A DNA stretch of 64,000 bases from Actinomyces ruminicola. GTDB taxonomy: Bacteria; Actinomycetota; Actinomycetes; Actinomycetales; Actinomycetaceae. The position numbers and the translations under genes were made by a program. This document shows positions 1-64,000 of this stretch, piece by piece. The stretch spans positions 1 through 64,000 of the forward strand of contig NZ_FNIM01000005.1 in NCBI RefSeq assembly GCF_900103885.1, read 5' to 3'. Positions within the stretch are counted from its first letter, which is position 1, and the number at the start of each line of letters is the position of its first letter. The notes beneath the pieces were generated by a model. The model saw only the letters and a program-made list of their open reading frames with translations. It was not told the origin of the DNA and searched no databases.

Positions 1-447
1 CCCTAGGGAGTCGATTACGGCGTCATACCAGTCCCGCTCGGGCTTGCGGTGGGCCAGCCGCAGCGGCAGCAGGATGTTCTCCTCCGCGGTCAGCTGCGGC
101 AGCAGGTTGAAGGCCTGGAAGACGAAGCCGAGCTGGTCGCGGCGCACCGCCGTCAACTGCCGGTCGTTCATCCGGGCCAGGTCCTTCCCGGCGATGAACA
201 CGCTGCCGGAGTTCGGGGTGTCCAGTCCGGCCAGGCAGTGCAGCAGGGTGGACTTGCCCGAGCCGGAGGGCCCCATGACGGCGACGAACTGGCCGCGGCT
301 GACGGCCAGGGAGACGTGGTCCAGGGCGGTGACCTGTGCCCCGCCGGTGCCGTAGATCTTGGTGAGCATGCGGGCCTCGACCACTTTCGGGGCGGCCGGG
401 TCGGCGCCGGACAGGCCCAGGTAGGTGGATTCGGTGGGGGCGGACAT
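1..447 (-). CDS. ABC transporter ATP-binding protein, FtsE/LolD/MacB type (3' end cut by window edge)
   Basis: Translation from the ATG at 447 gives 149 residues before the window ends. Walker A (GPSGSGKST) lies at about residues 59-67 and a Q-loop segment (VFQAFNLLPQLT) follows; the signature motif and Walker B would lie outside the window. The FNLLP Q-loop is typical of the ATPases that power MacB/LolCDE/FtsX-type permeases, which work by mechanotransmission at the membrane. A strong Shine-Dalgarno (GGAGGG) stands about 7 bases before the ATG. The natural partner is the permease at 2509-4977 on the same strand, but a toxin-antitoxin pair lies between them. The partnership is inferred from family and strand. 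Confidence 0.9.
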   Translation of the reverse strand, partial: MSAPTESTYLGLSGADPAAPKVVEARMLTKIYGTGGAQVTALDHVSLAVSRGQFVAVMGPSGSGKSTLLHCLAGLDTPNSGSVFIAGKDLARMNDRQLTAVRRDQLGFVFQAFNLLPQLTAEENILLPLRLAHRKPERDWYDAVIDSLG

Positions 448-688
448 CGGGATCCCTCCGTAACGGCTTGAACTGGCTGACGGGTTAAACCCTAGGAACC
501 CCAGAAACCATTGAAAATACGCCGAAAGACGGAACTATCGGACGGCCGCGGACAAAAGTCTCAGCGCCGTCTACCACCTTCGCACCACCCCCGTCTCACC
601 CTCCAGCACGAGACCACAGTCACACCAACTCGGGGTAGTCCCTGACGCCGGCCTTCCGCCTGCACGAGCCGCGGTCCACATCGGAACC

Positions 689-1615
689 TCAGTCTCGCCA
701 TTGGGCGGAGGTATGGTCCCAGCGTCCCTGACGACGTGAACCGTTGAGGACCTCATCCAGACACGCAGCGGCCACCTTGAGCGAGGCGTCGAGCGAATAA
801 AGCGCTGCCGGAAACTCGGCGAACTCGCGCGCCTGAATGGAGTAGGCACGCTCCCACCCCGGGGAAGGCGAGACGAGCGCGGTTGGCCTCGGGATTCGCC
901 GGCGACTGGACTCGTGATCCACCACTTCGCTCAGTCTCGCGGCGTCGAAGTCGAGGTTGACAATGATGCGAACGATGTCTGCCAAATCGCGGTAGCGCGT
1001 GGAAGCCGTGCGTGTCTCTCCGTGCAGTTCGTATAGCGCACAGATCTTGTCCGCAAGATGGTTCTCAACAGGCACTGTGGGCACAGGCGGTAGATCCGCG
1101 ATCGTCTCATGCTGGATGATCGGTGCTGGGGTAAGCCGGTCAACAGGACCGTTGATGTGGCGCCGGGTGGTTATGTCTATGCTGAAACGGCTGAACTCGG
1201 AGGCCCCGAGCAGGACCCGGACGTCGGCCTTTGCCGTCAGAACTCCATAGTCGTAAGCATCGGGCGCGCTGTGCGGCGACACGTTGAGGAGTTCAAAACG
1301 GAACGGATCAGAATCAATGGGTCGGCTCAGGGCCGACTTGAGTTCTTCTCTCAGCTCTTTCACGTCAGTCCAGCCATGTGCGCGGGCAAGGTCGACGTCG
1401 CGGGTGAAGCGGCCACCCCGAGTGCGTATGAGCAGCGCGTTACCGCCCAAAAGCAGCCACGCATCCGTCTCATCGGCGAACAGGCGCTTAGTCAGCAGCG
1501 CGAAGACGTACTGCTGACGAATATCGTCGGCAGTGACTCCGCGGCGTCTGGCTTCAAGCCTGATGCGCGAGTTCAACGACTGCCGCAGACGCGAAGCGGC
1601 GAGCCGGTCAATCAT
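689..1615 (-). CDS. abiEii: AbiEii/AbiGii-family nucleotidyltransferase toxin
   Basis: A 308-residue protein with the nucleotidyltransferase signature of the AbiEii family: GGNALL at residues 57-62 followed by TRDVDL at 71-76, where the two aspartates would bind metal. Characterised relatives are toxins of type IV toxin-antitoxin systems that also act in abortive phage infection; MenT-type members transfer nucleotides to RNA. The ATG abuts the stop of the antitoxin gene with no gap, so the pair is co-translated. The C-terminal half, with a conserved-looking LADKICALYELHGETRTA...RDLADI stretch, fits the usual AbiEii layout. No truncation is apparent. Confidence 0.85.
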   Translation of the reverse strand: MIDRLAASRLRQSLNSRIRLEARRRGVTADDIRQQYVFALLTKRLFADETDAWLLLGGNALLIRTRGGRFTRDVDLARAHGWTDVKELREELKSALSRPIDSDPFRFELLNVSPHSAPDAYDYGVLTAKADVRVLLGASEFSRFSIDITTRRHINGPVDRLTPAPIIQHETIADLPPVPTVPVENHLADKICALYELHGETRTASTRYRDLADIVRIIVNLDFDAARLSEVVDHESSRRRIPRPTALVSPSPGWERAYSIQAREFAEFPAALYSLDASLKVAAACLDEVLNGSRRQGRWDHTSAQWRD

Positions 1616-2368
1616 CTACGCCCCCATCCCGTGAACAGCCGCAGTCAGACGCCGAGTCGTTGCCTCATCCAGCCCCATCTGCGGGATCAGCGTTGCAGGC
1701 GCGTACCGGATGGTTTGGAGGGCTGCAGACGGCGGGCCGGCGATCGTCAGGAGTGCGGCGACGAGATCGGCTCCGGTTTTGTGCCCGTACGCGGATGTGT
1801 AGGGCTCAAGCGCTACGGCGATCTCCTCGAGGTCGGCCTGCGAAGTGCCGACAGCGTCTCTCACGGCTGCCGCAAGATGCTCCACGTCGGTGTGATCAGC
1901 GGCCAGGTCGGCAATGGTTCGCGGGACGGTGGTGACCGAAATGCCGTCGACGACGGTTACATCGCTGTCAGTGAGTGGGGCCTGTCGGTAGCGGATATCA
2001 GGCTGGCGAGTCTGTTTCCTGGTTGGAGCCGTCAAGGAATGACGACTCGGAATAAGTTCGCCGATACCGTGCAGCGCCGCTGCGGACGTGTGAGAAACGG
2101 CGGGGCTGTCCGGGTCATCGACGCGCTCGTCTGCGAACCGCCCCGGGTCCGTACTTAGCCATGCGCCGCGAACATCCTGGTGCAGATCACTTTCAGAGCC
2201 GGGCAGTGCGTACACGCCGTGGCGAATACGGACCAGCCCGTCGGAGGCAGTCAGGCGGGTGAGTGTGGTTCGGTCGATGCCGAGCCGTGAGGCCTGAGCC
2301 GTGGTGATCAGGCCTCGCTGCGAACCAGTGGCGGAAGATAACGTGCGGAGTGCGTCTGCGGTTCTCAT
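1616..2368 (-). CDS. abiEi: AbiEi-family antitoxin / transcriptional autorepressor
   Basis: A 250-residue protein. Residues about 15-56 (GSQRGLITTAQASRLGIDR then RIRHGVYAL) form the N-terminal winged-helix domain of AbiEi_4 antitoxins, followed by the usual C-terminal domain. AbiEi proteins neutralise AbiEii and repress their own promoter by binding inverted repeats. Here a perfect palindrome at 2373-2421 sits directly upstream. The ATG at 2368 follows an AGGAGG that is itself part of the palindrome arm. The gene is immediately followed by the toxin gene. Codon use and GC look lower than in the flanking transporter genes, which suggests acquisition; this is a visual judgement. Confidence 0.85.
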   Translation of the reverse strand: MRTADALRTLSSATGSQRGLITTAQASRLGIDRTTLTRLTASDGLVRIRHGVYALPGSESDLHQDVRGAWLSTDPGRFADERVDDPDSPAVSHTSAAALHGIGELIPSRHSLTAPTRKQTRQPDIRYRQAPLTDSDVTVVDGISVTTVPRTIADLAADHTDVEHLAAAVRDAVGTSQADLEEIAVALEPYTSAYGHKTGADLVAALLTIAGPPSAALQTIRYAPATLIPQMGLDEATTRRLTAAVHGMGA

Positions 2369-2372
2369 ACGA

Positions 2373-2421
2373 CCTCCTGCTGCGTTTGCTACATCTATAA
2401 TGTAGCAAACGCAGCAGGAGG
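2373..2421 (-). promoter_or_regulatory. Perfect 22-bp inverted repeat (operator/promoter) upstream of abiEi
   Basis: The arms 2373-2394 and 2400-2421 are exact reverse complements separated by 5 bases (CTATA). The arm next to abiEi contains the AGGAGG ribosome binding site, and the centre is AT-rich (TATAAT on the plus strand, TATAGA on the minus strand), as in a promoter core. AbiEi antitoxins are known to bind inverted repeats of about this length, so this is the likely autoregulatory operator. In the transcript the palindrome could also fold and hide the ribosome binding site. Confidence 0.75.
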
Positions 2422-2508
2422 GTGCATGCCAGCACAGTAGCTAAGCGAAGCTCTCCTGTCTCCGACTTGCCTCGCTCGGAGCGGCCGCCCCGAACCCCGG
2501 GCCGCTCC

Positions 2509-4977
2509 CTACTCCTGGGCCAGCGCGCTCACCGGAGCGACGGCGGCGGCGCGGCCGGCGGGCCGCAGCGCCGCCAGCACACCGATGGCCGCGGCGGCCA
2601 GCAGAATCCCGGCGAGTCCCAGCCAGGGCACCTGCAGCACCAGGCTGTCCGCGGCGTCGAGCCCGAACACGGCGACCACGGCTGTCATACCGCACACCGT
2701 CCCCACAGCCGCCCCGAGCAACCCGCCCAGCAGGGAGGTGAGCACCGCCTCGGTGATGAACAGGCGCCGCACCTGGCCGCGCTGCACCCCGGTGGCGCGC
2801 AGCACCCCGATCTCCCGGAAGCGCTCCAGCACACTCACGTCGGTGGTGTTGGCCAGCCCGGACAGGGTGATCAGCAGGGTGAAGGCCAGCACCGCCACAA
2901 TGATGGTGACGATACGACCAACCTGGTTATTGAGACTGGTGCGCTCGGTGGCGGAGGTGCTGACCACCAGGTCGGGCCGCTGCAGGGCGTCGCGCACCGC
3001 ATCGACCACGCTGGTGTCGGTGCCGTCCCCGGCGGTGCGCACCCACAGGGAGGTGGCCGTGACCTCGCCTCCGGACAGCTCGGCGGCGACCGCCCGGGTG
3101 ACGACCGGCCCGATACCGGACTCGGCCACGTGCACGGTCAACTCCCTGCTGCCCTCAGAGCCGGTTAGGGTGACGGCCGTGCCCTCGGCCAGACCGTAGT
3201 TGTTGGCCAGGACGAGGGTATCGTCGTCCAGCCCCTCCAGGCCCTTGTCAGAACGCAGAACCGGGGCGACCGCGGCCGGGTCCACCGCGGACACGGTGAT
3301 CTCGTCTACCTCGTAGGTGCTCGGGGTGATGCCCACCTCCAGTACGGGGACCACCGCCGCCTGTTCCACACCGTCGGCGGTCTTTGCGCGGGCGGCCAGC
3401 GCCGCGGCGTCGTCGGCGACGGTGATCCCGTCCACGCGGATGTCGACCGGCGTGCTGGCGCCCATAATGGCGTTCACGGAGGCGCTGGTGGTGGCAATAC
3501 CGGACAGGAGGGTGGCGCCGACCGTGACCGTGACCAGCAGCGAGGCGGTCGTGGCGGCGGCGCGCCCCGGATTGCGCGCCAGGTTGCGGGCGGCCAGGTG
3601 CAGCACGGGCCGGCGGGCACCACCACCGAGCCACTCCACCAGCCGGGCCCCGCCGACGACGAGCAGCGGCAGCCCCGCCAGCACGCCCAGCACCATCAGC
3701 ACCGCACCCACGGCCGTGTAGATGACCACCTGCGCCCACATGCTCAGCCAGGTGATGCCCAGGCCGATCAGGGCAACCACCACCCCGGCAGCGGCGGTCC
3801 GCATCCGGCGACGGCTCAGCGAACGCTCATCGGCCACCTGCCCCGTCAGGGCCACCAGCGGGGATACACGAGTCGCCTGACGGGCGGGGCGCACCACCGC
3901 CACCAGCGTCACCGCGGTGCTGAGCACCACCGCCAGCACCATGGTCTGCCGGTTGACCGTCAGGTAGCGCGTCTCCAGGCCATCGACCAGCCCGGAGCGG
4001 GTCAACAGGCCTGCCAGCACCACGCCCAGGAGCGTGCCCACCGCCGAGCCCGCCAGGCCGGTGGCCAGGGCGCTGCGCAGCACCGAACCGAACACCTGGG
4101 CGCGACCCGCACCGATGCAGCGCAGCAGCCCGACCTGCCGGGCCTGCCGCGCCACCAGGGTGGAGAAGGTCGTGGCGATCACGATCCCGGCCACCACCGC
4201 GCACACCGGGCCGAGCAACTGCAACAGCATCTGCGTGGTGGAGTTCATGTCGCCCATGTTCGACGCGCGCATCATGACGATGTCGGAGGCGGCGTAGACG
4301 CTGGCGTCCAAACCGGCCGCGTCGAGGGCCTGCGAGACGGAGTCCATGAGCTCCTGCGTGCTCATGCCGTCCGTGGCACTGACGTACAGGGCAGCCGGCG
4401 CCGTCGACAGTCCCAGGGCGGCGCGCTCGTCGGCGGTGGCGAAGATGTACTGCTCATCGGTGCTCCAGCGGGTGATCTCGGGGCCGGGGGCGATCACACC
4501 CACCACGGTGGCGGTGGTAGGGACCGCGACTGGATCGTCCTTGAGCGCCATGGCGCTGCCGACCGCGACATCCTGCTCGGCCACCGAGGGCGAGACCGCG
4601 ATCTCGCCCTCCTTCTCCGGCAGGCGCCCCTCCGTCAGGCGCGTGCTGCCGGACAGGGAGGGCACGTCCAGCACGTAGGTGAACTCGGTGCCGCCGCCGC
4701 TGCCCATGCGGTCGATCCAGATGGTTCCCTCCGAATAGCTGCGCACACCGGCCACGCCGGGAGCCGCGGACAGGGTGGAGGCGGCAGCGTCGGACAGTTC
4801 CCCGCCTCGCTCGGGCAGGACGACGACGTCGGCGTCCCCCAGACTGGCGCGGGCGGCGGCGGTCATCTGGGTGGTGGCCGTGTCGGAGACGATGAAGCTG
4901 AAGACTATTAGCGCCGCGCTCATGGCCACCGCCACCAGGGCGGCCAGGGTGCGGCGCAGGTCGAGCATGGCGGGCAT
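2509..4977 (-). CDS. FtsX/MacB-type ABC transporter permease
   Basis: An 822-residue membrane protein. It has an N-terminal membrane segment (about residues 10-30), a large extracytoplasmic domain, a three-helix FtsX domain around residues 255-370, a central pair of membrane segments (about 400-460), a second extracytoplasmic domain, and a second FtsX domain at about 690-815. This duplicated 4+4-helix topology is typical of Gram-positive permeases handling peptides, lipids or antimicrobial stress. The start at 4977 follows an AAGGAG about 8 bases upstream; an ATG three codons in (4968) is an alternative. Its ATPase is expected next door but is displaced to 1-447 by the AbiE pair. Substrate unknown. 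Confidence 0.88.
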   Translation of the reverse strand: MPAMLDLRRTLAALVAVAMSAALIVFSFIVSDTATTQMTAAARASLGDADVVVLPERGGELSDAAASTLSAAPGVAGVRSYSEGTIWIDRMGSGGGTEFTYVLDVPSLSGSTRLTEGRLPEKEGEIAVSPSVAEQDVAVGSAMALKDDPVAVPTTATVVGVIAPGPEITRWSTDEQYIFATADERAALGLSTAPAALYVSATDGMSTQELMDSVSQALDAAGLDASVYAASDIVMMRASNMGDMNSTTQMLLQLLGPVCAVVAGIVIATTFSTLVARQARQVGLLRCIGAGRAQVFGSVLRSALATGLAGSAVGTLLGVVLAGLLTRSGLVDGLETRYLTVNRQTMVLAVVLSTAVTLVAVVRPARQATRVSPLVALTGQVADERSLSRRRMRTAAAGVVVALIGLGITWLSMWAQVVIYTAVGAVLMVLGVLAGLPLLVVGGARLVEWLGGGARRPVLHLAARNLARNPGRAAATTASLLVTVTVGATLLSGIATTSASVNAIMGASTPVDIRVDGITVADDAAALAARAKTADGVEQAAVVPVLEVGITPSTYEVDEITVSAVDPAAVAPVLRSDKGLEGLDDDTLVLANNYGLAEGTAVTLTGSEGSRELTVHVAESGIGPVVTRAVAAELSGGEVTATSLWVRTAGDGTDTSVVDAVRDALQRPDLVVSTSATERTSLNNQVGRIVTIIVAVLAFTLLITLSGLANTTDVSVLERFREIGVLRATGVQRGQVRRLFITEAVLTSLLGGLLGAAVGTVCGMTAVVAVFGLDAADSLVLQVPWLGLAGILLAAAAIGVLAALRPAGRAAAVAPVSALAQE

Positions 4978-5247
4978 GGGCGGGGCTCCTTCACTTGGTT
5001 CCGGCGCATCCGGAGCAGTTGAGGCCCACGCTAGGAGCGTGCCGGCGCGCCCGAAACCTCACTTCGACGGATCTTTCCGGGGTCCTGCGGTACCAAAGCC
5101 CACCGCCGTCTGCAACCTTCGACCCGTGGCATCTCCTCCCGCAGGATGAGGGCCGGGGCCGGCGCGCTGCAGCAGGCGTGGCACGGCCTGCCACGCCAAT
5201 CGAACCGCCCGCGGCCCGGCCACCACGGGATCCGGGTCGGCGCCGTC

Positions 5248-5253
5248 TACCCT
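5248..5253 (+). promoter_or_regulatory. Candidate leaderless promoter -10 of hisN
   Basis: TACCCT ends 6 bases before the ATG at 5260. No Shine-Dalgarno is visible, so transcription probably starts at the start codon. It supports the downstream start over the longer frame opening at 5146. Confidence 0.5.
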
Positions 5254-5259
5254 CGTGCC

Positions 5260-6093
5260 ATGAGCAGCAACGCCGGTTCCTCCCCCACGCCGCCCGCCGC
5301 GGAGCGCCGCTGGCGCGACGACCTGCACCTGGCCCACACCATCGCCGACCAGGTGGACCCGCTCACCCAGGCCCACTTCGACGCCCAGGACTTCGAGGTG
5401 GAGACCAAGCCCGACCTGACCCCCGTGACCGCGGCCGACCGCGAGGCCGAACGGCTGATCCGCGACTACCTGGCCCGCGCCCGCACCCGCGACTCGGTGC
5501 TCGGCGAGGAGTTCGGCACCACCGGCCACTCCCCCCGCCAATGGGTGATCGACCCGATCGACGGCACCAAGAACTTCGTGCGGGGCGTACCCGTGTGGGC
5601 CACGCTCATCAGCCTGGTCGAGGACGGCGAGGTCGTCGTCGGCCTGGTCTCCGCGCCGGCGCTCGGACGGCGCTGGTGGGCGGTGCGGGGCGGCGGCGCC
5701 TGGACCGGCCGTTCCCTGGCCTCGGCCCGCCAGTTGCACGTGTCCAGCGTGGCGAGCCTGGAGGACGCCTCCCTGTCCTACTCCTCGCTGTCCGGCTGGG
5801 CCGAGCGACGGCGGCTCCGCGGCATGCTCTCACTCATGCAGGCCTGCTGGCGCACCCGCGCCTACGGGGACTTTTGGTCCTACATGCTGCTGGCGGAGGG
5901 CGCGGTGGACCTGGCCGCCGAGCCGGAGCTGGAGCTGTACGACATGGGTGCGCTGGTGCCGATCGTCACCGAGGCGGGCGGCAGCTTCACCTCCCTGGCC
6001 GGCGAGCCGGGCCCCTGGGGCGGCAGCGCCGTGGCCACCAACACCCTGCTGCATGAGGCGGTCCTGGAGCACCTGTCGGCCGAGACTGACTGA
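5260..6093 (+). CDS. hisN: Inositol monophosphatase family protein, probable histidinol-phosphatase (HisN type)
   Basis: A 277-residue protein of the lithium-sensitive phosphatase superfamily. GEE at residues 82-84 and DPIDGT at 98-103 supply metal ligands, and the C-terminal motif (ELYDMGALVPIVTEAGG, Asp near 228) completes the site. The YGDFWSYMLLAEGAVD segment resembles actinobacterial HisN, which dephosphorylates histidinol phosphate in histidine synthesis, more than inositol monophosphatase. Substrate assignment is by similarity only. The start at 5260 was chosen because upstream residues look non-coding and a TANNNT -10 element stands 6 bases before it. It diverges from the permease at 4977. 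Confidence 0.75.
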   Translation: MSSNAGSSPTPPAAERRWRDDLHLAHTIADQVDPLTQAHFDAQDFEVETKPDLTPVTAADREAERLIRDYLARARTRDSVLGEEFGTTGHSPRQWVIDPIDGTKNFVRGVPVWATLISLVEDGEVVVGLVSAPALGRRWWAVRGGGAWTGRSLASARQLHVSSVASLEDASLSYSSLSGWAERRRLRGMLSLMQACWRTRAYGDFWSYMLLAEGAVDLAAEPELELYDMGALVPIVTEAGGSFTSLAGEPGPWGGSAVATNTLLHEAVLEHLSAETD

Positions 6094-6178
6094 CCTGGGC
6101 CGCCCATCAGGCGAGCGCTGCCGGGCGGCTGAGGCCGGTTCCACACGCCCAGACGCGCACACCGCGGCCCGCGCCCGG

Positions 6179-6184
6179 TAGCCT
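6179..6184 (+). promoter_or_regulatory. Candidate -10 element of uppP
   Basis: TAGCCT about 38 bases before the uppP ATG, leaving a short leader that contains the GGGAG ribosome binding site. No convincing -35 is seen. Confidence 0.35.
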
Positions 6185-6221
6185 CTCAGGGAACTAATTG
6201 CACCCGATCCCTGGGAGCCTC

Positions 6222-7085
6222 ATGAACTGGCTGCACGCCGTCATCCTCGGCATCGTCGAGGGCATCACCGAGTTCCTGCCCGTCTCCTCCACCGGGCACC
6301 TGAACATCGTCGAGAAACTGCTCGGCTACAAAATCGACGACGTTGGCATGACCGCCTTCACCGCCATCATCCAGGTAGGCGCGATCCTGGCCGCCGTCGT
6401 CTACTTCTGGAGCGACATCGTGCGCATCGTCGCCGCCTGGCTCAAGGGCCTGGCCAACACCGAGGCGCGCACCGATCCCGACTACACGCTGGGCTGGGGC
6501 ATCATCCTCGGGTCGATCCCGGTGGCCGCGGTGGGCCTGTTGTTCAAGGACTTCATTGAAGTGACCTCCCGATCCCTGTGGGTGATCGCCGGCGCGCTGA
6601 TCCTGTGGTCGGGCGTCATGTGGCTGGCGGACCGGCGCAGCGACGGCCCCTCCGGCGCCGCCCACACTTCTGCGGGCAAGGGCATGCGGGAGGTGTCCAT
6701 CAAGGACGCCCTGACCATCGGCGCCTTCCAGGCGCTCGCGCCCGTCTTCCCCGGCATCTCCCGCTCCGGGGCGACCATCTCCGCGGGACTGTTCCTGCGC
6801 TTCGACCGAGTAACCGCCACCCGGCTGTCCTTCTTCATGGGCATCCCGGCGCTGCTGGCCGCCGGCGCCCTGGAGGCGGTAACCGCAGCTGGTGACATCT
6901 CCGCGACGGTGGGCTGGAGCGCCACCCTGATCGCAACGGTGGTCTCCGGCCTGGTGGCCTACGCGACCATCGCCTGGCTGCTGCGCTTCGTCTCCTCCAA
7001 CAAGTTCACCGGCTTCCTCATCTACCGCGTGCTGCTGGGCCTGCTGATCATCGCGCTGGTGGGAACCGGCACCATCGCCGCCTGA
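6222..7085 (+). CDS. uppP: Undecaprenyl-diphosphatase (BacA/UppP)
   Basis: A 287-residue polytopic membrane enzyme that recycles undecaprenyl pyrophosphate to the monophosphate carrier used for peptidoglycan and surface glycan assembly. Both family signatures are intact: EGITEFLPVSSTGH at residues 13-26 and PGISRSG at 177-183, with the catalytic glutamate, serine and arginine residues. Length is normal for the family. The ATG at 6222 follows GGGAG; a TTG 24 bases upstream is in frame but lacks support. It follows hisN by about 130 bases with its own candidate promoter. Confidence 0.95.
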   Translation: MNWLHAVILGIVEGITEFLPVSSTGHLNIVEKLLGYKIDDVGMTAFTAIIQVGAILAAVVYFWSDIVRIVAAWLKGLANTEARTDPDYTLGWGIILGSIPVAAVGLLFKDFIEVTSRSLWVIAGALILWSGVMWLADRRSDGPSGAAHTSAGKGMREVSIKDALTIGAFQALAPVFPGISRSGATISAGLFLRFDRVTATRLSFFMGIPALLAAGALEAVTAAGDISATVGWSATLIATVVSGLVAYATIAWLLRFVSSNKFTGFLIYRVLLGLLIIALVGTGTIAA

Positions 7086-7125
7086 GCCTTAGCGGCGCGC
7101 TCACGGGTCGGCCCCGCCCAATCAC

Positions 7126-7180
7126 ACCCGCAAGCACCAGAGGCAGCCGCGCCGGCGTCCTGACCACACACGCAATCCAG
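7126..7180 (+). repeat. Direct repeat, copy 1 (partner at 7731-7787)
   Basis: Begins ACCCGCAAGCACCAGAGGC and ends CGCAATCCAG. The second copy at 7731-7787 is nearly identical apart from small differences in the middle. The pair flanks a 550-bp segment containing the GGACC array, as after a segmental duplication or insertion. The length is too great for an ordinary transposon target duplication. Confidence 0.75.
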
Positions 7181-7532
7181 GAGTTGTCGGCGCGATGATG
7201 GTGTTTAATGTCGGGGTCTTGGTTGGTGTGGTGCGCGAAAGCCGGGGCGATTATGGTCTGGGGGTTGATCCGGGCCGGTGCCTGGCATCCGCGGGCAGAT
7301 GTGCGGGCCGTGAGAACACGGTCCCCGCGGGCAAGGGCTCTGCCCGATCTGCCAGACCCCTATGAAGAAGTCCGGCCGCACCACGTCGCAGGCACCCAAC
7401 GGCGGATGCGCACCGCCTGCCGGGCCCCGGCCGCCACGCCGCCTGGTGCCGGTCCGCCCGCTCCCGCCCCGCCCGGCCAGGCGGGCTCCCAGGTGTACAC
7501 CGACCGTGCACCGACGCTGAACCGCCCCGAGT

Positions 7533-7667
7533 TTGGACCCCCTTGCGCCGGCTTGGACCCCCTTGCGCCGGTTCGGACCCCTTGCGCCGGTTCGGACCGT
7601 CCACGCCGCATGCAACGGCGGTCCAAACGGACTCTCGGGGTCCGAACAGGGGGACAGCGGTCCAAAC
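7533..7667. repeat. 20-bp-phased GGACC array, direct then inverted units
   Basis: Units starting (T)TGGACC or TCGGACC begin at 7533, 7553, 7573 and 7592. The inverted form (GGTCC followed by AAAC or GAAC) begins at 7620, 7639 and 7659, so the spacing is 19-20 bp on both sides. The first three units share CCCCTTGCGCCGG and the inverted ones vary behind the core. The same architecture and core recur at 35580-35653. A long imperfect hairpin would form in RNA or single-stranded DNA. Confidence 0.75.
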
Positions 7668-7730
7668 CGAGGAGGCCGGCAGCACGCCTCCGCCGACACG
7701 CCGGCCCAAAGCACCACATTCGCGCCGATA

Positions 7731-7787
7731 ACCCGCAAGCACCAGAGGCAGCCCCGCGCCGGCGTCCTGACCACAAGCGCAATCCAG
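7731..7787 (+). repeat. Direct repeat, copy 2 (partner at 7126-7180)
   Basis: Second copy of the 55-57 bp repeat, differing from the first by a few substitutions and a 2-base insertion. It lies just before the tRNA-Ala pair. Confidence 0.75.
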
Positions 7788-7841
7788 TCGGGTACGAAAA
7801 AAGCCCCGCCCACGGCGGAGCCCATGACTCACGAGTCTGCG

Positions 7842-7914
7842 TGGAGCTAGGGGGATTCGAACCCCCGACCTCTTCCATGCCATGGAAGCGCGCTACCAAC
7901 TGCGCCATAGCCCC
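7842..7914 (-). tRNA. tRNA-Ala (anticodon GGC), copy 1
   Basis: A 73-base tRNA on the minus strand. It has a 7-bp acceptor stem with the G3:U70 wobble pair that defines alanine tRNAs, a D arm, a 5-bp anticodon stem enclosing ATGGCAT (anticodon GGC, reading GCC and GCT), and a T arm with GTTCGAAT. The CCA tail is not encoded. The sequence is identical to the copy 111 bp away at 7953-8025. Confidence 0.95.
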
Positions 7915-7952
7915 TAAGGATGACCTGCCCACCGCGCCCGCGGTGGTGATCG

Positions 7953-8025
7953 TGGAGCTAGGGGGATTCGAACCCCCGACCTCTTCCATGCCATGGAAGC
8001 GCGCTACCAACTGCGCCATAGCCCC
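7953..8025 (-). tRNA. tRNA-Ala (anticodon GGC), copy 2
   Basis: Identical in all 73 bases to the tRNA at 7842-7914, with different flanking sequence. Tandem duplication of the GGC tRNA suits a genome where GCC is the dominant alanine codon. It lies downstream of the rsfS-phosphatase genes on the same strand. Confidence 0.95.
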
Positions 8026-8152
8026 TCGCGGGTGCCGCCCTCGCGGGCAACGCCCAAACTCTACGGAGTCAGACGCGTCCCGAGCAAATCAGAAACACGT
8101 GCAGTGCCTCACCCGTCCGCTCGAAACCGCTGCCGCCCGCACACCGGAGCGT

Positions 8153-8761
8153 TTACTGCGCATTCCACTCGGCCAGCATCCAGCCGGGCTGACGCTCCCC
8201 CGGCAGCAGCACCGCATGACGGCAGTTGTCCATGCTCCGCAGCCCGAACCAGGAGCCCGAATCTAGCCCCAGCAGGTGGCTCACGCCGAGCGTGATCGCC
8301 GAGCCGTGAGAGACGACCACGACGGTTCGATCCTCAGCCGACATCGTCTCCTGAAGGATGCGCCGCAGCGTACCTCCCACGCGCGCCGAAGTAGCGGCCC
8401 GAGTCTCCACGCCCACTCCGGCGGGATCCTCCCCCCGGCGCCAGGCGGCGTACTCCTCGGGCCAGTGCGCCTCCATGTCGGCACGCGCCAGCCCCTCCCA
8501 GCGGCCGAAGGAGCGCTCGAGCAGCCCCTCGTCGAACTCGACCTCCGTGCCGGTCAGCTCAGCCAGAGCATGCGCGGTCTGCCGGGCGCGGATCAGCGGG
8601 GAGGAGACAATGCGCACCGGATCCAGTGCGGCCAACCCGGGCGCCGCCGCCCGCGCCTGTTCACGGCCGGCCTCGTTGAGGGGGATGTCGATGCGTCCCT
8701 GCACGCGCATCCCGGCGTTGTAGTCGGTCTGCCCGTGCCGCCACAGGATCAGTCTCGTCAT
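8153..8761 (-). CDS. Histidine phosphatase family protein, GpgP-like
   Basis: A 202-residue phosphoglycerate-mutase-fold phosphatase. The catalytic RHG is at residues 8-10, a conserved ERSFGRWEG follows near residue 80, and the second catalytic histidine is in VVVVSHGSAI. In Mycobacterium tuberculosis the gene directly after nadD and rsfS (Rv2419c) encodes glucosyl-3-phosphoglycerate phosphatase, and this gene holds the same position, 27 bases after rsfS. That supports a GpgP-like role in glucosylglycerate or methylglucose polysaccharide synthesis, but the superfamily is broad and the substrate is inferred from synteny only. Confidence 0.85.
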   Translation of the reverse strand: MTRLILWRHGQTDYNAGMRVQGRIDIPLNEAGREQARAAAPGLAALDPVRIVSSPLIRARQTAHALAELTGTEVEFDEGLLERSFGRWEGLARADMEAHWPEEYAAWRRGEDPAGVGVETRAATSARVGGTLRRILQETMSAEDRTVVVVSHGSAITLGVSHLLGLDSGSWFGLRSMDNCRHAVLLPGERQPGWMLAEWNAQ

Positions 8762-8788
8762 GATCTACACGCTCCGACGAGCCTGGCC

Positions 8789-9169
8789 TCAGCCCTGGGC
8801 GGGCTCCGGCTCGACGGCGGGGAGGGGCACCATCGGGCAGTCCTTCCACAACCGCTCGAGCCCGTAGTACTCGCGATCCTCGTCCCGCAGCACGTGCACA
8901 ACGACGTCGGCGTAGTCCAGGAGCACCCAGTTGGCCTCTTCGAGTCCCTCTCGCACCCGGGCCTTGGCACCCGCCTTGAACATGGCCTCCTCTACGGCAT
9001 CGACAACAGCGCGTACCTGGCGGTCATTGGCGGCGGAGACGATCAGGAAGATATCCGTGAAGGCCAGGCGCTCGGAGACATCGATGGCGACGGCGTTCTC
9101 CGCCTTCTTCTCTGCGGCGGCACGGGCCGCTGCGGCGGCCAACTCGACGGCGTGTTCAGTGGCGGGCAC
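8789..9169 (-). CDS. rsfS: Ribosomal silencing factor RsfS (YbeB/Iojap family)
   Basis: A 126-residue protein that binds ribosomal protein L14 and blocks subunit joining when nutrients are scarce. The family core DIFLIVSAANDRQVRAVVDA and the later WVLLDYADVVVHVL and YYGLERLW segments are all present. The GTG start at 9169 is preceded by AAGGAG. It lies between an unknown membrane protein gene upstream and the histidine phosphatase downstream, within the conserved nadD-rsfS neighbourhood. Confidence 0.95.
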   Translation of the reverse strand: MPATEHAVELAAAAARAAAEKKAENAVAIDVSERLAFTDIFLIVSAANDRQVRAVVDAVEEAMFKAGAKARVREGLEEANWVLLDYADVVVHVLRDEDREYYGLERLWKDCPMVPLPAVEPEPAQG

Positions 9170-9228
9170 GGGGCTCCTTCTGCGGCTGGTGGTTGGGCTC
9201 TGCCTTTAACTCTAGCGGCGAGGTGGGG

Positions 9229-10875
9229 TCAGATCACCAGCCGCGTCCAGGTTTCGATTGCCTCGGTGCTTTGAGAAAAGATGGAGATTGCACCACTGTT
9301 GTCCAAGTACCACAAAACCGCAAGTACCACCAATGCGAGTACCACTGCCAGGAGAATTACCAGCAGGATTCGTCCCGGACCTGAGCCGCCCTGGGCCTTT
9401 CCCGGCGCCGCAGCTACCCGCTCGTCAGTGTCCTCCACGGCGGCCGCCGGGGTCGTAGCAGCGACTGTCTCCACTGCATCGTCGCTCGCCGCTGACTCCG
9501 CCGCATCCAGGGAGGGCCACTGCGGATTGTCTATGCCGTCATAGATCTCGACGGCATCGGGCTGAGCCTCGGTATCGTCGATACCGTCGGTCTCCTCACG
9601 AAGGTCAGAGCCGGACTGCTGCGAGACCTGCAGCGCCGCGTCCGGCTGGATGACCGGCTGGACGGCGCTCAGCTCGCCCGTGTCTGTATCCACCGTGCGC
9701 ACGCCCTGAGCGGCGGCCGGAATACGGACGATCGGGCGACGGGTCGGCGCGGCCGCCTCGGCCTCCTCCGACGGCGTCCCGGCGCCATCCTGCTGCTCCT
9801 GCTCCGCGACCTGCTCGGCCGACTGGACCGGGAGCTCACCAGTGTCGGTGCCGTCGCCGCCGACTGCGGCGGGACTCGGCTGCCGAGTACCAGCGGTCTC
9901 CAACTGTTCCTCAGCATTGCGCCCGTCGTCGGACGCCCGCCGGTGCCTGAGCGAGCGTCGGGTAGGGACCGGGCGGGGCTCTGCGGATTCAGTGGTCTCC
10001 GCCGCGATCGGGGCGTCGACGGCCTCGAGGACGCCGGTGGGCAGAGCGGAGATCTCCTCCATCTGCGCATCGGTCAGCCTGGTGCCCGCCACCTGTGGGG
10101 ATGCGGCGCCCGGAACCCCCGCTGCCGGGGCGGCATCCGCGCCCTCATCCGTTGCCGGAGTGATCTCCGCGTTTTCGTCCTCGGCGGCCTGGCCCGTCGC
10201 AGGCGCTTCAGGAGAGGGAATTACCACCGGGACTTGGGCCGACGGCGCGCCCTCGGGCTGCGTGACCGCCTCGGTCTCCTCCGCAAGCGGCGTAGGCGCC
10301 TCGTCGGCCGGGGCCTCCGCCTCCACCGGCGTCTCGGCCTCCAGGTCCGGTTCGGCCGGGGCCTCCGCCTCCACCGGCGTCTCGGCCTCCAGGTCCGGTT
10401 CGGCCGGGGCCTCCGCCTCCACCGGCGTCTCGGCCTCCAGGTCCGGTTCGGCCGGGGCCTCCGCCTCCACCGGCGTCTCGGCCTCCAGGTCCGGTTCGGC
10501 CGGCGTCTCGGCCGTGGCGGGCGTCGCCGTCGGCGACTGCTCGGCGGGCACGCCGTCGACCGGCGTTGCGGGAGCGGTGTGATGCCCGGTCGCCTCGTGC
10601 GCGGGGGCCTGGATGACGGGCTGATCGGCGAGCGGGTCCTGGAGGGCACGGGCCTGCTCAGGAGTGATCTCACCGGCCTCAAGCGCCTGCTGCAGTGCCT
10701 CAGCCTCCTGACGCAGGCGCCGCATCTCGCGGCGGGTGAGCAGCGGCTGCTGCCCGGTCAGGTAGGCCTCGCGCTCGGCAGCTCGCTCCGCCTCCCGCAT
10801 GGCACGACGGCTGCGACGCGGGGCGGCACCCGCCGAGCCGGACTCGGGCTGGTTGACGACGGTGTTCTCACTCAC
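9229..10875 (-). CDS. Repetitive acidic protein with C-terminal membrane anchor, function unknown
   Basis: A 548-residue protein I do not recognise. The N-terminus is basic and helical ([17 protein letters not shown], then an [11 protein letters not shown] segment resembling short helical regulatory repeats). A long Pro/Ala/Glu-rich, presumably disordered middle contains four identical 16-residue repeats encoded by perfect 48-bp DNA repeats. One hydrophobic segment ([22 protein letters not shown]) lies near the C-terminus, followed by about 25 residues. The order suggests a large cytoplasmic tail anchored at its C-terminal end. Its GTG overlaps the nadD stop by 8 bases, so the two are co-translated. 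The position between nadD and rsfS hints at a housekeeping context but gives no function. Confidence 0.8.
10306..10497 (-). repeat. Four perfect 48-bp tandem repeats inside the 9229-10875 gene
   Basis: Units begin at 10306, 10354, 10402 and 10450 and are identical at the DNA level. Each encodes 16 residues containing [14 protein letters not shown]. Identity without synonymous drift indicates very recent expansion by slippage or recombination. Copy number is likely to vary between strains. Confidence 0.95.
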
Positions 10876-11548
10876 CTTCGCTCTCCTTCCTCAGGGACTG
10901 CTCACGCGCAACACGGGCGGTCATGGACGTGGTGGACGCGGACCGCTCGGCCATCCGGTAAAGACCGTACTTGCGGATGTACTGGACCACGCCGTCGGGC
11001 ACGAGGTACCACACCGGTCCGCCCCGGCCGACGCGCCTACGGCAGGCGGTGGAGGAGATGGCCATGGCGGGCACCTCCACCAGCGAGATCTTGTCCGCGG
11101 GCAGGCCCGTGTCTGTGAGCACGTGCCCCGGCCGCGTCACCCCGACCATGTGCGCCAGGGACATGATCTCCTCATTGTCCTTCCAGGTGAGGATCTGGGC
11201 GAGCGCGTCAGCACCCGTAATGAAGTACAACTCGGCGCCAGGGTACTCCGCCATGATGTCGTGGAGCGTGTCGATTGTGTAAGTCGTGCCGCCGCGGTCG
11301 ATATCAACCCGGGAGACGGTGAAACGCGGGTTGGAAGCGGTCGCGATAACCGTCATCAGATAGCGGTGCTCGGCAGGAGAGACCCTCCGGTCCTTCTTGA
11401 AGGGCTGCGCCCAGGTGGGCACGAAAATGACCTCATCGAGGTTGAAGACGTCCTGCACCTCGGATGCGGCGACGAGGTGGCCGTGGTGGATCGGGTCAAA
11501 GGTGCCACCCATGATGCCGATGCGCAGGGGGCGCGTGCTGTCACTCAC
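10868..11548 (-). CDS. nadD: Nicotinate-nucleotide adenylyltransferase
   Basis: A 226-residue nucleotidyltransferase that adenylates nicotinate mononucleotide in NAD synthesis. The N-terminal [11 protein letters not shown] (residues 14-24) is the nucleotide-binding signature and [10 protein letters not shown] near the C-terminus is the second motif. I chose the GTG at 11548 because GGAGGGG stands at proper distance; an in-frame ATG at 11578 would add ten residues without a ribosome binding site. It is the first gene of the nadD-unknown-rsfS group. Confidence 0.93.
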
Positions 11549-11890
11549 GAGCGCCCCTCCTTGCTGCCTTCCACGCACTCTCCTCCAGTCCGTCCCGCTC
11601 GCCGACTGCGCGCGAGCACCTCCATCCTGCCACGCCGGTCCGGCACAGACCGATTCTCACACGCGGCAAGCCAATGTTGAGACGTCCACGACGGTCCGCA
11701 AGTCATGACATCCACCGCCGCAAAACGCACACACCAGCACCCAACTATGGCTACGATCACAGCAGGTTGTCGTCATCCTGCCAATGGTGCTCCACCCGAG
11801 TCCCTGCCAATGTCGGTGAACCTCGGAACAGGCTCCGACCGGGAAGCCGGATGCCGGCGCCGCTGACCCCATCCCGAAAGGAGTCCGACG
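11549..11890. other. Divergent intergenic region between nadD and the dicarboxylate transporter
   Basis: No gene is supported. It must hold promoters for both directions. The only distinct structure is a directly repeated CCTGCCAATG near 11777-11812 on the transporter side. Elsewhere I see nothing notable. Confidence 0.5.
11777..11812 (+). promoter_or_regulatory. Direct repeat CCTGCCAATG x2, possible operator for the dicarboxylate transporter
   Basis: The identical decamers start at 11777 and 11803 (26 bp apart), about 80-110 bases before the transporter ATG. The spacing approximates an integral number of helical turns, as for a regulator binding two sites on one face. A TACGAT at 11752-11757 could be a -10. 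This is suggestive only. Confidence 0.3.
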
Positions 11891-13201
11891 ATGATCTGGT
11901 TCCATCTTGCCGTCGTCCTGCTGTTCATAATCATCGGTGCCCGCATGGGCGGCGTCGGCATTGGCCTGGCCGGCGGCGCCGGCATCCTGGTGCTGGTACT
12001 GACCGGCGTGCACACATCAACGGACGACGCCCCTTGGGAGGTCATCGGCATCATCATGTCGGTGATCTGCACAGTGGCCGCCTTGCAGCTGGCGGGCGCC
12101 ATGGACCACCTGGTCCACCTCACCGAGGTGCTGCTGCGCAAGCACCCCAAGCAGATTGTGTTCCTGGCGCCGATTGTCACCTACCTGATGTCCCTGCTGT
12201 GCGGCACCGGGCACACCGCGTACTCAGTCATCCCCGTCATTGTGGACGTGGCCAAGGGGCACGGCATCCGCCCCTCCCGGCCGCTGTCCATCGCCGTCGT
12301 TTCCTCCCAGGTCGGCGTGGCCGCCTCTCCGATCTCCGCCGCCATGGTCGCCCTGGTCGTTGCCCTGGAGCCGATCAACATCGGCTACTTGCAGTGCCTG
12401 GCCATTGTCATCCCCACAACCTTCATCGGCTGTCTGGTGGGCGCCGTCGTCGCCTACTTCCAGGGCAGCGAGCTTGAGGACGACCCGGTCTACCTCGAGC
12501 GCAAGGCGAAGGGACTGGTCAAGCCGTCTGCCGCCGCGGCCGCCGATTACAAGGCCGCGCCCAGCGCCGTTCCGAGCCTCATCATCTTCCTGGTCGCCCT
12601 GATCCTGGTGGTCACCTACGCGACCGTCTCCTCCCCGGAGCTGGGCATCATGTCCGACCCGCCGATGGGCTCGACCCCCGCGATCATGACCATCATGCTG
12701 GCGACGGCCGCGATAATCTGTGCCGCAGCCAAGCGGCCCACGGCGCAAATCGCCACTCAGGACACCTTCCGCGCCGGCATGACGGCCGCCGTGTGCATCC
12801 TCGGTCTGGCCTGGCTGGGCAACGCCTTCGTCAACCAGTACGAGGAGACCATCTCCAACGCGCTGTCCGGCCCGTTCCAGGCGGCGCCGTGGCTGGTGGC
12901 CGTGTTCTTCTACTTCGCGGCACCGCTCATGTTCTCCCACGCGGCCACCACCCGGGCGTTCATGCCGCTCATGGTGTCCCTGGGCCTGCCGGGGACGGCA
13001 CTGGTCGCCTCCTACCCGGCGGTGGCGAACTACTACCTGCTGCCCAACTACCCGACGACGGTCGCCGCCATGGAGATGGACGACACCGGCTCCACACGCG
13101 TGGGCAAGATGGTGCTCAACCACCCCTTCGTGCTTCCCGGCACCGCCGCCATCATCGTGTGTGTGGCCCTGGGCTTCCTGATCGCGCCGTTCATCATCTG
13201 A
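11891..13201 (+). CDS. Anaerobic C4-dicarboxylate transporter (DcuA/DcuB family)
   Basis: A 436-residue protein with about ten to twelve membrane segments. It matches the Dcu family throughout, including GARMGGVGIGLAGGAGILVL near the N-terminus, the MSLLCGTGHTAYSVIPVI core and the QVGVAASPISAAMVAL loop. DcuA/B exchange fumarate, malate or aspartate for succinate across the membrane during anaerobic growth. The ATG at 11891 follows AAAGGAG. It is monocistronic: a strong terminator hairpin follows at 13286. Together with cytochrome bd elsewhere in the window it suggests adaptation to low oxygen. Which Dcu subtype it is cannot be settled from sequence alone. Confidence 0.93.
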   Translation: MIWFHLAVVLLFIIIGARMGGVGIGLAGGAGILVLVLTGVHTSTDDAPWEVIGIIMSVICTVAALQLAGAMDHLVHLTEVLLRKHPKQIVFLAPIVTYLMSLLCGTGHTAYSVIPVIVDVAKGHGIRPSRPLSIAVVSSQVGVAASPISAAMVALVVALEPINIGYLQCLAIVIPTTFIGCLVGAVVAYFQGSELEDDPVYLERKAKGLVKPSAAAAADYKAAPSAVPSLIIFLVALILVVTYATVSSPELGIMSDPPMGSTPAIMTIMLATAAIICAAAKRPTAQIATQDTFRAGMTAAVCILGLAWLGNAFVNQYEETISNALSGPFQAAPWLVAVFFYFAAPLMFSHAATTRAFMPLMVSLGLPGTALVASYPAVANYYLLPNYPTTVAAMEMDDTGSTRVGKMVLNHPFVLPGTAAIIVCVALGFLIAPFII

Positions 13202-13285
13202 GCCGGGCCGGTGCGGGCCGGACTCGACGGAATCAGGCTGTGGCCTGGTCGCGTCGCCGTCCGGCAGCCCAGGCGCCATGGGATC

Positions 13286-13323
13286 GGGGAGGGCGTCCGA
13301 GTCGATACTCGGACGCCCTCCCC
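13286..13323 (+). terminator. Rho-independent terminator after the dicarboxylate transporter
   Basis: Perfect 16-bp arms (13286-13301 and 13308-13323) around a 6-base loop, followed by GTTTCCCTT. It separates the transporter from the glycosyltransferase operon. Confidence 0.9.
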
Positions 13324-13492
13324 GTTTCCCTTCACGGCGCCCAGGCGGGCGCAACATCGAGGACGCGGGTCCGCCGCCGGTGACGCCGGCACCCGCCTTA
13401 GAGGACTCTCATAGTCATCTCATCGTCGTCTTCTGGGCGGACGGGAGCCTGATTGATGAAGTCGCCATCGGGCGATCGGAAAGAAGACTCCC

Positions 13493-14809
13493 ATGACTGA
13501 CAGACAACCCCCGGCACAGACCTTGGCCCCGCCGCCCGCGATCGCCGCGTCGGTTCCCATGCCTTCACCCGCGGCCCTCGCCCCCACGCCGACGCGCGCC
13601 CTAACGCTGCGTCCGCCCTCCCCCAGCATCCGCGTGGTGCTCTACAGCCACGACGCCCAGGGGCTGGGACACCTGCGCCGCAACCTGGCGCTCGCCCACC
13701 GGATCGCCTCAGACCTGCCCGCCCTCACCGGCGCCTCGGTCACCGGCCTGCTCGTGGCCGGCGTCTCCCCCTCCCCCGGGTTCTCCCTCCCCGCCGGCTT
13801 CGACTGGCTGGTGCTCCCGGGCTTCACCAAGAGCTCCGGCGGCTACCGTCCACGCGGCCTGCGCGGCACGCCCGACTCGCTGGCGACGCTTCGCTCCGGA
13901 CTGGTGGCCTCCGCCCTGCAGCGCTTCGCCCCGCACCTGGTGATCGTGGACCGCCACATCTACGGGGTCCGCAAGGAGCTGCGCGCGCCCCTGAAGCACC
14001 TGCGCGCCACCTGTCCCCACACCCGGATCGTGCTCGGTCTGCGAGAGGTGCTGGATGCACCGGAAGTCGCCGCCGCCGAGTGGCGCAACCTGGATGCCCC
14101 CGCCAACCTGCGGGAGCTGATCGACGAGGTGTGGATCTACGGCGATCCCGCTGTGCACGACCCGGTGGCCACCGGCGAGGTCCCGATGTCCCTGCGCGAC
14201 CGCGCCGTCTTCACCGGCTACCTGGCCAAGGGACGCAGCCTGCTGGACCACGGCCGCCGGGCGCCGGAGGACCCCTTCGTCCTGACCACCGTCGGCGGCG
14301 GCTCGGACGGCCTCGAGCTGCTGCGCAGCGCCGCCCGCATGGCCCCTCCCCCCGGCCACCGGCACGTACTGGTCACCGGACCGCAGTTGGACGAGGCCGG
14401 CTTCGACGCCGTGCAGACCGCCGCCGGCCCCGCTACCGAGGTGCACCGTGCGCTGCCCGGGTTGAGCCGATGGATCGAGCGCGCCGCGGCGGTGGTCGCC
14501 ATGGGCGGCTACAACACCGCCTGCGAGATCCTGGCCACCTCCACCCCGGCACTGATGGTCCCGCGCGAGCAGCCGCGGCTGGAGCAGCTCATCCGCGCCC
14601 GCGCCCTGCAGGCAGCGGACGCCGTCGACGTCATGCGCACCGCCGACCTCAGCCCCGAGGGGCTCACTGCCTGGGCCACCGGAGCCGTTACCAGGCGCGT
14701 GTCCCGCACCGGCCTGAACACCGATGGCCTGCCCGCCGCCGTCCGCCGCGCCGCCGCCCTGCTGCGCCCCCAGCTAGCAACCCACCACCTCCAGGAGAGA
14801 GCGTCATGA
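13493..14809 (+). CDS. Predicted glycosyltransferase, MurG/GT28-like (COG4671 type)
   Basis: A 438-residue protein. After a proline-rich leader of about 40 residues comes VLYSHDAQGLGHLRRNLALA, the GHLRR loop characteristic of the predicted COG4671 glycosyltransferases. The C-terminal half ends with VVAMGGYNTACEILATSTPALMVPRE, the nucleotide-sugar-binding segment of GT28 enzymes. The acceptor is unknown. It opens an eight-gene plus-strand operon; its TGA overlaps the next ATG (ATGA). A purine-rich AAAGAAG precedes the start. The early translation looks less conserved than the rest, so an internal start is possible but no better ribosome binding site is seen. Confidence 0.85.
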   Translation: MTDRQPPAQTLAPPPAIAASVPMPSPAALAPTPTRALTLRPPSPSIRVVLYSHDAQGLGHLRRNLALAHRIASDLPALTGASVTGLLVAGVSPSPGFSLPAGFDWLVLPGFTKSSGGYRPRGLRGTPDSLATLRSGLVASALQRFAPHLVIVDRHIYGVRKELRAPLKHLRATCPHTRIVLGLREVLDAPEVAAAEWRNLDAPANLRELIDEVWIYGDPAVHDPVATGEVPMSLRDRAVFTGYLAKGRSLLDHGRRAPEDPFVLTTVGGGSDGLELLRSAARMAPPPGHRHVLVTGPQLDEAGFDAVQTAAGPATEVHRALPGLSRWIERAAAVVAMGGYNTACEILATSTPALMVPREQPRLEQLIRARALQAADAVDVMRTADLSPEGLTAWATGAVTRRVSRTGLNTDGLPAAVRRAAALLRPQLATHHLQERAS

Positions 14810-16023
14810 CTCGCATCGGATACGTGCTCAAGGTCTACCCCCGCTTCTCGGAGACCTTCGTGGTCACCGAGATGCTCGCCCGCGAGGCGCTGGGCGACGA
14901 CCTGACCATCTACGCCCTGCGCCCCACCACCGACTCCCGCTTCCACCCCGAGATCGCCCGCATCCGCGCGCAGGTGAACTGGGTGCCGCGCCCGCGCCGC
15001 GCCATCGACATGTGGGAGCTGCTGGCCTCCTCGCTCAAGGAGCCGGACATGCGCACCCACCTGGCCGAGATCCTGCCCGCTGTGGCCGACCTGCCCGGAG
15101 ACGAGGTCGCTCAGGGGGCGGCGCTGGCCCGCAGCGCACGCGACGCGGGCATCACCCACCTGCACGCGCACTTCGCCTCCCTGGCGGGCCGCACCGCCTG
15201 GATCGCCTCCCGCCTGGCCGGCATCCCCTACACCGTCACCACCCACGCCAAGGACATCTACCACGAGTCCGTCGACCGGCTGTGGCTGCGCCGCATCTGT
15301 GCCGACGCCGACCGGGTGATCGCCATCAGCCGCTACAACGAGCGCAATCTGCACTCGCTGCTGGCCGGCACCGGCGCCCGCATCGAGCTGCGCTACAACG
15401 CCCTCGAACTCGACCGCTTCCCCTTCCGCCCGCCCGCACCGGCAGTCGGCCCCCTGCACATCGCGGCCGTGGGTCGGCTGGTGCCCAAGAAGGGATTCAA
15501 CGACCTCATCGACGCCGTCGGCATCCTCACCGAGGCCGGCGTGCCGGTGGTGGCGGACATCGCCGGGGAGGGCGAGGAGCACGACCGCCTTGCGGGGCAG
15601 ATCACCGCCCTGGGCCTGGCAGACCGCGTCAGGCTGCTGGGGCCGCTTACCCAGGCGGAGGTGCGCGCCCTGCTGGGCCGCGCCCAGGTGTTCGCCGCCC
15701 CCTGCGTCCCGACCGACGACGGCAACATCGACGGCCTGCCCACCGTGGTCCTGGAGTCCATGGCCTGCGGCACCCCCGTGATCGCCACCGAAGTCTCCGG
15801 CCTTCCCGAAGTGGTTCGCGACGGCGACACGGGGATCCTGCTGCCGCCCGGCGACCCGCAGGCACTCGCCCGGGCCCTGCGCGAGCTGGCGGAGGGAACG
15901 GTGGACCCGGCCCCGCTGGCCCGCAATGCCCGCGCCCTGATCGAGCGGGACTTCGACTCCCGCGCCCAGGCGGCCGTCCTGTCCGCCTGGCAGTCCAGCC
16001 CCCAACTCGAGGAGAGCCACTGA
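14806..16023 (+). CDS. Glycosyltransferase family 4 protein
   Basis: A 405-residue GT-B enzyme. The N-terminal domain has GYVLKVYPRFSETFVVTEM and THLHAHFA, as in WcaL/AmsK-type colanic-acid transferases. The C-terminal domain has VGRLVPKKGFNDLIDA and GLPTVVLESMACGTPVIAT, the EX7E-type region of family GT4 that binds the nucleotide sugar. Start and stop codons are fused with both neighbours (ATGA upstream, TGATG downstream), indicating translational coupling. It probably adds one sugar to a lipid-linked or cell-surface acceptor built by this operon; donor and acceptor are unknown. Confidence 0.9.
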   Translation: MTRIGYVLKVYPRFSETFVVTEMLAREALGDDLTIYALRPTTDSRFHPEIARIRAQVNWVPRPRRAIDMWELLASSLKEPDMRTHLAEILPAVADLPGDEVAQGAALARSARDAGITHLHAHFASLAGRTAWIASRLAGIPYTVTTHAKDIYHESVDRLWLRRICADADRVIAISRYNERNLHSLLAGTGARIELRYNALELDRFPFRPPAPAVGPLHIAAVGRLVPKKGFNDLIDAVGILTEAGVPVVADIAGEGEEHDRLAGQITALGLADRVRLLGPLTQAEVRALLGRAQVFAAPCVPTDDGNIDGLPTVVLESMACGTPVIATEVSGLPEVVRDGDTGILLPPGDPQALARALRELAEGTVDPAPLARNARALIERDFDSRAQAAVLSAWQSSPQLEESH

Positions 16024-17144
16024 TGCGCATCGCCTACATCTGCGCCGACCCGGGCGTCCCCGTCTTCGGCTCCAAGGGCGCCTCCGTCCACATTCAGGAG
16101 GTGGTGCGGGCGCTGCGCCGCGCCGGCCACGACGTGACCGTGTACGCGGTGCGCCGCGGCAACCTGGTGCCCGCGGACCTGACGGACCTGCACGTGCATA
16201 TCGTCCGGATCGATGCGGCCGACGCCGCCGCCCGCGAGCGCGCCCAGGCCGAAGCCGCCACCCTGTTGTCCGAGCAGGTGCGCGCGGACGGCGCCGACCT
16301 GGTCTATGAGCGTTACTCCCTGTTCTCCACCGCCCTGGCCGCCCTGGCCGACGCTGGCATCCCCGGCGTGCTGGAGGTGAACTCCCCGCTGATCGACGAG
16401 CAGCGCCATCACCGCGAACTGGTGGACGAGGCGGGGGCGCTGGCGGCCCTGCGCGCCCAGGTGCGCGCCGCCCGCACCATCGTGTGCGTCTCCGAGCCGG
16501 TGCGCCGCTGGGTGTGCGGGCACGCCGACGCCCCGCGTGCCGTCACCATCCCCAACGGAGTCAACCTGCAGCGGCTTACTCCCGCCCCGGAGGACCCCGA
16601 CCGCGTGATCGTCACCTTCGTGGGCACGCTCAAGCCCTGGCACGGCGTCGCCGACCTGCTGCGGGCCGCCGCGCTGGCCCGCCAGGAGTGGAGCCTGCGC
16701 ATTATCGGGGATGGCCCCGAGCTGGCCTCCCTGCGCGTCCAGGCGGTGGAGCTCGGCCTGGACGTGGACTTCCGCGGGGCCCTCGCCCCTCAGGACGTGC
16801 CCGCCGCGCTGGCGGGCACTGCCATCGGCGTGGCCCCCTACCCGGACCTGGGCGGCCAGGACGAGCAGTACTTCTCGCCGCTGAAGGTGTTGGAGTACCT
16901 GGCGGCCGGCCTGCCGGTGGTCGCCTCCGCCGTCGGCCAGCTGCCCCGGCTGCTCGACGGCATCGGGGTGCTGGTGCCGCCGTCCGACCCGGCGGCCCTG
17001 GCCGCCGCCCTGGACGACCTCGCCGTCGCCCCGCAGCTGCGCGCCCGACGGGGCGAGCTCGGACGCCGCCGCGCCGAGAAGCGCTACGGCTGGGACACCG
17101 TCGTAGCCCAGATCCTCAGTCAGGCGGAGGTGCAGCATGTCTGA
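16023..17144 (+). CDS. Glycosyltransferase family 4 protein
   Basis: A 373-residue GT4 enzyme different from its upstream neighbour. The N-terminus has a glycine-rich loop (GSKGASVHIQEVVRALRRAGHDV); then IPNGVNLQRLTP and FVGTLKPWHGVADLLRAA mark the start of the C-terminal domain, and SPLKVLEYLAAGLPVVAS carries the donor-binding glutamate region. The start shares a base with the previous stop and the end overlaps the ABC exporter gene by 8 bases. It is the third transferase of the operon, implying a product with at least two or three sugars. Confidence 0.9.
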   Translation: MRIAYICADPGVPVFGSKGASVHIQEVVRALRRAGHDVTVYAVRRGNLVPADLTDLHVHIVRIDAADAAARERAQAEAATLLSEQVRADGADLVYERYSLFSTALAALADAGIPGVLEVNSPLIDEQRHHRELVDEAGALAALRAQVRAARTIVCVSEPVRRWVCGHADAPRAVTIPNGVNLQRLTPAPEDPDRVIVTFVGTLKPWHGVADLLRAAALARQEWSLRIIGDGPELASLRVQAVELGLDVDFRGALAPQDVPAALAGTAIGVAPYPDLGGQDEQYFSPLKVLEYLAAGLPVVASAVGQLPRLLDGIGVLVPPSDPAALAAALDDLAVAPQLRARRGELGRRRAEKRYGWDTVVAQILSQAEVQHV

Positions 17145-19014
17145 GCCCCAGCTCACTCGCTCCGCCCTGGCCCGCACCCTGCGCCTGGTCGCCCCGAACC
17201 TGCGCCCGCAGGCCGGGCTGGTGGCGGGCGGCACTCTCGCCCTGCTGGCAGAGGTGGCCTTCCGCGTGGCCGAGCCCTGGCCCATGAAGATCGTCATCGA
17301 CTCGGTGCTGTCCTCGCTGGGGGCCGAGACCGGTTACGCGCCCGCGAGCCTGGTACGGCTGGTGGGACTGGGGGCCGCACTCATCGCGATCGTCGCCCTG
17401 CGGGCGCTGTGCAACTACCTGGCCACCGTCTCCTTCGCCCTGGCGGGCTCCCGCACCGCGATCGCACTGCGGCGCCGGGCCTTCCACCACGTGCAGACAC
17501 TGTCCCAGCAGTTCCACTCCCGCAACCGCAGCGCCGACACGGTCCAGCGCCTGGTATCCGACGTGGCCCGCATGCAGGACGTGGCGGTGACCGCCGGGCT
17601 GCCGCTGGCCGCCAACGTGCTGACCCTGACGGTCATGCTCGGGGTGATGGTCTGGCTGGACCCGCTGCTGTCACTCGTGGTGGTGGCCGCGATCGGACTG
17701 TTCTTCCTGGCCTCCTCGGGCAGCTCGAAGAAGATCACCTCCGCCGCCCGCCGCACCCGCAAGTCGGAGGGGCAGCTGGCCAACACCGCCCAGGAGGCGC
17801 TGAGCACCATCAAGGTGGTGCAGGCCTACGGGCTGGAGCCGATCGTGGAGGACCGCTTCGTAAACGCCAACCAGACCTCCCTGCACGCCGGCGTGCGCTC
17901 CCTGCGGCTGGCGGCCAGGCTGGAGCGCACCACCGACGTGATCGTGGGCCTGGCCTCCGCAGTGGTGCTGGTGGGCGGGGGCCTGCGGGTGCTGGCCGGC
18001 GCCATGACCCCCGGGGACCTGGTGCTGTTCAACACCTACCTGCGCACCACCATGAAGCCGCTGCGGGACATGGCCAAGTACACCGGCCGCATCGCCCGGG
18101 CCGCGGCCTCCGGGGAGCGAGTGGCCAACCTGATGGAGGTGCAGCCGGACATCGTCTCCCCCGCAGACCCGGTACCGCTCGGGCGGGTGCGTGGCGCCCT
18201 GGACTTCGAGGACGTGACCACCGAGTACGACGGCAACGAGATCCTGCACGGCGTAAACCTGGCCATCACAGCGGGCGAGCACGTGGCGATCATTGGCCCG
18301 TCCGGCTCCGGCAAGTCCACCCTGACCTCGCTGGTGGTGCGCTCGCTCGACCCGGTGGCGGGGCGGGTGCGCCTGGACGGGCATGACCTGAAGGACCTGG
18401 ACCTGACCGAACTGCGCGCCCAGGTATCGGTGCTGCACCAGGAGGCGGTCCTGTTCGCCGACACCATCCGGGAGAACATTCGCATGGGCCGCCCCGAGGC
18501 CACTGACGCCGAGGTGGAGGCGGCCGCGGTGGCGGCCGGAGCGCACGAGTTCATCGCCTCCCTGCCCGACGGCTACGACACCGTCGTCGGAGAGCGCGGC
18601 GGCACCCTGTCCGGCGGGCAGCGCCAGCGGGTCGCGATTGTGCGGGCCCTGCTGCGCGCCGCCCCGGTGGTCATCCTGGATGAGGCGACCACCGGCTTGG
18701 ACCCGGCCTCCTCCACGGCGGTGCTGGACGCCGTCGACCGGCTCTCGCGCGGCCGCACCCTGCTGGCGGTCACGCACGAGACCGAGGTCGCCATGCGCGC
18801 CGACCGGGTGGTGTGGATTGAGAACGGCCGGGTCCAGCTCGACGGCCCTCCGCAGCGGCTGCTCGCCGAATCCCCGGCCTTCCGGGCCTGGGCGGCTGCG
18901 GGCGCCGCACAGCGGGAGCTGCTCACCACCGCCAAGCGGGGCCCCGTCCCCACGAACGGCCGGGCCGATGATGCCCCCGATGGCGCCTCCAGGAGGACCC
19001 ATGTTCATCAGTAG
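17137..19014 (+). CDS. ABC exporter, fused membrane and ATPase domains (MsbA-like)
   Basis: A 625-residue half-transporter of type IV exporter fold. Six membrane helices span about residues 20-310. The ATPase domain follows, with Walker A GPSGSGKST (about 388-396), signature LSGGQRQR (about 492), Walker B VVILDE (about 511) and the switch histidine in LLAVTHE. It presumably works as a homodimer. Lying among glycosyltransferases, it is the likely exporter or flippase of a glycoconjugate. The last 20 residues look like a disordered tail, and the gene overlaps the next by 14 bases. Confidence 0.92.
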   Translation: MSEPQLTRSALARTLRLVAPNLRPQAGLVAGGTLALLAEVAFRVAEPWPMKIVIDSVLSSLGAETGYAPASLVRLVGLGAALIAIVALRALCNYLATVSFALAGSRTAIALRRRAFHHVQTLSQQFHSRNRSADTVQRLVSDVARMQDVAVTAGLPLAANVLTLTVMLGVMVWLDPLLSLVVVAAIGLFFLASSGSSKKITSAARRTRKSEGQLANTAQEALSTIKVVQAYGLEPIVEDRFVNANQTSLHAGVRSLRLAARLERTTDVIVGLASAVVLVGGGLRVLAGAMTPGDLVLFNTYLRTTMKPLRDMAKYTGRIARAAASGERVANLMEVQPDIVSPADPVPLGRVRGALDFEDVTTEYDGNEILHGVNLAITAGEHVAIIGPSGSGKSTLTSLVVRSLDPVAGRVRLDGHDLKDLDLTELRAQVSVLHQEAVLFADTIRENIRMGRPEATDAEVEAAAVAAGAHEFIASLPDGYDTVVGERGGTLSGGQRQRVAIVRALLRAAPVVILDEATTGLDPASSTAVLDAVDRLSRGRTLLAVTHETEVAMRADRVVWIENGRVQLDGPPQRLLAESPAFRAWAAAGAAQRELLTTAKRGPVPTNGRADDAPDGASRRTHVHQ

Positions 19015-20206
19015 CACGCGCAGCGCCGTAGACGCGGTGCTCGACCCGGACCGGCTCAGCCAGCTGGTGGGAGCCCCGGTGCGGGCCGCCCGGCTGCGCA
19101 TCAAGCCCGGAGTGTCGGTGACGGCCTCCCTGCTGGAGGCGGACAGCGGACGCTCGGCCGGCTGGGCCCGGCTGCTGTGGCCGGGCAGCCGGGTCAAGGC
19201 CGCCAAGGCCGCCCGTCGCGGCGCGCACCTGGGGCTGCGCACCCGCCAGCACGACACCGACGACGGCCTGCTGCTCCAGGTTGGAGAGGTGGCCGCCGAT
19301 CCGGCGCTGGTCAAGCACATCGCCCGGGCCCGCGAGATCGGGCTCCTGGATACCCTGGAGGGAAACCTGCTGCGCTACAACCCCCAGCGCCGCCTCGTCG
19401 TACGCACGCCCCGGGGCGTCGTGCGGGTCACCGCCGCCTCCCAGCACCGCGCCCTCGCCCTCCAGGACTTCGCCGCCGGTCACCTCTCCGTGCCCCCGCC
19501 GCTGCCCACGCCCGGCCACGCGGACGACGCACACCTGAGCGTGCAGGCATTCGTCGGCGACACCGACCTGGAACGTCACCACGACCCGGCGGCCACGGCC
19601 CGGGTCGGCGCCGCTCTGGCCGCCCTGCACGCCGCCACCACCGACCTGCCCGCAGCGCTCCATAACCAGCTGGAGACCACCTGCCCCGGCCCGCGCGCCC
19701 TGGCGCTGGCGCACGCCCAGGTGCTCTGTCACCTCGACCCGACGCTCGCCGCCCGGGTGCGTCGGCTCGGTCAGGCGCTTGCCCCCGAGTCGGCGCTCTC
19801 GCCACAGGGACTACCGGTGCTGTGCCACGGCGACGCCTCCCCCGACCAGGTGCTGGTCGAGCAGGCCTCCGGGCGGATCTGGCTGACCGACTTCGACCGC
19901 GCCCGGCTTGCTCCCGCCGCCGTCGACCTGGGCTCCTACCTGGCCGTGGCCGACCCCGCATCCGGGCAGGCGCTCCTGGCGGGGTACGCCGACGCCGGCG
20001 GGCGGGTACCGCCCGCGGACGAGCTGCGGGCCGCCATCGCCCGGGCCCGGCTGGCCCGCATACAAGACCCCCTCCGCCACGGCGACCAGCAGTGGCGCCG
20101 TCGGCTGGCCGCCGAGATCGATCGGATCGAGCGGCTGCTCGCCCCGGCCCGGCGGACTCACGACCGCGCCGCCGACGCCGCTGGATGCTCTCGGGAGGCG
20201 TCATGA
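19001..20206 (+). CDS. APH-fold phosphotransferase, copy 1
   Basis: A 401-residue protein. The C-terminal half carries the kinase catalytic loop HGDASPDQVLV and the metal-binding LTDFDRA, then VDLGSYLA, as in the aminoglycoside/choline kinase superfamily. The usual HxDxxxxN motif reads HxDxxxxQ. The start at 19001 was chosen because AGGAGG lies just upstream; it overlaps the ABC gene by 14 bases. Location in a glycan operon, next to a second APH-fold gene, suggests phosphorylation of a sugar or lipid-linked intermediate rather than drug resistance. The substrate is unknown. Confidence 0.85.
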   Translation: MFISSTRSAVDAVLDPDRLSQLVGAPVRAARLRIKPGVSVTASLLEADSGRSAGWARLLWPGSRVKAAKAARRGAHLGLRTRQHDTDDGLLLQVGEVAADPALVKHIARAREIGLLDTLEGNLLRYNPQRRLVVRTPRGVVRVTAASQHRALALQDFAAGHLSVPPPLPTPGHADDAHLSVQAFVGDTDLERHHDPAATARVGAALAALHAATTDLPAALHNQLETTCPGPRALALAHAQVLCHLDPTLAARVRRLGQALAPESALSPQGLPVLCHGDASPDQVLVEQASGRIWLTDFDRARLAPAAVDLGSYLAVADPASGQALLAGYADAGGRVPPADELRAAIARARLARIQDPLRHGDQQWRRRLAAEIDRIERLLAPARRTHDRAADAAGCSREAS

Positions 20207-21309
20207 GGCCCGCCGCTCCTGTCCGCACCGACGCCTCCACGCCGTCGGCCATGGCGCGGCTGCAGCAGGTGCCCGGGCTGCGCCGGGCCTGGCCCGATGG
20301 GGACCGGGGCCTGGTCTTCGAGAGCCTGGACGCGGCGGGCCGCCTGCGCGCCGGCAGGATCGACAGCTTCGGGCGGCTGGAGCTGCTGCCCCATGCCGAG
20401 GATCCGGCCCTGCCCGACCTGTCGCCGAGCCTGCTGCCGCCGTCAGGAGACGGCAGGCTGGTGGTGCACCGGGCCGGACGGCGCGCCGTGGTCCTCGGCA
20501 CGGACCGGGTGCGCAAGCTGGTGCGCGCCGGCCGGGCCGCGAGGCTGTCCGACCCGCATCTGGCCCGCCCGTTCCTGCGGGCGGGCCTGCGCACCGCCGA
20601 GGTGCTGGACCGCTCCCCCTCCCGAGTGGACCTGGAGCTGCTGCCCGGAGCCTCGCTGCACGACCTGGGGGACGCCGGCCTGCCCGGCTGGGAGCGACTG
20701 GCCGAGCTGTGGCCCGGTGCCGTCCGCCCCGAGACGCTGCCGGAGCACACCGGGGCGGATGAGGCAGCGGTGCTGCGCCGCTGGCACCGGCGGGCGCAGG
20801 CGCTGGGGGCGCTCGCCCCGGTCGGGGCCGCACCGGAGGCGCTCGCGGCCGCCGTCGGGGCGGTGTGTGCCCGACTGGCCGAGCCCGGCGAGGCGCCGGC
20901 GGCCTCCCACCGAGACCTGCACGACGGCCAGCTGCTGTGGGACGGCAGCACCCTGTCCCTGCTCGACCTGGATACCGCCGCCCTGGCGGAGCCGGCCCTG
21001 GACCTGGGCAACCTGGCGGCACACGTCGACCTCATGCGCGCCCAGGGGCGGCTTGGCGCGGCGGCGCACGCGCGAGTGAGCGCGCTGCTGCACGGGCTGG
21101 GCCGCGGCCTGGCCGGCGCGCCCCGCCTGTCCGTCTACTACCTGGCGTCCCGCCTGCGGCTGAGCTGCGTGCACGCCTTCCGCCCCGGCGCACAGGCGTG
21201 GCTGCCCGCCTGGACCGACACCACCCTGCGCCTGGCCGGCCGTCCTCTTGACGCCTGGGAGGCCCGCGGGGACACGGAGCGCGACGGGCCGGGCACAATA
21301 GACACGTGA
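20203..21309 (+). CDS. APH-fold phosphotransferase, copy 2
   Basis: A 368-residue protein with low similarity to its neighbour but the same C-terminal elements: HRDLHDGQLLW, LLDLDTAALAEPALDLGNLAAH. Again the catalytic-loop asparagine is replaced by glutamine (HxDxxxxQ). The N-terminal half (about 150 residues) is less recognisable. It is coupled to the upstream kinase gene by ATGA and to the sensor kinase by GTGA. Two divergent kinases side by side may act as a heterodimer or on successive intermediates; this is inference. Confidence 0.8.
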   Translation: MRPAAPVRTDASTPSAMARLQQVPGLRRAWPDGDRGLVFESLDAAGRLRAGRIDSFGRLELLPHAEDPALPDLSPSLLPPSGDGRLVVHRAGRRAVVLGTDRVRKLVRAGRAARLSDPHLARPFLRAGLRTAEVLDRSPSRVDLELLPGASLHDLGDAGLPGWERLAELWPGAVRPETLPEHTGADEAAVLRRWHRRAQALGALAPVGAAPEALAAAVGAVCARLAEPGEAPAASHRDLHDGQLLWDGSTLSLLDLDTAALAEPALDLGNLAAHVDLMRAQGRLGAAAHARVSALLHGLGRGLAGAPRLSVYYLASRLRLSCVHAFRPGAQAWLPAWTDTTLRLAGRPLDAWEARGDTERDGPGTIDT

Positions 21310-22769
21310 AGGTCACCGCCCCGTTCTCCCGGGCGACCATCCGCACCCGGATCATGTGGACGATCGTCCTGGTCGCGTCGGTGGCGCTGGCGACGTCCGG
21401 CGCCGCCGTGTGGGTGCTGGACCTGCGCTCCACGCACGCAGACATCGACGACCGCCTCGTGCTGACCCGCCAGGAGCTGCGTCGGCTGGCGGACACCGGC
21501 GTCGATCCCGTCACCGGGACACCGCTGACCGACCCGACCCAGGTGCTCCAGACCTACATGGGGCACTCGGTGCTCGGCTCGGGTGAGGGGCAGCTCGGGA
21601 TCGTGGACGGCTCCGTGCGCCTGGTGTCCGCCGAGGGTGTCGACATGCGCCCGGAGGCGGACGCCGAGCTGGTCAAGCGGCTGCTGACCATGGCGGAGGC
21701 GGGCGTGTCCACCATCAAGACCGTCGACACCGCCGCCGGGCGCTACCGCGTGCTGGTGGTGCCGGTGACCGATGGGACCACGACGGCGGCCCTGGTACGC
21801 GCCGTCGACCTGAACGTCGCCGAGGCGGGCCTGTGGCGCACCATGCGGCTGTACGCGGCAGCGGCGGTCGTCACCGTGGCACTGGTGACGGCACTGGCCT
21901 GGCTGGGCATCGGCCGACTGCTGCGTCCCATCTGGGAACTGCGCAACGCCACCGAGTCCATTGACGAGCGCGACCTGACCACCCGGGTGCGCGTGCGCGG
22001 GCGGGACGACCTGTCCGCACTGGCGGCCGCGGTCAACCGCATGCTCGACCGGGTGCAGCGGGCGGTGGAGGCCCAGCGCGAGCTGCTCGACGACGTCGGG
22101 CACGAGTTGCGCACCCCGATCACGGTGGTGCGCGGGCACCTGGAGCTCATCGATCCCGAGGACCCCGCCGATGTGCAGCAGACCTCCGAGCTGGCCCTGG
22201 ACGAGCTGGACCGGATGAGCACGCTCGTCGGCGAGCTGCTGGAGCTCGCCCGCAGCTCCCAGAGCGACTTCGTGTCCCCCGAGCCCACCGACGTGGAGAC
22301 GCTGACTCTGCAGGTGTTCGACAAGGCCGGCGCGCTGGGGGAACGCCGGTGGCAGTTGGAGGAGTGCGCCTCCGGCACCGCCGTGCTCGACCCGGCACGC
22401 ATCACCCAGGCCTGGCTGCAGCTGGCCGCGAATGCGGTCAAGTACTCCGAGGCGGACTCGCGCGTGTGGCTCGGCTCGGCCATATCCTCCGGCCCGTCCC
22501 CGGACGCCGCCGAGCTGCGCGCCTGGGTGCGGGACGAGGGCATGGGGATCGCCCCCGCGGACCTGGAGAGGGTGCGCCGTCGCTTCGCCCGCACCGCGCA
22601 GGCGCAGCGGCGCGCCTCCGGCTCCGGGCTGGGGCTGAGCATTGTGGACAACATCGTCGCCGCCCACGGCGGCCGACTCGACATCACCTCCGAGGTCGGG
22701 AGAGGATCCGTGTTCACCTTGCGCCTCCCCCTCACCTCCCCTGCTCAAACGCCCTCCGACACAGCATAA
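21306..22769 (+). CDS. Two-component sensor histidine kinase
   Basis: A 487-residue membrane kinase. It has a first membrane segment at about residues 16-38, an extracytoplasmic sensor of about 130 residues, a second membrane segment near 180-200, HAMP, the H-box DVGHELRTPITVVRGHLE (His near 266), an N-box LQLAANAVKYSE, and G boxes DEGMGIA and GSGLGLSIV. It starts with GTG fused to the preceding stop, so it is translated as part of the glycan operon. It likely senses an envelope signal and partners with the regulator just downstream. Confidence 0.93.
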   Translation: MKVTAPFSRATIRTRIMWTIVLVASVALATSGAAVWVLDLRSTHADIDDRLVLTRQELRRLADTGVDPVTGTPLTDPTQVLQTYMGHSVLGSGEGQLGIVDGSVRLVSAEGVDMRPEADAELVKRLLTMAEAGVSTIKTVDTAAGRYRVLVVPVTDGTTTAALVRAVDLNVAEAGLWRTMRLYAAAAVVTVALVTALAWLGIGRLLRPIWELRNATESIDERDLTTRVRVRGRDDLSALAAAVNRMLDRVQRAVEAQRELLDDVGHELRTPITVVRGHLELIDPEDPADVQQTSELALDELDRMSTLVGELLELARSSQSDFVSPEPTDVETLTLQVFDKAGALGERRWQLEECASGTAVLDPARITQAWLQLAANAVKYSEADSRVWLGSAISSGPSPDAAELRAWVRDEGMGIAPADLERVRRRFARTAQAQRRASGSGLGLSIVDNIVAAHGGRLDITSEVGRGSVFTLRLPLTSPAQTPSDTA

Positions 22770-22777
22770 GGAGACCT

Positions 22778-22813
22778 GTGAACGACATGAACAAGCCTCT
22801 GGACGCGCCATGA
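22778..22813 (+). CDS. Possible 11-codon leader ORF coupled to the response regulator
   Basis: A GTG at 22778 preceded by AAGGAG opens an 11-codon frame (MNDMNKPLDAP) whose TGA overlaps the response regulator ATG (ATGA). The regulator itself has no Shine-Dalgarno of its own in front of 22810, so ribosomes probably load here and re-initiate. It could be a pure coupling device or a decayed gene start. No homology can be judged at this length. Confidence 0.45.
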   Translation: MNDMNKPLDAP

Positions 22814-23472
22814 GCACAGTACTGATAGTGGAGGACGAGGCCCGCATCGCCTCCTTCCTCACCAAGGGCCTCAAGGCCGCCGGATTCGCGCCCAAGGTCG
22901 TGGACAATGGGCGCGACGCCATCGAGATGGCACTGCTGGGAGACGCCGACATCATCCTGCTGGATGTCGGCCTGCCGGACATCGATGGGTTCGAGGTGCT
23001 GGAGCGGCTGCGCGGGCAGGGCGTGAGCACCCCGGTCATCATGCTCACCGCCCGCTCATCCGTCGCGGACAGGGTGGCCGGCCTGGAGGGCGGCGCCGAC
23101 GACTACCTGCCCAAGCCCTTCTCCTTCGACGAGCTCGTGGCCAGGATCCGCCTGCGACTGCGCCCGCGCGAGGCGGCGCCGACCGAGCCGGGAGTCCTGG
23201 AGCACGAGGACCTCGCCCTTGACATACGCAAGCGCCGGGTGCGGGTGGACGGGAACTGGGTGGACCTGTCGGCGCGCGAGTTCGCGCTCGCCGAGATGTT
23301 CATGCGCCACCCCGGGCAGGTGCTGAGCCGGGAGCAGCTGCTGGCCAATGTGTGGGGGCTGGACTTCGACCCGGGTTCGAACGTGGTGGACGTGTACGTG
23401 TCCTACCTGCGGAGCAAGCTCGGCAAGGACCGGCTGGAGACGGTGCGCGGAGTCGGCTACCGGCTTTCCTGA
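22810..23472 (+). CDS. OmpR/PhoB-family response regulator
   Basis: A 220-residue regulator. The receiver domain has VEDEARIA, the phospho-acceptor in LLDVGLPDIDG (about residue 51), MLTARS and KPFSFDEL. The winged-helix DNA-binding domain (about 125-218) ends in the usual VDVYVSYLRSKLGKD...TVRGVGYRL. It is the last gene of the glycan operon and presumably the partner of the kinase at 21306. Kinase before regulator is the less common order. Confidence 0.95.
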   Translation: MSTVLIVEDEARIASFLTKGLKAAGFAPKVVDNGRDAIEMALLGDADIILLDVGLPDIDGFEVLERLRGQGVSTPVIMLTARSSVADRVAGLEGGADDYLPKPFSFDELVARIRLRLRPREAAPTEPGVLEHEDLALDIRKRRVRVDGNWVDLSAREFALAEMFMRHPGQVLSREQLLANVWGLDFDPGSNVVDVYVSYLRSKLGKDRLETVRGVGYRLS

Positions 23473-23563
23473 GGTCTCGCCCGCCGCCACCGGCGGCTAC
23501 CGGCCGAGACGACTCATGACTGCCCGGGGCGCGGCCGCTCCCGGCGGCTGTCAACCGCCGGGC

Positions 23564-23935
23564 TCAGTCATCGTCCTTGTCATCGTCATCCGCAGCATCA
23601 GAGTCATCACCGTTGTCAGGATCAGGATCGTCGTCGACGTCGGTGTCGTCGCTGCTCGTCTGCGGAGTGACGGCCTGCGGCGGGGCCGGCTGCACCACCT
23701 CGGGCTCATCGTCGTCACCGTCGTCGGACCGGTCGTCATCTGCGGAGGGGCTCATGACGGGGCCGGTGCTGCGCGCGACCGGGGCGCTGGCCGTCGCGGC
23801 CGGTGTTACGGCAATGCCAGGCTCATCACCGAGACTGGCCGGGCGTCGCATGACCAGGACGCCCACGCACACGAGCAGCAAGGCTGCCGCGACGGCGACG
23901 ATTACCGCCAGCGCCCTGCCACGGTCGGGATTCAT
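23564..23935 (-). CDS. Small membrane-anchored protein with strongly acidic tail, function unknown
   Basis: A 123-residue protein. One membrane segment near the N-terminus (ALAVIVAVAAALLLVCVGVLVM) precedes an extracytoplasmic tail that is Pro/Ala-rich and then almost purely Asp/Ser (ends DAADDDDKDDD). The ATG at 23935 has a good AGGAGG upstream, which supports translation. It begins 57 bases after proA and is probably co-transcribed with it. Such aspartate-rich tails can bind calcium or other cations, but no domain is recognised. Confidence 0.65.
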   Translation of the reverse strand: MNPDRGRALAVIVAVAAALLLVCVGVLVMRRPASLGDEPGIAVTPAATASAPVARSTGPVMSPSADDDRSDDGDDDEPEVVQPAPPQAVTPQTSSDDTDVDDDPDPDNGDDSDAADDDDKDDD

Positions 23936-23992
23936 GGTTCTGTCCTCCTGGGAGTCGGCCCGCCCGCGGGGACCGGGGCCGGGCCGACGGGG

Positions 23993-25312
23993 TCAGGGGC
24001 GCACGTGTCCCTCCCCCTCGACGACCCACTTGGTGGTGGTCAGCGCCGCCAGGCCCATGGGGCCGCGGGCGTGAAGCTTCTGGGTGGAGATGCCCAGCTC
24101 GGCGCCCAGCCCCAGCTGCCCGCCGTCGGTGAAGCGGGTGGAGGCGTTGACCATGATGGCGGCCGAGTCGACGCCGGCGACGAACCGGTTCATGGCCGTC
24201 ACGTCCTGGGTCAGGACCGCCTCGGTGTGTCCGGTTGAGTATGCGGTGATGTGGGCGATCGCGTCGTCGATGGTGTCCACCACGCGCACCGCCAGATCCA
24301 GGCTACCGTACTCGGTCTCCCAGTCCGCCTCGGTGGCCTCCACGAGCAGCTCCGCGCGGCCCTGTGCGGCGGCCTGCTCCTCCAGGCAGGCGCGGGCGGC
24401 GGCGTCGGCGTGCAGCGTGACACCGCGCTCCCACAGGGCGTCCGCGGCGGCCGGCAGGTAGGCGGAGGCGGCGGAGCGGTGCACGAGCAGCGTCTCGGCG
24501 GCATTGCACACGCCGACCCGCTGGGTCTTGGCATTGACAATGATGTCCACCGCGGCGGCCAGATCGGCGGCGGCATCGACATACACGTGGCAGTTGCCCG
24601 AGCCGGTCTCGATCACCGGGACGCTCGACTCCTCCACGACCGCCCGGATCAGGCCCGCCCCGCCGCGCGGCACGAGCACGTCGATCAGACCGCGCGCGTG
24701 CATGAGGGCGGTCGCCCCGGCCCGGCCTGCCGGGTCGACGGTGGTGACCAGGTCGGCGGGCAGCCCCGCCGCCGCCAGGGCGTCGCGCAGCACGGTGATG
24801 ATGGCGGCGTTGGTGGCGGCGGCCGCGCTGCCGCCGCGCAGCACGACGGCGTTACCGGACTTCAGGGTCAGGGCGGCCACGTCCACGGTGACGTTGGGGC
24901 GGGCCTCGTAGATCATGCCGACCACGCCCAGCGGCACGCGCACCCGCCGCACCCGCAGCCCATTGGGCAGTGTCTGACCGTCGACGATCTCGCCGACCGG
25001 GTCGGGCAGGGCGGCGATCTCACGCAGAGAGTCCGCGATGGCGGCAATACGGTCGGTACTCAGGGCCAGGCGGTCGATGAGCCCCGGCTTCATGCCGGAC
25101 TCCCGCGCCCGTTCCAGGTCCTGGGCGTTGGCGGCGAGAATGGCCTCGGTGCGGGCGGTCAGGGCATCGGCCAGGGCGTGCAGGGCGGCGTCCTTGCGCT
25201 CCCGATTCAGACCGGCCAGGACGCGCTGGGCCTGGCGGGCGGCGCGAGCGGTGGTGGCAACGAGGGCTTCGGCGTCGTCGGCGGAGCCGGTGGCGGCGGT
25301 TGAGGTCGTCAT
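23993..25312 (-). CDS. proA: Gamma-glutamyl phosphate reductase
   Basis: A 439-residue NADPH-dependent enzyme that converts gamma-glutamyl phosphate to glutamate semialdehyde in proline synthesis. Family landmarks include [28 protein letters not shown] and the catalytic cysteine segment [17 protein letters not shown]. The ATG at 25312 (MTTSTAATG) fits the family; upstream in-frame residues look non-coding. A TAGAGT 8 bases before the ATG may be the -10 of a nearly leaderless promoter. proB lies upstream on the same strand but 423 repeat-filled bases away, so proBA is no longer a tight operon. Confidence 0.96.
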
Positions 25313-25474
25313 GACACCCGACTCTAGCCGCACCCGCGCCGGGCGGGTAGGCGTCAGCCTACGCACGGCGTCGTGTATCTACGACGAGGTCGCTGGCACG
25401 CGCGCCGATAGCCACACCCGCGGGCGACTCCGACGTCGATGTGGTGCGCGCCCTCGCGCCTGTGGGCAGCGATT

Positions 25475-25594
25475 GTCCGAGATCGGCACAAACACCGTGT
25501 TCAGCACCGCGGGCTGGAAACAAAACCGCATGATTTCAACGATCACTCAGACGCCGTTCGGTGCGAGCGCCTCGTTTGTGCCGATTCCGGACAT
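25475..25594 (+). repeat. 120-bp dispersed element, copy 1, with imperfect terminal inverted repeats
   Basis: The left end GTCCGAGATCGGCACAAAC and the right end (reverse complement GTCCGGAATCGGCACAAAC) match at 17 of 19 positions, so the element is bounded by inverted repeats. It aligns without gaps to 52140-52259 at about 84 of 120 positions, best at both ends and around the central ACCGCATGAT. It is non-coding and MITE-like or REP/BIME-like. Confidence 0.75.
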
Positions 25595-25625
25595 TTCTCC
25601 GCGGACCGGACGGTGTCCGCACCAG

Positions 25626-25710
25626 TTCTACCGATCTCGGCACGTAACTTCTACCGATCTCGGCACGTAACTTCTACCGATCTCGGCACGTAACTTCTAC
25701 CGATCTCGGC
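25626..25710 (+). repeat. 23-bp tandem array with CCGATCTCGG core (three full units plus a partial)
   Basis: The core CCGATCTCGG, itself a CCGA-TCGG dyad, starts at 25631, 25654, 25677 and 25700, exactly 23 bp apart; units read CCGATCTCGGCACGTAAC plus TTCTA. The first three are identical. The array ends just before the 3' end of proB. The same unit occurs at 57794-57826 and 61848-61880. Confidence 0.9.
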
Positions 25711-25735
25711 GAGGGGAAGGCGGGGAGACAAGACG

Positions 25736-26932
25736 TCAGGCTCCGGCGGTGCGGGGCAGCTCGGCCAGGTCGTCGCGGTGCACCACCGGTGCCACGTGGT
25801 CACCGGGGGCGGGCGCGCCACGGCCTCGGGCCTCCAGCACCTCCTCGATCTCGGCGGCGGCATAGCGGCAGATGCCGCGGGCCAGCACCCGCTGCGGCCC
25901 CACGATCTCCACCACCGACCCGGACTCGAAGTCCCCGTCCACGCCGACGACACCGGGCAGCAGCAGGGACTTCTTCCCCTCGGTGACCGCTTGGGCGGCC
26001 CCGGCGTCGACGAGTATGCGGCCCTCGGGCATCGAGGCGTGCGCCATCCACAGCCTCCGGCTGGAGCGGTGCGGCCCGGTGGGCGCGAACCAGGTGCCCA
26101 GGTCCGCGGGAATGGTGCGCCCGCCGAGCAGCCGGGGGGCGTCGTCGGCGTCGGCGATGATCGTGGCCGTACCGGAGGCGCAGGCGATGGTCGCGGCCTG
26201 CACCTTGGTGGCCATGCCGCCGGTGCCCAGGGCGCCGGCGTCGCCGTCCACCCGCACGCCCGCCAGCTCGCCGCTGCCGCCGACGTAACGCACCGGGCGG
26301 GCACCGGGCGTGCCCGGGCGGGCGGTCCACATGCCGTCCACGTCGGTGAACAGGATCAGCACGTCTGCGGTCACCAGGTGGGACACCAGCGCCGCGAGGT
26401 GGTCGTTGTCCCCCAGGTTGAACTCGGTGGTTGCCACCGCGTCGTTCTCATTGACCACCGGCACCGCCCCCATGGACAGCAGCGTGTCGAAGGTGGCGCG
26501 CACGGTCCGGTAGTGGCTGCGCACGGCCACGTCCTGCGCGGTCAGCAGCACCTGCGCGGTCACGGTCCCATAGGCGCTCAGGGCGGTCTGCCAGCGGGAG
26601 ACCAGGCGCCCCTGCCCCACGGAGGCGGCGGCCTGCAGCAGGCGCAGCTCGCCGGGGCGGGATTCCAGCCCGAGCGGAACCAGCCCGGCGGCGACGGCGC
26701 CGGAGGAGACCAGGACGACGTCGTGCCCGCGGCGGCGCATCCCTGCCAGCAGCCCGGACAGGATGTCGATGCGGTTCAAGTCCAGTCCACCGTCGGGGCG
26801 GGTCAGTGAGGAGGAGCCCACCTTGAGGACGACGCGAGCGCCCTCGGGCAGGGAGTCGGGACGCAGGCCGGCACCTGTATCACTGCCGGCCGTCCGCGCC
26901 GCACCTGCGGCAGCCGCGTGCATGGCGCTCAT
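25736..26932 (-). CDS. proB: Glutamate 5-kinase
   Basis: A 398-residue kinase that phosphorylates glutamate in the first step of proline synthesis. It has an amino-acid kinase domain ([11 protein letters not shown] near the N-terminus, [25 protein letters not shown] and [12 protein letters not shown]) and a C-terminal PUA domain. The ATG at 26932 overlaps the obgE stop (ATGA). An ATG three codons further in is an alternative start. Feedback inhibition by proline is usual for the family. proA is separated from it by repeats. Confidence 0.96.
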
Positions 26933-28491
26933 GCGTCCTCCCAGGTGGTCGCGTCGGTCCACAGCCCCTCGGCCGCCTCGTCCCGCAGCTGCTGGCGGGC
27001 GGCCTCCTTGGCGTCCATCCGCTCGTGGTAGTGCTCGCGCCGCTCGGCGTTCGTACGCCGATGCCGGTCCTCCAGGCGGGCGTCGGTGCCGCGGGCGCCC
27101 AGCAACTCCGCGCCGGTGGTCACGGAGGGCTCCCAGGTGAAGATCACGCCGCCCTCGACGTCGCCGATCAGGACGGTGTCCCCGGCATGGGCTCCGGCCT
27201 TGGCCAGCTCGTCCTCGACGCCGCCGGCGGCCAGCCGGTCGGCCAGGTAGCCGACGGCCTCGTCGTTGGAGAAGTCGGTCTGGCGCACCCAGCGCTCGGG
27301 CTTCTGACCGCGCACCTGGTAGACGGTGCCCTCGACGGGGTGCTGGATGACCGCCACGGTGGCGGCCGCGTGCCCGCCGCGACGGCCGACGGGGGCCGGG
27401 CGGATGATGGGCCGGAGCTCCGCGGTCGCCGTCGACGCCTGCTCGCGGGCACGCTGCACCAGCTCGGCCAGGGCGAAGGACAGCGCCGACAGTCCCGCAT
27501 GGGAGACCGCCGAAACCGTGAACACGGGCAGCCCGCGCCCGGCCAGGTCCGCCTCCACCAGCTCGGCCAGCTCGGCCGCCTCGGGAACGTCGACCTTGTT
27601 GAGCACAACCACGCGCGGGCGCTCCATCAGCGGCGGCAGCCCGGTCAGTGCCGGGTCGGTCTCGTCCCGGCCGAGCCTTTCGGCGTAGGCCGCCAGCTCG
27701 GCCTCGATGGTGTCGAAGTCGCTCAGCGGGTCGCGGCCCGGCTCCAGGGTGGCGCAGTCCAACACGTGCACCACCACGGCACAGCGCTCGATGTGGCGCA
27801 GGAACTCCAGACCCAGGCCCTTGCCCTGGCTCGCGCCCGGGATCAGTCCGGGCACGTCCGCCATGGTGTAGCGGACCTCGCCGGCCTCCACCACGCCCAG
27901 GTTGGGGGTCAGCGTGGTGAAGGGGTAGTCGGCGATCTTGGGGCGGGCGGCGCTCATGGCGGCGATCAGGGAGGACTTGCCGGAGCTGGGATAGCCGACC
28001 AGGGCGACGTCGGCGACGGTCTTCAGCTCCAGGGTGATGTCGCGGGCGTCGCCGGGCTCTCCCAGCAGGTGGAAGCCCGGTGCCTTGCGCTTGGGAGAGG
28101 CCAGGGAGAAGTTGCCGCGACCGCCGCTTCCGCCCTCGGCGACGACGACGCGGTCGCCGGCGCGGGTCAGATCCGCCAGGACGGTGCCGTCAGAGTCCTT
28201 GACGACGGTTCCCAGCGGCACCGGCAGCTCCAGGTCCTCGCCGTCGGCGCCGCGATGCCAACCGCCTTGGCCGGGGGTGCCGGAGCCGGCCCGGCGATGC
28301 GGTGAGCGGTGGTAGGTCAGCAGCGTGGTCACGCGCGGGTCGGCGGCCAGGATGACGCTGCCGCCGTGGCCGCCGTCGCCGCCGTCGGGGCCGGCCAGCG
28401 GCTTGAACTTCTCACGGTGGATCGAGGTGCAGCCGTGGCCGCCGTCGCCGCCGGCGACGTGCAGGACCACTCGGTCGATGAAGCTGGGCAT
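26929..28491 (-). CDS. obgE: GTPase Obg (CgtA)
   Basis: A 520-residue ribosome-assembly GTPase. The glycine-rich OBG fold covers about residues 2-158 ([31 protein letters not shown]). The G domain carries GYPSSGKSS at 166-174, [10 protein letters not shown] and NKVD. A C-terminal OCT domain (about 380-450) precedes a charged extension. It works in late 50S assembly and stress signalling. The gene follows rpmA and is coupled to proB by overlapping codons, the standard actinobacterial order. Confidence 0.97.
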
Positions 28492-28539
28492 GGGCGCCTC
28501 CTCGGGCTGGGCGGGGCGGTCTCCCCGGGGTCGGCATGC

Positions 28540-28573
28540 GCGAGGGCGGACGGCCGAAGCCGCCCGCCCTCGC
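28540..28573 (-). terminator. Hairpin between rpmA and obgE, possible attenuator
   Basis: 10-bp GC arms at 28540-28549 and 28564-28573, with a further 3-bp stem and CGAA loop inside after a small mismatch. No T-run follows on the transcribed strand. It may partly terminate ribosomal protein transcription before obgE, or stabilise the rpmA 3' end. Confidence 0.45.
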
Positions 28574-28601
28574 GGATACCGTCATGGTGCTTGAGGCCGT
28601 G

Positions 28602-28859
28602 TCAGCCTTCGGATGCGATGACGTTGACGACCTTGCGGTCGCGGAAGGTACCGAAGTCCACGTTGCCGGCGGTCAGGGCGAACAGCGTGTCGTCCTTGCC
28701 GCGGCCGACGTTGCTGCCGGGGTGGAAGTGGGTGCCGCGCTGCCGGACGATGATCTCGCCGGCCTTGACGAACTGGCCGCCGAAGCGCTTCACGCCCAGG
28801 CGCTGGGCGTTGGAGTCGCGGCCGTTGCGGGAGGAACCAAGACCCTTCTTGTGTGCCAT
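28602..28859 (-). CDS. rpmA: 50S ribosomal protein L27
   Basis: An 85-residue protein starting [22 protein letters not shown], the canonical L27 N-terminus with no Firmicutes-type cleavable extension. It reaches the peptidyl-transferase centre of the 50S subunit. It lies 60 bases after rplU and before obgE in the conserved cluster. Confidence 0.98.
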
Positions 28860-28919
28860 GTCGGGGGCTTCTTTCTGTTTCGCGGGTGCCTGAAGGATAC
28901 TGCGGGCGGGGCGGACCGC

Positions 28920-29240
28920 TCAGCCGATCGCGGTTACCTTGACGGCGGTGAGCTTGGCGCGGTGACCCTGGCGCTTGCGGTAGCCCGTCTTGTTCTTGAA
29001 CTTGAGGATGTTGATCTTGGGGCCCTTCTCGTCGCCGACGATCTCGGCCTTGACGGAGGACTTGGCCAGGTCCGCCGCCGAAGCGGTCACCTTGTCTCCA
29101 TCCACCAGCATGACGGGTGCGAGGGTGACCTCGTCGCCGACCTCGCCGGCAAGCTTGTCGACAACCACGACGTCACCGACGGAGACCTTCTCCTGACGGC
29201 CGCCGGCCTTGACGATCGCGTAGACCACTTGACTGCTCAT
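28920..29240 (-). CDS. rplU: 50S ribosomal protein L21
   Basis: A 106-residue L21. [18 protein letters not shown] at the N-terminus and [15 protein letters not shown] near the end are diagnostic. It binds 23S rRNA. The gap of 168 bases to the RNase gene upstream probably carries a separate promoter and leader; no leader structure was recognised. Confidence 0.98.
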
Positions 29241-29408
29241 CTCTGTCGTTTCTTCTAGCCGCCCGCTCCCGGGAGCCGCGCTCCACCGTTTGCGGGTGAC
29301 TACTTGGGCAATGGTGCGGAACGCACCGCCGGACTACTTTATGCGATCCGGCGGGCGACACCAACCTGCGAGCGGCCGCAGCGCCTGTGTTCTTCCGCAC
29401 CCCACGGT

Positions 29409-32156
29409 TCAGGACTGCTGCTCCGAGGCGTCGGCGGCGCCGTCCTGCCCGGTGGGCACACCGGCGTCCGCCGGGGCCTGAGCACCGCCCTGTTCCGCTT
29501 GGGCCTGCTCATGGGCGTGCTCGGCGGCCGCGGCGATCTGGGCGAGGGCACCGCGCACGGCGGAGCGGGCGGCCTCGTCCCGGTCCTTGCTGTCGGCGTC
29601 CGCCGCGGGCTTGCCGCCCCGACCGGAGGTCTTGGACGACTTGCCGCTCGACTTGGACCCGGCCTTCGCCGAGGACTTCGCACCGGAGTCGCCGCGCCGC
29701 CCCCGCCCGGAGCCGGCCCCCCGCTGCGCGGAGGCGGACATGTCCGCCGTCTGGTTCTCCACCGGGGTGTCGTGAACGATGAAGCCGCGCCCGCCGCAGC
29801 ACTCGCAGGGGGTGGAGAATGCCTCCACCAGCCCCTGGCCGACGCGCTTGCGGGTCATCTGGACCAGGCCGAGCGAGGTGACCTCGGTGACCTGGTGGCG
29901 GGTGCGGTCGCGGCCGAGGCACTCCACGAGGCGGCGCAGCACCAGGTCCCGGTTGGACTCCAGCACCATGTCCACGAAGTCGATGACCACCATGCCACCG
30001 ATGTCGCGCAGCCGCAGCTGGCGGACGATCTCCTCGGCGGCCTCGAGGTTGTTGCGGGTGATGGTCTCCTCCAGGGTGCCGTCCGCGCCGCCGGTGAAGC
30101 GCCCGGTGTTGACGTCGATGACGGTCATGGCCTCGGTGCGATCGATGATCAGCGTGCCGCCGCTGGGCAGCCAGACCTTGCGGTCGAAGCCCTTGGCGAG
30201 CTGCTCGTCGATGCGGTGCGCGGTGAAGACGTCCTCGGGGCTGACCCAGTGCTCCAGCCGGTCGGTCAGCTCGGGGCTGAGATCGGTGACGTAGGTGCTG
30301 ATGGTCTTCCAGGCGTCGGGTCCCTGCACGATGAGCTTGCGGAAGTCCTCGTTGAACACGTCGCGGACCACGCGCACTGCCAGCTCGGGCTCCTCCTTCA
30401 GCAGCACGGGCGCCTTGCCGGAGCCCTTGAGCACCTGGGAGGACTTCTTGTCGATGGACTCCCACTGGGCCACGAGCCGCTTGATGTCGTCGGCGAGCTG
30501 TTCCTCCCCCGCGCCCTCGGCGGCCGTGCGCACGATCACCCCGGCGTCGTCGGGGACGATCCGCTTGAGGATCTTCTTCAGCCGGTTGCGCTCGGTGTCG
30601 GGGAGCTTGCGGGAGATGCCGGTCATGGTGCCGCCGGGCACCAGCACCAGGTAGCGGCCGGCCAGGGTGATCTGACTGGTCAGGCGGGCGCCCTTGTGGC
30701 CGATCGGGTCCTTGGTGACCTGCACCAGGACGGTGTCCCCACTGGACAGGGCGTCCTCGATGCGCCGCGGCTTGCCCTCCATGCCGGCGGCGTCCCAGTT
30801 GACCTCGCCGGCGTACAGGACGGCGTTGCGGCCCTTGCCGATGTCCACGAAGGCCGCCTCCATGGAGGGCAGCACGTTCTGCACACGGCCCACGTACACA
30901 TTGCCTACCAGCGAGGTCTGGGTGTGGCGGGCCACGTAGTGCTCCACCAGCAGCCCATCCTCCAGGACGGCGATCTGGTTCAGACCGTCCTGCTCACGCA
31001 CCACCATCTGCCGGTCGACGCTCTCGCGGCGGGCGAGGAACTCGGCCTCGGTGATGATGGGACGACGCCGACCGGCGACGCGACCCTCACGGCGCCGCTG
31101 CCGCTTGGCCTCCAGACGGGTAGAGCCCTTGAGCGCGGTGACCTCGTCGCGGGCGTCACGGGAGGCGTCGGAGCGGCTGCGGGAGCGACGGCGGCGACGG
31201 CGCGAGCTGCCGACCGGCGCCTCGGCGGTCTCCGTCGCGGCCTCGTCGGCGCCGTCCCCGTTCTTGGCTTCCGCCTCCGCGGCGTCGGCTGCATCGCCCG
31301 CCGAGTCGGCAGAGTCGTCATTGGTCTCGACGCGCTCGTCCGCACGGGAGCGGGCCCGTCGACCGCGCCCGCCGCGACGGCGCTTGCGCCGCCCGTTGCC
31401 GGTCTCCTTCTCAGCGTCCTCATCGCCTTCCGGCGCCGCTGCCTGCGCGTCTGCCTCACCGTCGCCGGCGGCCTCCGGGCTCTCGGCGGGCTCGCCCCGG
31501 CGGCGCCGGGGCGGCGCGGCCTCCTCCACGTGCGCGGGCGCGGTGGCCGCGGCGGTGGCCCGACGGCGGCGCCGGCGCGGGGTGGTGCCGGTAGCCGACT
31601 CGCGCGCGGGGGCGGAGCGACGATCAGAGTCGTCGGCGTCGTCGTCCTGGGGCTGTGGCGCGGAGATCGTCTCGGACTCGGCCTGCGGCGCCTGCACCGG
31701 GGTGGTGGCAGCCACGGTGACCTTGCGGCGCCGGCGCCGGGCGAGTGCCGGGTCGGGCGCCTGGAACAGCAGCGAGGCGGCGGGGAGACGCGGCTCGGGC
31801 TCTGCCAACGCCGGTTCCTCGATGACCTCGGTCTCGCCGGCCTCGGCGTTGGCCGCCTCATCCTCGTCGGCGGCCTCGGTCTCGCCGGCCTCGGCAGCCG
31901 CTTCAGCGGTGTCGTCGGCGGCCTCGGTCTCGCCGGCCTCGGCGTCGGCTCTGACGGTTTCGGGGGCAGGCTCCGCCTCCGTCTCCGGCTCGGCGGCGGC
32001 AACCTCGAGCTGGGCGGCGGGGGCGGCGGCCTCGGGGGCGGTTGCCGCGGCGGTGACCCGGCGGTGCCGGCGCGCGGGACGCTTGGGGGCGCTCACCTCG
32101 GGGTTCTCCTCAGCCGGAGTTGCCGAGTCGGTTGAGCGCGATGACGAGGGGGACAT
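29409..32156 (-). CDS. rne: Ribonuclease E/G
   Basis: A 915-residue endoribonuclease. Roughly the first 370 residues are disordered, rich in Ala, Glu and Arg, with acidic 16-residue repeats and Arg clusters likely to bind RNA or degradosome partners. The catalytic core follows: an S1 domain (HYVARHTQTSLVGNVYVGRV...MEAAFVDIG), a DNase-I-like domain with the metal-binding aspartates in VIDVNTGRFTG and VIDFVDM, and a zinc-link region CECCGGRGF. The C-terminus is Ser/Lys/Gly-rich. An N-terminal rather than C-terminal scaffold is usual in actinobacterial RNase E. It lies upstream of rplU-rpmA-obgE. Confidence 0.95.
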   Translation of the reverse strand: MSPSSSRSTDSATPAEENPEVSAPKRPARRHRRVTAAATAPEAAAPAAQLEVAAAEPETEAEPAPETVRADAEAGETEAADDTAEAAAEAGETEAADEDEAANAEAGETEVIEEPALAEPEPRLPAASLLFQAPDPALARRRRRKVTVAATTPVQAPQAESETISAPQPQDDDADDSDRRSAPARESATGTTPRRRRRRATAAATAPAHVEEAAPPRRRRGEPAESPEAAGDGEADAQAAAPEGDEDAEKETGNGRRKRRRGGRGRRARSRADERVETNDDSADSAGDAADAAEAEAKNGDGADEAATETAEAPVGSSRRRRRRSRSRSDASRDARDEVTALKGSTRLEAKRQRRREGRVAGRRRPIITEAEFLARRESVDRQMVVREQDGLNQIAVLEDGLLVEHYVARHTQTSLVGNVYVGRVQNVLPSMEAAFVDIGKGRNAVLYAGEVNWDAAGMEGKPRRIEDALSSGDTVLVQVTKDPIGHKGARLTSQITLAGRYLVLVPGGTMTGISRKLPDTERNRLKKILKRIVPDDAGVIVRTAAEGAGEEQLADDIKRLVAQWESIDKKSSQVLKGSGKAPVLLKEEPELAVRVVRDVFNEDFRKLIVQGPDAWKTISTYVTDLSPELTDRLEHWVSPEDVFTAHRIDEQLAKGFDRKVWLPSGGTLIIDRTEAMTVIDVNTGRFTGGADGTLEETITRNNLEAAEEIVRQLRLRDIGGMVVIDFVDMVLESNRDLVLRRLVECLGRDRTRHQVTEVTSLGLVQMTRKRVGQGLVEAFSTPCECCGGRGFIVHDTPVENQTADMSASAQRGAGSGRGRRGDSGAKSSAKAGSKSSGKSSKTSGRGGKPAADADSKDRDEAARSAVRGALAQIAAAAEHAHEQAQAEQGGAQAPADAGVPTGQDGAADASEQQS
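31826..31943 (-). repeat. 48-bp-period acidic repeats in the RNase E N-terminal region
   Basis: A 22-base block beginning CCTCGGTCTCGCCGGCC recurs at 31826, 31874 and 31922, exactly 48 bp apart, encoding repeated AGETE-containing 16-residue units. The blocks between are diverged, so the expansion is older than that in the 9229-10875 gene. Confidence 0.8.
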
Positions 32157-32632
32157 GGGTCTAGCTGCACTTTCGGGCGCTACAGCTCCGCCGTACCCGC
32201 GGCGCCGTGGCGCGGTCGTGCTCCCCAGCGGGGAGCCAAAAGCCTACGTGTGCGCCTTGCGGCGCCGGCCTGCGGCGGTACTCGCACATTGCGGAAGTGC
32301 GGCGGCGCTCTGGGCGGCGCAAGTCTTCCGGGCGGTCTCGGCCGAGGTTCGGACACCGACTGCCGGTACGCAGCGGCCGGTGACAGGGCGAGTATCCCAC
32401 AGGTGCATGCCCACCGGGCGACACCGGCACTCATCGTGCCGCCGTCTCGCCAATGGCGGACAGACCACCGAGCCGCCACCCGGACGTATCCTCCTCTCGC
32501 GGACGCCCGGTAACGACTCATGCGCCTTTCACGACACGGCGTCATCCAGCGCCTATACTGAGCCTATCCCCGCCGGGATTCCATTTAGGACCTTCTTATA
32601 TTTCCCGTGGTTCCTCGCGAAAGGCGGCGCAG
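32157..32632. other. Divergent promoter region between rne and cydA
   Basis: About 475 bases without a supported gene. A TATACT at 32554-32559 is a good -10 candidate for cydA. On the rne side nothing beyond a GC-rich leader is seen. The length leaves room for an oxygen or redox regulator, but no clear operator was recognised. Confidence 0.5.
32554..32559 (+). promoter_or_regulatory. Candidate -10 element (TATACT) of the cyd operon
   Basis: TATACT stands about 73 bases before the cydA ATG, in a stretch more AT-rich than its surroundings. A matching -35 at ideal spacing is not obvious. Confidence 0.4.
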
Positions 32633-34129
32633 ATGGGCCTTGTTCCGATGGCGCTCGACTCCCTCGACGTGGCTCGATGGCAGTTCGGCATCACCACCGT
32701 CTACCACTTCATCCTGGTGCCGCTTACGATCGGCCTGTCCCCGCTCGTGGCGCTCATGGAGACCCTCCACCTGCGCACCGGCAACGAGCAGTGGCGGGTG
32801 GCCACCCGATTCTTCGGCAACCTGCTGCTGATCAACTTCGCGCTCGGCGTCGCCACCGGCATCGTGCAGGAGTTCCAGTTCGGCATGAACTGGTCGGAGT
32901 ACTCCCGGTTCGTCGGCAATATCTTCGGGGCACCGCTCGCCTTCGAGGCGCTGCTGGCCTTCTTCATGGAGTCCACCTTCCTGGGCCTGTGGATCTTCGG
33001 CCGGGACCGGCTGTCCCCCAAGCTGCACAACCTGTGCATCTGGATGGTGGCCCTGGGCACGAACATCTCCGCATTCTTCATCCTGGCCGCCAACTCCTGG
33101 ATGCAGCACCCGGTCGGCGCCGTCGTCAACCCGGACACCGGCCGGGCCGAGTTGGACGGCATCGGCGGTTTCTTCGAGGTGCTAGGCAACAAGATCCTGT
33201 GGGTCACCGTGGCCCACGTGATCTCCTCCGCCTTCCTAGTGGCGGGCACGCTCATCCTCGGAGTGTCCGTGTGGTGGATGGTCAGGGCCGCCCGTGCGGG
33301 CCAGGACTTCGAGGCGCGAGCGCTGTGGCGGCGCATGACCCGCTTCGGGGCGGTCACCATGATCATCGCCGGCGCCCTCACCCTCGGCTCGGGTCACATT
33401 CAGGGGCAGGTCGTGGCCGAGGAGCAGCCCGCCAAGATGGCGGCGGCCGAGATGCTGTGCGAGACCGAGTCCGGCGCGGGCTTCACCGTGGCCGCCTTCG
33501 GCAGCTGCGCCGACGGCACTGCCACCCACCTGATCACCATCCCCTACGTGTACTCCTTCATGGCCACCAACGATCCCAACGCCGAGATCATGGGCCTGAA
33601 CGACGCCCAGGAGATGTACGCCGAACGCTACGGCGAGGGTGTGGACTACACCCCCAACGAGATGGTCACCTTCTGGTCCTTCCGTCTGATGATCGGCCTG
33701 GGCACCATCGCCATCGCCATCGGTGTCGCCGCCCTGTGGCTCACGCGCCGGGGCCGTCTGGTCACCTCCCCGCTGCTGGGCAGGATCGCGCTCGGGAGCG
33801 TGTGGCTGCCCTTCGTCGCCTCCTCCCTCGGATGGATCATGACCGAGATGGGCCGCCAGCCGTGGGTGGTGGTGCCCAACCTCGCCGACCCCGTCTCCCA
33901 GGTCTACATGCTCACCGCCGACGGCGTCTCTACCGTGGTCTCCTCCGGCACCGTGCTCACCTCCCTGATCGTCTTCACGCTGCTGTATGCCGCGCTCGGC
34001 GTCATCTGGTTCCTGCTGCTGCGCCGCTACGTCCGCGAGGGCGTGCGCACGCCGGTTCCCGACGCCGACACCGACACCGGGGATCAGCCGGGCGAGCAGT
34101 CCACGCCCCTGCTGTCCTTCCAGTACTGA
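32633..34129 (+). CDS. cydA: Cytochrome bd ubiquinol/menaquinol oxidase subunit I
   Basis: A 498-residue membrane subunit carrying the three haems of cytochrome bd, a high-affinity oxygen-scavenging terminal oxidase. The N-terminal ARWQFGITTVYHFILVP includes the haem-ligand histidine near residue 25, and MGRQPWVV in the C-terminal half is diagnostic of the quinol-binding side. Length fits the short Q-loop class common in Gram-positive bacteria. The ATG at 32633 follows AAAGG; an ATG five codons later is possible. It begins the cydABDC-kinase run. Confidence 0.96.
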   Translation: MGLVPMALDSLDVARWQFGITTVYHFILVPLTIGLSPLVALMETLHLRTGNEQWRVATRFFGNLLLINFALGVATGIVQEFQFGMNWSEYSRFVGNIFGAPLAFEALLAFFMESTFLGLWIFGRDRLSPKLHNLCIWMVALGTNISAFFILAANSWMQHPVGAVVNPDTGRAELDGIGGFFEVLGNKILWVTVAHVISSAFLVAGTLILGVSVWWMVRAARAGQDFEARALWRRMTRFGAVTMIIAGALTLGSGHIQGQVVAEEQPAKMAAAEMLCETESGAGFTVAAFGSCADGTATHLITIPYVYSFMATNDPNAEIMGLNDAQEMYAERYGEGVDYTPNEMVTFWSFRLMIGLGTIAIAIGVAALWLTRRGRLVTSPLLGRIALGSVWLPFVASSLGWIMTEMGRQPWVVVPNLADPVSQVYMLTADGVSTVVSSGTVLTSLIVFTLLYAALGVIWFLLLRRYVREGVRTPVPDADTDTGDQPGEQSTPLLSFQY

Positions 34130-34161
34130 ACCGCCTCTCCGACTAGCCCGTGGAGCCCGCC

Positions 34162-35289
34162 GTGACACTCTCCGTCCTCTGGTTCATCCTCATCGCGATC
34201 CTCTGGGTCGGTTACCTGACCCTTGAGGGCTTCGACTTCGGGGTGGGCATGCTGCTGAAGATCCTCGGCCGCGATGAGCGCGAGCGCCGCGCCATGGTGC
34301 AGACCATCGGCCCGCACTGGGACGGCAACGAGGTCTGGCTGCTGACCGCCGGCGGCGCCACCTTCGCCGCCTTCCCCGAGTGGTACGGCACGCTGTTCTC
34401 CGGCGCCTACCTGGTGCTGTTCATCATCCTGCTGTGCCTGATCGTGCGCGTATGCGCCATTGAGTGGCGCGGCAAGATCAATGCTCAGTCCTGGCGCGAC
34501 CGCTGGGACTGGGCGCACACCGTGGCCGCCTGGCTGCCCGCGATTCTGTGGGGTGCCGCCTTCGCGAACCTGGTCCAGGGCATGCAGATCGAGGTGGTGG
34601 ACACCGCTAGCGGTGCACCGGTGCCTGCCGCGGAGGTGCCCGCGGACGCGCTCGTAGCCGGGGCCTCGCACCAGGTCACCGGCGGGTTCTTCAGCCTGAT
34701 CACGCCGTTCACGCTGCTGGGCGGGGCGGCCACCTGCCTGCTGTTCCTCACCCACGGGGCCCTGTTCACCGCCCTGAAGACGGCCGGCGACCTGTCCGTC
34801 CGGGCGGCGGTCCTCGCGCGCCGCTGCGGGATCGCCTCCACACTCGTGGCCGCCGCCTGGGGCGTGTGGGCAGTCAGTTACTCGGCCACCGCGTGGGCCT
34901 GGCTGCCCCTGACCGGGGCGGCCGCGGCACTTGCCGGCTCCCTGATCTGCTCCTTCCGCGGTCGGCAGGGACTCGCCTTCGGGCTGCACTTCGCGGCAAT
35001 CGCCGGCGTGGTTGCGCTCGTATTCACGGCGATGGCCCCCGACGTCATGCGCTCCTCGATCGACCCCGCCTACTCGCTGACCATCACTCAGGCCGCCTCC
35101 GCCGACACCACATTGGCGATCATGACGGTGGTTGCCGTGGTCTTCCTGCCGGTGGTGCTCTTCTACACGGTCTGGGGGTACCGGACCTTCGCAGCGCGCG
35201 TCAACGCCGAGCGGATCGACCCCACCGTGGGAGGCCTGCACCCGACGCGCGTGCGCGACAACGCCCTGGCGGAGGCCGCCGCCCGCTGA
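34162..35289 (+). CDS. cydB: Cytochrome bd oxidase subunit II
   Basis: A 375-residue partner of CydA with about eight membrane helices. LEGFDFGVGMLL and GPHWDGNEVWLLTAGGATFAAFP near the N-terminus are the family signature. I chose GTG at 34162 because GGAG lies 7 bases before it; a GTG at 34150 would add four residues without a binding site. It follows cydA by about 32 bases. A 469-base repeat-containing gap separates it from cydD. Confidence 0.95.
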   Translation: MTLSVLWFILIAILWVGYLTLEGFDFGVGMLLKILGRDERERRAMVQTIGPHWDGNEVWLLTAGGATFAAFPEWYGTLFSGAYLVLFIILLCLIVRVCAIEWRGKINAQSWRDRWDWAHTVAAWLPAILWGAAFANLVQGMQIEVVDTASGAPVPAAEVPADALVAGASHQVTGGFFSLITPFTLLGGAATCLLFLTHGALFTALKTAGDLSVRAAVLARRCGIASTLVAAAWGVWAVSYSATAWAWLPLTGAAAALAGSLICSFRGRQGLAFGLHFAAIAGVVALVFTAMAPDVMRSSIDPAYSLTITQAASADTTLAIMTVVAVVFLPVVLFYTVWGYRTFAARVNAERIDPTVGGLHPTRVRDNALAEAAAR

Positions 35290-35387
35290 GGCGCGCCCAC
35301 GCCCGGCCCGACGACGACGCCACTGGCGCCCACGTGCGACCCAACGGCGAGGCCAACATCCACGCGCGTCCCGACAACGCCCTCTAC

Positions 35388-35488
35388 TACGCCACTTCGC
35401 CGTTGAGTACGCCGGTTGGCGGTCGGTTGAACGCCCCACAGGCGTACAACCGACGGCGAAGGGGCGTAGTAGACGCCTAACCGGCGTA
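35388..35488. repeat. Mirror-symmetric 20-bp-phased TACGCC array
   Basis: TACGCC (third unit AACGCC) starts at 35388, 35408 and 35430; its inverse GGCGTA starts at 35441, 35463 and 35483. The positions are exactly symmetric about 35438 (spacings 20, 22, then 22, 20). Units resemble TACTACGCC-NNTT-NGCNGT. The spacer segments of the two arms correspond in swapped order, so it is not a simple palindrome. Confidence 0.8.
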
Positions 35489-35579
35489 GTAGAAGCACCC
35501 GGCGATTCGCGCCCAAGCCCGCCACCGCGCCACGCCCAGACTCGCAGGCCGTTGCTGAGCCGACAGCCCCGGCATCTGG

Positions 35580-35653
35580 TTGGACCCCTTGCGCGCGGTT
35601 GGACCGCCGTAACCGGCGGCTACGGAGGTCCAACGGGGACACAAGCGGTCCAA
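35580..35653. repeat. 20-bp-phased TTGGACC array, related to 7533-7667
   Basis: TTGGACC begins at 35580 and 35599, the inverse GGTCCAA at 35627 and 35647. The spacing (19, 20) and the flanking CCCCTTGCGC and GCGGTCCAA blocks match the array at 7.6 kb, showing that the two loci share one repeat family. Confidence 0.75.
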
Positions 35654-35746
35654 CTGGCACGAGCGGGGCCGGGAAGGGGCGGATGAACGGGTGGAGGTGC
35701 CGGGTGGAAGCCGGCCGAGGGCGGGACTACGGTCCCAATCTGACAC

Positions 35747-35752
35747 TATCCT
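35747..35752 (+). promoter_or_regulatory. Candidate leaderless promoter -10 of cydD
   Basis: TATCCT ends 6 bases before the GTG of cydD and no Shine-Dalgarno is present. cydDC and the kinase may therefore be transcribed separately from cydAB. Confidence 0.5.
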
Positions 35753-35758
35753 GGTGCC

Positions 35759-37552
35759 GTGAAGCCGTTGGACCCCCGCCTCATGCGCTACGCGGCCGCG
35801 GCCCGGCGCTACATCGCCACGACGGCGCTCACGGGCGTGCTCACCGCACTGCTCGTAATCGCGCAGGCCTGGCTGATCGCCCACGCCATCTCTCCGGTCA
35901 TAACCGGGAACGCCACCGCCCTGGCCGTCCGGGGCCCGGTGGCGGCGCTGGCCGCCGTGGTGACCGCCCGCGCCCTGGTGCTGTACGTGCAGGAGTCGCG
36001 CGCGCACCGGGCCGCCGCGGACGTCACCTTCGACCTGCGCCGACAGGTGCTGGGCCGCGCCGCCGCCCTGGGACCGCGCTGGCGCGCCGTCCACGGCGCC
36101 GACACCGCCACCCTGCTCACCCGCGGCCTGGACGACCTGGAACCCTACTTCACCCGCTATCTGCCCCAGCTGTTGCTTGCCGCCACCGTCACGCCGGCCA
36201 CCGGCCTGGTGCTGCTCACCCAGGACCTGCCCTCCGCTATCGCCGTCGTCTGCACCATCCCGCTGATCCCGGTGTTCATGATCCTGATCGGCCGCCTCAC
36301 CCAGGCCCACTCCGAGGCACGCCTGCGCAGCATGGAGCGCCTGGGCAGCCAGCTGCTGGACCTGCTGGCGGGCCTGCCCACGCTCAAGGCGCTGGGGCGC
36401 CAGGCCGGACCCGCCCGGCGGGTACGGGAGCTCGGCCGCGCCTACAACGCCACCACCATGTCCACGCTGCGGGTGGCGTTCCTGTCCGGGGCGGTGCTGG
36501 AGTTCATCACCACCCTGTCGGTGGCGATCATCGCCGTCGAGGTCGGCTTCCGGCTGCTGTACGGACGCCTAGACCTGGCCACGGGACTGCTGGTGATCAT
36601 GATCGCTCCCGAGGTCTACCAGCCGTTGCGGCAAGTGGGCTTCCACTTCCACGCCTCCGCAAACGGGGTGGCCACCGCCGAGGCGGTCTTCGCGGTGCTG
36701 GAGGAACCCGTGCCGCAGCCGGGCACCACGCCCGCCCCGGATCTGCGCACCGCCGCGATCAAGCTGGAGGAGGTGTCGGTGGCCGCCCGCGGCGCCTGGG
36801 CGCCGGCCGACCTGAGCGCCGAGATCCGCCCCGGCCGGGTGGTGGCGCTCACCGGCGCCTCCGGGGTCGGCAAGACCACCGCCGCCGGGCTGCTGCTCGG
36901 CCTGTTGTCCCCCGACCGGGGCCGGGTGCTGGTGCTCGCCGACGACGGACGGGCGGTGGACCTGGCCGACGTCGACCCGGCCTCCTGGTGGAAGCAGATC
37001 GCCTGGGTGCCCCAGCGGCCCGTGCTCGTTCCCGGCACGCTCCTGGACAACGCGCTCGGCGACGAGCCGGACGGGCCGACCGAACCAAGCGCACATGCCG
37101 CGTCGGCTGTCGCCCCCACCGCGATTCCCTCCCCCGCGCCGGTCCCGCCCGCTCTGGCCGCGGCGGCAGCAGCAACCGGTTTCGATGCCGTGGTCGCCGA
37201 GCTTCCGGGCGGGTGGTACGCGCCCGTGGGCCAGGGCGGCGTGGGGCTGTCAGTCGGGCAGCGGCAGCGCCTGGCGCTGACTCGGGCCCTGGCGACCAAC
37301 GCGCCGCTGGTCCTGCTGGATGAGCCCACCGCGCACCTCGACGCCGCCAGCCAGGCGCAGGTGCTGGGCGCCGTCGCCGCCCTGCGCGCGGCAGGCCGCA
37401 CCGTGGTGGTGATCGCCCACCGGGCGGCGCTGGTGGCCCTGGCCGACGACGTCGTCGCAGTCTCCTCCCGCCCCATCCCCGGGGCGGCACCGGACGGATC
37501 CGCCCCGGACCCGGCCGTTGAGGGTCTCGTATTCTCCGGAGGCGGCCGATGA
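35759..37552 (+). CDS. cydD: ABC transporter CydD (thiol exporter for cytochrome bd assembly)
   Basis: A 597-residue fused exporter. Six membrane helices occupy about residues 15-300. The ATPase domain has Walker A GASGVGKTT, the variant signature LSVGQRQR and Walker B LVLLDEP. CydDC heterodimers export cysteine or glutathione and are needed for haem d insertion. About 30 Ala/Pro-rich residues interrupt the ATPase domain around residues 440-465. The GTG at 35759 was chosen because a -10 lies 6 bases upstream. It ends in ATGA overlap with cydC. Confidence 0.93.
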   Translation: MKPLDPRLMRYAAAARRYIATTALTGVLTALLVIAQAWLIAHAISPVITGNATALAVRGPVAALAAVVTARALVLYVQESRAHRAAADVTFDLRRQVLGRAAALGPRWRAVHGADTATLLTRGLDDLEPYFTRYLPQLLLAATVTPATGLVLLTQDLPSAIAVVCTIPLIPVFMILIGRLTQAHSEARLRSMERLGSQLLDLLAGLPTLKALGRQAGPARRVRELGRAYNATTMSTLRVAFLSGAVLEFITTLSVAIIAVEVGFRLLYGRLDLATGLLVIMIAPEVYQPLRQVGFHFHASANGVATAEAVFAVLEEPVPQPGTTPAPDLRTAAIKLEEVSVAARGAWAPADLSAEIRPGRVVALTGASGVGKTTAAGLLLGLLSPDRGRVLVLADDGRAVDLADVDPASWWKQIAWVPQRPVLVPGTLLDNALGDEPDGPTEPSAHAASAVAPTAIPSPAPVPPALAAAAAATGFDAVVAELPGGWYAPVGQGGVGLSVGQRQRLALTRALATNAPLVLLDEPTAHLDAASQAQVLGAVAALRAAGRTVVVIAHRAALVALADDVVAVSSRPIPGAAPDGSAPDPAVEGLVFSGGGR

Positions 37553-39405
37553 GCGCCGTGCTGACTCCCGCCGAGCGGCGCGCCCTGCGCCGCGCCGTTG
37601 CCCTACTGGACCTGGACGGCGCCCGTTTCGCCGCCTCCGTCGTCGTCGGCTCCCTGGGCCTGGCCAGCGCCGTCGGCCTGTCCGCGGTGGCGGCGTGGCT
37701 GATCGCCCGCGCTTCGCAGGGCCCGGACGTGGTGGCCCTCGGGGTGGCGCCGGTGGCGGTGCGCCTGCTGGGCATCTCCCGCTCCGTGCTGCGCTACTGC
37801 GAACGGCTGCTCTCCCATGACACCGCGCTGCGCGGCATGAGCGCCCTGCGCACCCGCCTGTACGAGATCCTGGCCGCCGCCCGCACCGATACGATCGCGG
37901 GCCTGCGTCGCGGAGAGGTACTGGCCCGGGTCGGCGCGGACGTGGACGCCGTCGGAGACCTGGTGGTGCGCTCCCTGCTGCCGATCGCGGTCGCCGCCGT
38001 ACTGGGGGCGGCCACCAGCCTGGGGATCGCACTGGTGTACGCCCCGGCCGGGGCGATCCTGGCGGTCTGCCTGCTGCTTTCGGGGGTGGTCGGCCCGCTG
38101 GTGACGATCCGGGCCGCCCGCGCCGCCGAGCTGGCCCGCCAGGAGCAGGCCACCGGCCTGTCGGCCACCGTCATGAACATCCTCGACGGTGCCGATGAGC
38201 TGCGCGTGGCCGGCCGCATGCCGCGCGTCATGGACGGCCTGGCCCGGCTGGAGGCCCGTCTTGACTCCACCCGGAACCGGGCGGCGCGCCCGGCGGCGCT
38301 CGCCGCCGTCGTCGACACCGTGGCGATGGGGCTGGCGGTGCTCGGCAATACGCTCGTAGGCGCCCAGGCCGTGTCCGACGGCCGGCTGGCGCCGGTGTGG
38401 CTGGCGGTGATCGTCCTGGTGCCGCTGAGCGCCTTCGAGGCATCGGCGGCCCTGGGCCCGGCCTCCGTCCAGCTGGTCACCTCCGCCGGGGCGGCCGTGC
38501 GCATCGTGACCCTGATCGAGGACGCCGAGGCCTCCGCCGCCCGAGTCCCGACCCCGCGCCCGCTGCCCGCCGTCCCCTCCCCCGGCCCGCACCTGCGGGC
38601 ACGGGGCCTGGCGGTGGGCTGGCCGGGGGGTCCGGTCCTCCTCGACGGAGTCGACCTTGACCTGACTCCGGGGCGACGCCTGGCGGTAGTCGGCCCCTCT
38701 GGGATTGGCAAGACCACACTGCTGCTGACCCTCGCAGGACTGCTGGAACCGCGCGGCGGCGAGCTGACTCTTGACGGAGCCCCTCCGTGGGCTGCGGACC
38801 GGGCGGAGGCGGCCGGGCGTGTCAGCCTCACCGCGGAGGATGCTCATGTCTTCGACACCACCGTGCTGGAGAACCTGCGCGTAGCCGATGGCGCGCTCGG
38901 CCCCGAGCGGGCCGTGACGCTGCTGGAGCGGGCCGGGCTGGGGCGCTGGCTGGCCCACCTGCCAGAAGGCCTCAACACGCGTCTGGGCTCGGATGCGACT
39001 GCCGTCTCCGGCGGGGAGCGGCGCCGTCTGCTGCTGGCCCGGGCCCTGGCCGCCCCGGCCCCGCTGATGCTGCTGGACGAGCCCGGGGAGCATCTGGACG
39101 CCGCCACCGCCGATCAGCTGGTGGGTGACCTGCTGCGCGCGGGCGACCGGGCCGTGCTCGCCGACGGCCCGGCGGCCGCGGAGGCCGCTGCCCGCGGCGT
39201 CCACGACGTCCACGGCGTCCTACTGGTCACCCACCGTCTGTCCGCACTGGCCGAGGCCGACGAGGTGCTCGTCCTGGGGCGTGCGAAGGAGGCGGATCCG
39301 GGGGCTCCCGCCACCGTGACTCATCGCGGCACCCATGCGCACCTCGCCACCGCCGACCCCGAATACCGCTGGTCCCTTCAGCAGGAGCAGGAGAACCATG
39401 TCTGA
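37549..39405 (+). CDS. cydC: ABC transporter CydC
   Basis: A 618-residue fused exporter, partner of CydD. Membrane helices span about residues 20-300. The ATPase domain has Walker A GPSGIGKTT, signature VSGGERRR and Walker B LMLLDEPGEHLDA. The glutamate after the Walker B aspartate is present. The gene overlaps cydD by 4 bases and the histidine kinase by 8 bases, so all three are translated together. Confidence 0.93.
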   Translation: MSAVLTPAERRALRRAVALLDLDGARFAASVVVGSLGLASAVGLSAVAAWLIARASQGPDVVALGVAPVAVRLLGISRSVLRYCERLLSHDTALRGMSALRTRLYEILAAARTDTIAGLRRGEVLARVGADVDAVGDLVVRSLLPIAVAAVLGAATSLGIALVYAPAGAILAVCLLLSGVVGPLVTIRAARAAELARQEQATGLSATVMNILDGADELRVAGRMPRVMDGLARLEARLDSTRNRAARPAALAAVVDTVAMGLAVLGNTLVGAQAVSDGRLAPVWLAVIVLVPLSAFEASAALGPASVQLVTSAGAAVRIVTLIEDAEASAARVPTPRPLPAVPSPGPHLRARGLAVGWPGGPVLLDGVDLDLTPGRRLAVVGPSGIGKTTLLLTLAGLLEPRGGELTLDGAPPWAADRAEAAGRVSLTAEDAHVFDTTVLENLRVADGALGPERAVTLLERAGLGRWLAHLPEGLNTRLGSDATAVSGGERRRLLLARALAAPAPLMLLDEPGEHLDAATADQLVGDLLRAGDRAVLADGPAAAEAAARGVHDVHGVLLVTHRLSALAEADEVLVLGRAKEADPGAPATVTHRGTHAHLATADPEYRWSLQQEQENHV

Positions 39406-41263
39406 CACGCCGTCCTACCCCGGCAGCCCCGCCGCCCGCCACCACGCGACCGAAGCGCCTACGGGCAGCACGGTCCGCCTGTTCCGGGCGGCCCTGCGGC
39501 TGACGAGTTCCCTGAAAGTCCCGGAGGCTCTGAATCGGCTCGTTGACTCCGCCTGCGCCCTGACCGGTGCCGCCTGGGGAACGATCGCCGCTCCCGGGTC
39601 CGCCGATCCGGCCACGGCCGCCTCCCTGACCACCGGCACCGCCACCGCCTCCGCCGACGAGCTGGCGACCATGGTGGTAGGAGCACCCGGCGCCGGCCCG
39701 GAGGAGGCCGGGGTTGTCGTCCGCAACACACCCGACGACGGTGAGCGCTGCGGCGCCATCCTGTCCGCCCCGCTGCGGGTGCGCGGGCAGGTCTACGGAC
39801 GCCTGTACCTGTGCGACAAGCACGGCGGCTTCACCGACGCGGACGTCACCGCGGTGCTCACGCTCGCGGAGGCCGCCGCGGTCGCGCTGGAGAACGCCCG
39901 CCTGTACCGGGAGGCCCGCGACCGGGAGCAGTGGATGGCCGTGTCGCAGGAGTTGACCACGCTGCTGCTGTCAGGTGCCGACGAGGACGATGCGCTGACA
40001 TTGATCGCACGCCGGGTGCGTGAGGTCGCCCATGCGGACACCTCCGCCCTGGTGCTGCCCAGTGTGGGCGATACGTGGATCTGCGAGATCGCGGATGGGG
40101 AGCACGCCGACGAGCTGGTGGGCACCTTCTTCCCTCCCGAGGGGCGCGCCCTGAAGACGCTGGCACGACGCACCGGGTTGATTGAGGACTCGCTGGCCGA
40201 CGCCTGGGGCGCCTCCGACCTGCTGGTGCAGGAGCTGTCCCAGTTCGGGCCGGCCCTGTACGCGCCCATGATCCACCGGGGCCGCGGCGTGGGCGTGATG
40301 CTGCTGCTGCGCGAGCAGGGCGCGGAACGCTTCACCCAGCAGGACCTGGAGATCGCTGAGCTGGTGGCCGGGCAGGCCACCATGGCCTTCGAGCTGGCCG
40401 ACGCCCAGCACGCCGAGGAGATGGCCACGCTCCTGGATGAGCGTGCCCGTATCGCCCGCGACCTGCACGACCTGGCGATTCAGCAGCTGTTCGCCACCGG
40501 GATGCAGCTGTCTGCTGCCCGGGACCGGCTGCGCAAGCAGGGGGCCGCCTCCGGCACCGACATGTCGGTGGCCTGCCAGGCACTGGATGCCTCCCTGGCG
40601 GCGGTGGACGACTCGGTGCGCCAGATCCGCTCGATCGTGCGCTCCCTGCGGGACCGGGACGAGGACGTCAGCGTGGTGGAGCGGCTGCGGCGCGAGGCGT
40701 CGCTGGCCCGCACCTCGCTGGGCTTCGCGCCCTCCCTGATTCTCACCGTGGACGGGCACGGCCTGGCCCAGGCGGCCCGCGACCGGGAGGACGAGCTCAT
40801 CGGGCTGATCGACGCGGCGGTGGAGCCGGACGTGGCCGACGACATCGTGGCCGTGGTGCGGGAGGGGCTTTCGAATGTGGCCCGGCACGCCCGGGCCTCC
40901 TCGGTGACCGTGGACGTGAAGGTGGAGGGACTGCTGGCCTCCCAGCCTCCGGCAGGCCAGGACGGGGCCGCCTCCGGGGACGCCGAGCCCTTCCAGGGCG
41001 CACCGGTGGTGGAGGTGGTGTGCCGGGACGACGGCGTCGGTGTGGACCCCAGAGTTACGCGCCGCTCGGGGACGGCCAACATGGCCGAGCGCGCCCGCCG
41101 CCACGGCGGCAGCTTCGTGATCGGCCCGCGCGCCCGCTCCGACGGCGAGCGGCGGGGTACCTGCTTCACCTGGCGGGTGCCACTCCATCGGGGTAGCCGA
41201 AGCGGGCTGCCTGATTACATGCTCAGTGGCGCGACCGGGCAGCCTTCTTCGCCGCCCTCCTGA
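39398..41263 (+). CDS. GAF-domain sensor histidine kinase, DosS/DevS-like
   Basis: A 621-residue soluble kinase. Two GAF domains (about residues 35-170 and 190-335) precede the dimerisation/phospho-acceptor segment RIARDLHDLAIQQLFATGMQL (His near 356), the same arrangement and wording as mycobacterial DevS/DosT, which sense oxygen, NO and redox through a haem in the first GAF domain. A HATPase domain ends in GTCFTWRVPL. Haem binding here cannot be confirmed by reading. Coupling to cydC suggests sensing of respiratory status. The last 25 or so residues overlap the opposite-strand gene at 41223 by 41 bases and look unlike the family end. Confidence 0.9.
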   Translation: MSDTPSYPGSPAARHHATEAPTGSTVRLFRAALRLTSSLKVPEALNRLVDSACALTGAAWGTIAAPGSADPATAASLTTGTATASADELATMVVGAPGAGPEEAGVVVRNTPDDGERCGAILSAPLRVRGQVYGRLYLCDKHGGFTDADVTAVLTLAEAAAVALENARLYREARDREQWMAVSQELTTLLLSGADEDDALTLIARRVREVAHADTSALVLPSVGDTWICEIADGEHADELVGTFFPPEGRALKTLARRTGLIEDSLADAWGASDLLVQELSQFGPALYAPMIHRGRGVGVMLLLREQGAERFTQQDLEIAELVAGQATMAFELADAQHAEEMATLLDERARIARDLHDLAIQQLFATGMQLSAARDRLRKQGAASGTDMSVACQALDASLAAVDDSVRQIRSIVRSLRDRDEDVSVVERLRREASLARTSLGFAPSLILTVDGHGLAQAARDREDELIGLIDAAVEPDVADDIVAVVREGLSNVARHARASSVTVDVKVEGLLASQPPAGQDGAASGDAEPFQGAPVVEVVCRDDGVGVDPRVTRRSGTANMAERARRHGGSFVIGPRARSDGERRGTCFTWRVPLHRGSRSGLPDYMLSGATGQPSSPPS

Positions 41264-41777
41264 TAAGCCACCACTGCTGCATCTGGAACGGGTGGTCGTC
41301 AGGAAGACCTTCATACCTGTCAACTTGCTCCGGGTCCGCCACCAACAGCACGCCCAGATCCGCCATGCGCTCTCTTGTCGCAATCAGCATCTTGGCAGCG
41401 GCCACGGCCCCCGAACTAATCCACTCGCTTTCGATGTCATACGCTCCAACCAGCAACTCGGACCTGCCCTGGCCGATATCTTGTGCCATCGCCACCATCT
41501 TCACCACGCCAAGACTCCGCCGGACCCAGGGGACCAGCAGAGCCAGTGGAGCAACCATATACACGACGGGGGTAAGCAGAATGAGCTTGACCGCATGCCC
41601 CCGCCGCAGCGCGGCCCCGGTCCAGGGACCGTACTCGCGCAGGAAGGGATCGGCATCCCACGCCTCCAGGGAGAAGCCCTCCCGCCCCAGCACATCAACC
41701 ACCACCCGCACCGCCTCCCGAGCAGGCAGTGCCACAACAAACCGGCGAGCCGGATACCTAGTACCGATCGAACTCAC
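41223..41777 (-). CDS. Membrane-associated protein of the WXG100 cassette, function unknown
   Basis: A 184-residue protein not recognised. A hydrophobic segment at about residues 64-86 (KLILLTPVVYMVAPLALLVPWV) follows a soluble N-terminal part containing EAVRVVVDVLGREGF, and the C-terminus is basic. It is the last gene of a four-gene minus-strand cassette and overlaps the 3' end of the kinase gene by 41 bases. As the only clear membrane protein of the set it could be an immunity or accessory factor. That is speculation from position. Confidence 0.65.
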   Translation of the reverse strand: MSSIGTRYPARRFVVALPAREAVRVVVDVLGREGFSLEAWDADPFLREYGPWTGAALRRGHAVKLILLTPVVYMVAPLALLVPWVRRSLGVVKMVAMAQDIGQGRSELLVGAYDIESEWISSGAVAAAKMLIATRERMADLGVLLVADPEQVDRYEGLPDDHPFQMQQWWLIRRAAKKAARSRH

Positions 41778-41857
41778 AGCCCACTCCTCCCCAACCGTTG
41801 ACCGCGTAGCCGCCCCGTATCACAGGCAGCGAGCCCACCGATGACTCCCGCGGCTCC

Positions 41858-42148
41858 TCACAGCGACCACATACTGGCAACCTGCCGCTCCGCCGCCGCA
41901 TAGAGATCATCGGCATAGCGTACGGCGGCGATGATCTCCATCAGCATCAAGCTCAGGTCCTGCCCCGATCGGGAAAGCGACCCATATGTGGAGTCCGCCG
42001 CACTGGCAGCCTGGCCGCTCCACTCGGCTTGTGCCACACCCATGCCTCCATCGAGCTGGCTCCAGGAGTACTCCCACTCCCCCTGCGCACGGGAAAGATC
42101 CTGGGACAGCCAGTCCAGCACACCATCCTTCACCACCAGGTCGCTCAT
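41858..42148 (-). CDS. WXG100-family protein (EsxA/B-like)
   Basis: A 96-residue, two-helix protein with the defining central turn AEWSGQA (W-x-G) near residue 43, flanked by predicted amphipathic helices. Length and pattern fit the WXG100 family of type VII secretion substrates, which form helical-hairpin dimers. It lies 12 bases after the coiled-coil gene at 42161. No EccC, EccD or other secretion ATPase is in this window, so export would need machinery encoded elsewhere. Confidence 0.8.
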   Translation of the reverse strand: MSDLVVKDGVLDWLSQDLSRAQGEWEYSWSQLDGGMGVAQAEWSGQAASAADSTYGSLSRSGQDLSLMLMEIIAAVRYADDLYAAAERQVASMWSL

Positions 42149-42160
42149 TACTCGTACTCC

Positions 42161-42565
42161 TTATCTTCCTTGGCTGTCACGGATCTCATCCATCTGGTCA
42201 AGGGGTGTATCGGTTCTCCCTGAGCGCTGTTGCTCGCGCCACTGGGAGCGTAGGGATCGCATGTTGCGTTCCGCCTGTTCGCGCAGATGGCGGGCCTCCG
42301 GGGAGCGGTCGGCACCGGAGAGGACGTCCATGATAGTCGTCTGGCCGGCATCAATCCGGCTCTGGATCCTGCGCCAGTCCTCGCCCAACTCGCCCGAGCG
42401 CGCCATCCGCGCACGCTCCTCCTCCTGCTGGTCGAACCGTTCCTGTTCGGTCTCCCGCTGGCGCTCCAGTTCCCTTCCCAATGAACGGAGCCTGCCGATG
42501 ATCGCATCCAGGTCAACGGCCTGCCCGGGCCAGTGCCGCGGCTCCGAACCAAATCCATAACTCAT
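42161..42565 (-). CDS. Helical, highly charged protein of the WXG100 cassette, function unknown
   Basis: A 134-residue protein dominated by charged heptad-like helix: RLRSLGRELERQRETEQERFDQQEEERARMA and a second helix HLREQAERNMRSLRSQWREQQR. No membrane segment or catalytic motif. Its ATG overlaps the stop of the upstream WXG-like gene (ATGA), so the two are made together. It may be a partner or chaperone of the secreted proteins; this is inferred from position only. Confidence 0.65.
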   Translation of the reverse strand: MSYGFGSEPRHWPGQAVDLDAIIGRLRSLGRELERQRETEQERFDQQEEERARMARSGELGEDWRRIQSRIDAGQTTIMDVLSGADRSPEARHLREQAERNMRSLRSQWREQQRSGRTDTPLDQMDEIRDSQGR

Positions 42566-43770
42566 GCCCGCACCCCCGTCCCGCGTACAGCGGCCTCGCC
42601 AATGTTGATTACGGTGTAGGAGACCTCAACAATCTTGGCCTTGGCCTGCACCACCCCAGCTATCGCCTCGTATATCAGATTTAGGACGAGGTTGATTGCT
42701 CGTACGCATGAGAGAATCTCGTTGAGACTCAGCGCAATATCAGCCCCTGCCTTGATCCACCCGGCCACCGGGACGGTGGCATTCAGAGCGAGCTTACACA
42801 GCAGGTTGCTAATGGTCTTCAGCGCTTCACCTACCGCCCAAGCAGCGAGCTTCGCCACCGTGGCCACCTTGCCAACGATCCCGCTCACGTAGCCTGCCGC
42901 GTAGCTGAGCGCCGTCGTGGCTCCACTGAGGGCGGTGATAAAGGCGTTGCATGCCTCGGAGCCATCCCCCGTCCACTCCGAGAGGGCGGGCAGCACGGCA
43001 GAGTCGTTCTCGCCGATAGCAACAAGCGCCTTGTCCACATAGGACCAGGCGGTCGAGGCGCCATCGACGACCCGCCAATCACCGGCGAACGGCTTATAGA
43101 TGAGGTCATTGAGCAGCGACCAGCCGAAGAGCTGCTCAAACACCCAGTCCACAGAGCCGAGCAGGACGCCAGCGCTCCAGCGCATGTTGTCAATCTCAGA
43201 GGTAGGAGGCTCCGGCGGCACAAGGTAGGAACTCGCGTCCTGGGCCTCCTCAATCCCCCGGTTGGCCGACTTCGCCTGGGCGTAACGGTTCTCGGCTCGA
43301 TAGAACTGGTCCTCGTCATACCTTCGCAAGGCTTCACCAGAACCGTAAACCTGCTCAATGACCGATGGTTTTCCCCCACCGTAGCCGGGGCCTGCCGCCC
43401 GGGCCGCCGCGCCCAACCCGGGAAGATATGTTCTCGGGTCCGTGAAGGGAGGGACGGTGTGGCCGCGTTCCCGGAGGATGCGGGCGGCCTCTTCATAGAC
43501 CTGCCGGTCGGTCTCGACGTAGGTGTCCAGAGTGGCGTCTAGCTTCTTGCCCGTCCACTCGTGGGCCTCGCCCAGCTGGCGCACGGTGAGCTTGCCCAGC
43601 TCCACCACCGCATCATTGAGCGGCTTGAGCGCCTTTAGGAGCATTCCCAAATCGGCGGAGTCCACCCGCGCCCACCGCTCTATGAACTGCTCCATGGTGG
43701 ACAGGTGCTCTGTGCCCTGCCTGGACAGCGTGGCCCCCGCGAGGGACAGATCCTCGTAGTCGACCTGCAT
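42562..43770 (-). CDS. Large WXG-type putative type VII secretion substrate
   Basis: A 402-residue protein. The N-terminal 110 residues are helical and begin like ESX substrates (MQVDYEDLSLAGATLSRQG), with a W-T-G turn in HEWTGKKLD. After a Gly/Pro linker comes a second WXG-like element, SEWTGDGSEACNAF (about residues 265-278). The last 120 residues are strongly hydrophobic helices (AAGYVSGIVGKVATVAKLAAWAV; then VAGWIKAGADIALSL) that could insert into membranes. No nuclease or protease motif is visible. It is the first gene of the cassette. Base composition looks less GC-rich than in neighbours. Confidence 0.75.
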   Translation of the reverse strand: MQVDYEDLSLAGATLSRQGTEHLSTMEQFIERWARVDSADLGMLLKALKPLNDAVVELGKLTVRQLGEAHEWTGKKLDATLDTYVETDRQVYEEAARILRERGHTVPPFTDPRTYLPGLGAAARAAGPGYGGGKPSVIEQVYGSGEALRRYDEDQFYRAENRYAQAKSANRGIEEAQDASSYLVPPEPPTSEIDNMRWSAGVLLGSVDWVFEQLFGWSLLNDLIYKPFAGDWRVVDGASTAWSYVDKALVAIGENDSAVLPALSEWTGDGSEACNAFITALSGATTALSYAAGYVSGIVGKVATVAKLAAWAVGEALKTISNLLCKLALNATVPVAGWIKAGADIALSLNEILSCVRAINLVLNLIYEAIAGVVQAKAKIVEVSYTVINIGEAAVRGTGVRA

Positions 43771-43910
43771 CAGTGCGGCTCCCTTCAGACACGTCTTGCC
43801 CGCACCTCCCGTAATCTAACCGACACCGGAGCGTTAGGGAAGGACAACAGTCTGGAAAGAGACTCATGTCGCAAGGCCGCGGGCCGCAACCTTGATGCGA
43901 CAGCCCCCTC

Positions 43911-44564
43911 TCAGGAACGCCGCCAGCCGGAGGCGCGTTGGCCGGCCACCCAGGCAGCCACCTGGGTGCGCCGCTGCAGGCCCATCTTGGCCAGCAGCGA
44001 GGTGATGTGGTTCTTGACGGTCTTCTCCGCCACCCCGAGGCGCTCCCCGATCTCCCGGTTGGACAGGCCGTCGCCGATGAGCTCGAGCACCTTGCGCTCG
44101 GCGTTGGTCAGGTCGGCGGTGGGGTCGTCATGATCGGCTCGGCGGCGCGTCACCGTGCGCTCGTCGAGCAGCACCCGCCCGGAGGCCACCGCCCGCACCA
44201 CGTCGCTGATCTCGGCGCCGTGGACGGTCTTCAGCAGGTAGGCCCGCGCACCGGCGTCGAGGGACTCGGCCAGCGCCTCGTCGTCGTCGAAGGAGGTCAG
44301 CACGATCGGCAGGGCCTCGGGCACGGACTCGCGCAGCGCCTGCATGAGCTCGATGCCGGTGCCGTCGGGCAGCTGCAGATCCACCAGCACCACGTCGGGG
44401 CGCATAAGCTCGGCGCGACGGATGGCCTCCGCCTTGGAGCCGGCCTCGGCGACGACGTCGAGCCCGTCGGCGCGTTCGATAATCTCGGCAATGCCGCGGC
44501 GGACGATCTCGTGGTCGTCCACGATCATGACGCGGACCGTTTCGGGCGCGGAAGCACTCTGCAT
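43911..44564 (-). CDS. NarL/LuxR-family response regulator, DevR/DosR-like
   Basis: A 217-residue regulator. The receiver domain has MIVDDHEIVRRGI and the phospho-acceptor in VLVDLQLPDG (about residue 62), with LTSFDDDEAL and AYLLK. The C-terminal HTH reads LSNREIGERLGVAEKTVKNHITSLLAKMGLQRRTQ, very close in style to mycobacterial DevR. It is the probable partner of the DosS-like kinase at 39398, though on the opposite strand and 2.6 kb away. A TAGTCT 7 bases before the ATG suggests a leaderless transcript. Confidence 0.93.
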   Translation of the reverse strand: MQSASAPETVRVMIVDDHEIVRRGIAEIIERADGLDVVAEAGSKAEAIRRAELMRPDVVLVDLQLPDGTGIELMQALRESVPEALPIVLTSFDDDEALAESLDAGARAYLLKTVHGAEISDVVRAVASGRVLLDERTVTRRRADHDDPTADLTNAERKVLELIGDGLSNREIGERLGVAEKTVKNHITSLLAKMGLQRRTQVAAWVAGQRASGWRRS

Positions 44565-44571
44565 AGACCGG

Positions 44572-44577
44572 AGACTA
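44572..44577 (-). promoter_or_regulatory. Candidate leaderless promoter -10 of the DevR-like gene
   Basis: On the minus strand TAGTCT ends 7 bases before the ATG at 44564, with no Shine-Dalgarno between. Confidence 0.5.
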
Positions 44578-44620
44578 GCAGCAGCGGGGACCTACGTCAC
44601 ACATGACCGCTGTGCACTCG

Positions 44621-45664
44621 TCATCGTTCGCGCGGCAGGCGCGGACGAGTCTGGCAGCGGGGGCAGAACACGTGACTGCGGCCCCCGATCGTCTCGGCCC
44701 GCAGAAGCGTGCCGCAGCGTCGGCATTCCTGCCCGGCCCGCCCGTACACGGCCAGCGAGCGGGCGAAGAAGCCGGCGGCGCCGTCGGCATCCACGTACAG
44801 GGCGTCGAAGCTGGTGCCGCCCGCGGCCAGTGCCCGTTCCATGACCTCGCCGGTGGCGTCCAGCAGTCGCGCCGTCACCCGCGGGCCCAGTGCCTTGCCC
44901 GGACGCAGGCCGTGCACGCGGGCGGCCCACAGTCCCTCGTCGGCATAGATGTTGCCGACGCCGGAGACGATGCCCTGGTCCATGAGCAGGGTCTTGACGG
45001 CCCGGTTGGAGCGGCGCATCTTGGCGACGGCGGCGGGGCGGTCCAGGTGCGGGTCGAGCAGGTCGCGGGCGATGTGGGTCACGTCAACGGGGATCAGTGG
45101 GGCGGGGCTGCCGGCGCCGCCGGGCGCGCCATCGGCGGTGGGCACCATGGCGGTGATGCGCAGGCCGCCGAACATGCGCTGGTCGACCAGGTCGAGGGCG
45201 GCGCCGCCGGGGGCGTCACCGGCAATGGGCCGCAGGTGCAGGCGCACGCGCAGGTGGCGTGGGTGGGCGTCGGGATCGCCCGCCGGCTGCGGGGCGCGCG
45301 TGGCGGTCAGGTCCACCCGCGGCGCCCCGGGGTCGCCGAGGAAGGCACGCGCATCCTGGGCGTCAGCACCCGCTGCGGCGGATGAGTTGCGGCCGGTGGC
45401 GGTGCCGTGCACGAGCAGCTGCCCGCTCATGCCCAGATGCGCGACCAGGGCGTCCCCGTCGTCGAGCGGCAGCCACAAGAACTTGCCCCGGCGCACGGCG
45501 GCGGTGAAGGTGCGGCCGGTCAGCCGGCGCACGAACGCATCCGGCCCGCCCCGCTGGCGCCGCAGCGGCCTAGGGTCAAGGATCTCCACGCGCTCCACCG
45601 CCCGCCCGGTCAGGTGACGGGCAAGACCGGCGCGGACGGTTTCAACCTCGGGCAGTTCCGGCAT
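44621..45664 (-). CDS. mutM: Formamidopyrimidine-DNA glycosylase
   Basis: A 347-residue base-excision repair enzyme removing 8-oxoguanine and formamidopyrimidines. The catalytic N-terminus after Met removal is PELPEVE; the conserved lysine lies in RRGKFLW; MDQGIVSGVGNIYADE carries the helix-two-turn-helix; a C-terminal zinc finger has CRRCGTLLRAETIGGRSHVFCPRC. It is longer than the usual 270-290 residues because of two low-complexity insertions, at about residues 90-120 and in TADGAPGGAGSPA near 180. The ATG at 45664 gives the only start with the required proline. It follows rnc by 14 bases. Confidence 0.93.
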   Translation of the reverse strand: MPELPEVETVRAGLARHLTGRAVERVEILDPRPLRRQRGGPDAFVRRLTGRTFTAAVRRGKFLWLPLDDGDALVAHLGMSGQLLVHGTATGRNSSAAAGADAQDARAFLGDPGAPRVDLTATRAPQPAGDPDAHPRHLRVRLHLRPIAGDAPGGAALDLVDQRMFGGLRITAMVPTADGAPGGAGSPAPLIPVDVTHIARDLLDPHLDRPAAVAKMRRSNRAVKTLLMDQGIVSGVGNIYADEGLWAARVHGLRPGKALGPRVTARLLDATGEVMERALAAGGTSFDALYVDADGAAGFFARSLAVYGRAGQECRRCGTLLRAETIGGRSHVFCPRCQTRPRLPRER

Positions 45665-45678
45665 GAGCTCGGGCCGAC

Positions 45679-46539
45679 TCAGTCGGAAGGGGATTTGTCC
45701 GAAGTCACCGGGCCGACCACGGCAGCGGTGCCCGCCGGGGCATTGGGGGCGGGAGCCGCACCCAGGTCGGCGCGCAGGGCCTCGTTGACGCCGGGAAGGC
45801 TCAGTCCCCCGTCGCCGCGGGCGGCCAGGATGGTGGCGTAGGCGGACTCCGCGGCGGCGTGCTCGGCGATCTTCTTGGAGGTGCCGGTGCCCTCCCCGCA
45901 CACCCGGCCGTCGACGAGCGCCCGGGCGGTGAACACGCGCCGGTGGTCCGGCCCCGTCGAGGTGACCTCGTAGTCGGGGTTGCTCAAGCCGTGGATGGCG
46001 GTGAGCTCCTGCAGACTGGTCTTCCAGTCCAGGCTCGCTCCGCGCATCGAGGCGTCGTCGAGGAAACGTGACACCAGGCGCTCGACGACGACGCGCACCG
46101 GCTCAAGCCCGGTGGTCAGATAGGTGGCACCGATGAGGGCCTCGACGGTGTCGGAGAGAATGGAGTCCTTGTCCCGGCCGCCGGAGAGGGCCTCGCCCCG
46201 ACCGAGTTTGATGAACTCGCCCAGGCCCAGGTCCCGGGCGACGGCGGCCAGCGCCGGTTCTGATACGGTCGCGGCCCGCATCTTGGCCAGCTGCCCCTCG
46301 GGAAGGTCCGGGTGGGCGTTGTACAGGTTCTCGGTGACGATGATGCCGAGCACCGAGTCGCCCAGGAACTCCAGGCGCTCGTTGGTGGGCAGGCCGCCGT
46401 GCTCGTGCGCCCAGGAGCGGTGGGTCAGGGCCAGGTCGAGCAGGTCGGCGTCGATGCGCTCGCCCCAGCGGAAGACGAGCGTGTCCACGTCCTCGCGCGC
46501 CGGCGGAGTGTTGCGCTTGGTCTTGCGACGCGAGGACAT
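45679..46539 (-). CDS. rnc: Ribonuclease III
   Basis: A 286-residue double-strand-specific endoribonuclease that processes rRNA precursors. The RNase III signature ERLEFLGDS is at residues 54-62, the second catalytic cluster [13 protein letters not shown] lies near 130, and a dsRNA-binding domain spans about 165-238 ([33 protein letters not shown]). A disordered Ala/Pro tail follows. The ATG shares a base with the DUF177 stop. Confidence 0.97.
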
Positions 46540-47150
46540 CAGCGGTGCTCCTCGTCCTCGGCTGCGGCCGTGTCTGCGGCGGCACCCGCGTCAGCGGCAT
46601 CCGCGCCTTCGGGCAGCAGGGCGGCGAGCGCGGACCAGCGCGGGTCCAGCTGCTCGTGGTGATGGTCGGCGGGCAGGTCGTCCAGGCGCTGGCCGCACTG
46701 CGGGCACAGCCCCGCGCAGTCCTTGCTGCAAAGCGGCTGGAACGGCAGGGCGAGCACGAGGGCGTCGCGCAGGGCGAGCTCCAGGTCCAGGGAGGCCTCG
46801 CCGACGATGTACAACTCGTCGGCCTCCTCATCGCCCTCGGCGGCCTGGGCGCGGGCAGCCTCGGGGGTGAAGTAGAGCTCGTCGAAGGAGACGGTCATGT
46901 CTTCCGCGATGTCGCGCAGGCAGCGCACGCACTGGCCGCTCAAGTGGACGTCGGCGGTACCGCGCACCAGCACGCCGTTGTCCAAGCTGGTCAGCTCGGC
47001 GTCCACGACGAGCGGACTGCCCTCCTGGGCGCCGATCATCTCGGCGCCCAGGTCGGCAGGGGCCGCGGCCTCCAGATGAACGTGCTTGAGCGCACCGACC
47101 TGCTGCGGCAGGTCGACGATGTCGACGACGAGTCCGGCCGTGCTGGCCAT
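46539..47150 (-). CDS. DUF177 (YceD) family protein
   Basis: A 203-residue protein of the YceD family, thought to help 23S rRNA or 50S maturation. Two zinc-type cysteine pairs are present: CVRC (about residue 75) and [13 protein letters not shown] (about 143-155). The C-terminus is acidic and Ala-rich. GGAGG precedes the ATG. In most bacteria rpmF (L32) follows this gene; here rnc follows directly with overlapping codons, so rpmF is absent from its usual place. Confidence 0.9.
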
Positions 47151-47252
47151 GGTGTTCCTCCTGGATTGTGTGAGGCTGCGCGACCGCAGCGCGGGACACG
47201 CGCCCCGGACGGCGCTGCGCAGGCGAATCTACCCGCGAGCGGACCCAACAGC

Positions 47253-47843
47253 CTACCGGCCGCCCTTGGTCCAATTGCGGGTGGCGGCCGGATCCACGGA
47301 CCAGCCGGCGAAGTGCCGGGCCGCCTCCTGACGCTCCCGCTCGGCGTCGGGCGCCGCGTCGTCGGCTCCCGTCCCCAGACGGGCGGCCAGCGCATCGCGG
47401 CCGGCCCGTACCTGCTCGGCGAGCTTGTCGATCTCGGCCTGCAGGGCGGCCAGGGAGCGGTCGGAGTAGTCGTCGGCGCCGTGGCGCAGCCGCTCGGCAC
47501 GCTCCTCGGCGGTGGAGATGATGGCGTCGGCGCGGTCGTTGGCCATGCGCACAATGTTCTCCCCGGCAACCAGGCGCTCGGCCTCCTCCTGGGCATGGGC
47601 CACGATCCGCCGGGACTCCTCACGCCCCTGGGCGAGGACCGCGTCGGCGTCGGCGACGATCTCCTCGGCCCGGTGCACGGCGGTGGGAACGGCCTGACGG
47701 GCGCGGTCGATCAGTTCGAGCACGTCCTGGCGGCTCACGATTGCGGAAGAGCTCATGGGCAGCGTGCGGGCGGTGGAGACGAGTTCGTCAAGCTCGTCGA
47801 GGATGCGTAGCAGGTCGTCTCCGGCGTCGGCGCGGGTGGTCAC
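47253..47843 (-). CDS. sepIVA: DivIVA-like coiled-coil protein, probable SepIVA
   Basis: A 196-residue, almost entirely helical protein (DLLRILDELDELVSTAR, then RAEEIVADADAVLAQGREESRRIVAHAQEEAERL). In Mycobacterium the gene in the identical position, before DUF177-rnc-mutM (Rv2927c), encodes SepIVA, a septal DivIVA-domain factor that affects division and envelope growth. Coiled-coil character plus synteny supports orthology, although coiled coils align poorly. The ATG overlaps the coaD stop by 4 bases. Confidence 0.75.
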   Translation of the reverse strand: MTTRADAGDDLLRILDELDELVSTARTLPMSSSAIVSRQDVLELIDRARQAVPTAVHRAEEIVADADAVLAQGREESRRIVAHAQEEAERLVAGENIVRMANDRADAIISTAEERAERLRHGADDYSDRSLAALQAEIDKLAEQVRAGRDALAARLGTGADDAAPDAERERQEAARHFAGWSVDPAATRNWTKGGR

Positions 47844-48409
47844 GGGTTCGTCCTTCGGTTCTGCGGGGATTCGGGATTGGCATGGCGGAGGTCGTCGGAC
47901 GGCGGACCGCCCGTTGCGCCTGAGCCCGGAGCTCCCAGGGCACGGGCCAGGGCGACGGCGACGCCGGGGGGCACGAGCCCGGATACGTCCCCGCCATGGC
48001 GGGCGACATCCTTGACCAGGGAGGAGGAGACGTGCGCGTGGGTGGGGGCCGCGGCTAGGAAGAAGGTCTCGGGGGCGCCGAGCTCGCGGTTGAGCAGGGC
48101 CATGGGGATTTCGGCGTCGAAGTCGGTGCCGTTGCGCAGCCCCTTGACGATGGCATCGGCACCCCGCCGCGCGCAGAAGTCGGCAAGCAGACCGGGGATC
48201 ACGGCAACCTCCACGTCGGGCAGGTCGGCCAGAGCGGCACGAGCCAGCGCCACCCGCTCCTCAATGCTGAACAGACGGGAGCCGTCCTTAGTGGCGTTGC
48301 GGGCGATTCCGAGGATCACACGGTCGAACACGGAGCCTGCACGGCGGACGACGTCGACGTGGCCGAGGGTGATCGGGTCGAAGGTTCCGGGGTATACGGC
48401 AAGCGTCAC
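47840..48409 (-). CDS. coaD: Phosphopantetheine adenylyltransferase
   Basis: A 189-residue enzyme of coenzyme A synthesis, transferring AMP to 4'-phosphopantetheine. YPGTFDPITLGHVDVVRRA at the N-terminus is the nucleotidyltransferase signature; AIVKGLRNGTDFDAE and ETFFLAAAPTHAHVSSSLVKD complete the family pattern. The last 35 residues are an extra disordered tail. The GTG at 48409 has TAGCCT 6 bases upstream, consistent with leaderless transcription. rsmD, its usual neighbour, is displaced behind lacZ. Confidence 0.95.
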   Translation of the reverse strand: MTLAVYPGTFDPITLGHVDVVRRAGSVFDRVILGIARNATKDGSRLFSIEERVALARAALADLPDVEVAVIPGLLADFCARRGADAIVKGLRNGTDFDAEIPMALLNRELGAPETFFLAAAPTHAHVSSSLVKDVARHGGDVSGLVPPGVAVALARALGAPGSGATGGPPSDDLRHANPESPQNRRTNP

Positions 48410-48415
48410 GCTGCG

Positions 48416-48421
48416 AGGCTA
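48416..48421 (-). promoter_or_regulatory. Candidate leaderless promoter -10 of coaD
   Basis: On the minus strand TAGCCT ends 6 bases before the GTG at 48409. The promoter abuts the terminator hairpin of lacZ (48427-48462). Confidence 0.5.
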
Positions 48422-48426
48422 GCGGA

Positions 48427-48462
48427 CCGGCTCCGGCGGGCGGGGACGCGCGCCGGAGCCGG
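48427..48462 (-). terminator. Terminator-like hairpin after lacZ
   Basis: Perfect 12-bp GC arms (48427-48438 and 48451-48462) around a 12-base loop, about 27 bases past the lacZ stop. No T-run follows, as is common in high-GC actinobacteria. It would insulate coaD from lacZ transcription. Confidence 0.65.
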
Positions 48463-48488
48463 CGCGTGCGAGCCTGTGCCTGGCAGCG

Positions 48489-51995
<3,507 letters not shown>

Positions 51996-51997
51996 TC

Positions 51998-52009
51998 AGG
52001 CTTAAGCCT
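51998..52009 (-). promoter_or_regulatory. Palindrome AGGCTTAAGCCT upstream of lacZ, possible operator
   Basis: A perfect 12-bp dyad 57-68 bases before the lacZ ATG, beside AT-rich sequence (minus-strand GATATG) that could be a -10. Its position suits a repressor controlling lacZ. No regulator gene is adjacent. Confidence 0.4.
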
Positions 52010-52139
52010 AGTGGCACTGGACCTAGTCGCCGCCACCGGCCCCACCCCCTCGCCTCTGGCGCCGTCGGCGGCCGCAGTCACGCGCCGAGGGCGGCCGCTA
52101 TGACAGCGGCGAGCTGCGTGCGTACTCGGCGGGAAAAGT

Positions 52140-52259
52140 GTCCCAAATCGGCACAAACGACGGAATCGGGAAACCGACTCGAATACGCGACCGCATGATT
52201 CCAACGATTGTTATGACGCCGTTCGTCGTGAGCGACCCGTTTATGCCGGATTCGGACAT
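52140..52259 (+). repeat. 120-bp dispersed element, copy 2
   Basis: Aligns without gaps to 25475-25594 at about 84 of 120 positions. The ends (GTCCCAAATCGGCACAAAC and, reversed, ATGTCCGAATCCGGCATAAAC) are more degenerate inverted repeats than in copy 1. It sits between divergent lacZ and rsmD. Confidence 0.7.
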
Positions 52260-52303
52260 TCTCCCGGGGCAAGCGGCGCTCGGCCCGCGGCAGCCCGATC
52301 CTT

Positions 52304-52309
52304 TAGGCT
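52304..52309 (+). promoter_or_regulatory. Candidate leaderless promoter -10 of rsmD
   Basis: TAGGCT ends 6 bases before the ATG at 52316, with no Shine-Dalgarno. Confidence 0.5.
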
Positions 52310-52315
52310 CACCCC

Positions 52316-52915
52316 ATGACCAGGATTGTGGCCGGGAGCGTCGGCGGCCGCCGCATCGATGTGCCCGCGGGCGGCACGCGCCCCACCTCCGAGCGGGTGC
52401 GCGAGGCGCTGTTCGGCCGCCTCGAGCACTACGGCGTCGTGGGCGACGCGCGCGTGCTGGACCTGTGCGCCGGCTCCGGCGCGCTCGGCCTGGAGGCGGC
52501 CAGCCGCGGAGCCACCGATGTGACCCTAGTGGACGCCTCCCGCCGAGCCACCCGCGTGTGCGATGCCAATATCCGCGCCCTCGGCCTGCGCGGGGTGCGC
52601 AGCGTGACCGCCAAGGTGGAGGCCTTCCTCTCCGGGGCGGCGGGCGCGCCGGTCGACCTGGTCCTGCTCGACCCGCCCTACGACGTCGACGAGACCACCC
52701 TGGCGGCGATGCTGGCACCACTCCCCCGCCGTCAGGACCCGTGGCTGGCGGCGGGCGCGGTCGTGGTGGTCGAGCGCTCCTCGCGCTCCCCCGAGCCGTC
52801 CTGGCCCGTGGGCCTACGCCGCTTCTCCACACGCAAGTACGGGGAGACCACACTCTGGTTCGCCGAGCCCGACGACGACGGCGCCACGTCCGGTGAAGAG
52901 CCCGCCGCACGCTGA
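52316..52915 (+). CDS. rsmD: 16S rRNA (guanine966-N2)-methyltransferase
   Basis: A 199-residue SAM-dependent methyltransferase. MTRIVAGSVGGRRI and the TSERVREALF motif open the protein, LDLCAGSGALGLEAASRGA is the SAM-binding loop, and LLDPPYD (about residue 118) is the catalytic motif for N2-guanine methylation. It normally lies next to coaD on the same strand; here it is on the opposite strand, with lacZ between them. A short acidic tail ends the protein. Confidence 0.95.
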   Translation: MTRIVAGSVGGRRIDVPAGGTRPTSERVREALFGRLEHYGVVGDARVLDLCAGSGALGLEAASRGATDVTLVDASRRATRVCDANIRALGLRGVRSVTAKVEAFLSGAAGAPVDLVLLDPPYDVDETTLAAMLAPLPRRQDPWLAAGAVVVVERSSRSPEPSWPVGLRRFSTRKYGETTLWFAEPDDDGATSGEEPAAR

Positions 52916-52980
52916 ACCCTCTTGAGCCGGGGCCGGACCGATCCGGCCCGCTGGCCCCGCACCGGTGCGCGCCCGGCGCG

Positions 52981-55284
52981 TCAGGACCGCTCCAGGTAGG
53001 CGCCGGCCTCCTCGTCCAGCCGGTCGGCGATGGCGGCGGCCAGATCCCGATGCTCGGCCAGCATCGGGTCGGCGGCGACGACCGCCTCCGCCTGCTCTCG
53101 CGCCCGGGCGATGAGCGCACCGTCTCGGGCCACGCGCAGCAGGTCCAGGTCGCTGCGCCTGCCCGACTGGGCCGCTCCGAGCACATTGCCCTCGCTGCGC
53201 AACTCCAGATCGGCCTCCGCCAGCTTGAAGCCGTCGCTGATGTCCCCGAAGGCCTTGAGCCGGTGGTATGCAGGGCTGCCGACTTCCACCCCGGTCACTG
53301 CCACGCACACGGATTCGCGCTCACCGCGCCCCACCCGCCCGCGCAGCTGGTGCAGCTGGGACAGGCCGAAGCGGTCGGCGTCGAGGATGACCATCATGGA
53401 GGCCGTCGGCACGTCCACGCCCACCTCCACCACGGTGGTGCACACCAGCACCGGGGTGCGCCCGGAGATGAAGTCCGCCATGGCGGCGTCCTTCTCGGAG
53501 GCGCTCATCCGACCGGTCAGGGTGCCGATGCCTACGCCCGCGAGCGCGGGCTCGGCGGCCAGGCGCTGAGCCCAGTCGACGACGGCGGCGAGCGGCCGCG
53601 CCGGGAGCGCGTCCTCCGGGAGGTCTCCGGTCTCATCCAGGAGCACGCTCACGGGCGGGTCCGGCGTCTCCTGGTCCGCCTCGGTGTCGTCGGCGTCGAT
53701 GCGCGGACACACCACGTACACCCGCCCCCCGGAGGCGACCTCCTCGGCGGCACGTTTCCATATGCGCGCCACCCAGGGCTCCCGCTCCCAGGGGACCAGG
53801 CGGGTGGTGACGGTGGTACGGCCGGCGGGCAGCTCATCCAGCACTGCGGTGTCCAGGTCCCCGAAGACGGTCATGGCGATCGTGCGCGGTATGGGCGTTG
53901 CGGTCATGACCAGCAGATGCGGGGTGCGCTGGGAACCGGTTGCGGGATCGGTGACACCGCCGCGCTCGCGCAGGGCGTCGCGTTGGGCCACGCCGAAGCG
54001 GTGCTGCTCGTCGACGACGATTAGCCCCAGGAAGGGGATCTGCACGGTCTGGGAGAGCAAGGCGTGGGTGCCGACCACGATGGTCGGCTCCCCGCCGGCC
54101 AGTTCGGCCAGTAGCTGGCGGCGCTCGGCGGTCGAAGTGGAGCCGGTCAGCAGGCGGACGCGGGTGGCGCGCGGTGCGCCGTCGAGCATGCCCGCACGCC
54201 CGAGCGGCCCCAGCAGGGCCTCCAGGGAGGCCCGGTGCTGAACGGCCAGGATCTCTGTGGGGGCCAGCAGGGCGGCCTGCCCGCCAGCGCCGACCACCTG
54301 CAGCATGGCGCGCAGCGCGACCAGGGTCTTGCCGGATCCGACGTCGCCCTGAAGCAGCATCTGCATGGGGACGGTGGAGTTCAGGGCCTCGGCAAGCCGG
54401 TTGCCCACCCGCGCCTGCCCGGCGGTGAGGGTGTACGGCAGGGCGGCGTCCAGGTCGGCCAAAAGAGAGTCCGCCCCGGGAACCGGCCAGGCGACGGCGG
54501 TGTGCTCGGCGGCGTGCTGGACGCGCCGCTGCACGAGTGCCGTCTGCAGCACGAATGCCTCCTCGTGGCGCAGGCGGCGGCGGGCCGCGCGCCACTGGGA
54601 GGCCTCCTCGGGGGTGTGCACCCATTTGTAGGCGGTGTAGGCGTCGACAAGCCGGTCGGCGGAGCGCACCGACTGCGGCAGTGGCTCGGGAACGTCGTCC
54701 GGGGTGATCTGGTCCAGGACGGTGCGCACGGCTCGGGCCACCATCCAGGAGGGCATGGACTCGGTGGCCGGGTAGATGGGCATGGGGCGGGCCAGGAGTG
54801 CCTCGCGCTCGGCCTCGTCGAGCTCGTCGAGCACCTGAAAGCGTGGGCTGGCAAGCTGCCTGCGACCGTGGTGCAGCCCGACCTTGCCCTGCAGCAGCAC
54901 GGTGGCGCCGGGAGCCAGCTGCTCGGCCTGATGCTTGACCAGGCCGACATTGCCGAACATGACCACGTCCATGGTGGAGGCCCCATCGGTGACGGTGGCC
55001 TCCAGTAGGGCGGGCGGCTTCCCGGAGCGGGTGCGGCGGGCGGCGGCGCGCACGACCTGCGCCTGGATGGTGGCCTGCTCACCGTTACCGAGGGTGCGCA
55101 GGTCGGTCAGATCCCCCCAGGTGTCGTAGCGACGCGGGAACAGGCGCAGCAGGGCGCGGGGCGTGGTCACTCCCTGCTTGGCCAGCTGGGCGGCGGTGGC
55201 CTTGCCCAGGATCCGGTTGAGCGGACGCTCGAGCAGGGGGACGGCACCGCGCCGTCCTGAGCGCTCGGTAGCTGCGGGTGTCAT
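52981..55284 (-). CDS. recG: ATP-dependent DNA helicase RecG
   Basis: A 767-residue helicase that remodels stalled forks and branched DNA. It has an N-terminal wedge/OB domain (about residues 60-160), the helicase core with Walker A QGDVGSGKTLVALRA (about 312), DEQH-type motif II VVDEQHRFGV, VMTATPIPRTIAM, VVEVGVDVPTAS and HQLRGRVGRG, and the C-terminal TRG-type motif region. The ATG at 55284 follows the DAK-family gene by about 9 bases, so the two are co-transcribed. A 65-base convergent gap separates it from rsmD. Confidence 0.96.
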   Translation of the reverse strand: MTPAATERSGRRGAVPLLERPLNRILGKATAAQLAKQGVTTPRALLRLFPRRYDTWGDLTDLRTLGNGEQATIQAQVVRAAARRTRSGKPPALLEATVTDGASTMDVVMFGNVGLVKHQAEQLAPGATVLLQGKVGLHHGRRQLASPRFQVLDELDEAEREALLARPMPIYPATESMPSWMVARAVRTVLDQITPDDVPEPLPQSVRSADRLVDAYTAYKWVHTPEEASQWRAARRRLRHEEAFVLQTALVQRRVQHAAEHTAVAWPVPGADSLLADLDAALPYTLTAGQARVGNRLAEALNSTVPMQMLLQGDVGSGKTLVALRAMLQVVGAGGQAALLAPTEILAVQHRASLEALLGPLGRAGMLDGAPRATRVRLLTGSTSTAERRQLLAELAGGEPTIVVGTHALLSQTVQIPFLGLIVVDEQHRFGVAQRDALRERGGVTDPATGSQRTPHLLVMTATPIPRTIAMTVFGDLDTAVLDELPAGRTTVTTRLVPWEREPWVARIWKRAAEEVASGGRVYVVCPRIDADDTEADQETPDPPVSVLLDETGDLPEDALPARPLAAVVDWAQRLAAEPALAGVGIGTLTGRMSASEKDAAMADFISGRTPVLVCTTVVEVGVDVPTASMMVILDADRFGLSQLHQLRGRVGRGERESVCVAVTGVEVGSPAYHRLKAFGDISDGFKLAEADLELRSEGNVLGAAQSGRRSDLDLLRVARDGALIARAREQAEAVVAADPMLAEHRDLAAAIADRLDEEAGAYLERS

Positions 55285-55293
55285 GAGCGGCGC

Positions 55294-57216
55294 TCACCCG
55301 ATGGCGATCAGTACATCGGGGGTCACCTGCGCGCCCGCGTGGATGACGACCTCGATGCCGTCGGAGAAGAAGCCTCGCCGCTCGGTGTAGCGGGCGACGG
55401 CCGCGGCCGCCATGGCGCCGACGTCGGGCAGGGCGTCTCGGCCGAGAATCACGGTGACCAGTTCGTCGTCGGGGCGTAGCGCTGCGGTGAGCGCGGCGGC
55501 GACGGCGTCGGCCTCGGCGTCCGTCCCGGCCAGGGCGGTGGTGCGCACCGCTGCGGCGACGCTCCCGGCGCGAGTGGCCAGCTCCCCCAGTTCGGCGCGC
55601 TCGGTCTGTCCGGCTACGGCGACGGCGGCCGCCAGGACCCGCGCCTCGTCGTCGGTGTCGCATACGAGCAGGCGCACGCCGTCGGGGACGGTGCGGGCGG
55701 CCTCGCCGTCCCCGGCGCCGCGCACGGAGGAGACGGCGGAGCGGGCGGCCAGGAAGCGAGCCGCCTCGTGGGCGCTGGCGGCGGCCTGCGGATCGCACGG
55801 CAGGACGATGGCCTGGGCGGCGCCGATGTCGCCGGCGGCGCGGACAATACCGTCGCGTTCGGGGTTCAGTACCACCACGGCGCCGGTGCGGGCGAACTGC
55901 TCGATGAGGCCGGGGGCGCGGGTGCAGGCGATGACGCCTACGCGCCGCATGCTGAAAGGCTCGGCATCCGCTCCACCCCCGGCCGCCCCGGGGGTGGGCT
56001 GCGGGCCGCTCCGGGGGCGGCGGGCGGCTAGCCGCTCGAAGGAGACGACGCGACCGTCGTCGAGGCCGGAAGTGGGCAGGGGCGGCTCGTCGGCCTCCCA
56101 GGCGGGGGCGACGGCGAGCGCCGTCGGGTGCAGGTGGTGCACGCAGACCTGCCGGGCGCGGCCGCGGCGGGGCAGGGCGGCGCGGGGGGTGTCGGTGTGG
56201 ACGTGGACCTGGAACATGCCCACGCCGAGCGCGTCGGGGGTACCGACCACGCCCACGGAGTCGCCGATGGTCTCCAGGTGGCGGCGCAGCTCGGCGGCCT
56301 GGGACGCGGTGGCCTCCAGGAGGTACATGACCTCGAACTCTCCGGTGGAGAAGGGCGCCTCGCCGTCGCGGGCGACGCCCCCGTGGGTGGCGCCGGCGAC
56401 GAGGTCGTCCAGCATCTGCCGGGCCACCCGGGTGTACGGGAATCGCGGGAGCGGAGGGGTGTCAACTAAAGGTGCGGCCCCGCCGACCGGGCCCGCGGGG
56501 GCGATCCGCCCCGCCTGGGACGCCGTCGCCGACGCCGGGGACGCGGCGGCGCCGGCGTCAATGGTGTCCGACAAGCAGGTGTACATGAGCATGAGGGCCG
56601 CGCCGCCGGCGTCAACGGCGCCATGTCCGAGGCCCGCGGTCTCCACCACACTCTCCTGGGCGCCGAAGGCGGCGGAGGCGGCGACCGCGGAGATGCTCGC
56701 CGGGGCGGCGGCGGTCGACTCCTCCAGGGCGCTGCGGGCGCTTGCGGCGGCGTCCTGGGCGACGGTCAGCAGCGTGCCGGTCACGGGCCGGGACACGGCG
56801 CTCCAGGTGGTGACGGCGATGCGCTCGTAGGCGTGGACGAGTTCGACGGGGCGCAGCGCGGCGGGGTCGGGAGCCTGGGCGCACACATCTGCGAGGGCGG
56901 CGAGCACCTGGGAGATCAGCAGGCCGGAGTTGCCGCGGGCGCCGCGGACGGCGCCGTCGGCGGCGGCGCGGGCGGCCTGGGCGAGGTCGCCGCCGGGGGG
57001 AAGGAGCGCGAGGGCGTCGCAGGCGGAGCGGACGGTGAGCAGGACGTTGGTTCCGGTGTCGGCGTCGGGCACGGGGAAGACGTTGAGGGAGTCGACCAGG
57101 TCCCGGGTGGACTCCGCCACCGTCCGGGCGGCGTCCAGCCAGGCCCGCAGCAGCGGCGCGGTTATGGCCGGTGCCGGTGTGCTCGCGTCCGCGGGCGTGC
57201 CTATAAGGTCTGCCAC
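55294..57216 (-). CDS. DAK-domain kinase (YloV/FakA-like)
   Basis: A 640-residue protein. The N-terminal DAK2-like ATP-binding domain has SLNVFPVPDADTGTN (metal-binding aspartates) and RGARGNSGLLISQ, followed by a middle domain and a DegV-like C-terminal part ending FSDGIEVVIHAG. Staphylococcal FakA of this build phosphorylates FakB-bound fatty acids. Actinobacterial members always lie next to recG and are usually left as DAK2 proteins; the fatty-acid role is inference. The GTG start at 57216 follows AAGGAG. Confidence 0.88.
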   Translation of the reverse strand: MADLIGTPADASTPAPAITAPLLRAWLDAARTVAESTRDLVDSLNVFPVPDADTGTNVLLTVRSACDALALLPPGGDLAQAARAAADGAVRGARGNSGLLISQVLAALADVCAQAPDPAALRPVELVHAYERIAVTTWSAVSRPVTGTLLTVAQDAAASARSALEESTAAAPASISAVAASAAFGAQESVVETAGLGHGAVDAGGAALMLMYTCLSDTIDAGAAASPASATASQAGRIAPAGPVGGAAPLVDTPPLPRFPYTRVARQMLDDLVAGATHGGVARDGEAPFSTGEFEVMYLLEATASQAAELRRHLETIGDSVGVVGTPDALGVGMFQVHVHTDTPRAALPRRGRARQVCVHHLHPTALAVAPAWEADEPPLPTSGLDDGRVVSFERLAARRPRSGPQPTPGAAGGGADAEPFSMRRVGVIACTRAPGLIEQFARTGAVVVLNPERDGIVRAAGDIGAAQAIVLPCDPQAAASAHEAARFLAARSAVSSVRGAGDGEAARTVPDGVRLLVCDTDDEARVLAAAVAVAGQTERAELGELATRAGSVAAAVRTTALAGTDAEADAVAAALTAALRPDDELVTVILGRDALPDVGAMAAAAVARYTERRGFFSDGIEVVIHAGAQVTPDVLIAIG

Positions 57217-57507
57217 GCCTCTCCTTCCCAGTGCTCGCGTGCTGCCGATTCACGTCGGCGGGCGCTCGGCTACGGGAGCTCGCGCCCGCAGCTGCGGATC
57301 CGCTGGGGCCAGATTAACGGGTGCGGTATGTTTCGCGCTTCCGCGCGCGACGCGGCGTGTGCCCGAGCCCATACCCCGTCGGCTTGGGGCGACGGGCGGA
57401 TTCCGATAAGGTGCTGGGGTTGCCCGCGACCCGTGTCGCCGGGCGGTAGACCCGGCGCCGGGCAAAGGGCCCGCGCGCTTACACCAAGAAGATTCAGGAG
57501 TGGAACC
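57217..57507. other. Divergent promoter region between the DAK-family gene and rpmB
   Basis: No gene. A TAAGGT in GATAAGGTGC around 57406-57411 is a possible -10 for rpmB, about 100 bases upstream. The rpmB ribosome binding site CAGGAG is clear. Confidence 0.4.
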
Positions 57508-57699
57508 GTGGCTGCTGTGTGCGACGTCTGCGGCAAGGGCCCCGTCTTCGGCAAGAGCGTCTCGCACTCCCATGTGCGGACCAGCCGCCGGTGGAACCCG
57601 AACATTCAGCGTGTACGTGCTCTCGTGAACGGCACCCCCAAGCGCCTCAACGTGTGCACGTCCTGCCTCAAGGCCGGCAAGGTGACGCGCAACATCTGA
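57508..57699 (+). CDS. rpmB: 50S ribosomal protein L28
   Basis: A 63-residue L28 from a GTG start with CAGGAG upstream. It keeps both cysteine pairs (CDVCG near the N-terminus, CTSCL near the end), so it is the zinc-binding form. KSVSHSHVRTSRRWNPNIQ is the family core. Zinc-type paralogues are often exchanged for cysteine-free ones under zinc limitation; no paralogue is in this window. Confidence 0.97.
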   Translation: MAAVCDVCGKGPVFGKSVSHSHVRTSRRWNPNIQRVRALVNGTPKRLNVCTSCLKAGKVTRNI

Positions 57700-57726
57700 G
57701 CGCGTCCCGCTTCGGCAGGGCATCCG

Positions 57727-57759
57727 AGGCCGCCGTCCCGCATCTGCGGACGGCGGCCT
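57727..57759 (+). terminator. Terminator after rpmB
   Basis: 11-bp arms (57728-57738 and 57748-57758), extended by a closing A-T pair, around a 9-base loop and followed by TTTCACTTT. It acts at the end of rpmB, with thiL converging from the other side. Confidence 0.85.
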
Positions 57760-57793
57760 TTCACTTTGCTCACTTCGTCAGCCCCTTCCCTCG

Positions 57794-57826
57794 CCGAGAT
57801 CGGTAGAAGTAACGTGCCGAAATCGG
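57794..57826 (-). repeat. 23-bp-period repeat with CCGANNTCGG core, two units
   Basis: CCGAGATCGG at 57794 and CCGAAATCGG at 57817, 23 bp apart, are the inverse of the units at 25626-25710. The element ends a few bases before the thiL stop. The shared flank, reading CTCGGCGAGG-GAAGG on the minus strand here and on the plus strand next to proB, extends the match. Confidence 0.85.
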
Positions 57827-57851
57827 TAGATATGGCGGCGGGGCCGGACAT

Positions 57852-58973
57852 CTACGCCCTGAAGTGATCCCAGCCGAGTTGCTCGGGCACGCGCCCGCCG
57901 AGCAGCACGCCCGCCTCCTCGCCCACCCGCCGGGCGCGCACGGCCCCGATCACGCGCGCCGACGTCGGCAGCTCCCGGACCGCCGTCGGCGCAAAAGTGG
58001 CGAGCAGGCCATGATCCTCTCCCCCGGTCAGCACCCATTGCCGCGCCAGCGCCCGCGCGGCCGCAGCATCCTCCCGCAGCATCCCGGCCACCGGCTCCAG
58101 CGCGGCCAGGTCGGCGGACAGGCCGACTCTCCCGGCCCCGGGGGCGTCATCCGGCTCGGCAATCTCGACGACGACGCCGCTGGCTCGGGCGATCCGGCCG
58201 GCGTCTCGCAGCAGCCCGTCGGACACGTCCAGCATGGCAGTGGCTCCGGCGTCGGCCAGCGCCGGGCCTGCGCTCAGGGGCGGGGAAGGTGCCCGGTAAA
58301 CGGCGATGCACTCCGAGGCGATCCCGGTACGGGCGGTGGCCGCGGCCTCGCCCGACCCGCCGGCGCGGTCGTCCAGGCCCGCCTGCAGCAGCGCGAGTCC
58401 GGCGGCCGAGCGTCCCAGCGTTCCCACATGGACGACGACGTCGCCTGCTCGGGCGCCCGAGCGCAGCACCGGACGGCGGCCGCCCAGGTCGCCGTGGACG
58501 GTGACGGCGATCACCACCCGCTCCCCGACGCTGAGGTCGCCACCAACCACGCCCGCCCCCGTGCCGCGGCACGCGTCGGCGAAGCCGCGGGCCAGGTCCT
58601 GCACCCAGGCGACGGGGGTAGTGCGGGGCAGCACCAGGCTGACCACCAGCGCCGTCGGGTGCGCCCCCATCGCGGCGATGTCGGCGAGGTTCTGTGCGGC
58701 GGCGCGCGCCCCGATGTCGCGAGCAGTGGACCAGTCGGTGCGGAAGTGCTCTCCCTGGACGAGCACGTCGGTGCTCACGCAGAAGCGGCCGTCCGGGGCG
58801 GCGACAACGGCGCAATCGTCCCCACTGGGCACCACCTCCTGCTCTGCCTGCGGCAGCAACGGGGTGAAGGCCGCCAGCAGTGCCTCCTCCCCCAACTCAC
58901 CGACGGCGGCCCCCGGCGTACAGCCGCCCGCGGACGCCGGCCCGCCGTCGTCGGCGCCCTCAGCGATTGACAT
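57852..58973 (-). CDS. thiL: Thiamine-monophosphate kinase
   Basis: A 373-residue ATP-dependent kinase making thiamine pyrophosphate. It has the PurM-like fold: VPSGDDCAVV near the N-terminus, STDVLVQGEHF, AAQNLADIAAMGA, GVVGGDLS, AMLDVSDGLLRDAGRIA and VLTGGEDHGLLATF. Length is a little above typical owing to a Gly/Ala-rich N-terminus. The start overlaps the ddl stop by 14 bases. Confidence 0.95.
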   Translation of the reverse strand: MSIAEGADDGGPASAGGCTPGAAVGELGEEALLAAFTPLLPQAEQEVVPSGDDCAVVAAPDGRFCVSTDVLVQGEHFRTDWSTARDIGARAAAQNLADIAAMGAHPTALVVSLVLPRTTPVAWVQDLARGFADACRGTGAGVVGGDLSVGERVVIAVTVHGDLGGRRPVLRSGARAGDVVVHVGTLGRSAAGLALLQAGLDDRAGGSGEAAATARTGIASECIAVYRAPSPPLSAGPALADAGATAMLDVSDGLLRDAGRIARASGVVVEIAEPDDAPGAGRVGLSADLAALEPVAGMLREDAAAARALARQWVLTGGEDHGLLATFAPTAVRELPTSARVIGAVRARRVGEEAGVLLGGRVPEQLGWDHFRA

Positions 58974-60195
58974 CGGTGGGGCGCTCCAGCGCGAGCTCGA
59001 TCAGCTCGGTGACCAGGTCGCGGTAGGCCAGCCCGGAGACCTGCCACATGTAGGGGTACATGGAGAAGGGGGTGAAGCCGGGCATGGTGTTGACCTCGTT
59101 GACGATGGCCTCCCCGCCCGGGGTGAGGAAGAAGTCGACCCGGGTCAGCCCCTCACCGCCGATGGCGATGAAGGCCTCGGCGGCCCGGCGCATGAGCAGC
59201 TCGCGCGATTCCGGGGCGATCCGGGCGGGGCACACCATGGCGACGGCGTCGTGGGCGAGGTACTTGGTCTCGTAGTCGTAGAACTCGCCGGCGCCGTGGG
59301 CGGCGTCCATGACGATCTCGCCGGGCTCGGCCACGCGGGGGGCGTCGTCGCCGTGGCCGGCGAGGACGGCGACCTCGATCTCACGGCCGGCGATGCCGGA
59401 CTCGACCAGCACCTTGGGATCCACCTCGCGGGCGGCCTCGATCGCCGCCTCCAGGTCGGCGAGGTGCTCCACCCGGGTGATGCCCAGGGAGGAGCCGGCG
59501 CGGGCGGGCTTGACGAACAGGGGGCGGGCCAGGTCCGCACATTCGGCCAGGACGGCGTCCTTATCCCGGCGCCACCGGTGCGGCTCCACCAGCACGTGCG
59601 GGGCGGTGGGGATGCCCGCGGCCTGCAGCAGCACCTTGGTCACCTGCTTGTCCATGCCGGCGGCGGAGGCGAGCACGCCGCAGCCCACATAGGGCAGACC
59701 CAGCATCTCCAGCATGCCCTGAATGGTCCCGTCCTCACCGTAGGGGCCGTGCAGCAGCGGCAGGACGACGTCGACGGCGCCGAGGACCTGGGGGCCGGTG
59801 GGGGTGATGGCGGTGAGGCTTCCGCCGCCCAGCCGCATGGCCAGTTCGCCGCGGCCGAGCCCGCCTGTGGTGATCTCCACCGGGGGGCGGTCGTCGTTCA
59901 GGCGCAGCGCGTCGGGGTCGTCATCCACCAGCACCCACTGTCCCTGCCGGGTGATGCCGACCGGCAGCACGTCGTAGCGGTCCCGGTCAATGGCGTCCAG
60001 CACGCCGGCCGCGGTGGCGCAGGAGATGGTGTGCTCACCGCTGCGCCCGCCGAAGACGACGGCGACCCGTGGCTTGCGGGCGCTGCCACCGGCCGGGGAT
60101 TCCGGGCCCGGCGGAGTAGCCGACGACGAGGGCGCGCGCGTGGAGTCCGCGTTTTCACCGGTACTGACTGCGCCTGTGACATTGAGGGCCGACAT
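58960..60195 (-). CDS. ddl: D-alanine--D-alanine ligase
   Basis: A 411-residue ATP-grasp ligase making the D-Ala-D-Ala dipeptide of peptidoglycan. Motifs: VVFGGRSGEHTIS (about 45-57), LPLLHGPYGEDGTIQG, FVKPARAGSSLGI, and the metal site in RVDFFLTPGGEAIVNEVNTMPGFT. The first 40 residues are a disordered Ser/Pro-rich extension. The ATG at 60195 has TAGCGT 7 bases upstream. It is coupled to thiL by overlap. Confidence 0.96.
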   Translation of the reverse strand: MSALNVTGAVSTGENADSTRAPSSSATPPGPESPAGGSARKPRVAVVFGGRSGEHTISCATAAGVLDAIDRDRYDVLPVGITRQGQWVLVDDDPDALRLNDDRPPVEITTGGLGRGELAMRLGGGSLTAITPTGPQVLGAVDVVLPLLHGPYGEDGTIQGMLEMLGLPYVGCGVLASAAGMDKQVTKVLLQAAGIPTAPHVLVEPHRWRRDKDAVLAECADLARPLFVKPARAGSSLGITRVEHLADLEAAIEAAREVDPKVLVESGIAGREIEVAVLAGHGDDAPRVAEPGEIVMDAAHGAGEFYDYETKYLAHDAVAMVCPARIAPESRELLMRRAAEAFIAIGGEGLTRVDFFLTPGGEAIVNEVNTMPGFTPFSMYPYMWQVSGLAYRDLVTELIELALERPTDVNR

Positions 60196-60202
60196 GGTGG
60201 CA

Positions 60203-60208
60203 ACGCTA
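60203..60208 (-). promoter_or_regulatory. Candidate leaderless promoter -10 of ddl
   Basis: On the minus strand TAGCGT ends 7 bases before the ATG at 60195, with no Shine-Dalgarno. Confidence 0.45.
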
Positions 60209-60363
60209 CCGCGACCAGGCGGTTTTCACCGTGAAGCCGCGTTACGGAGTCGGCCGTGCAAAACCGCGACGAGCTCCGTCGCGGGTCTCCCGCTAGGCAT
60301 CACCACCACCGCTTCCGTATGATTGGCATCACATACATGCTTCACCCGAGGTCAGGAGACGCC

Positions 60364-61119
60364 ATGAAACGCTCATGCCCGCTTCCCCGCACCCGTCGCG
60401 CACTCATCCCCGCCCTGGCTCTGCTGCTGACCGGCGCAATCACCCTGGGCGCCTGCGGGTCCGGCTCCGGGACCGACACCGCCTCCGCAGGCGCATCCTC
60501 CCCAGCCGCGTCCACCGATTCGGGCGACGTCACCGCCTCCGCTGCGGCAACCGACGACGCCTCGTCGTCGCAGTCGCCGACCGCCTCCCAGACGCCGACC
60601 ACCACCGGCTCACTCATCCAGGAGGAGACCAGCCCGTCCGGTGCGCCCGCCTGGGGCACCGGCGCGGACGGTCAGGCGGCGGCCGCGGGCTCGGAGTTGA
60701 TTATCTCCGGGGTGCGCATCGGCTCCCACGACGACGAGGACTACTCCCGCTTCGTGGTGGAGTTCTCCGGCGAGGGCACACCGGGCTGGTCGGCGCAGTG
60801 GACCGACCAGGCCCACACCCAGGGCAAGGGCGACCCCATCGACGTCAGGGGCGACTTCACCCTGGTGATTACCGGCACCGGGGTCACCATGCCGATCAGT
60901 GAGGAGCAGCAGGCGGTGGCGTACACCGAGCCGGTGCGCTTCGACTTCGACGCCGTCGGCGATGACGAGGGCATCGAGGAGGCCTACCTCGATCTGGCCT
61001 TCGAGGACCAGTTCCAGGTGGTGCTCGGCACCGACTCGCAGACCTACCGGATCTTCACGCTGACGAACCCGACCCGCCTGGTGATCGACGTGGCCGACGA
61101 CGACACCAACGACGACTGA
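60364..61119 (+). CDS. Lipoprotein with AMIN-like domain
   Basis: A 251-residue secreted lipoprotein. The signal peptide (MKRSCPLPRTRR, then ALIPALALLLTGAITLGAC) ends in a lipobox with the lipidated Cys near residue 31. A Ser/Thr/Ala linker of about 70 residues leads to a C-terminal beta domain (LIISGVRIGSHDDEDYSRFVVEFSG to TRLVIDVADD) typical of actinobacterial AMIN-like lipoproteins. Function unknown, though cell-wall association is likely. CAGGAG precedes the ATG at 60364. It lies in a plus-strand insertion between ddl and gpsA. Confidence 0.85.
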   Translation: MKRSCPLPRTRRALIPALALLLTGAITLGACGSGSGTDTASAGASSPAASTDSGDVTASAAATDDASSSQSPTASQTPTTTGSLIQEETSPSGAPAWGTGADGQAAAAGSELIISGVRIGSHDDEDYSRFVVEFSGEGTPGWSAQWTDQAHTQGKGDPIDVRGDFTLVITGTGVTMPISEEQQAVAYTEPVRFDFDAVGDDEGIEEAYLDLAFEDQFQVVLGTDSQTYRIFTLTNPTRLVIDVADDDTNDD

Positions 61120-61171
61120 CGACGGGCCCATACCGCTTCGACCTCTCGCGACGGAGATCATCGTTCGCGGG

Positions 61172-61564
61172 GTGATTCGTCGTGGGGACGAGGTCCTCCT
61201 TGTCCAAAGCACGGGCGCTTCCTGGTGGTTCCTCCCCGGCGGGCACCTTGAGAGCGGCGAATGCTTGTCGCAGTGCCTGGTGCGCGAGCTCATCGAGGAG
61301 GCCCAGCTCGAAGTCACCGACCTGCACGGGTTTGGCTTCATCGAGCACTCATACACGGACGACACCGGCAGCCATCATGAGCTGAACGTCTTGATCCAGG
61401 CCGCATCCGTCGGCGAGGTCGGTGCCGTGGAGGATCATCTGACCTTCCGCTGGTTCCCGGTGTCCATGCTCTCTACGCTCGACGTACGCCCCGAAGGTGT
61501 CGCCGCAACACTGCAACAGGGAGGCCCGATCGGCCGGCTCGTGGTCGGCAATGGGGGCACATAG
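61172..61564 (+). CDS. NUDIX hydrolase
   Basis: A protein of about 130 residues with the Nudix box GGHLESGECLSQCLVRELIEEAQ (consensus GX5EX7REUXEE), so it hydrolyses a nucleoside diphosphate-linked substrate. The GTG at 61172 is the only standard start, but the frame is open back to 61085 and encodes a family-like LATEIIVRGVIRRGDEVLLVQ, so the true N-terminus may lie further up with an unusual start codon, or the gene may have lost its start. It follows the lipoprotein gene by 52 bases. Confidence 0.8.
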   Translation: MIRRGDEVLLVQSTGASWWFLPGGHLESGECLSQCLVRELIEEAQLEVTDLHGFGFIEHSYTDDTGSHHELNVLIQAASVGEVGAVEDHLTFRWFPVSMLSTLDVRPEGVAATLQQGGPIGRLVVGNGGT

Positions 61565-61610
61565 CACGAGCGTGTTCAGGCGCCACTCCCCCTGGTTCGC
61601 GGCGAACGAC

Positions 61611-61757
61611 GGTTCGTACCTTCGCGTCAGGGTTCGTATGTTCTGGTCAGCGATTCGCACCTTCTTGTGACGGTTCGTACGGTGGGGGTACGTACCGTCG
61701 CCGGAAGTGCCGAAGCGTTGGCGCCAAGTGACGAACCGTCGTCGTTGGTGACGAACC
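61611..61757. repeat. 20-bp-phased TTCGTAC array, direct then inverted units
   Basis: TTCGTAC-like units (TTCGTAC, TTCGTAT, TTCGCAC, TTCGTAC) start at 61613, 61633, 61654 and 61674. Inverse units (CCGAA, then ACGAACC twice) start at 61710, 61731 and 61751. Spacing is 20-21 bp throughout. The two last inverse units share GTGACGAACCGTCGTC. Architecture as at 7533 and 35388 but with a different motif. Confidence 0.8.
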
Positions 61758-61847
61758 GTCGTCATCGACCGGAGAAGCCCGGACACGGGAACTCTGTTTT
61801 TGCGCAACTGAGCAGACGGAGCCCTAAACCCGGTCACGCAATTACGA

Positions 61848-61880
61848 CCGATCTCGGTACGTAACTTCTACCGATCTCGG
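61848..61880 (+). repeat. 23-bp-period repeat with CCGATCTCGG core, two units
   Basis: CCGATCTCGG at 61848 and 61871, 23 bp apart, with CGTAACTTCTA between them, in the same orientation as 25626-25710. It ends 4 bases before the gpsA stop. Confidence 0.9.
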
Positions 61881-61884
61881 CCTT

Positions 61885-62937
61885 TCAGGCGAGCGGCGCG
61901 GCGTTGACGCCCTCGGCCTTGCGGGGGCGGGACAGCAGGGCGTCGTTGACCTCCTCCACGGTGGCGGCCCCCTCGACGACGGCGACCACCCCGGCGGTGA
62001 TGGGCATGTCCACCCCGTGCGCGGTCGCCAGGTCGAGCACGGCACGGGCGGACTTGGCGCCCTCGGCGACCCCGCGCGAGGCGGCCGCCGCCTCGGCCAC
62101 GCTCATGCCCTCGCCCAGGCGCCGCCCGAAGGTCTGGTTGCGCGACAGCGGCGAGGAGCAGGTGGCCACCAGGTCACCCATGCCGGCCAGGCCCGCGAAG
62201 GTCTCGGGGTTCGCCCCCAGCGCGATCCCCAGGCGGGTGATCTCCACCAGCCCGCGGGTGATGACAGTGGCCTTGGAGTTGTCTCCGAAGCCGCGTCCGG
62301 CGGTGATGCCGACGGCCAGCGCGATCACGTTCTTCACCGCGCCGCACAGCTCCACACCGAGCACGTCGGTGTTGGTGTAAGGACGGAAGGTGCCGGTCGC
62401 GCACAGGGCGGCTACCCGTGCCGCCACCGCCTCATCGGCCGCGGCCACCACGGTGGCGGTGGGCTGGCCTGCGGCGATCTCATCGGCCAGGTTCGGCCCG
62501 GAGATCACGGCGATGCGAGAGGCGGGCAGGTCGAGCGCCTCGGCGATGACCTGGCTCATGCGCAGGCCCGTGCCGGCCTCGACCCCCTTCATCAGGGAGA
62601 CGACGATCGCGTCGTCGTCCAGGGCGCCGCGCAGCGGGGCCAGCACGCTCCGGGCGGTCTGCGCGGGCACCACCGCGACGACGAGCCCGGCTCCGGCGAC
62701 GGCCGCGCGTATGTCCGTGGTGGCCGTGACGGTCTCCGGCAGGCGGATGCCGGGAAGGTAGCGGGTGTTGGTACCGGCGTTGATCTCCTCGGCCAGCTCC
62801 GGGCGACGGGCCCAGACGACGGCGGGCGTGCCCGCCTGGGCCAGCAGGCGGGCGAAGGTGGTGCCCCACGCGCCGGCACCGATGACGGCGGCCCGGCGTG
62901 CGGGCTCCTGCGGCTGGGCAGCGGCGGTGGCGGTCAT
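61885..62937 (-). CDS. gpsA: Glycerol-3-phosphate dehydrogenase [NAD(P)+]
   Basis: A 350-residue enzyme reducing dihydroxyacetone phosphate for phospholipid synthesis. IGAGAWGTTFARLLA (about 19-33) binds the cofactor; MKGVE, SGPNLADEIA, CGAVKNVIALAVGI (catalytic lysine) and GLAGMGDLVATCSSPLSRNQTFG follow. It overlaps plsC by ATGA, linking two steps of phosphatidate synthesis. Confidence 0.96.
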   Translation of the reverse strand: MTATAAAQPQEPARRAAVIGAGAWGTTFARLLAQAGTPAVVWARRPELAEEINAGTNTRYLPGIRLPETVTATTDIRAAVAGAGLVVAVVPAQTARSVLAPLRGALDDDAIVVSLMKGVEAGTGLRMSQVIAEALDLPASRIAVISGPNLADEIAAGQPTATVVAAADEAVAARVAALCATGTFRPYTNTDVLGVELCGAVKNVIALAVGITAGRGFGDNSKATVITRGLVEITRLGIALGANPETFAGLAGMGDLVATCSSPLSRNQTFGRRLGEGMSVAEAAAASRGVAEGAKSARAVLDLATAHGVDMPITAGVVAVVEGAATVEEVNDALLSRPRKAEGVNAAPLA

Positions 62938-63785
62938 GACTGGTGCTCCTCACCGGAACCGTCACCGGTCACAGGGCCCTCTGAGCTGGCCGCGGAGCCG
63001 CCGGCGCCGTCGTCCGGGTCCGCGGGCGGCATCGGCGGATCGGGGCGGCGCACGCCGATATTGCCCTTGCCCGGGTCGCCGTCGTACTTCATGTCGAAGG
63101 GGCGGGGGGCCTTCTCTCCGCGCAGCTGCTCGACCAGTTCGGTAATGCGCCGCATGATCTCGGCGGTGGCGGCGCGCACGGCGTCCCGGTCGGAGATGTC
63201 CGAGCCGTACTCCGTCAGGTGGAAGGGCTTGCCGATCAGGACGTTCACGTCCTTGCGGGGGAAGGGGCGGAAGCCGCCGCCGTAGGCGCCCAGGACGTTC
63301 TGGGCTCCCCACTGGCCGATGGGCAGCAGGGGCGCGCCCGTGCGCATGGCCAGGCGGGCGGCGCCGGTCTTGCCGGTCATGGGCCACTGCAGCGGGTCGC
63401 GGGACAGGGTGCCCTCGGGGAAGATCATGACCGGGTCACCGGCCCGCAGCCGCCGCTCGGCCTCGACCAGGGAGTTGCCGGCGTCGGCCGAGTCCCGGTA
63501 CACGGGAATCTGCCCGCCGGCGCGGAAGACGTGCCCGAGAATGGGGATCTCGAACAGCTGGGACTTGGCCAGCGAGTAGATGGGTACGTCCTCGTCCACG
63601 AGCGCCCGCATGGCCGTGAGCGGGTCCAGGTTGGACAGGTGGTTGGCGACCGCGATGAAGCCGCCCTCGCGGGGGATGTTCTCCGCGCCGGTCACGTGCT
63701 GCTTGGAGACCGCCTTGAGAAACGGAATGATCGCGCCCCTGGCCGCGAAGCGGTAGAAGGGGGTCATGCGTCGTGTGTTGGACAC
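62934..63785 (-). CDS. plsC: 1-acyl-glycerol-3-phosphate acyltransferase (PlsC family)
   Basis: A 283-residue membrane-associated acyltransferase. The catalytic H-x4-D is in NHLSNLD (about 48-54), acceptor binding in GGQIPVYRDS, and FPEGTLSRD completes the family motifs. The C-terminal 60 residues are disordered. The GTG at 63785 is preferred because a TAGAGT stands 6 bases before it; the first ATG is six codons later. It is co-translated with gpsA. Confidence 0.9.
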   Translation of the reverse strand: MSNTRRMTPFYRFAARGAIIPFLKAVSKQHVTGAENIPREGGFIAVANHLSNLDPLTAMRALVDEDVPIYSLAKSQLFEIPILGHVFRAGGQIPVYRDSADAGNSLVEAERRLRAGDPVMIFPEGTLSRDPLQWPMTGKTGAARLAMRTGAPLLPIGQWGAQNVLGAYGGGFRPFPRKDVNVLIGKPFHLTEYGSDISDRDAVRAATAEIMRRITELVEQLRGEKAPRPFDMKYDGDPGKGNIGVRRPDPPMPPADPDDGAGGSAASSEGPVTGDGSGEEHQS

Positions 63786-63791
63786 ATCGGC

Positions 63792-63797
63792 ACTCTA
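63792..63797 (-). promoter_or_regulatory. Candidate leaderless promoter -10 of plsC
   Basis: On the minus strand TAGAGT ends 6 bases before the GTG at 63785, with no Shine-Dalgarno. Confidence 0.45.
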
Positions 63798-63908
63798 CCC
63801 ACTCCCGGCAGGCCCGGTGGAAGGATGACCGCGGGCCGAACTAGCTATCGGCGCAGGCGGGCTCTGTGCCGGACCCGCTCCCGGGCCGGGCGGATCTGCC
63901 GCCCCGGG

Positions 63909-64000
63909 TCAGGCCAGGCGGGTGACGTTGGCGTCCAGCGCGGCGAGCTTGCTCATGAAGTGCTCGTAGCCGCGGTCGATGAGGTTCACGCCCTCGACGC
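63909..64000 (-). CDS. murA: UDP-N-acetylglucosamine 1-carboxyvinyltransferase, C-terminal end only
   Basis: The last 30 codons are visible: VEGVNLIDRGYEHF followed by MSKLAALDANVTRLA and TGA. The IDRGYE(H/R)F...L..LGA.. ending is characteristic of MurA, which starts peptidoglycan precursor synthesis. The rest lies beyond the window. Neighbourhood with plsC, gpsA and ddl fits. Confidence 0.85.
   Translation of the reverse strand, partial: VEGVNLIDRGYEHFMSKLAALDANVTRLA

Follow-up and report, generated by a model that had tools for sequence, protein, structure and literature searches.

Gene content and layout of the locus

The window analysed here, a stretch of 64,000 nucleotides from Actinomyces ruminicola (contig NZ_FNIM01000005.1, positions 1 to 64,000), contains a run of eight co-oriented genes with the following parts and neighbours:

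13285..13324, + strand: terminator-like hairpin of 18 pairs, 3' of the preceding Dcu-type transporter gene
13396..13440, + strand: putative operator, CCTTAGAGGACTCTCATAGTCATCTCATCGTCGTCTTCTGGGCGG, with half-sites TCTCAT, TCTCAT and TCTTCT in 11-bp steps
13493..14809, + strand: GTa, GT-B glycosyltransferase with a GT28/MurG-like C-terminal half (Pfam PF04101)
14806..16023, + strand: GTb, GT4 glycosyltransferase (PF00534, 1e-35)
16023..17144, + strand: GTc, GT4 glycosyltransferase (PF13692, 5e-24)
17137..19014, + strand: ABC, type IV (ABCB/MsbA-like) half-transporter (PF00664 and PF00005)
19001..20206, + strand: APH1, APH-fold kinase with an HGDxxxDQ motif (PF01636, 8e-17)
20203..21309, + strand: APH2, APH-fold kinase with an HRDLHDxQ motif (PF01636, 6e-6)
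21306..22769, + strand: HK, sensor histidine kinase (HAMP, HisKA, HATPase_c)
22810..23472, + strand: RR, OmpR-family response regulator (Response_reg and Trans_reg_C)
23564..23935, - strand: small, single-pass anchored protein with an Asp-rich tail, convergent with RR

Seven genes from position 13493 are chained by end-to-end overlaps of 4, 1, 8, 14, 4 and 4 bases, exactly the 1-14 bases that an earlier sequence-only reading had given for the run up to the sensor kinase, and RR follows as the eighth gene after a gap of 40 bases. Our results lend no support to the further claim of that reading that the overlaps keep the products in fixed proportion. The hairpin ahead of the operon is weak by count, with one such site in the window against a shuffle mean of 1.1.

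The three glycosyltransferases and the exporter have recognisable likenesses, namely MurG for GTa, PimA, PimB' and MshA-type enzymes for GTb and GTc, and MsbA/ABCB1 for the exporter. GTa, labelled COG4671/GT28-like by the sequence-only reading, matches Glyco_tran_28_C just above the Pfam cut-off (8e-5, 23.1 bits, cut-off 22) and has MurG as its best PDB profile match (1f0k, 1e-9). The best match of GTb is 2jjm (8e-30), with a PimB'-type structure close behind (3okc, 4e-28), and those of GTc are a D-inositol-3-phosphate glycosyltransferase (7qsg, 5e-24) and PimA (4n9w, 1.5e-22). The exporter has the build of a type IV ABC exporter, with membrane and nucleotide-binding domains in a single chain (ABC_membrane 6e-42, ABC_tran 1e-33), a Walker A motif GPSGSGKST and an LSGGQ signature (LSGGQRQR), and ABCB1, Sav1866 and MsbA are among the best 60 of its 169 PDB matches. 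Both kinases carry the catalytic HxD and second Asp of the APH fold, with Gln in place of the usual Asn at the +7 metal-binding position, a substitution also known in maltokinases. In APH1, H276, D278, Q283 and D297 are invariant across 32 aligned sequences, and in APH2, H236, D238, D255 and D257 are invariant and Q243 nearly so across 34; solved phosphotransferases are weak best matches for the two (2e-9 and 7e-5). Several more specific labels were rejected on their model cut-offs, including the MsbA lipid A flippase (369 bits, TIGR02203 cut-off 602), the class V lanthipeptide kinase LxmK (32 and 22 bits, NF038156 cut-off 315) and a teichuronic acid (tua) locus (GTb with TuaC, 81 of 550 bits; GTc with TuaH, 51 of 550).

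Conservation of the gene set among Actinobacteria

A pattern search of a species-level genome collection recovered 437 relatives of GTa. The order GTa-GTb-GTc-ABC-APH1-APH2 is kept in 66 of 70 loci of other Actinobacteria (those from named genomes with at least 8 kb downstream), and three of the four exceptions have fused kinases; APH1 and APH2 form a single open frame in L126, L131, L135 and L136. The same order occurs in 22 of 25 same-genus loci and in five of the seven other class-level genomes with a GTa match (G040, G085, G106, G133, G178). Junctions in relatives, with start codons picked by script, overlap in 65/82, 60/77, 61/74, 48/66 and 48/64 cases. The co-occurrence search proposed by the sequence-only reading thus finds the genes to be regular neighbours in relatives, and the retention of their order across families supports its view, and ours, of one functional unit. 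Within the genus, presence is patchy, with a strong GTa match in 24 of 36 relatives. The literature searched, of partial and partly off-target coverage, yielded no description of the gene set, the operator or the acidic protein, nor any assignment of the set to a known polymer, in agreement with that reading.

The line had also been called complete, a description that finds no support, as a nucleotide-sugar dehydrogenase is present in addition in relatives and the acidic-tail protein is a probable further partner of the two-component system. The dehydrogenase gene is present, in varied orientation, in 43 of 70 loci, while in this genome it sits away from the operon amid genes that read by eye as polysaccharide-type. 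Both the relatives' gene and this genome's copy exceed the nucleotide-sugar dehydrogenase subfamily cut-off (TIGR03026) and score 334–380 bits with the UDP-glucose 6-dehydrogenase equivalog TuaD, below its cut-off of 700. The substrate is probably UDP-glucose, as a score of 334 bits with TuaD against 131–141 with UDP-ManNAc models suggests. A link of the operon to uronic acid is nevertheless loose, because a close dehydrogenase is absent from four of the 24 genomes searched (L112, L136, L140, L142), matches at only 30% in G013, and is present in five of 11 operon-free genomes of the genus. Control of this genome's unlinked copy by the regulator was rejected, since no operator lies upstream (best site, 5 mismatches); repeat sites do lie upstream of the copies transcribed on their own in L117, L149 and L152, with weak scores of 14.8–18.2.

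A dedicated two-component system and its putative operator

The putative operator lies 53–97 bp upstream of GTa and is the sole genomic match to two consensus patterns when up to 2 mismatches are allowed. A matrix trained on 31 other loci, all of other families, scores 34.6 at this site, which ranks first among the 127,912 window positions scored, the next in rank reaching 3.4. With up to 3 mismatches allowed, 69 of 82 loci have a site, compared with about 5 when mononucleotides were shuffled. Operator and kinase were scored together in the best 80 of the 437 GTa loci. Of the 42 loci that include the kinase, 41 reach a matrix score of at least 14; none of the three without a kinase does, and where the kinase is encoded elsewhere the share is 7/8 at the level of at least 41% identity and 8/14 at 34–39%. 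Low scores despite a kinase were seen at L093, L089, L146, L102, L109, L083, L086 and L103, and the operator is absent at three kinase loci (L165–L167, 43–45% identity). The site also accompanies kinase homologues away from the operon, in nine of the 12 loci retrieved for their resemblance to the kinase as opposed to one of 66 control pieces. At such unlinked systems it often heads the gene for the acidic protein rather than HK-RR, which is why autoregulation is clear in some loci only.

Among the 16 of 37 same-genus genomes tested, an HK homologue at 1e-35 was found in all five that bear the operon (this genome and the decayed G016 included) and in none of the 11 that do not. Cluster-adjacent kinases of Kocuria and Rathayibacter have HK as their best match in this genome, by 250.6 versus 111.5 and 254.5 versus 108.1 bits, respectively. 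Judged by this distribution, the two-component system is dedicated to the operon, and the private sensor and regulator claimed earlier are borne out by co-occurrence and by a common operator. Regulation of the operon by this system is well supported by the comparative evidence, and we infer that RR binds the site at 13396..13440. An identity with MtrAB was rejected, as neither NCBIfam cut-off is reached (MtrA 187 of 300 bits, MtrB 153 of 450).

In 43 of 51 two-component loci (42 of 50 after removal of one duplicate), a comparable acidic-tail open frame lies no more than 1.5 kb from HK, RR or APH2. The protein has no match in Pfam or NCBIfam and is a probable third partner of the system. Contact based on charge between it and the HK sensor region was rejected, since the charge of that region, computed for 25 sequences, ranges from neutral to slightly acidic. 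VraTSR and HbpS-SenS-SenR, as far as the accessible parts of their sources describe them, likewise combine a kinase and a regulator with an accessory membrane or secreted protein, whereas in the present system this role would fall to a short anchored protein whose tail is rich in Asp. CutRS of Streptomyces is another actinobacterial envelope two-component system, and its site, TAWATAAA in the accessible part of its source (PMC12802291), was rejected as the operator here since it differs from TCTCAT repeats.

Proposed function and alternatives

Gene order, protein families, catalytic motifs, the operator and the dedication of the two-component system can be read directly from the sequence, and from these we posit a line, controlled by that system, that assembles a short and probably acidic glycolipid and flips it, a scheme to which we give an even chance. 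The glycolipid would be built on the inner membrane leaflet and then turned outward. GTa may place the first sugar onto a lipid acceptor and GTb and GTc may extend the chain, with UDP-glucuronic acid supplied by the dehydrogenase and a uronic acid thereby predicted in the product; phosphate would be added by APH1 and APH2, either to the sugar or to a precursor, and a homodimer of the MsbA-like half-transporter would flip the product. HK, RR and the Asp-tailed anchored protein could sense an envelope signal, upon which phosphorylated RR, bound to the repeats upstream of GTa, would induce the operon and, with it, the HK and RR genes in a positive feedback. The build-phosphorylate-export line for a short glycoconjugate envisaged by the sequence-only reading is consistent with the genes, its product, its phosphorylation step and its export being presumptive.

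MsbA/PglK-type flippases of lipid-linked saccharides belong to the same superfamily of half-transporters and likewise stand beside glycosyltransferases, but the exporter here is actinobacterial and is accompanied by a pair of APH-fold kinases and by a two-component system of its own. GT4 enzymes also act in the MgtA pathway to actinobacterial glucuronyl-diacylglycerol and lipomannan anchors, for which UDP-glucuronate is needed; the present case differs in that a GT28-like enzyme, two kinases and an exporter are joined in one operon.

The exporter's family also carries drugs and peptides, a point against glycolipid flipping and in favour of a lipid-free secreted small molecule, glycosylated and phosphorylated, whose phosphorylation would shield the producer until the ABC protein pumps it out. 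APH folds are familiar from antibiotic resistance, and the patchy presence in the genus would suit such a product, but we consider it unlikely: one architecture over several families is more in keeping with an envelope component than with a product that diversifies, the glycosyltransferases resemble lipid- or inositol-using enzymes, and no aglycone or deoxysugar genes were recognised in 30 recurring neighbour clusters, some of them without a Pfam match. Beyond the core, the dehydrogenase and the two-component system, no cluster exceeds 15 of 87 loci. Most of these clusters were read by eye and ten through Pfam, three of the ten without a match, and the test missed the acidic-tail protein. They bear equally on the prospect, improbable in our estimate, of a wall polysaccharide whose undecaprenyl-linked repeat unit would be made by these genes and moved by the ABC protein as a PglK-like flippase, with the initiating enzyme, polymerase and ligase encoded elsewhere: in none was an initiating phosphoglycosyltransferase, polymerase or ligase recognised, though short or fast-evolving genes can escape. 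The surroundings of this genome's dehydrogenase speak for a polysaccharide, and a PglK model matches the ATPase half of the exporter (1.7e-40), yet it scores 139 bits where its cut-off is 1000, less than the MsbA-related models (369–381).

An acidic glycolipid might alternatively replace phospholipids during phosphate limitation, as the rise of glucuronyl-diacylglycerols in Mycobacterium tuberculosis would suggest (31 species in phosphate-free medium versus 6, in the accessible part of PMC12722247). Two phosphate-consuming kinases are a poor fit for such remodelling, and none of the heavy-metal, MtrA and PhoB models stands out as a match for RR, all being below cut-off. The operator, of TCTCAT type, also differs from the PhoP box, and we regard this explanation as very unlikely.

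Returning to the controlled glycolipid line, a bolder and rather doubtful extension is an undescribed, widespread actinobacterial envelope-response system, in which the kinase, the regulator and a membrane-anchored poly-Asp antenna for cations or cationic peptides would govern, through one operator, a six- or seven-gene line that makes and flips a phosphorylated glycolipid of a new class, one containing uronic acid. If true, the cell would meet a positively charged threat with extra negative surface charge. The comparison turns loosely annotated genes into one testable unit of operator, dedicated sensor, partner protein and export line, and may offer a route to a surface molecule made by oral and soil Actinobacteria, as well as to its controlling signal.

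Layout and conservation of the operon

The first seven genes of the operon overlap successively by 4, 1, 8, 14, 4 and 4 bases, and a 40-base gap separates the sensor histidine kinase gene (HK) from the eighth gene, that of the OmpR-family response regulator (RR). Gene calls and domains agree with the eight-gene description in the sequence-only reading; the overlaps suggest translational coupling, not the fixed proportion of products also claimed there. Features in and around the operon are:

7841-8025 (-), tandem pair of tRNA-Ala(ggc) genes
13396-13440 (+), candidate operator upstream of the first glycosyltransferase gene (GTa)
22778-22813 (+), 11-codon GTG frame (VNDMNKPLDAP), preceded by GGAG, its end overlapping the RR start in an ATGA; perhaps a mini-gene that couples RR to HK
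23564-23935 (-), small acidic protein gene, convergent with RR and without its own operator
23993-28491 (-), proA-, proB- and obg-like neighbours downstream

At same-genus loci, genes for proA and nadD often lie beside the operon (24 and 28, respectively, among 109 loci in which nine genomes count twice), which suggests a fixed slot within the genus.

GTa resembles MurG, the two GT4 transferases (GTb, GTc) are similar to PimA, PimB' and MshA-type enzymes, and the ABC exporter resembles MsbA and ABCB1. In the two APH-fold kinases (APH1 and APH2) the catalytic Asp residues are retained and Gln replaces Asn, so both are probably active.

Among the 36 same-genus relatives searched with this 3.10-Mb genome, GTa was matched at 1e-100 or better in 24 and not at all in 10, with a fragment in G016 and a weak match in G002. 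All six genes, GTa to APH2, occur in order at 22 of 25 same-genus loci; a contig end cuts one exception (L033), and G013 carries two partial copies, L037 without APH1 and L046 without GTc and APH2. A decayed operon in G016 (L059, 8205-12076) retains GTa, GTb, APH1 and APH2 fragments with no ABC match, and operator, HK and RR persist despite this decay. Scanning named genomes yielded 437 GTa relatives, the closest in Actinomyces succiniciruminis (GTa 87%); among the best 80 of the 437, the order holds at 66 of 70 loci with at least 8 kb downstream. Both kinases lie within one open frame in three exceptions (L126, L131, L136), and likewise in L135, which was nevertheless counted among the 66; neither was detected in the fourth (L133). 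These fusions are good evidence that both kinases act together. All loci were picked by GTa, and the counts thus describe what accompanies GTa rather than the solo occurrence of other genes.

At class level GTa was found at 1e-20 in only 8 of 148 genomes, including that of Actinomyces ruminicola. Five of the other seven encode the complete set (G040, G085, G106, G133, G178), with two additional, less complete loci in G106; a contig end truncates the operon after three genes in G062, and GTa and ABC alone were recognised by the profiles used in G123. An Arthrobacter-like copy in WNZI01000053.1 (L151), labelled Vibrio cholerae 35D, is probably contamination.

In most same-genus relatives a nucleotide-sugar dehydrogenase gene, best matching UDP-glucose models yet under their equivalog cut-offs, sits between APH2 and HK. 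It is present at 43 of 70 loci, in some upstream or on the opposite strand. Genome searches for 25 of the 27 loci without it (L084 and L127 left out) covered 24 genomes and found it elsewhere in 20 and not in four, two of these being metagenome bins; in Actinomyces ruminicola the nearest relative (57%) is on a different contig. The gene occurs in 8 of 9 operon-bearing same-genus genomes tested, including G016, the exception being G013 (best match 30%, not close), and in 5 of 11 operon-free ones. By this distribution the link to the operon is real but not strict.

A candidate operator and a dedicated sensor

Short conserved blocks precede GTa in close relatives, one consisting of half-sites with an 11-bp spacing, as used by OmpR-type regulators. 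TCTCAT-N5-TCTCAT (up to 3 mismatches) occurs at 69 of 82 loci (85 minus L060, without GTa, and L084 and L088, which start too near GTa) against about 5 after mononucleotide shuffling. A matrix from 31 loci outside the genus (consensus caTGAGAg..cTCTCATc.....CTCAt...C.tCT.at), including L137 and L144 (Propionibacteriaceae) and L145 (an unplaced Actinomycetales bin), scores the window operator at 34.6 and the runner-up position at 3.4; the window operator is also the sole genome-wide match to 26- and 25-base patterns with up to 2 mismatches.

At a score of 14 or more, the operator is present at 41 of 42 loci containing HK, none of three without HK, and, where HK is elsewhere in the genome, 7 of 8 at 41% or more and 8 of 14 at 34-39%, counts that overlap with the training loci. 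Low scores despite HK were seen for L093, L089, L146, L102, L109 and three Corynebacterium bins. The independent set, 12 loci fetched from 25 genomes by HK similarity, has the operator in 9, 8 of them above 30, and the matrix scan found none in L165-L167; 66 control segments of 4.4 kb contained a single match (16.5). Among loci where the two-component system is unlinked, L162, L163, L170 and L171 have the operator ahead of the acidic-protein gene. A second site in L163 and the site in L164 precede the two-component operon, and there is no clear target in L168, L169 and L173.

HK was found at 1e-35 in 0 of 11 operon-free same-genus genomes versus 5 of 5 operon-bearing ones, the latter including Actinomyces ruminicola and the decayed G016. 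HK and RR lie upstream of or convergent with the cluster in Kocuria (L126) and Rathayibacter (L122); the kinase there best matches the operon HK of Actinomyces ruminicola, with a bit score over double that of the runner-up. By these comparisons the operon's sensor is dedicated.

The acidic protein, searched by rule rather than homology (anchored, 109-204 residues, Asp-rich tail), accompanies this two-component family even apart from the operon. In 2.18 Mb of loci, 46 of 47 rule-fitting frames lie within 1.5 kb of HK, RR or APH2, a zone holding 29.9% of bases. With enough flank, 43 of 51 two-component loci have it (42 of 50 after removing a genome present twice); the rule search found none in L047, L133, L143, L150, L164, L166, L172 and L173. 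At L084, L125, L131, L136, L140 (gene identified by eye), L162, L163, L170 and L171 the acidic-protein gene carries an operator of its own. The window protein matches nothing in Pfam or NCBIfam. A CAAX-protease-like (Rce1-like) membrane protein lies downstream in L131 (by Pfam), L136 and L140 (both by eye).

Predicted product

The component parts belong to known families; no description of the combination, the operator or the acidic partner was found in the literature searched. Besides the core, the dehydrogenase and the two-component system, no gene cluster occurs in more than 15 of 87 loci, and Pfam identified no glycan polymerase or ligase among ten recurring clusters, three of which matched nothing. 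The product could possibly be a saccharide that the cell secretes, or a repeat unit of the wall. The simplest reading is a short glycolipid that would be built inside the cell and then flipped.
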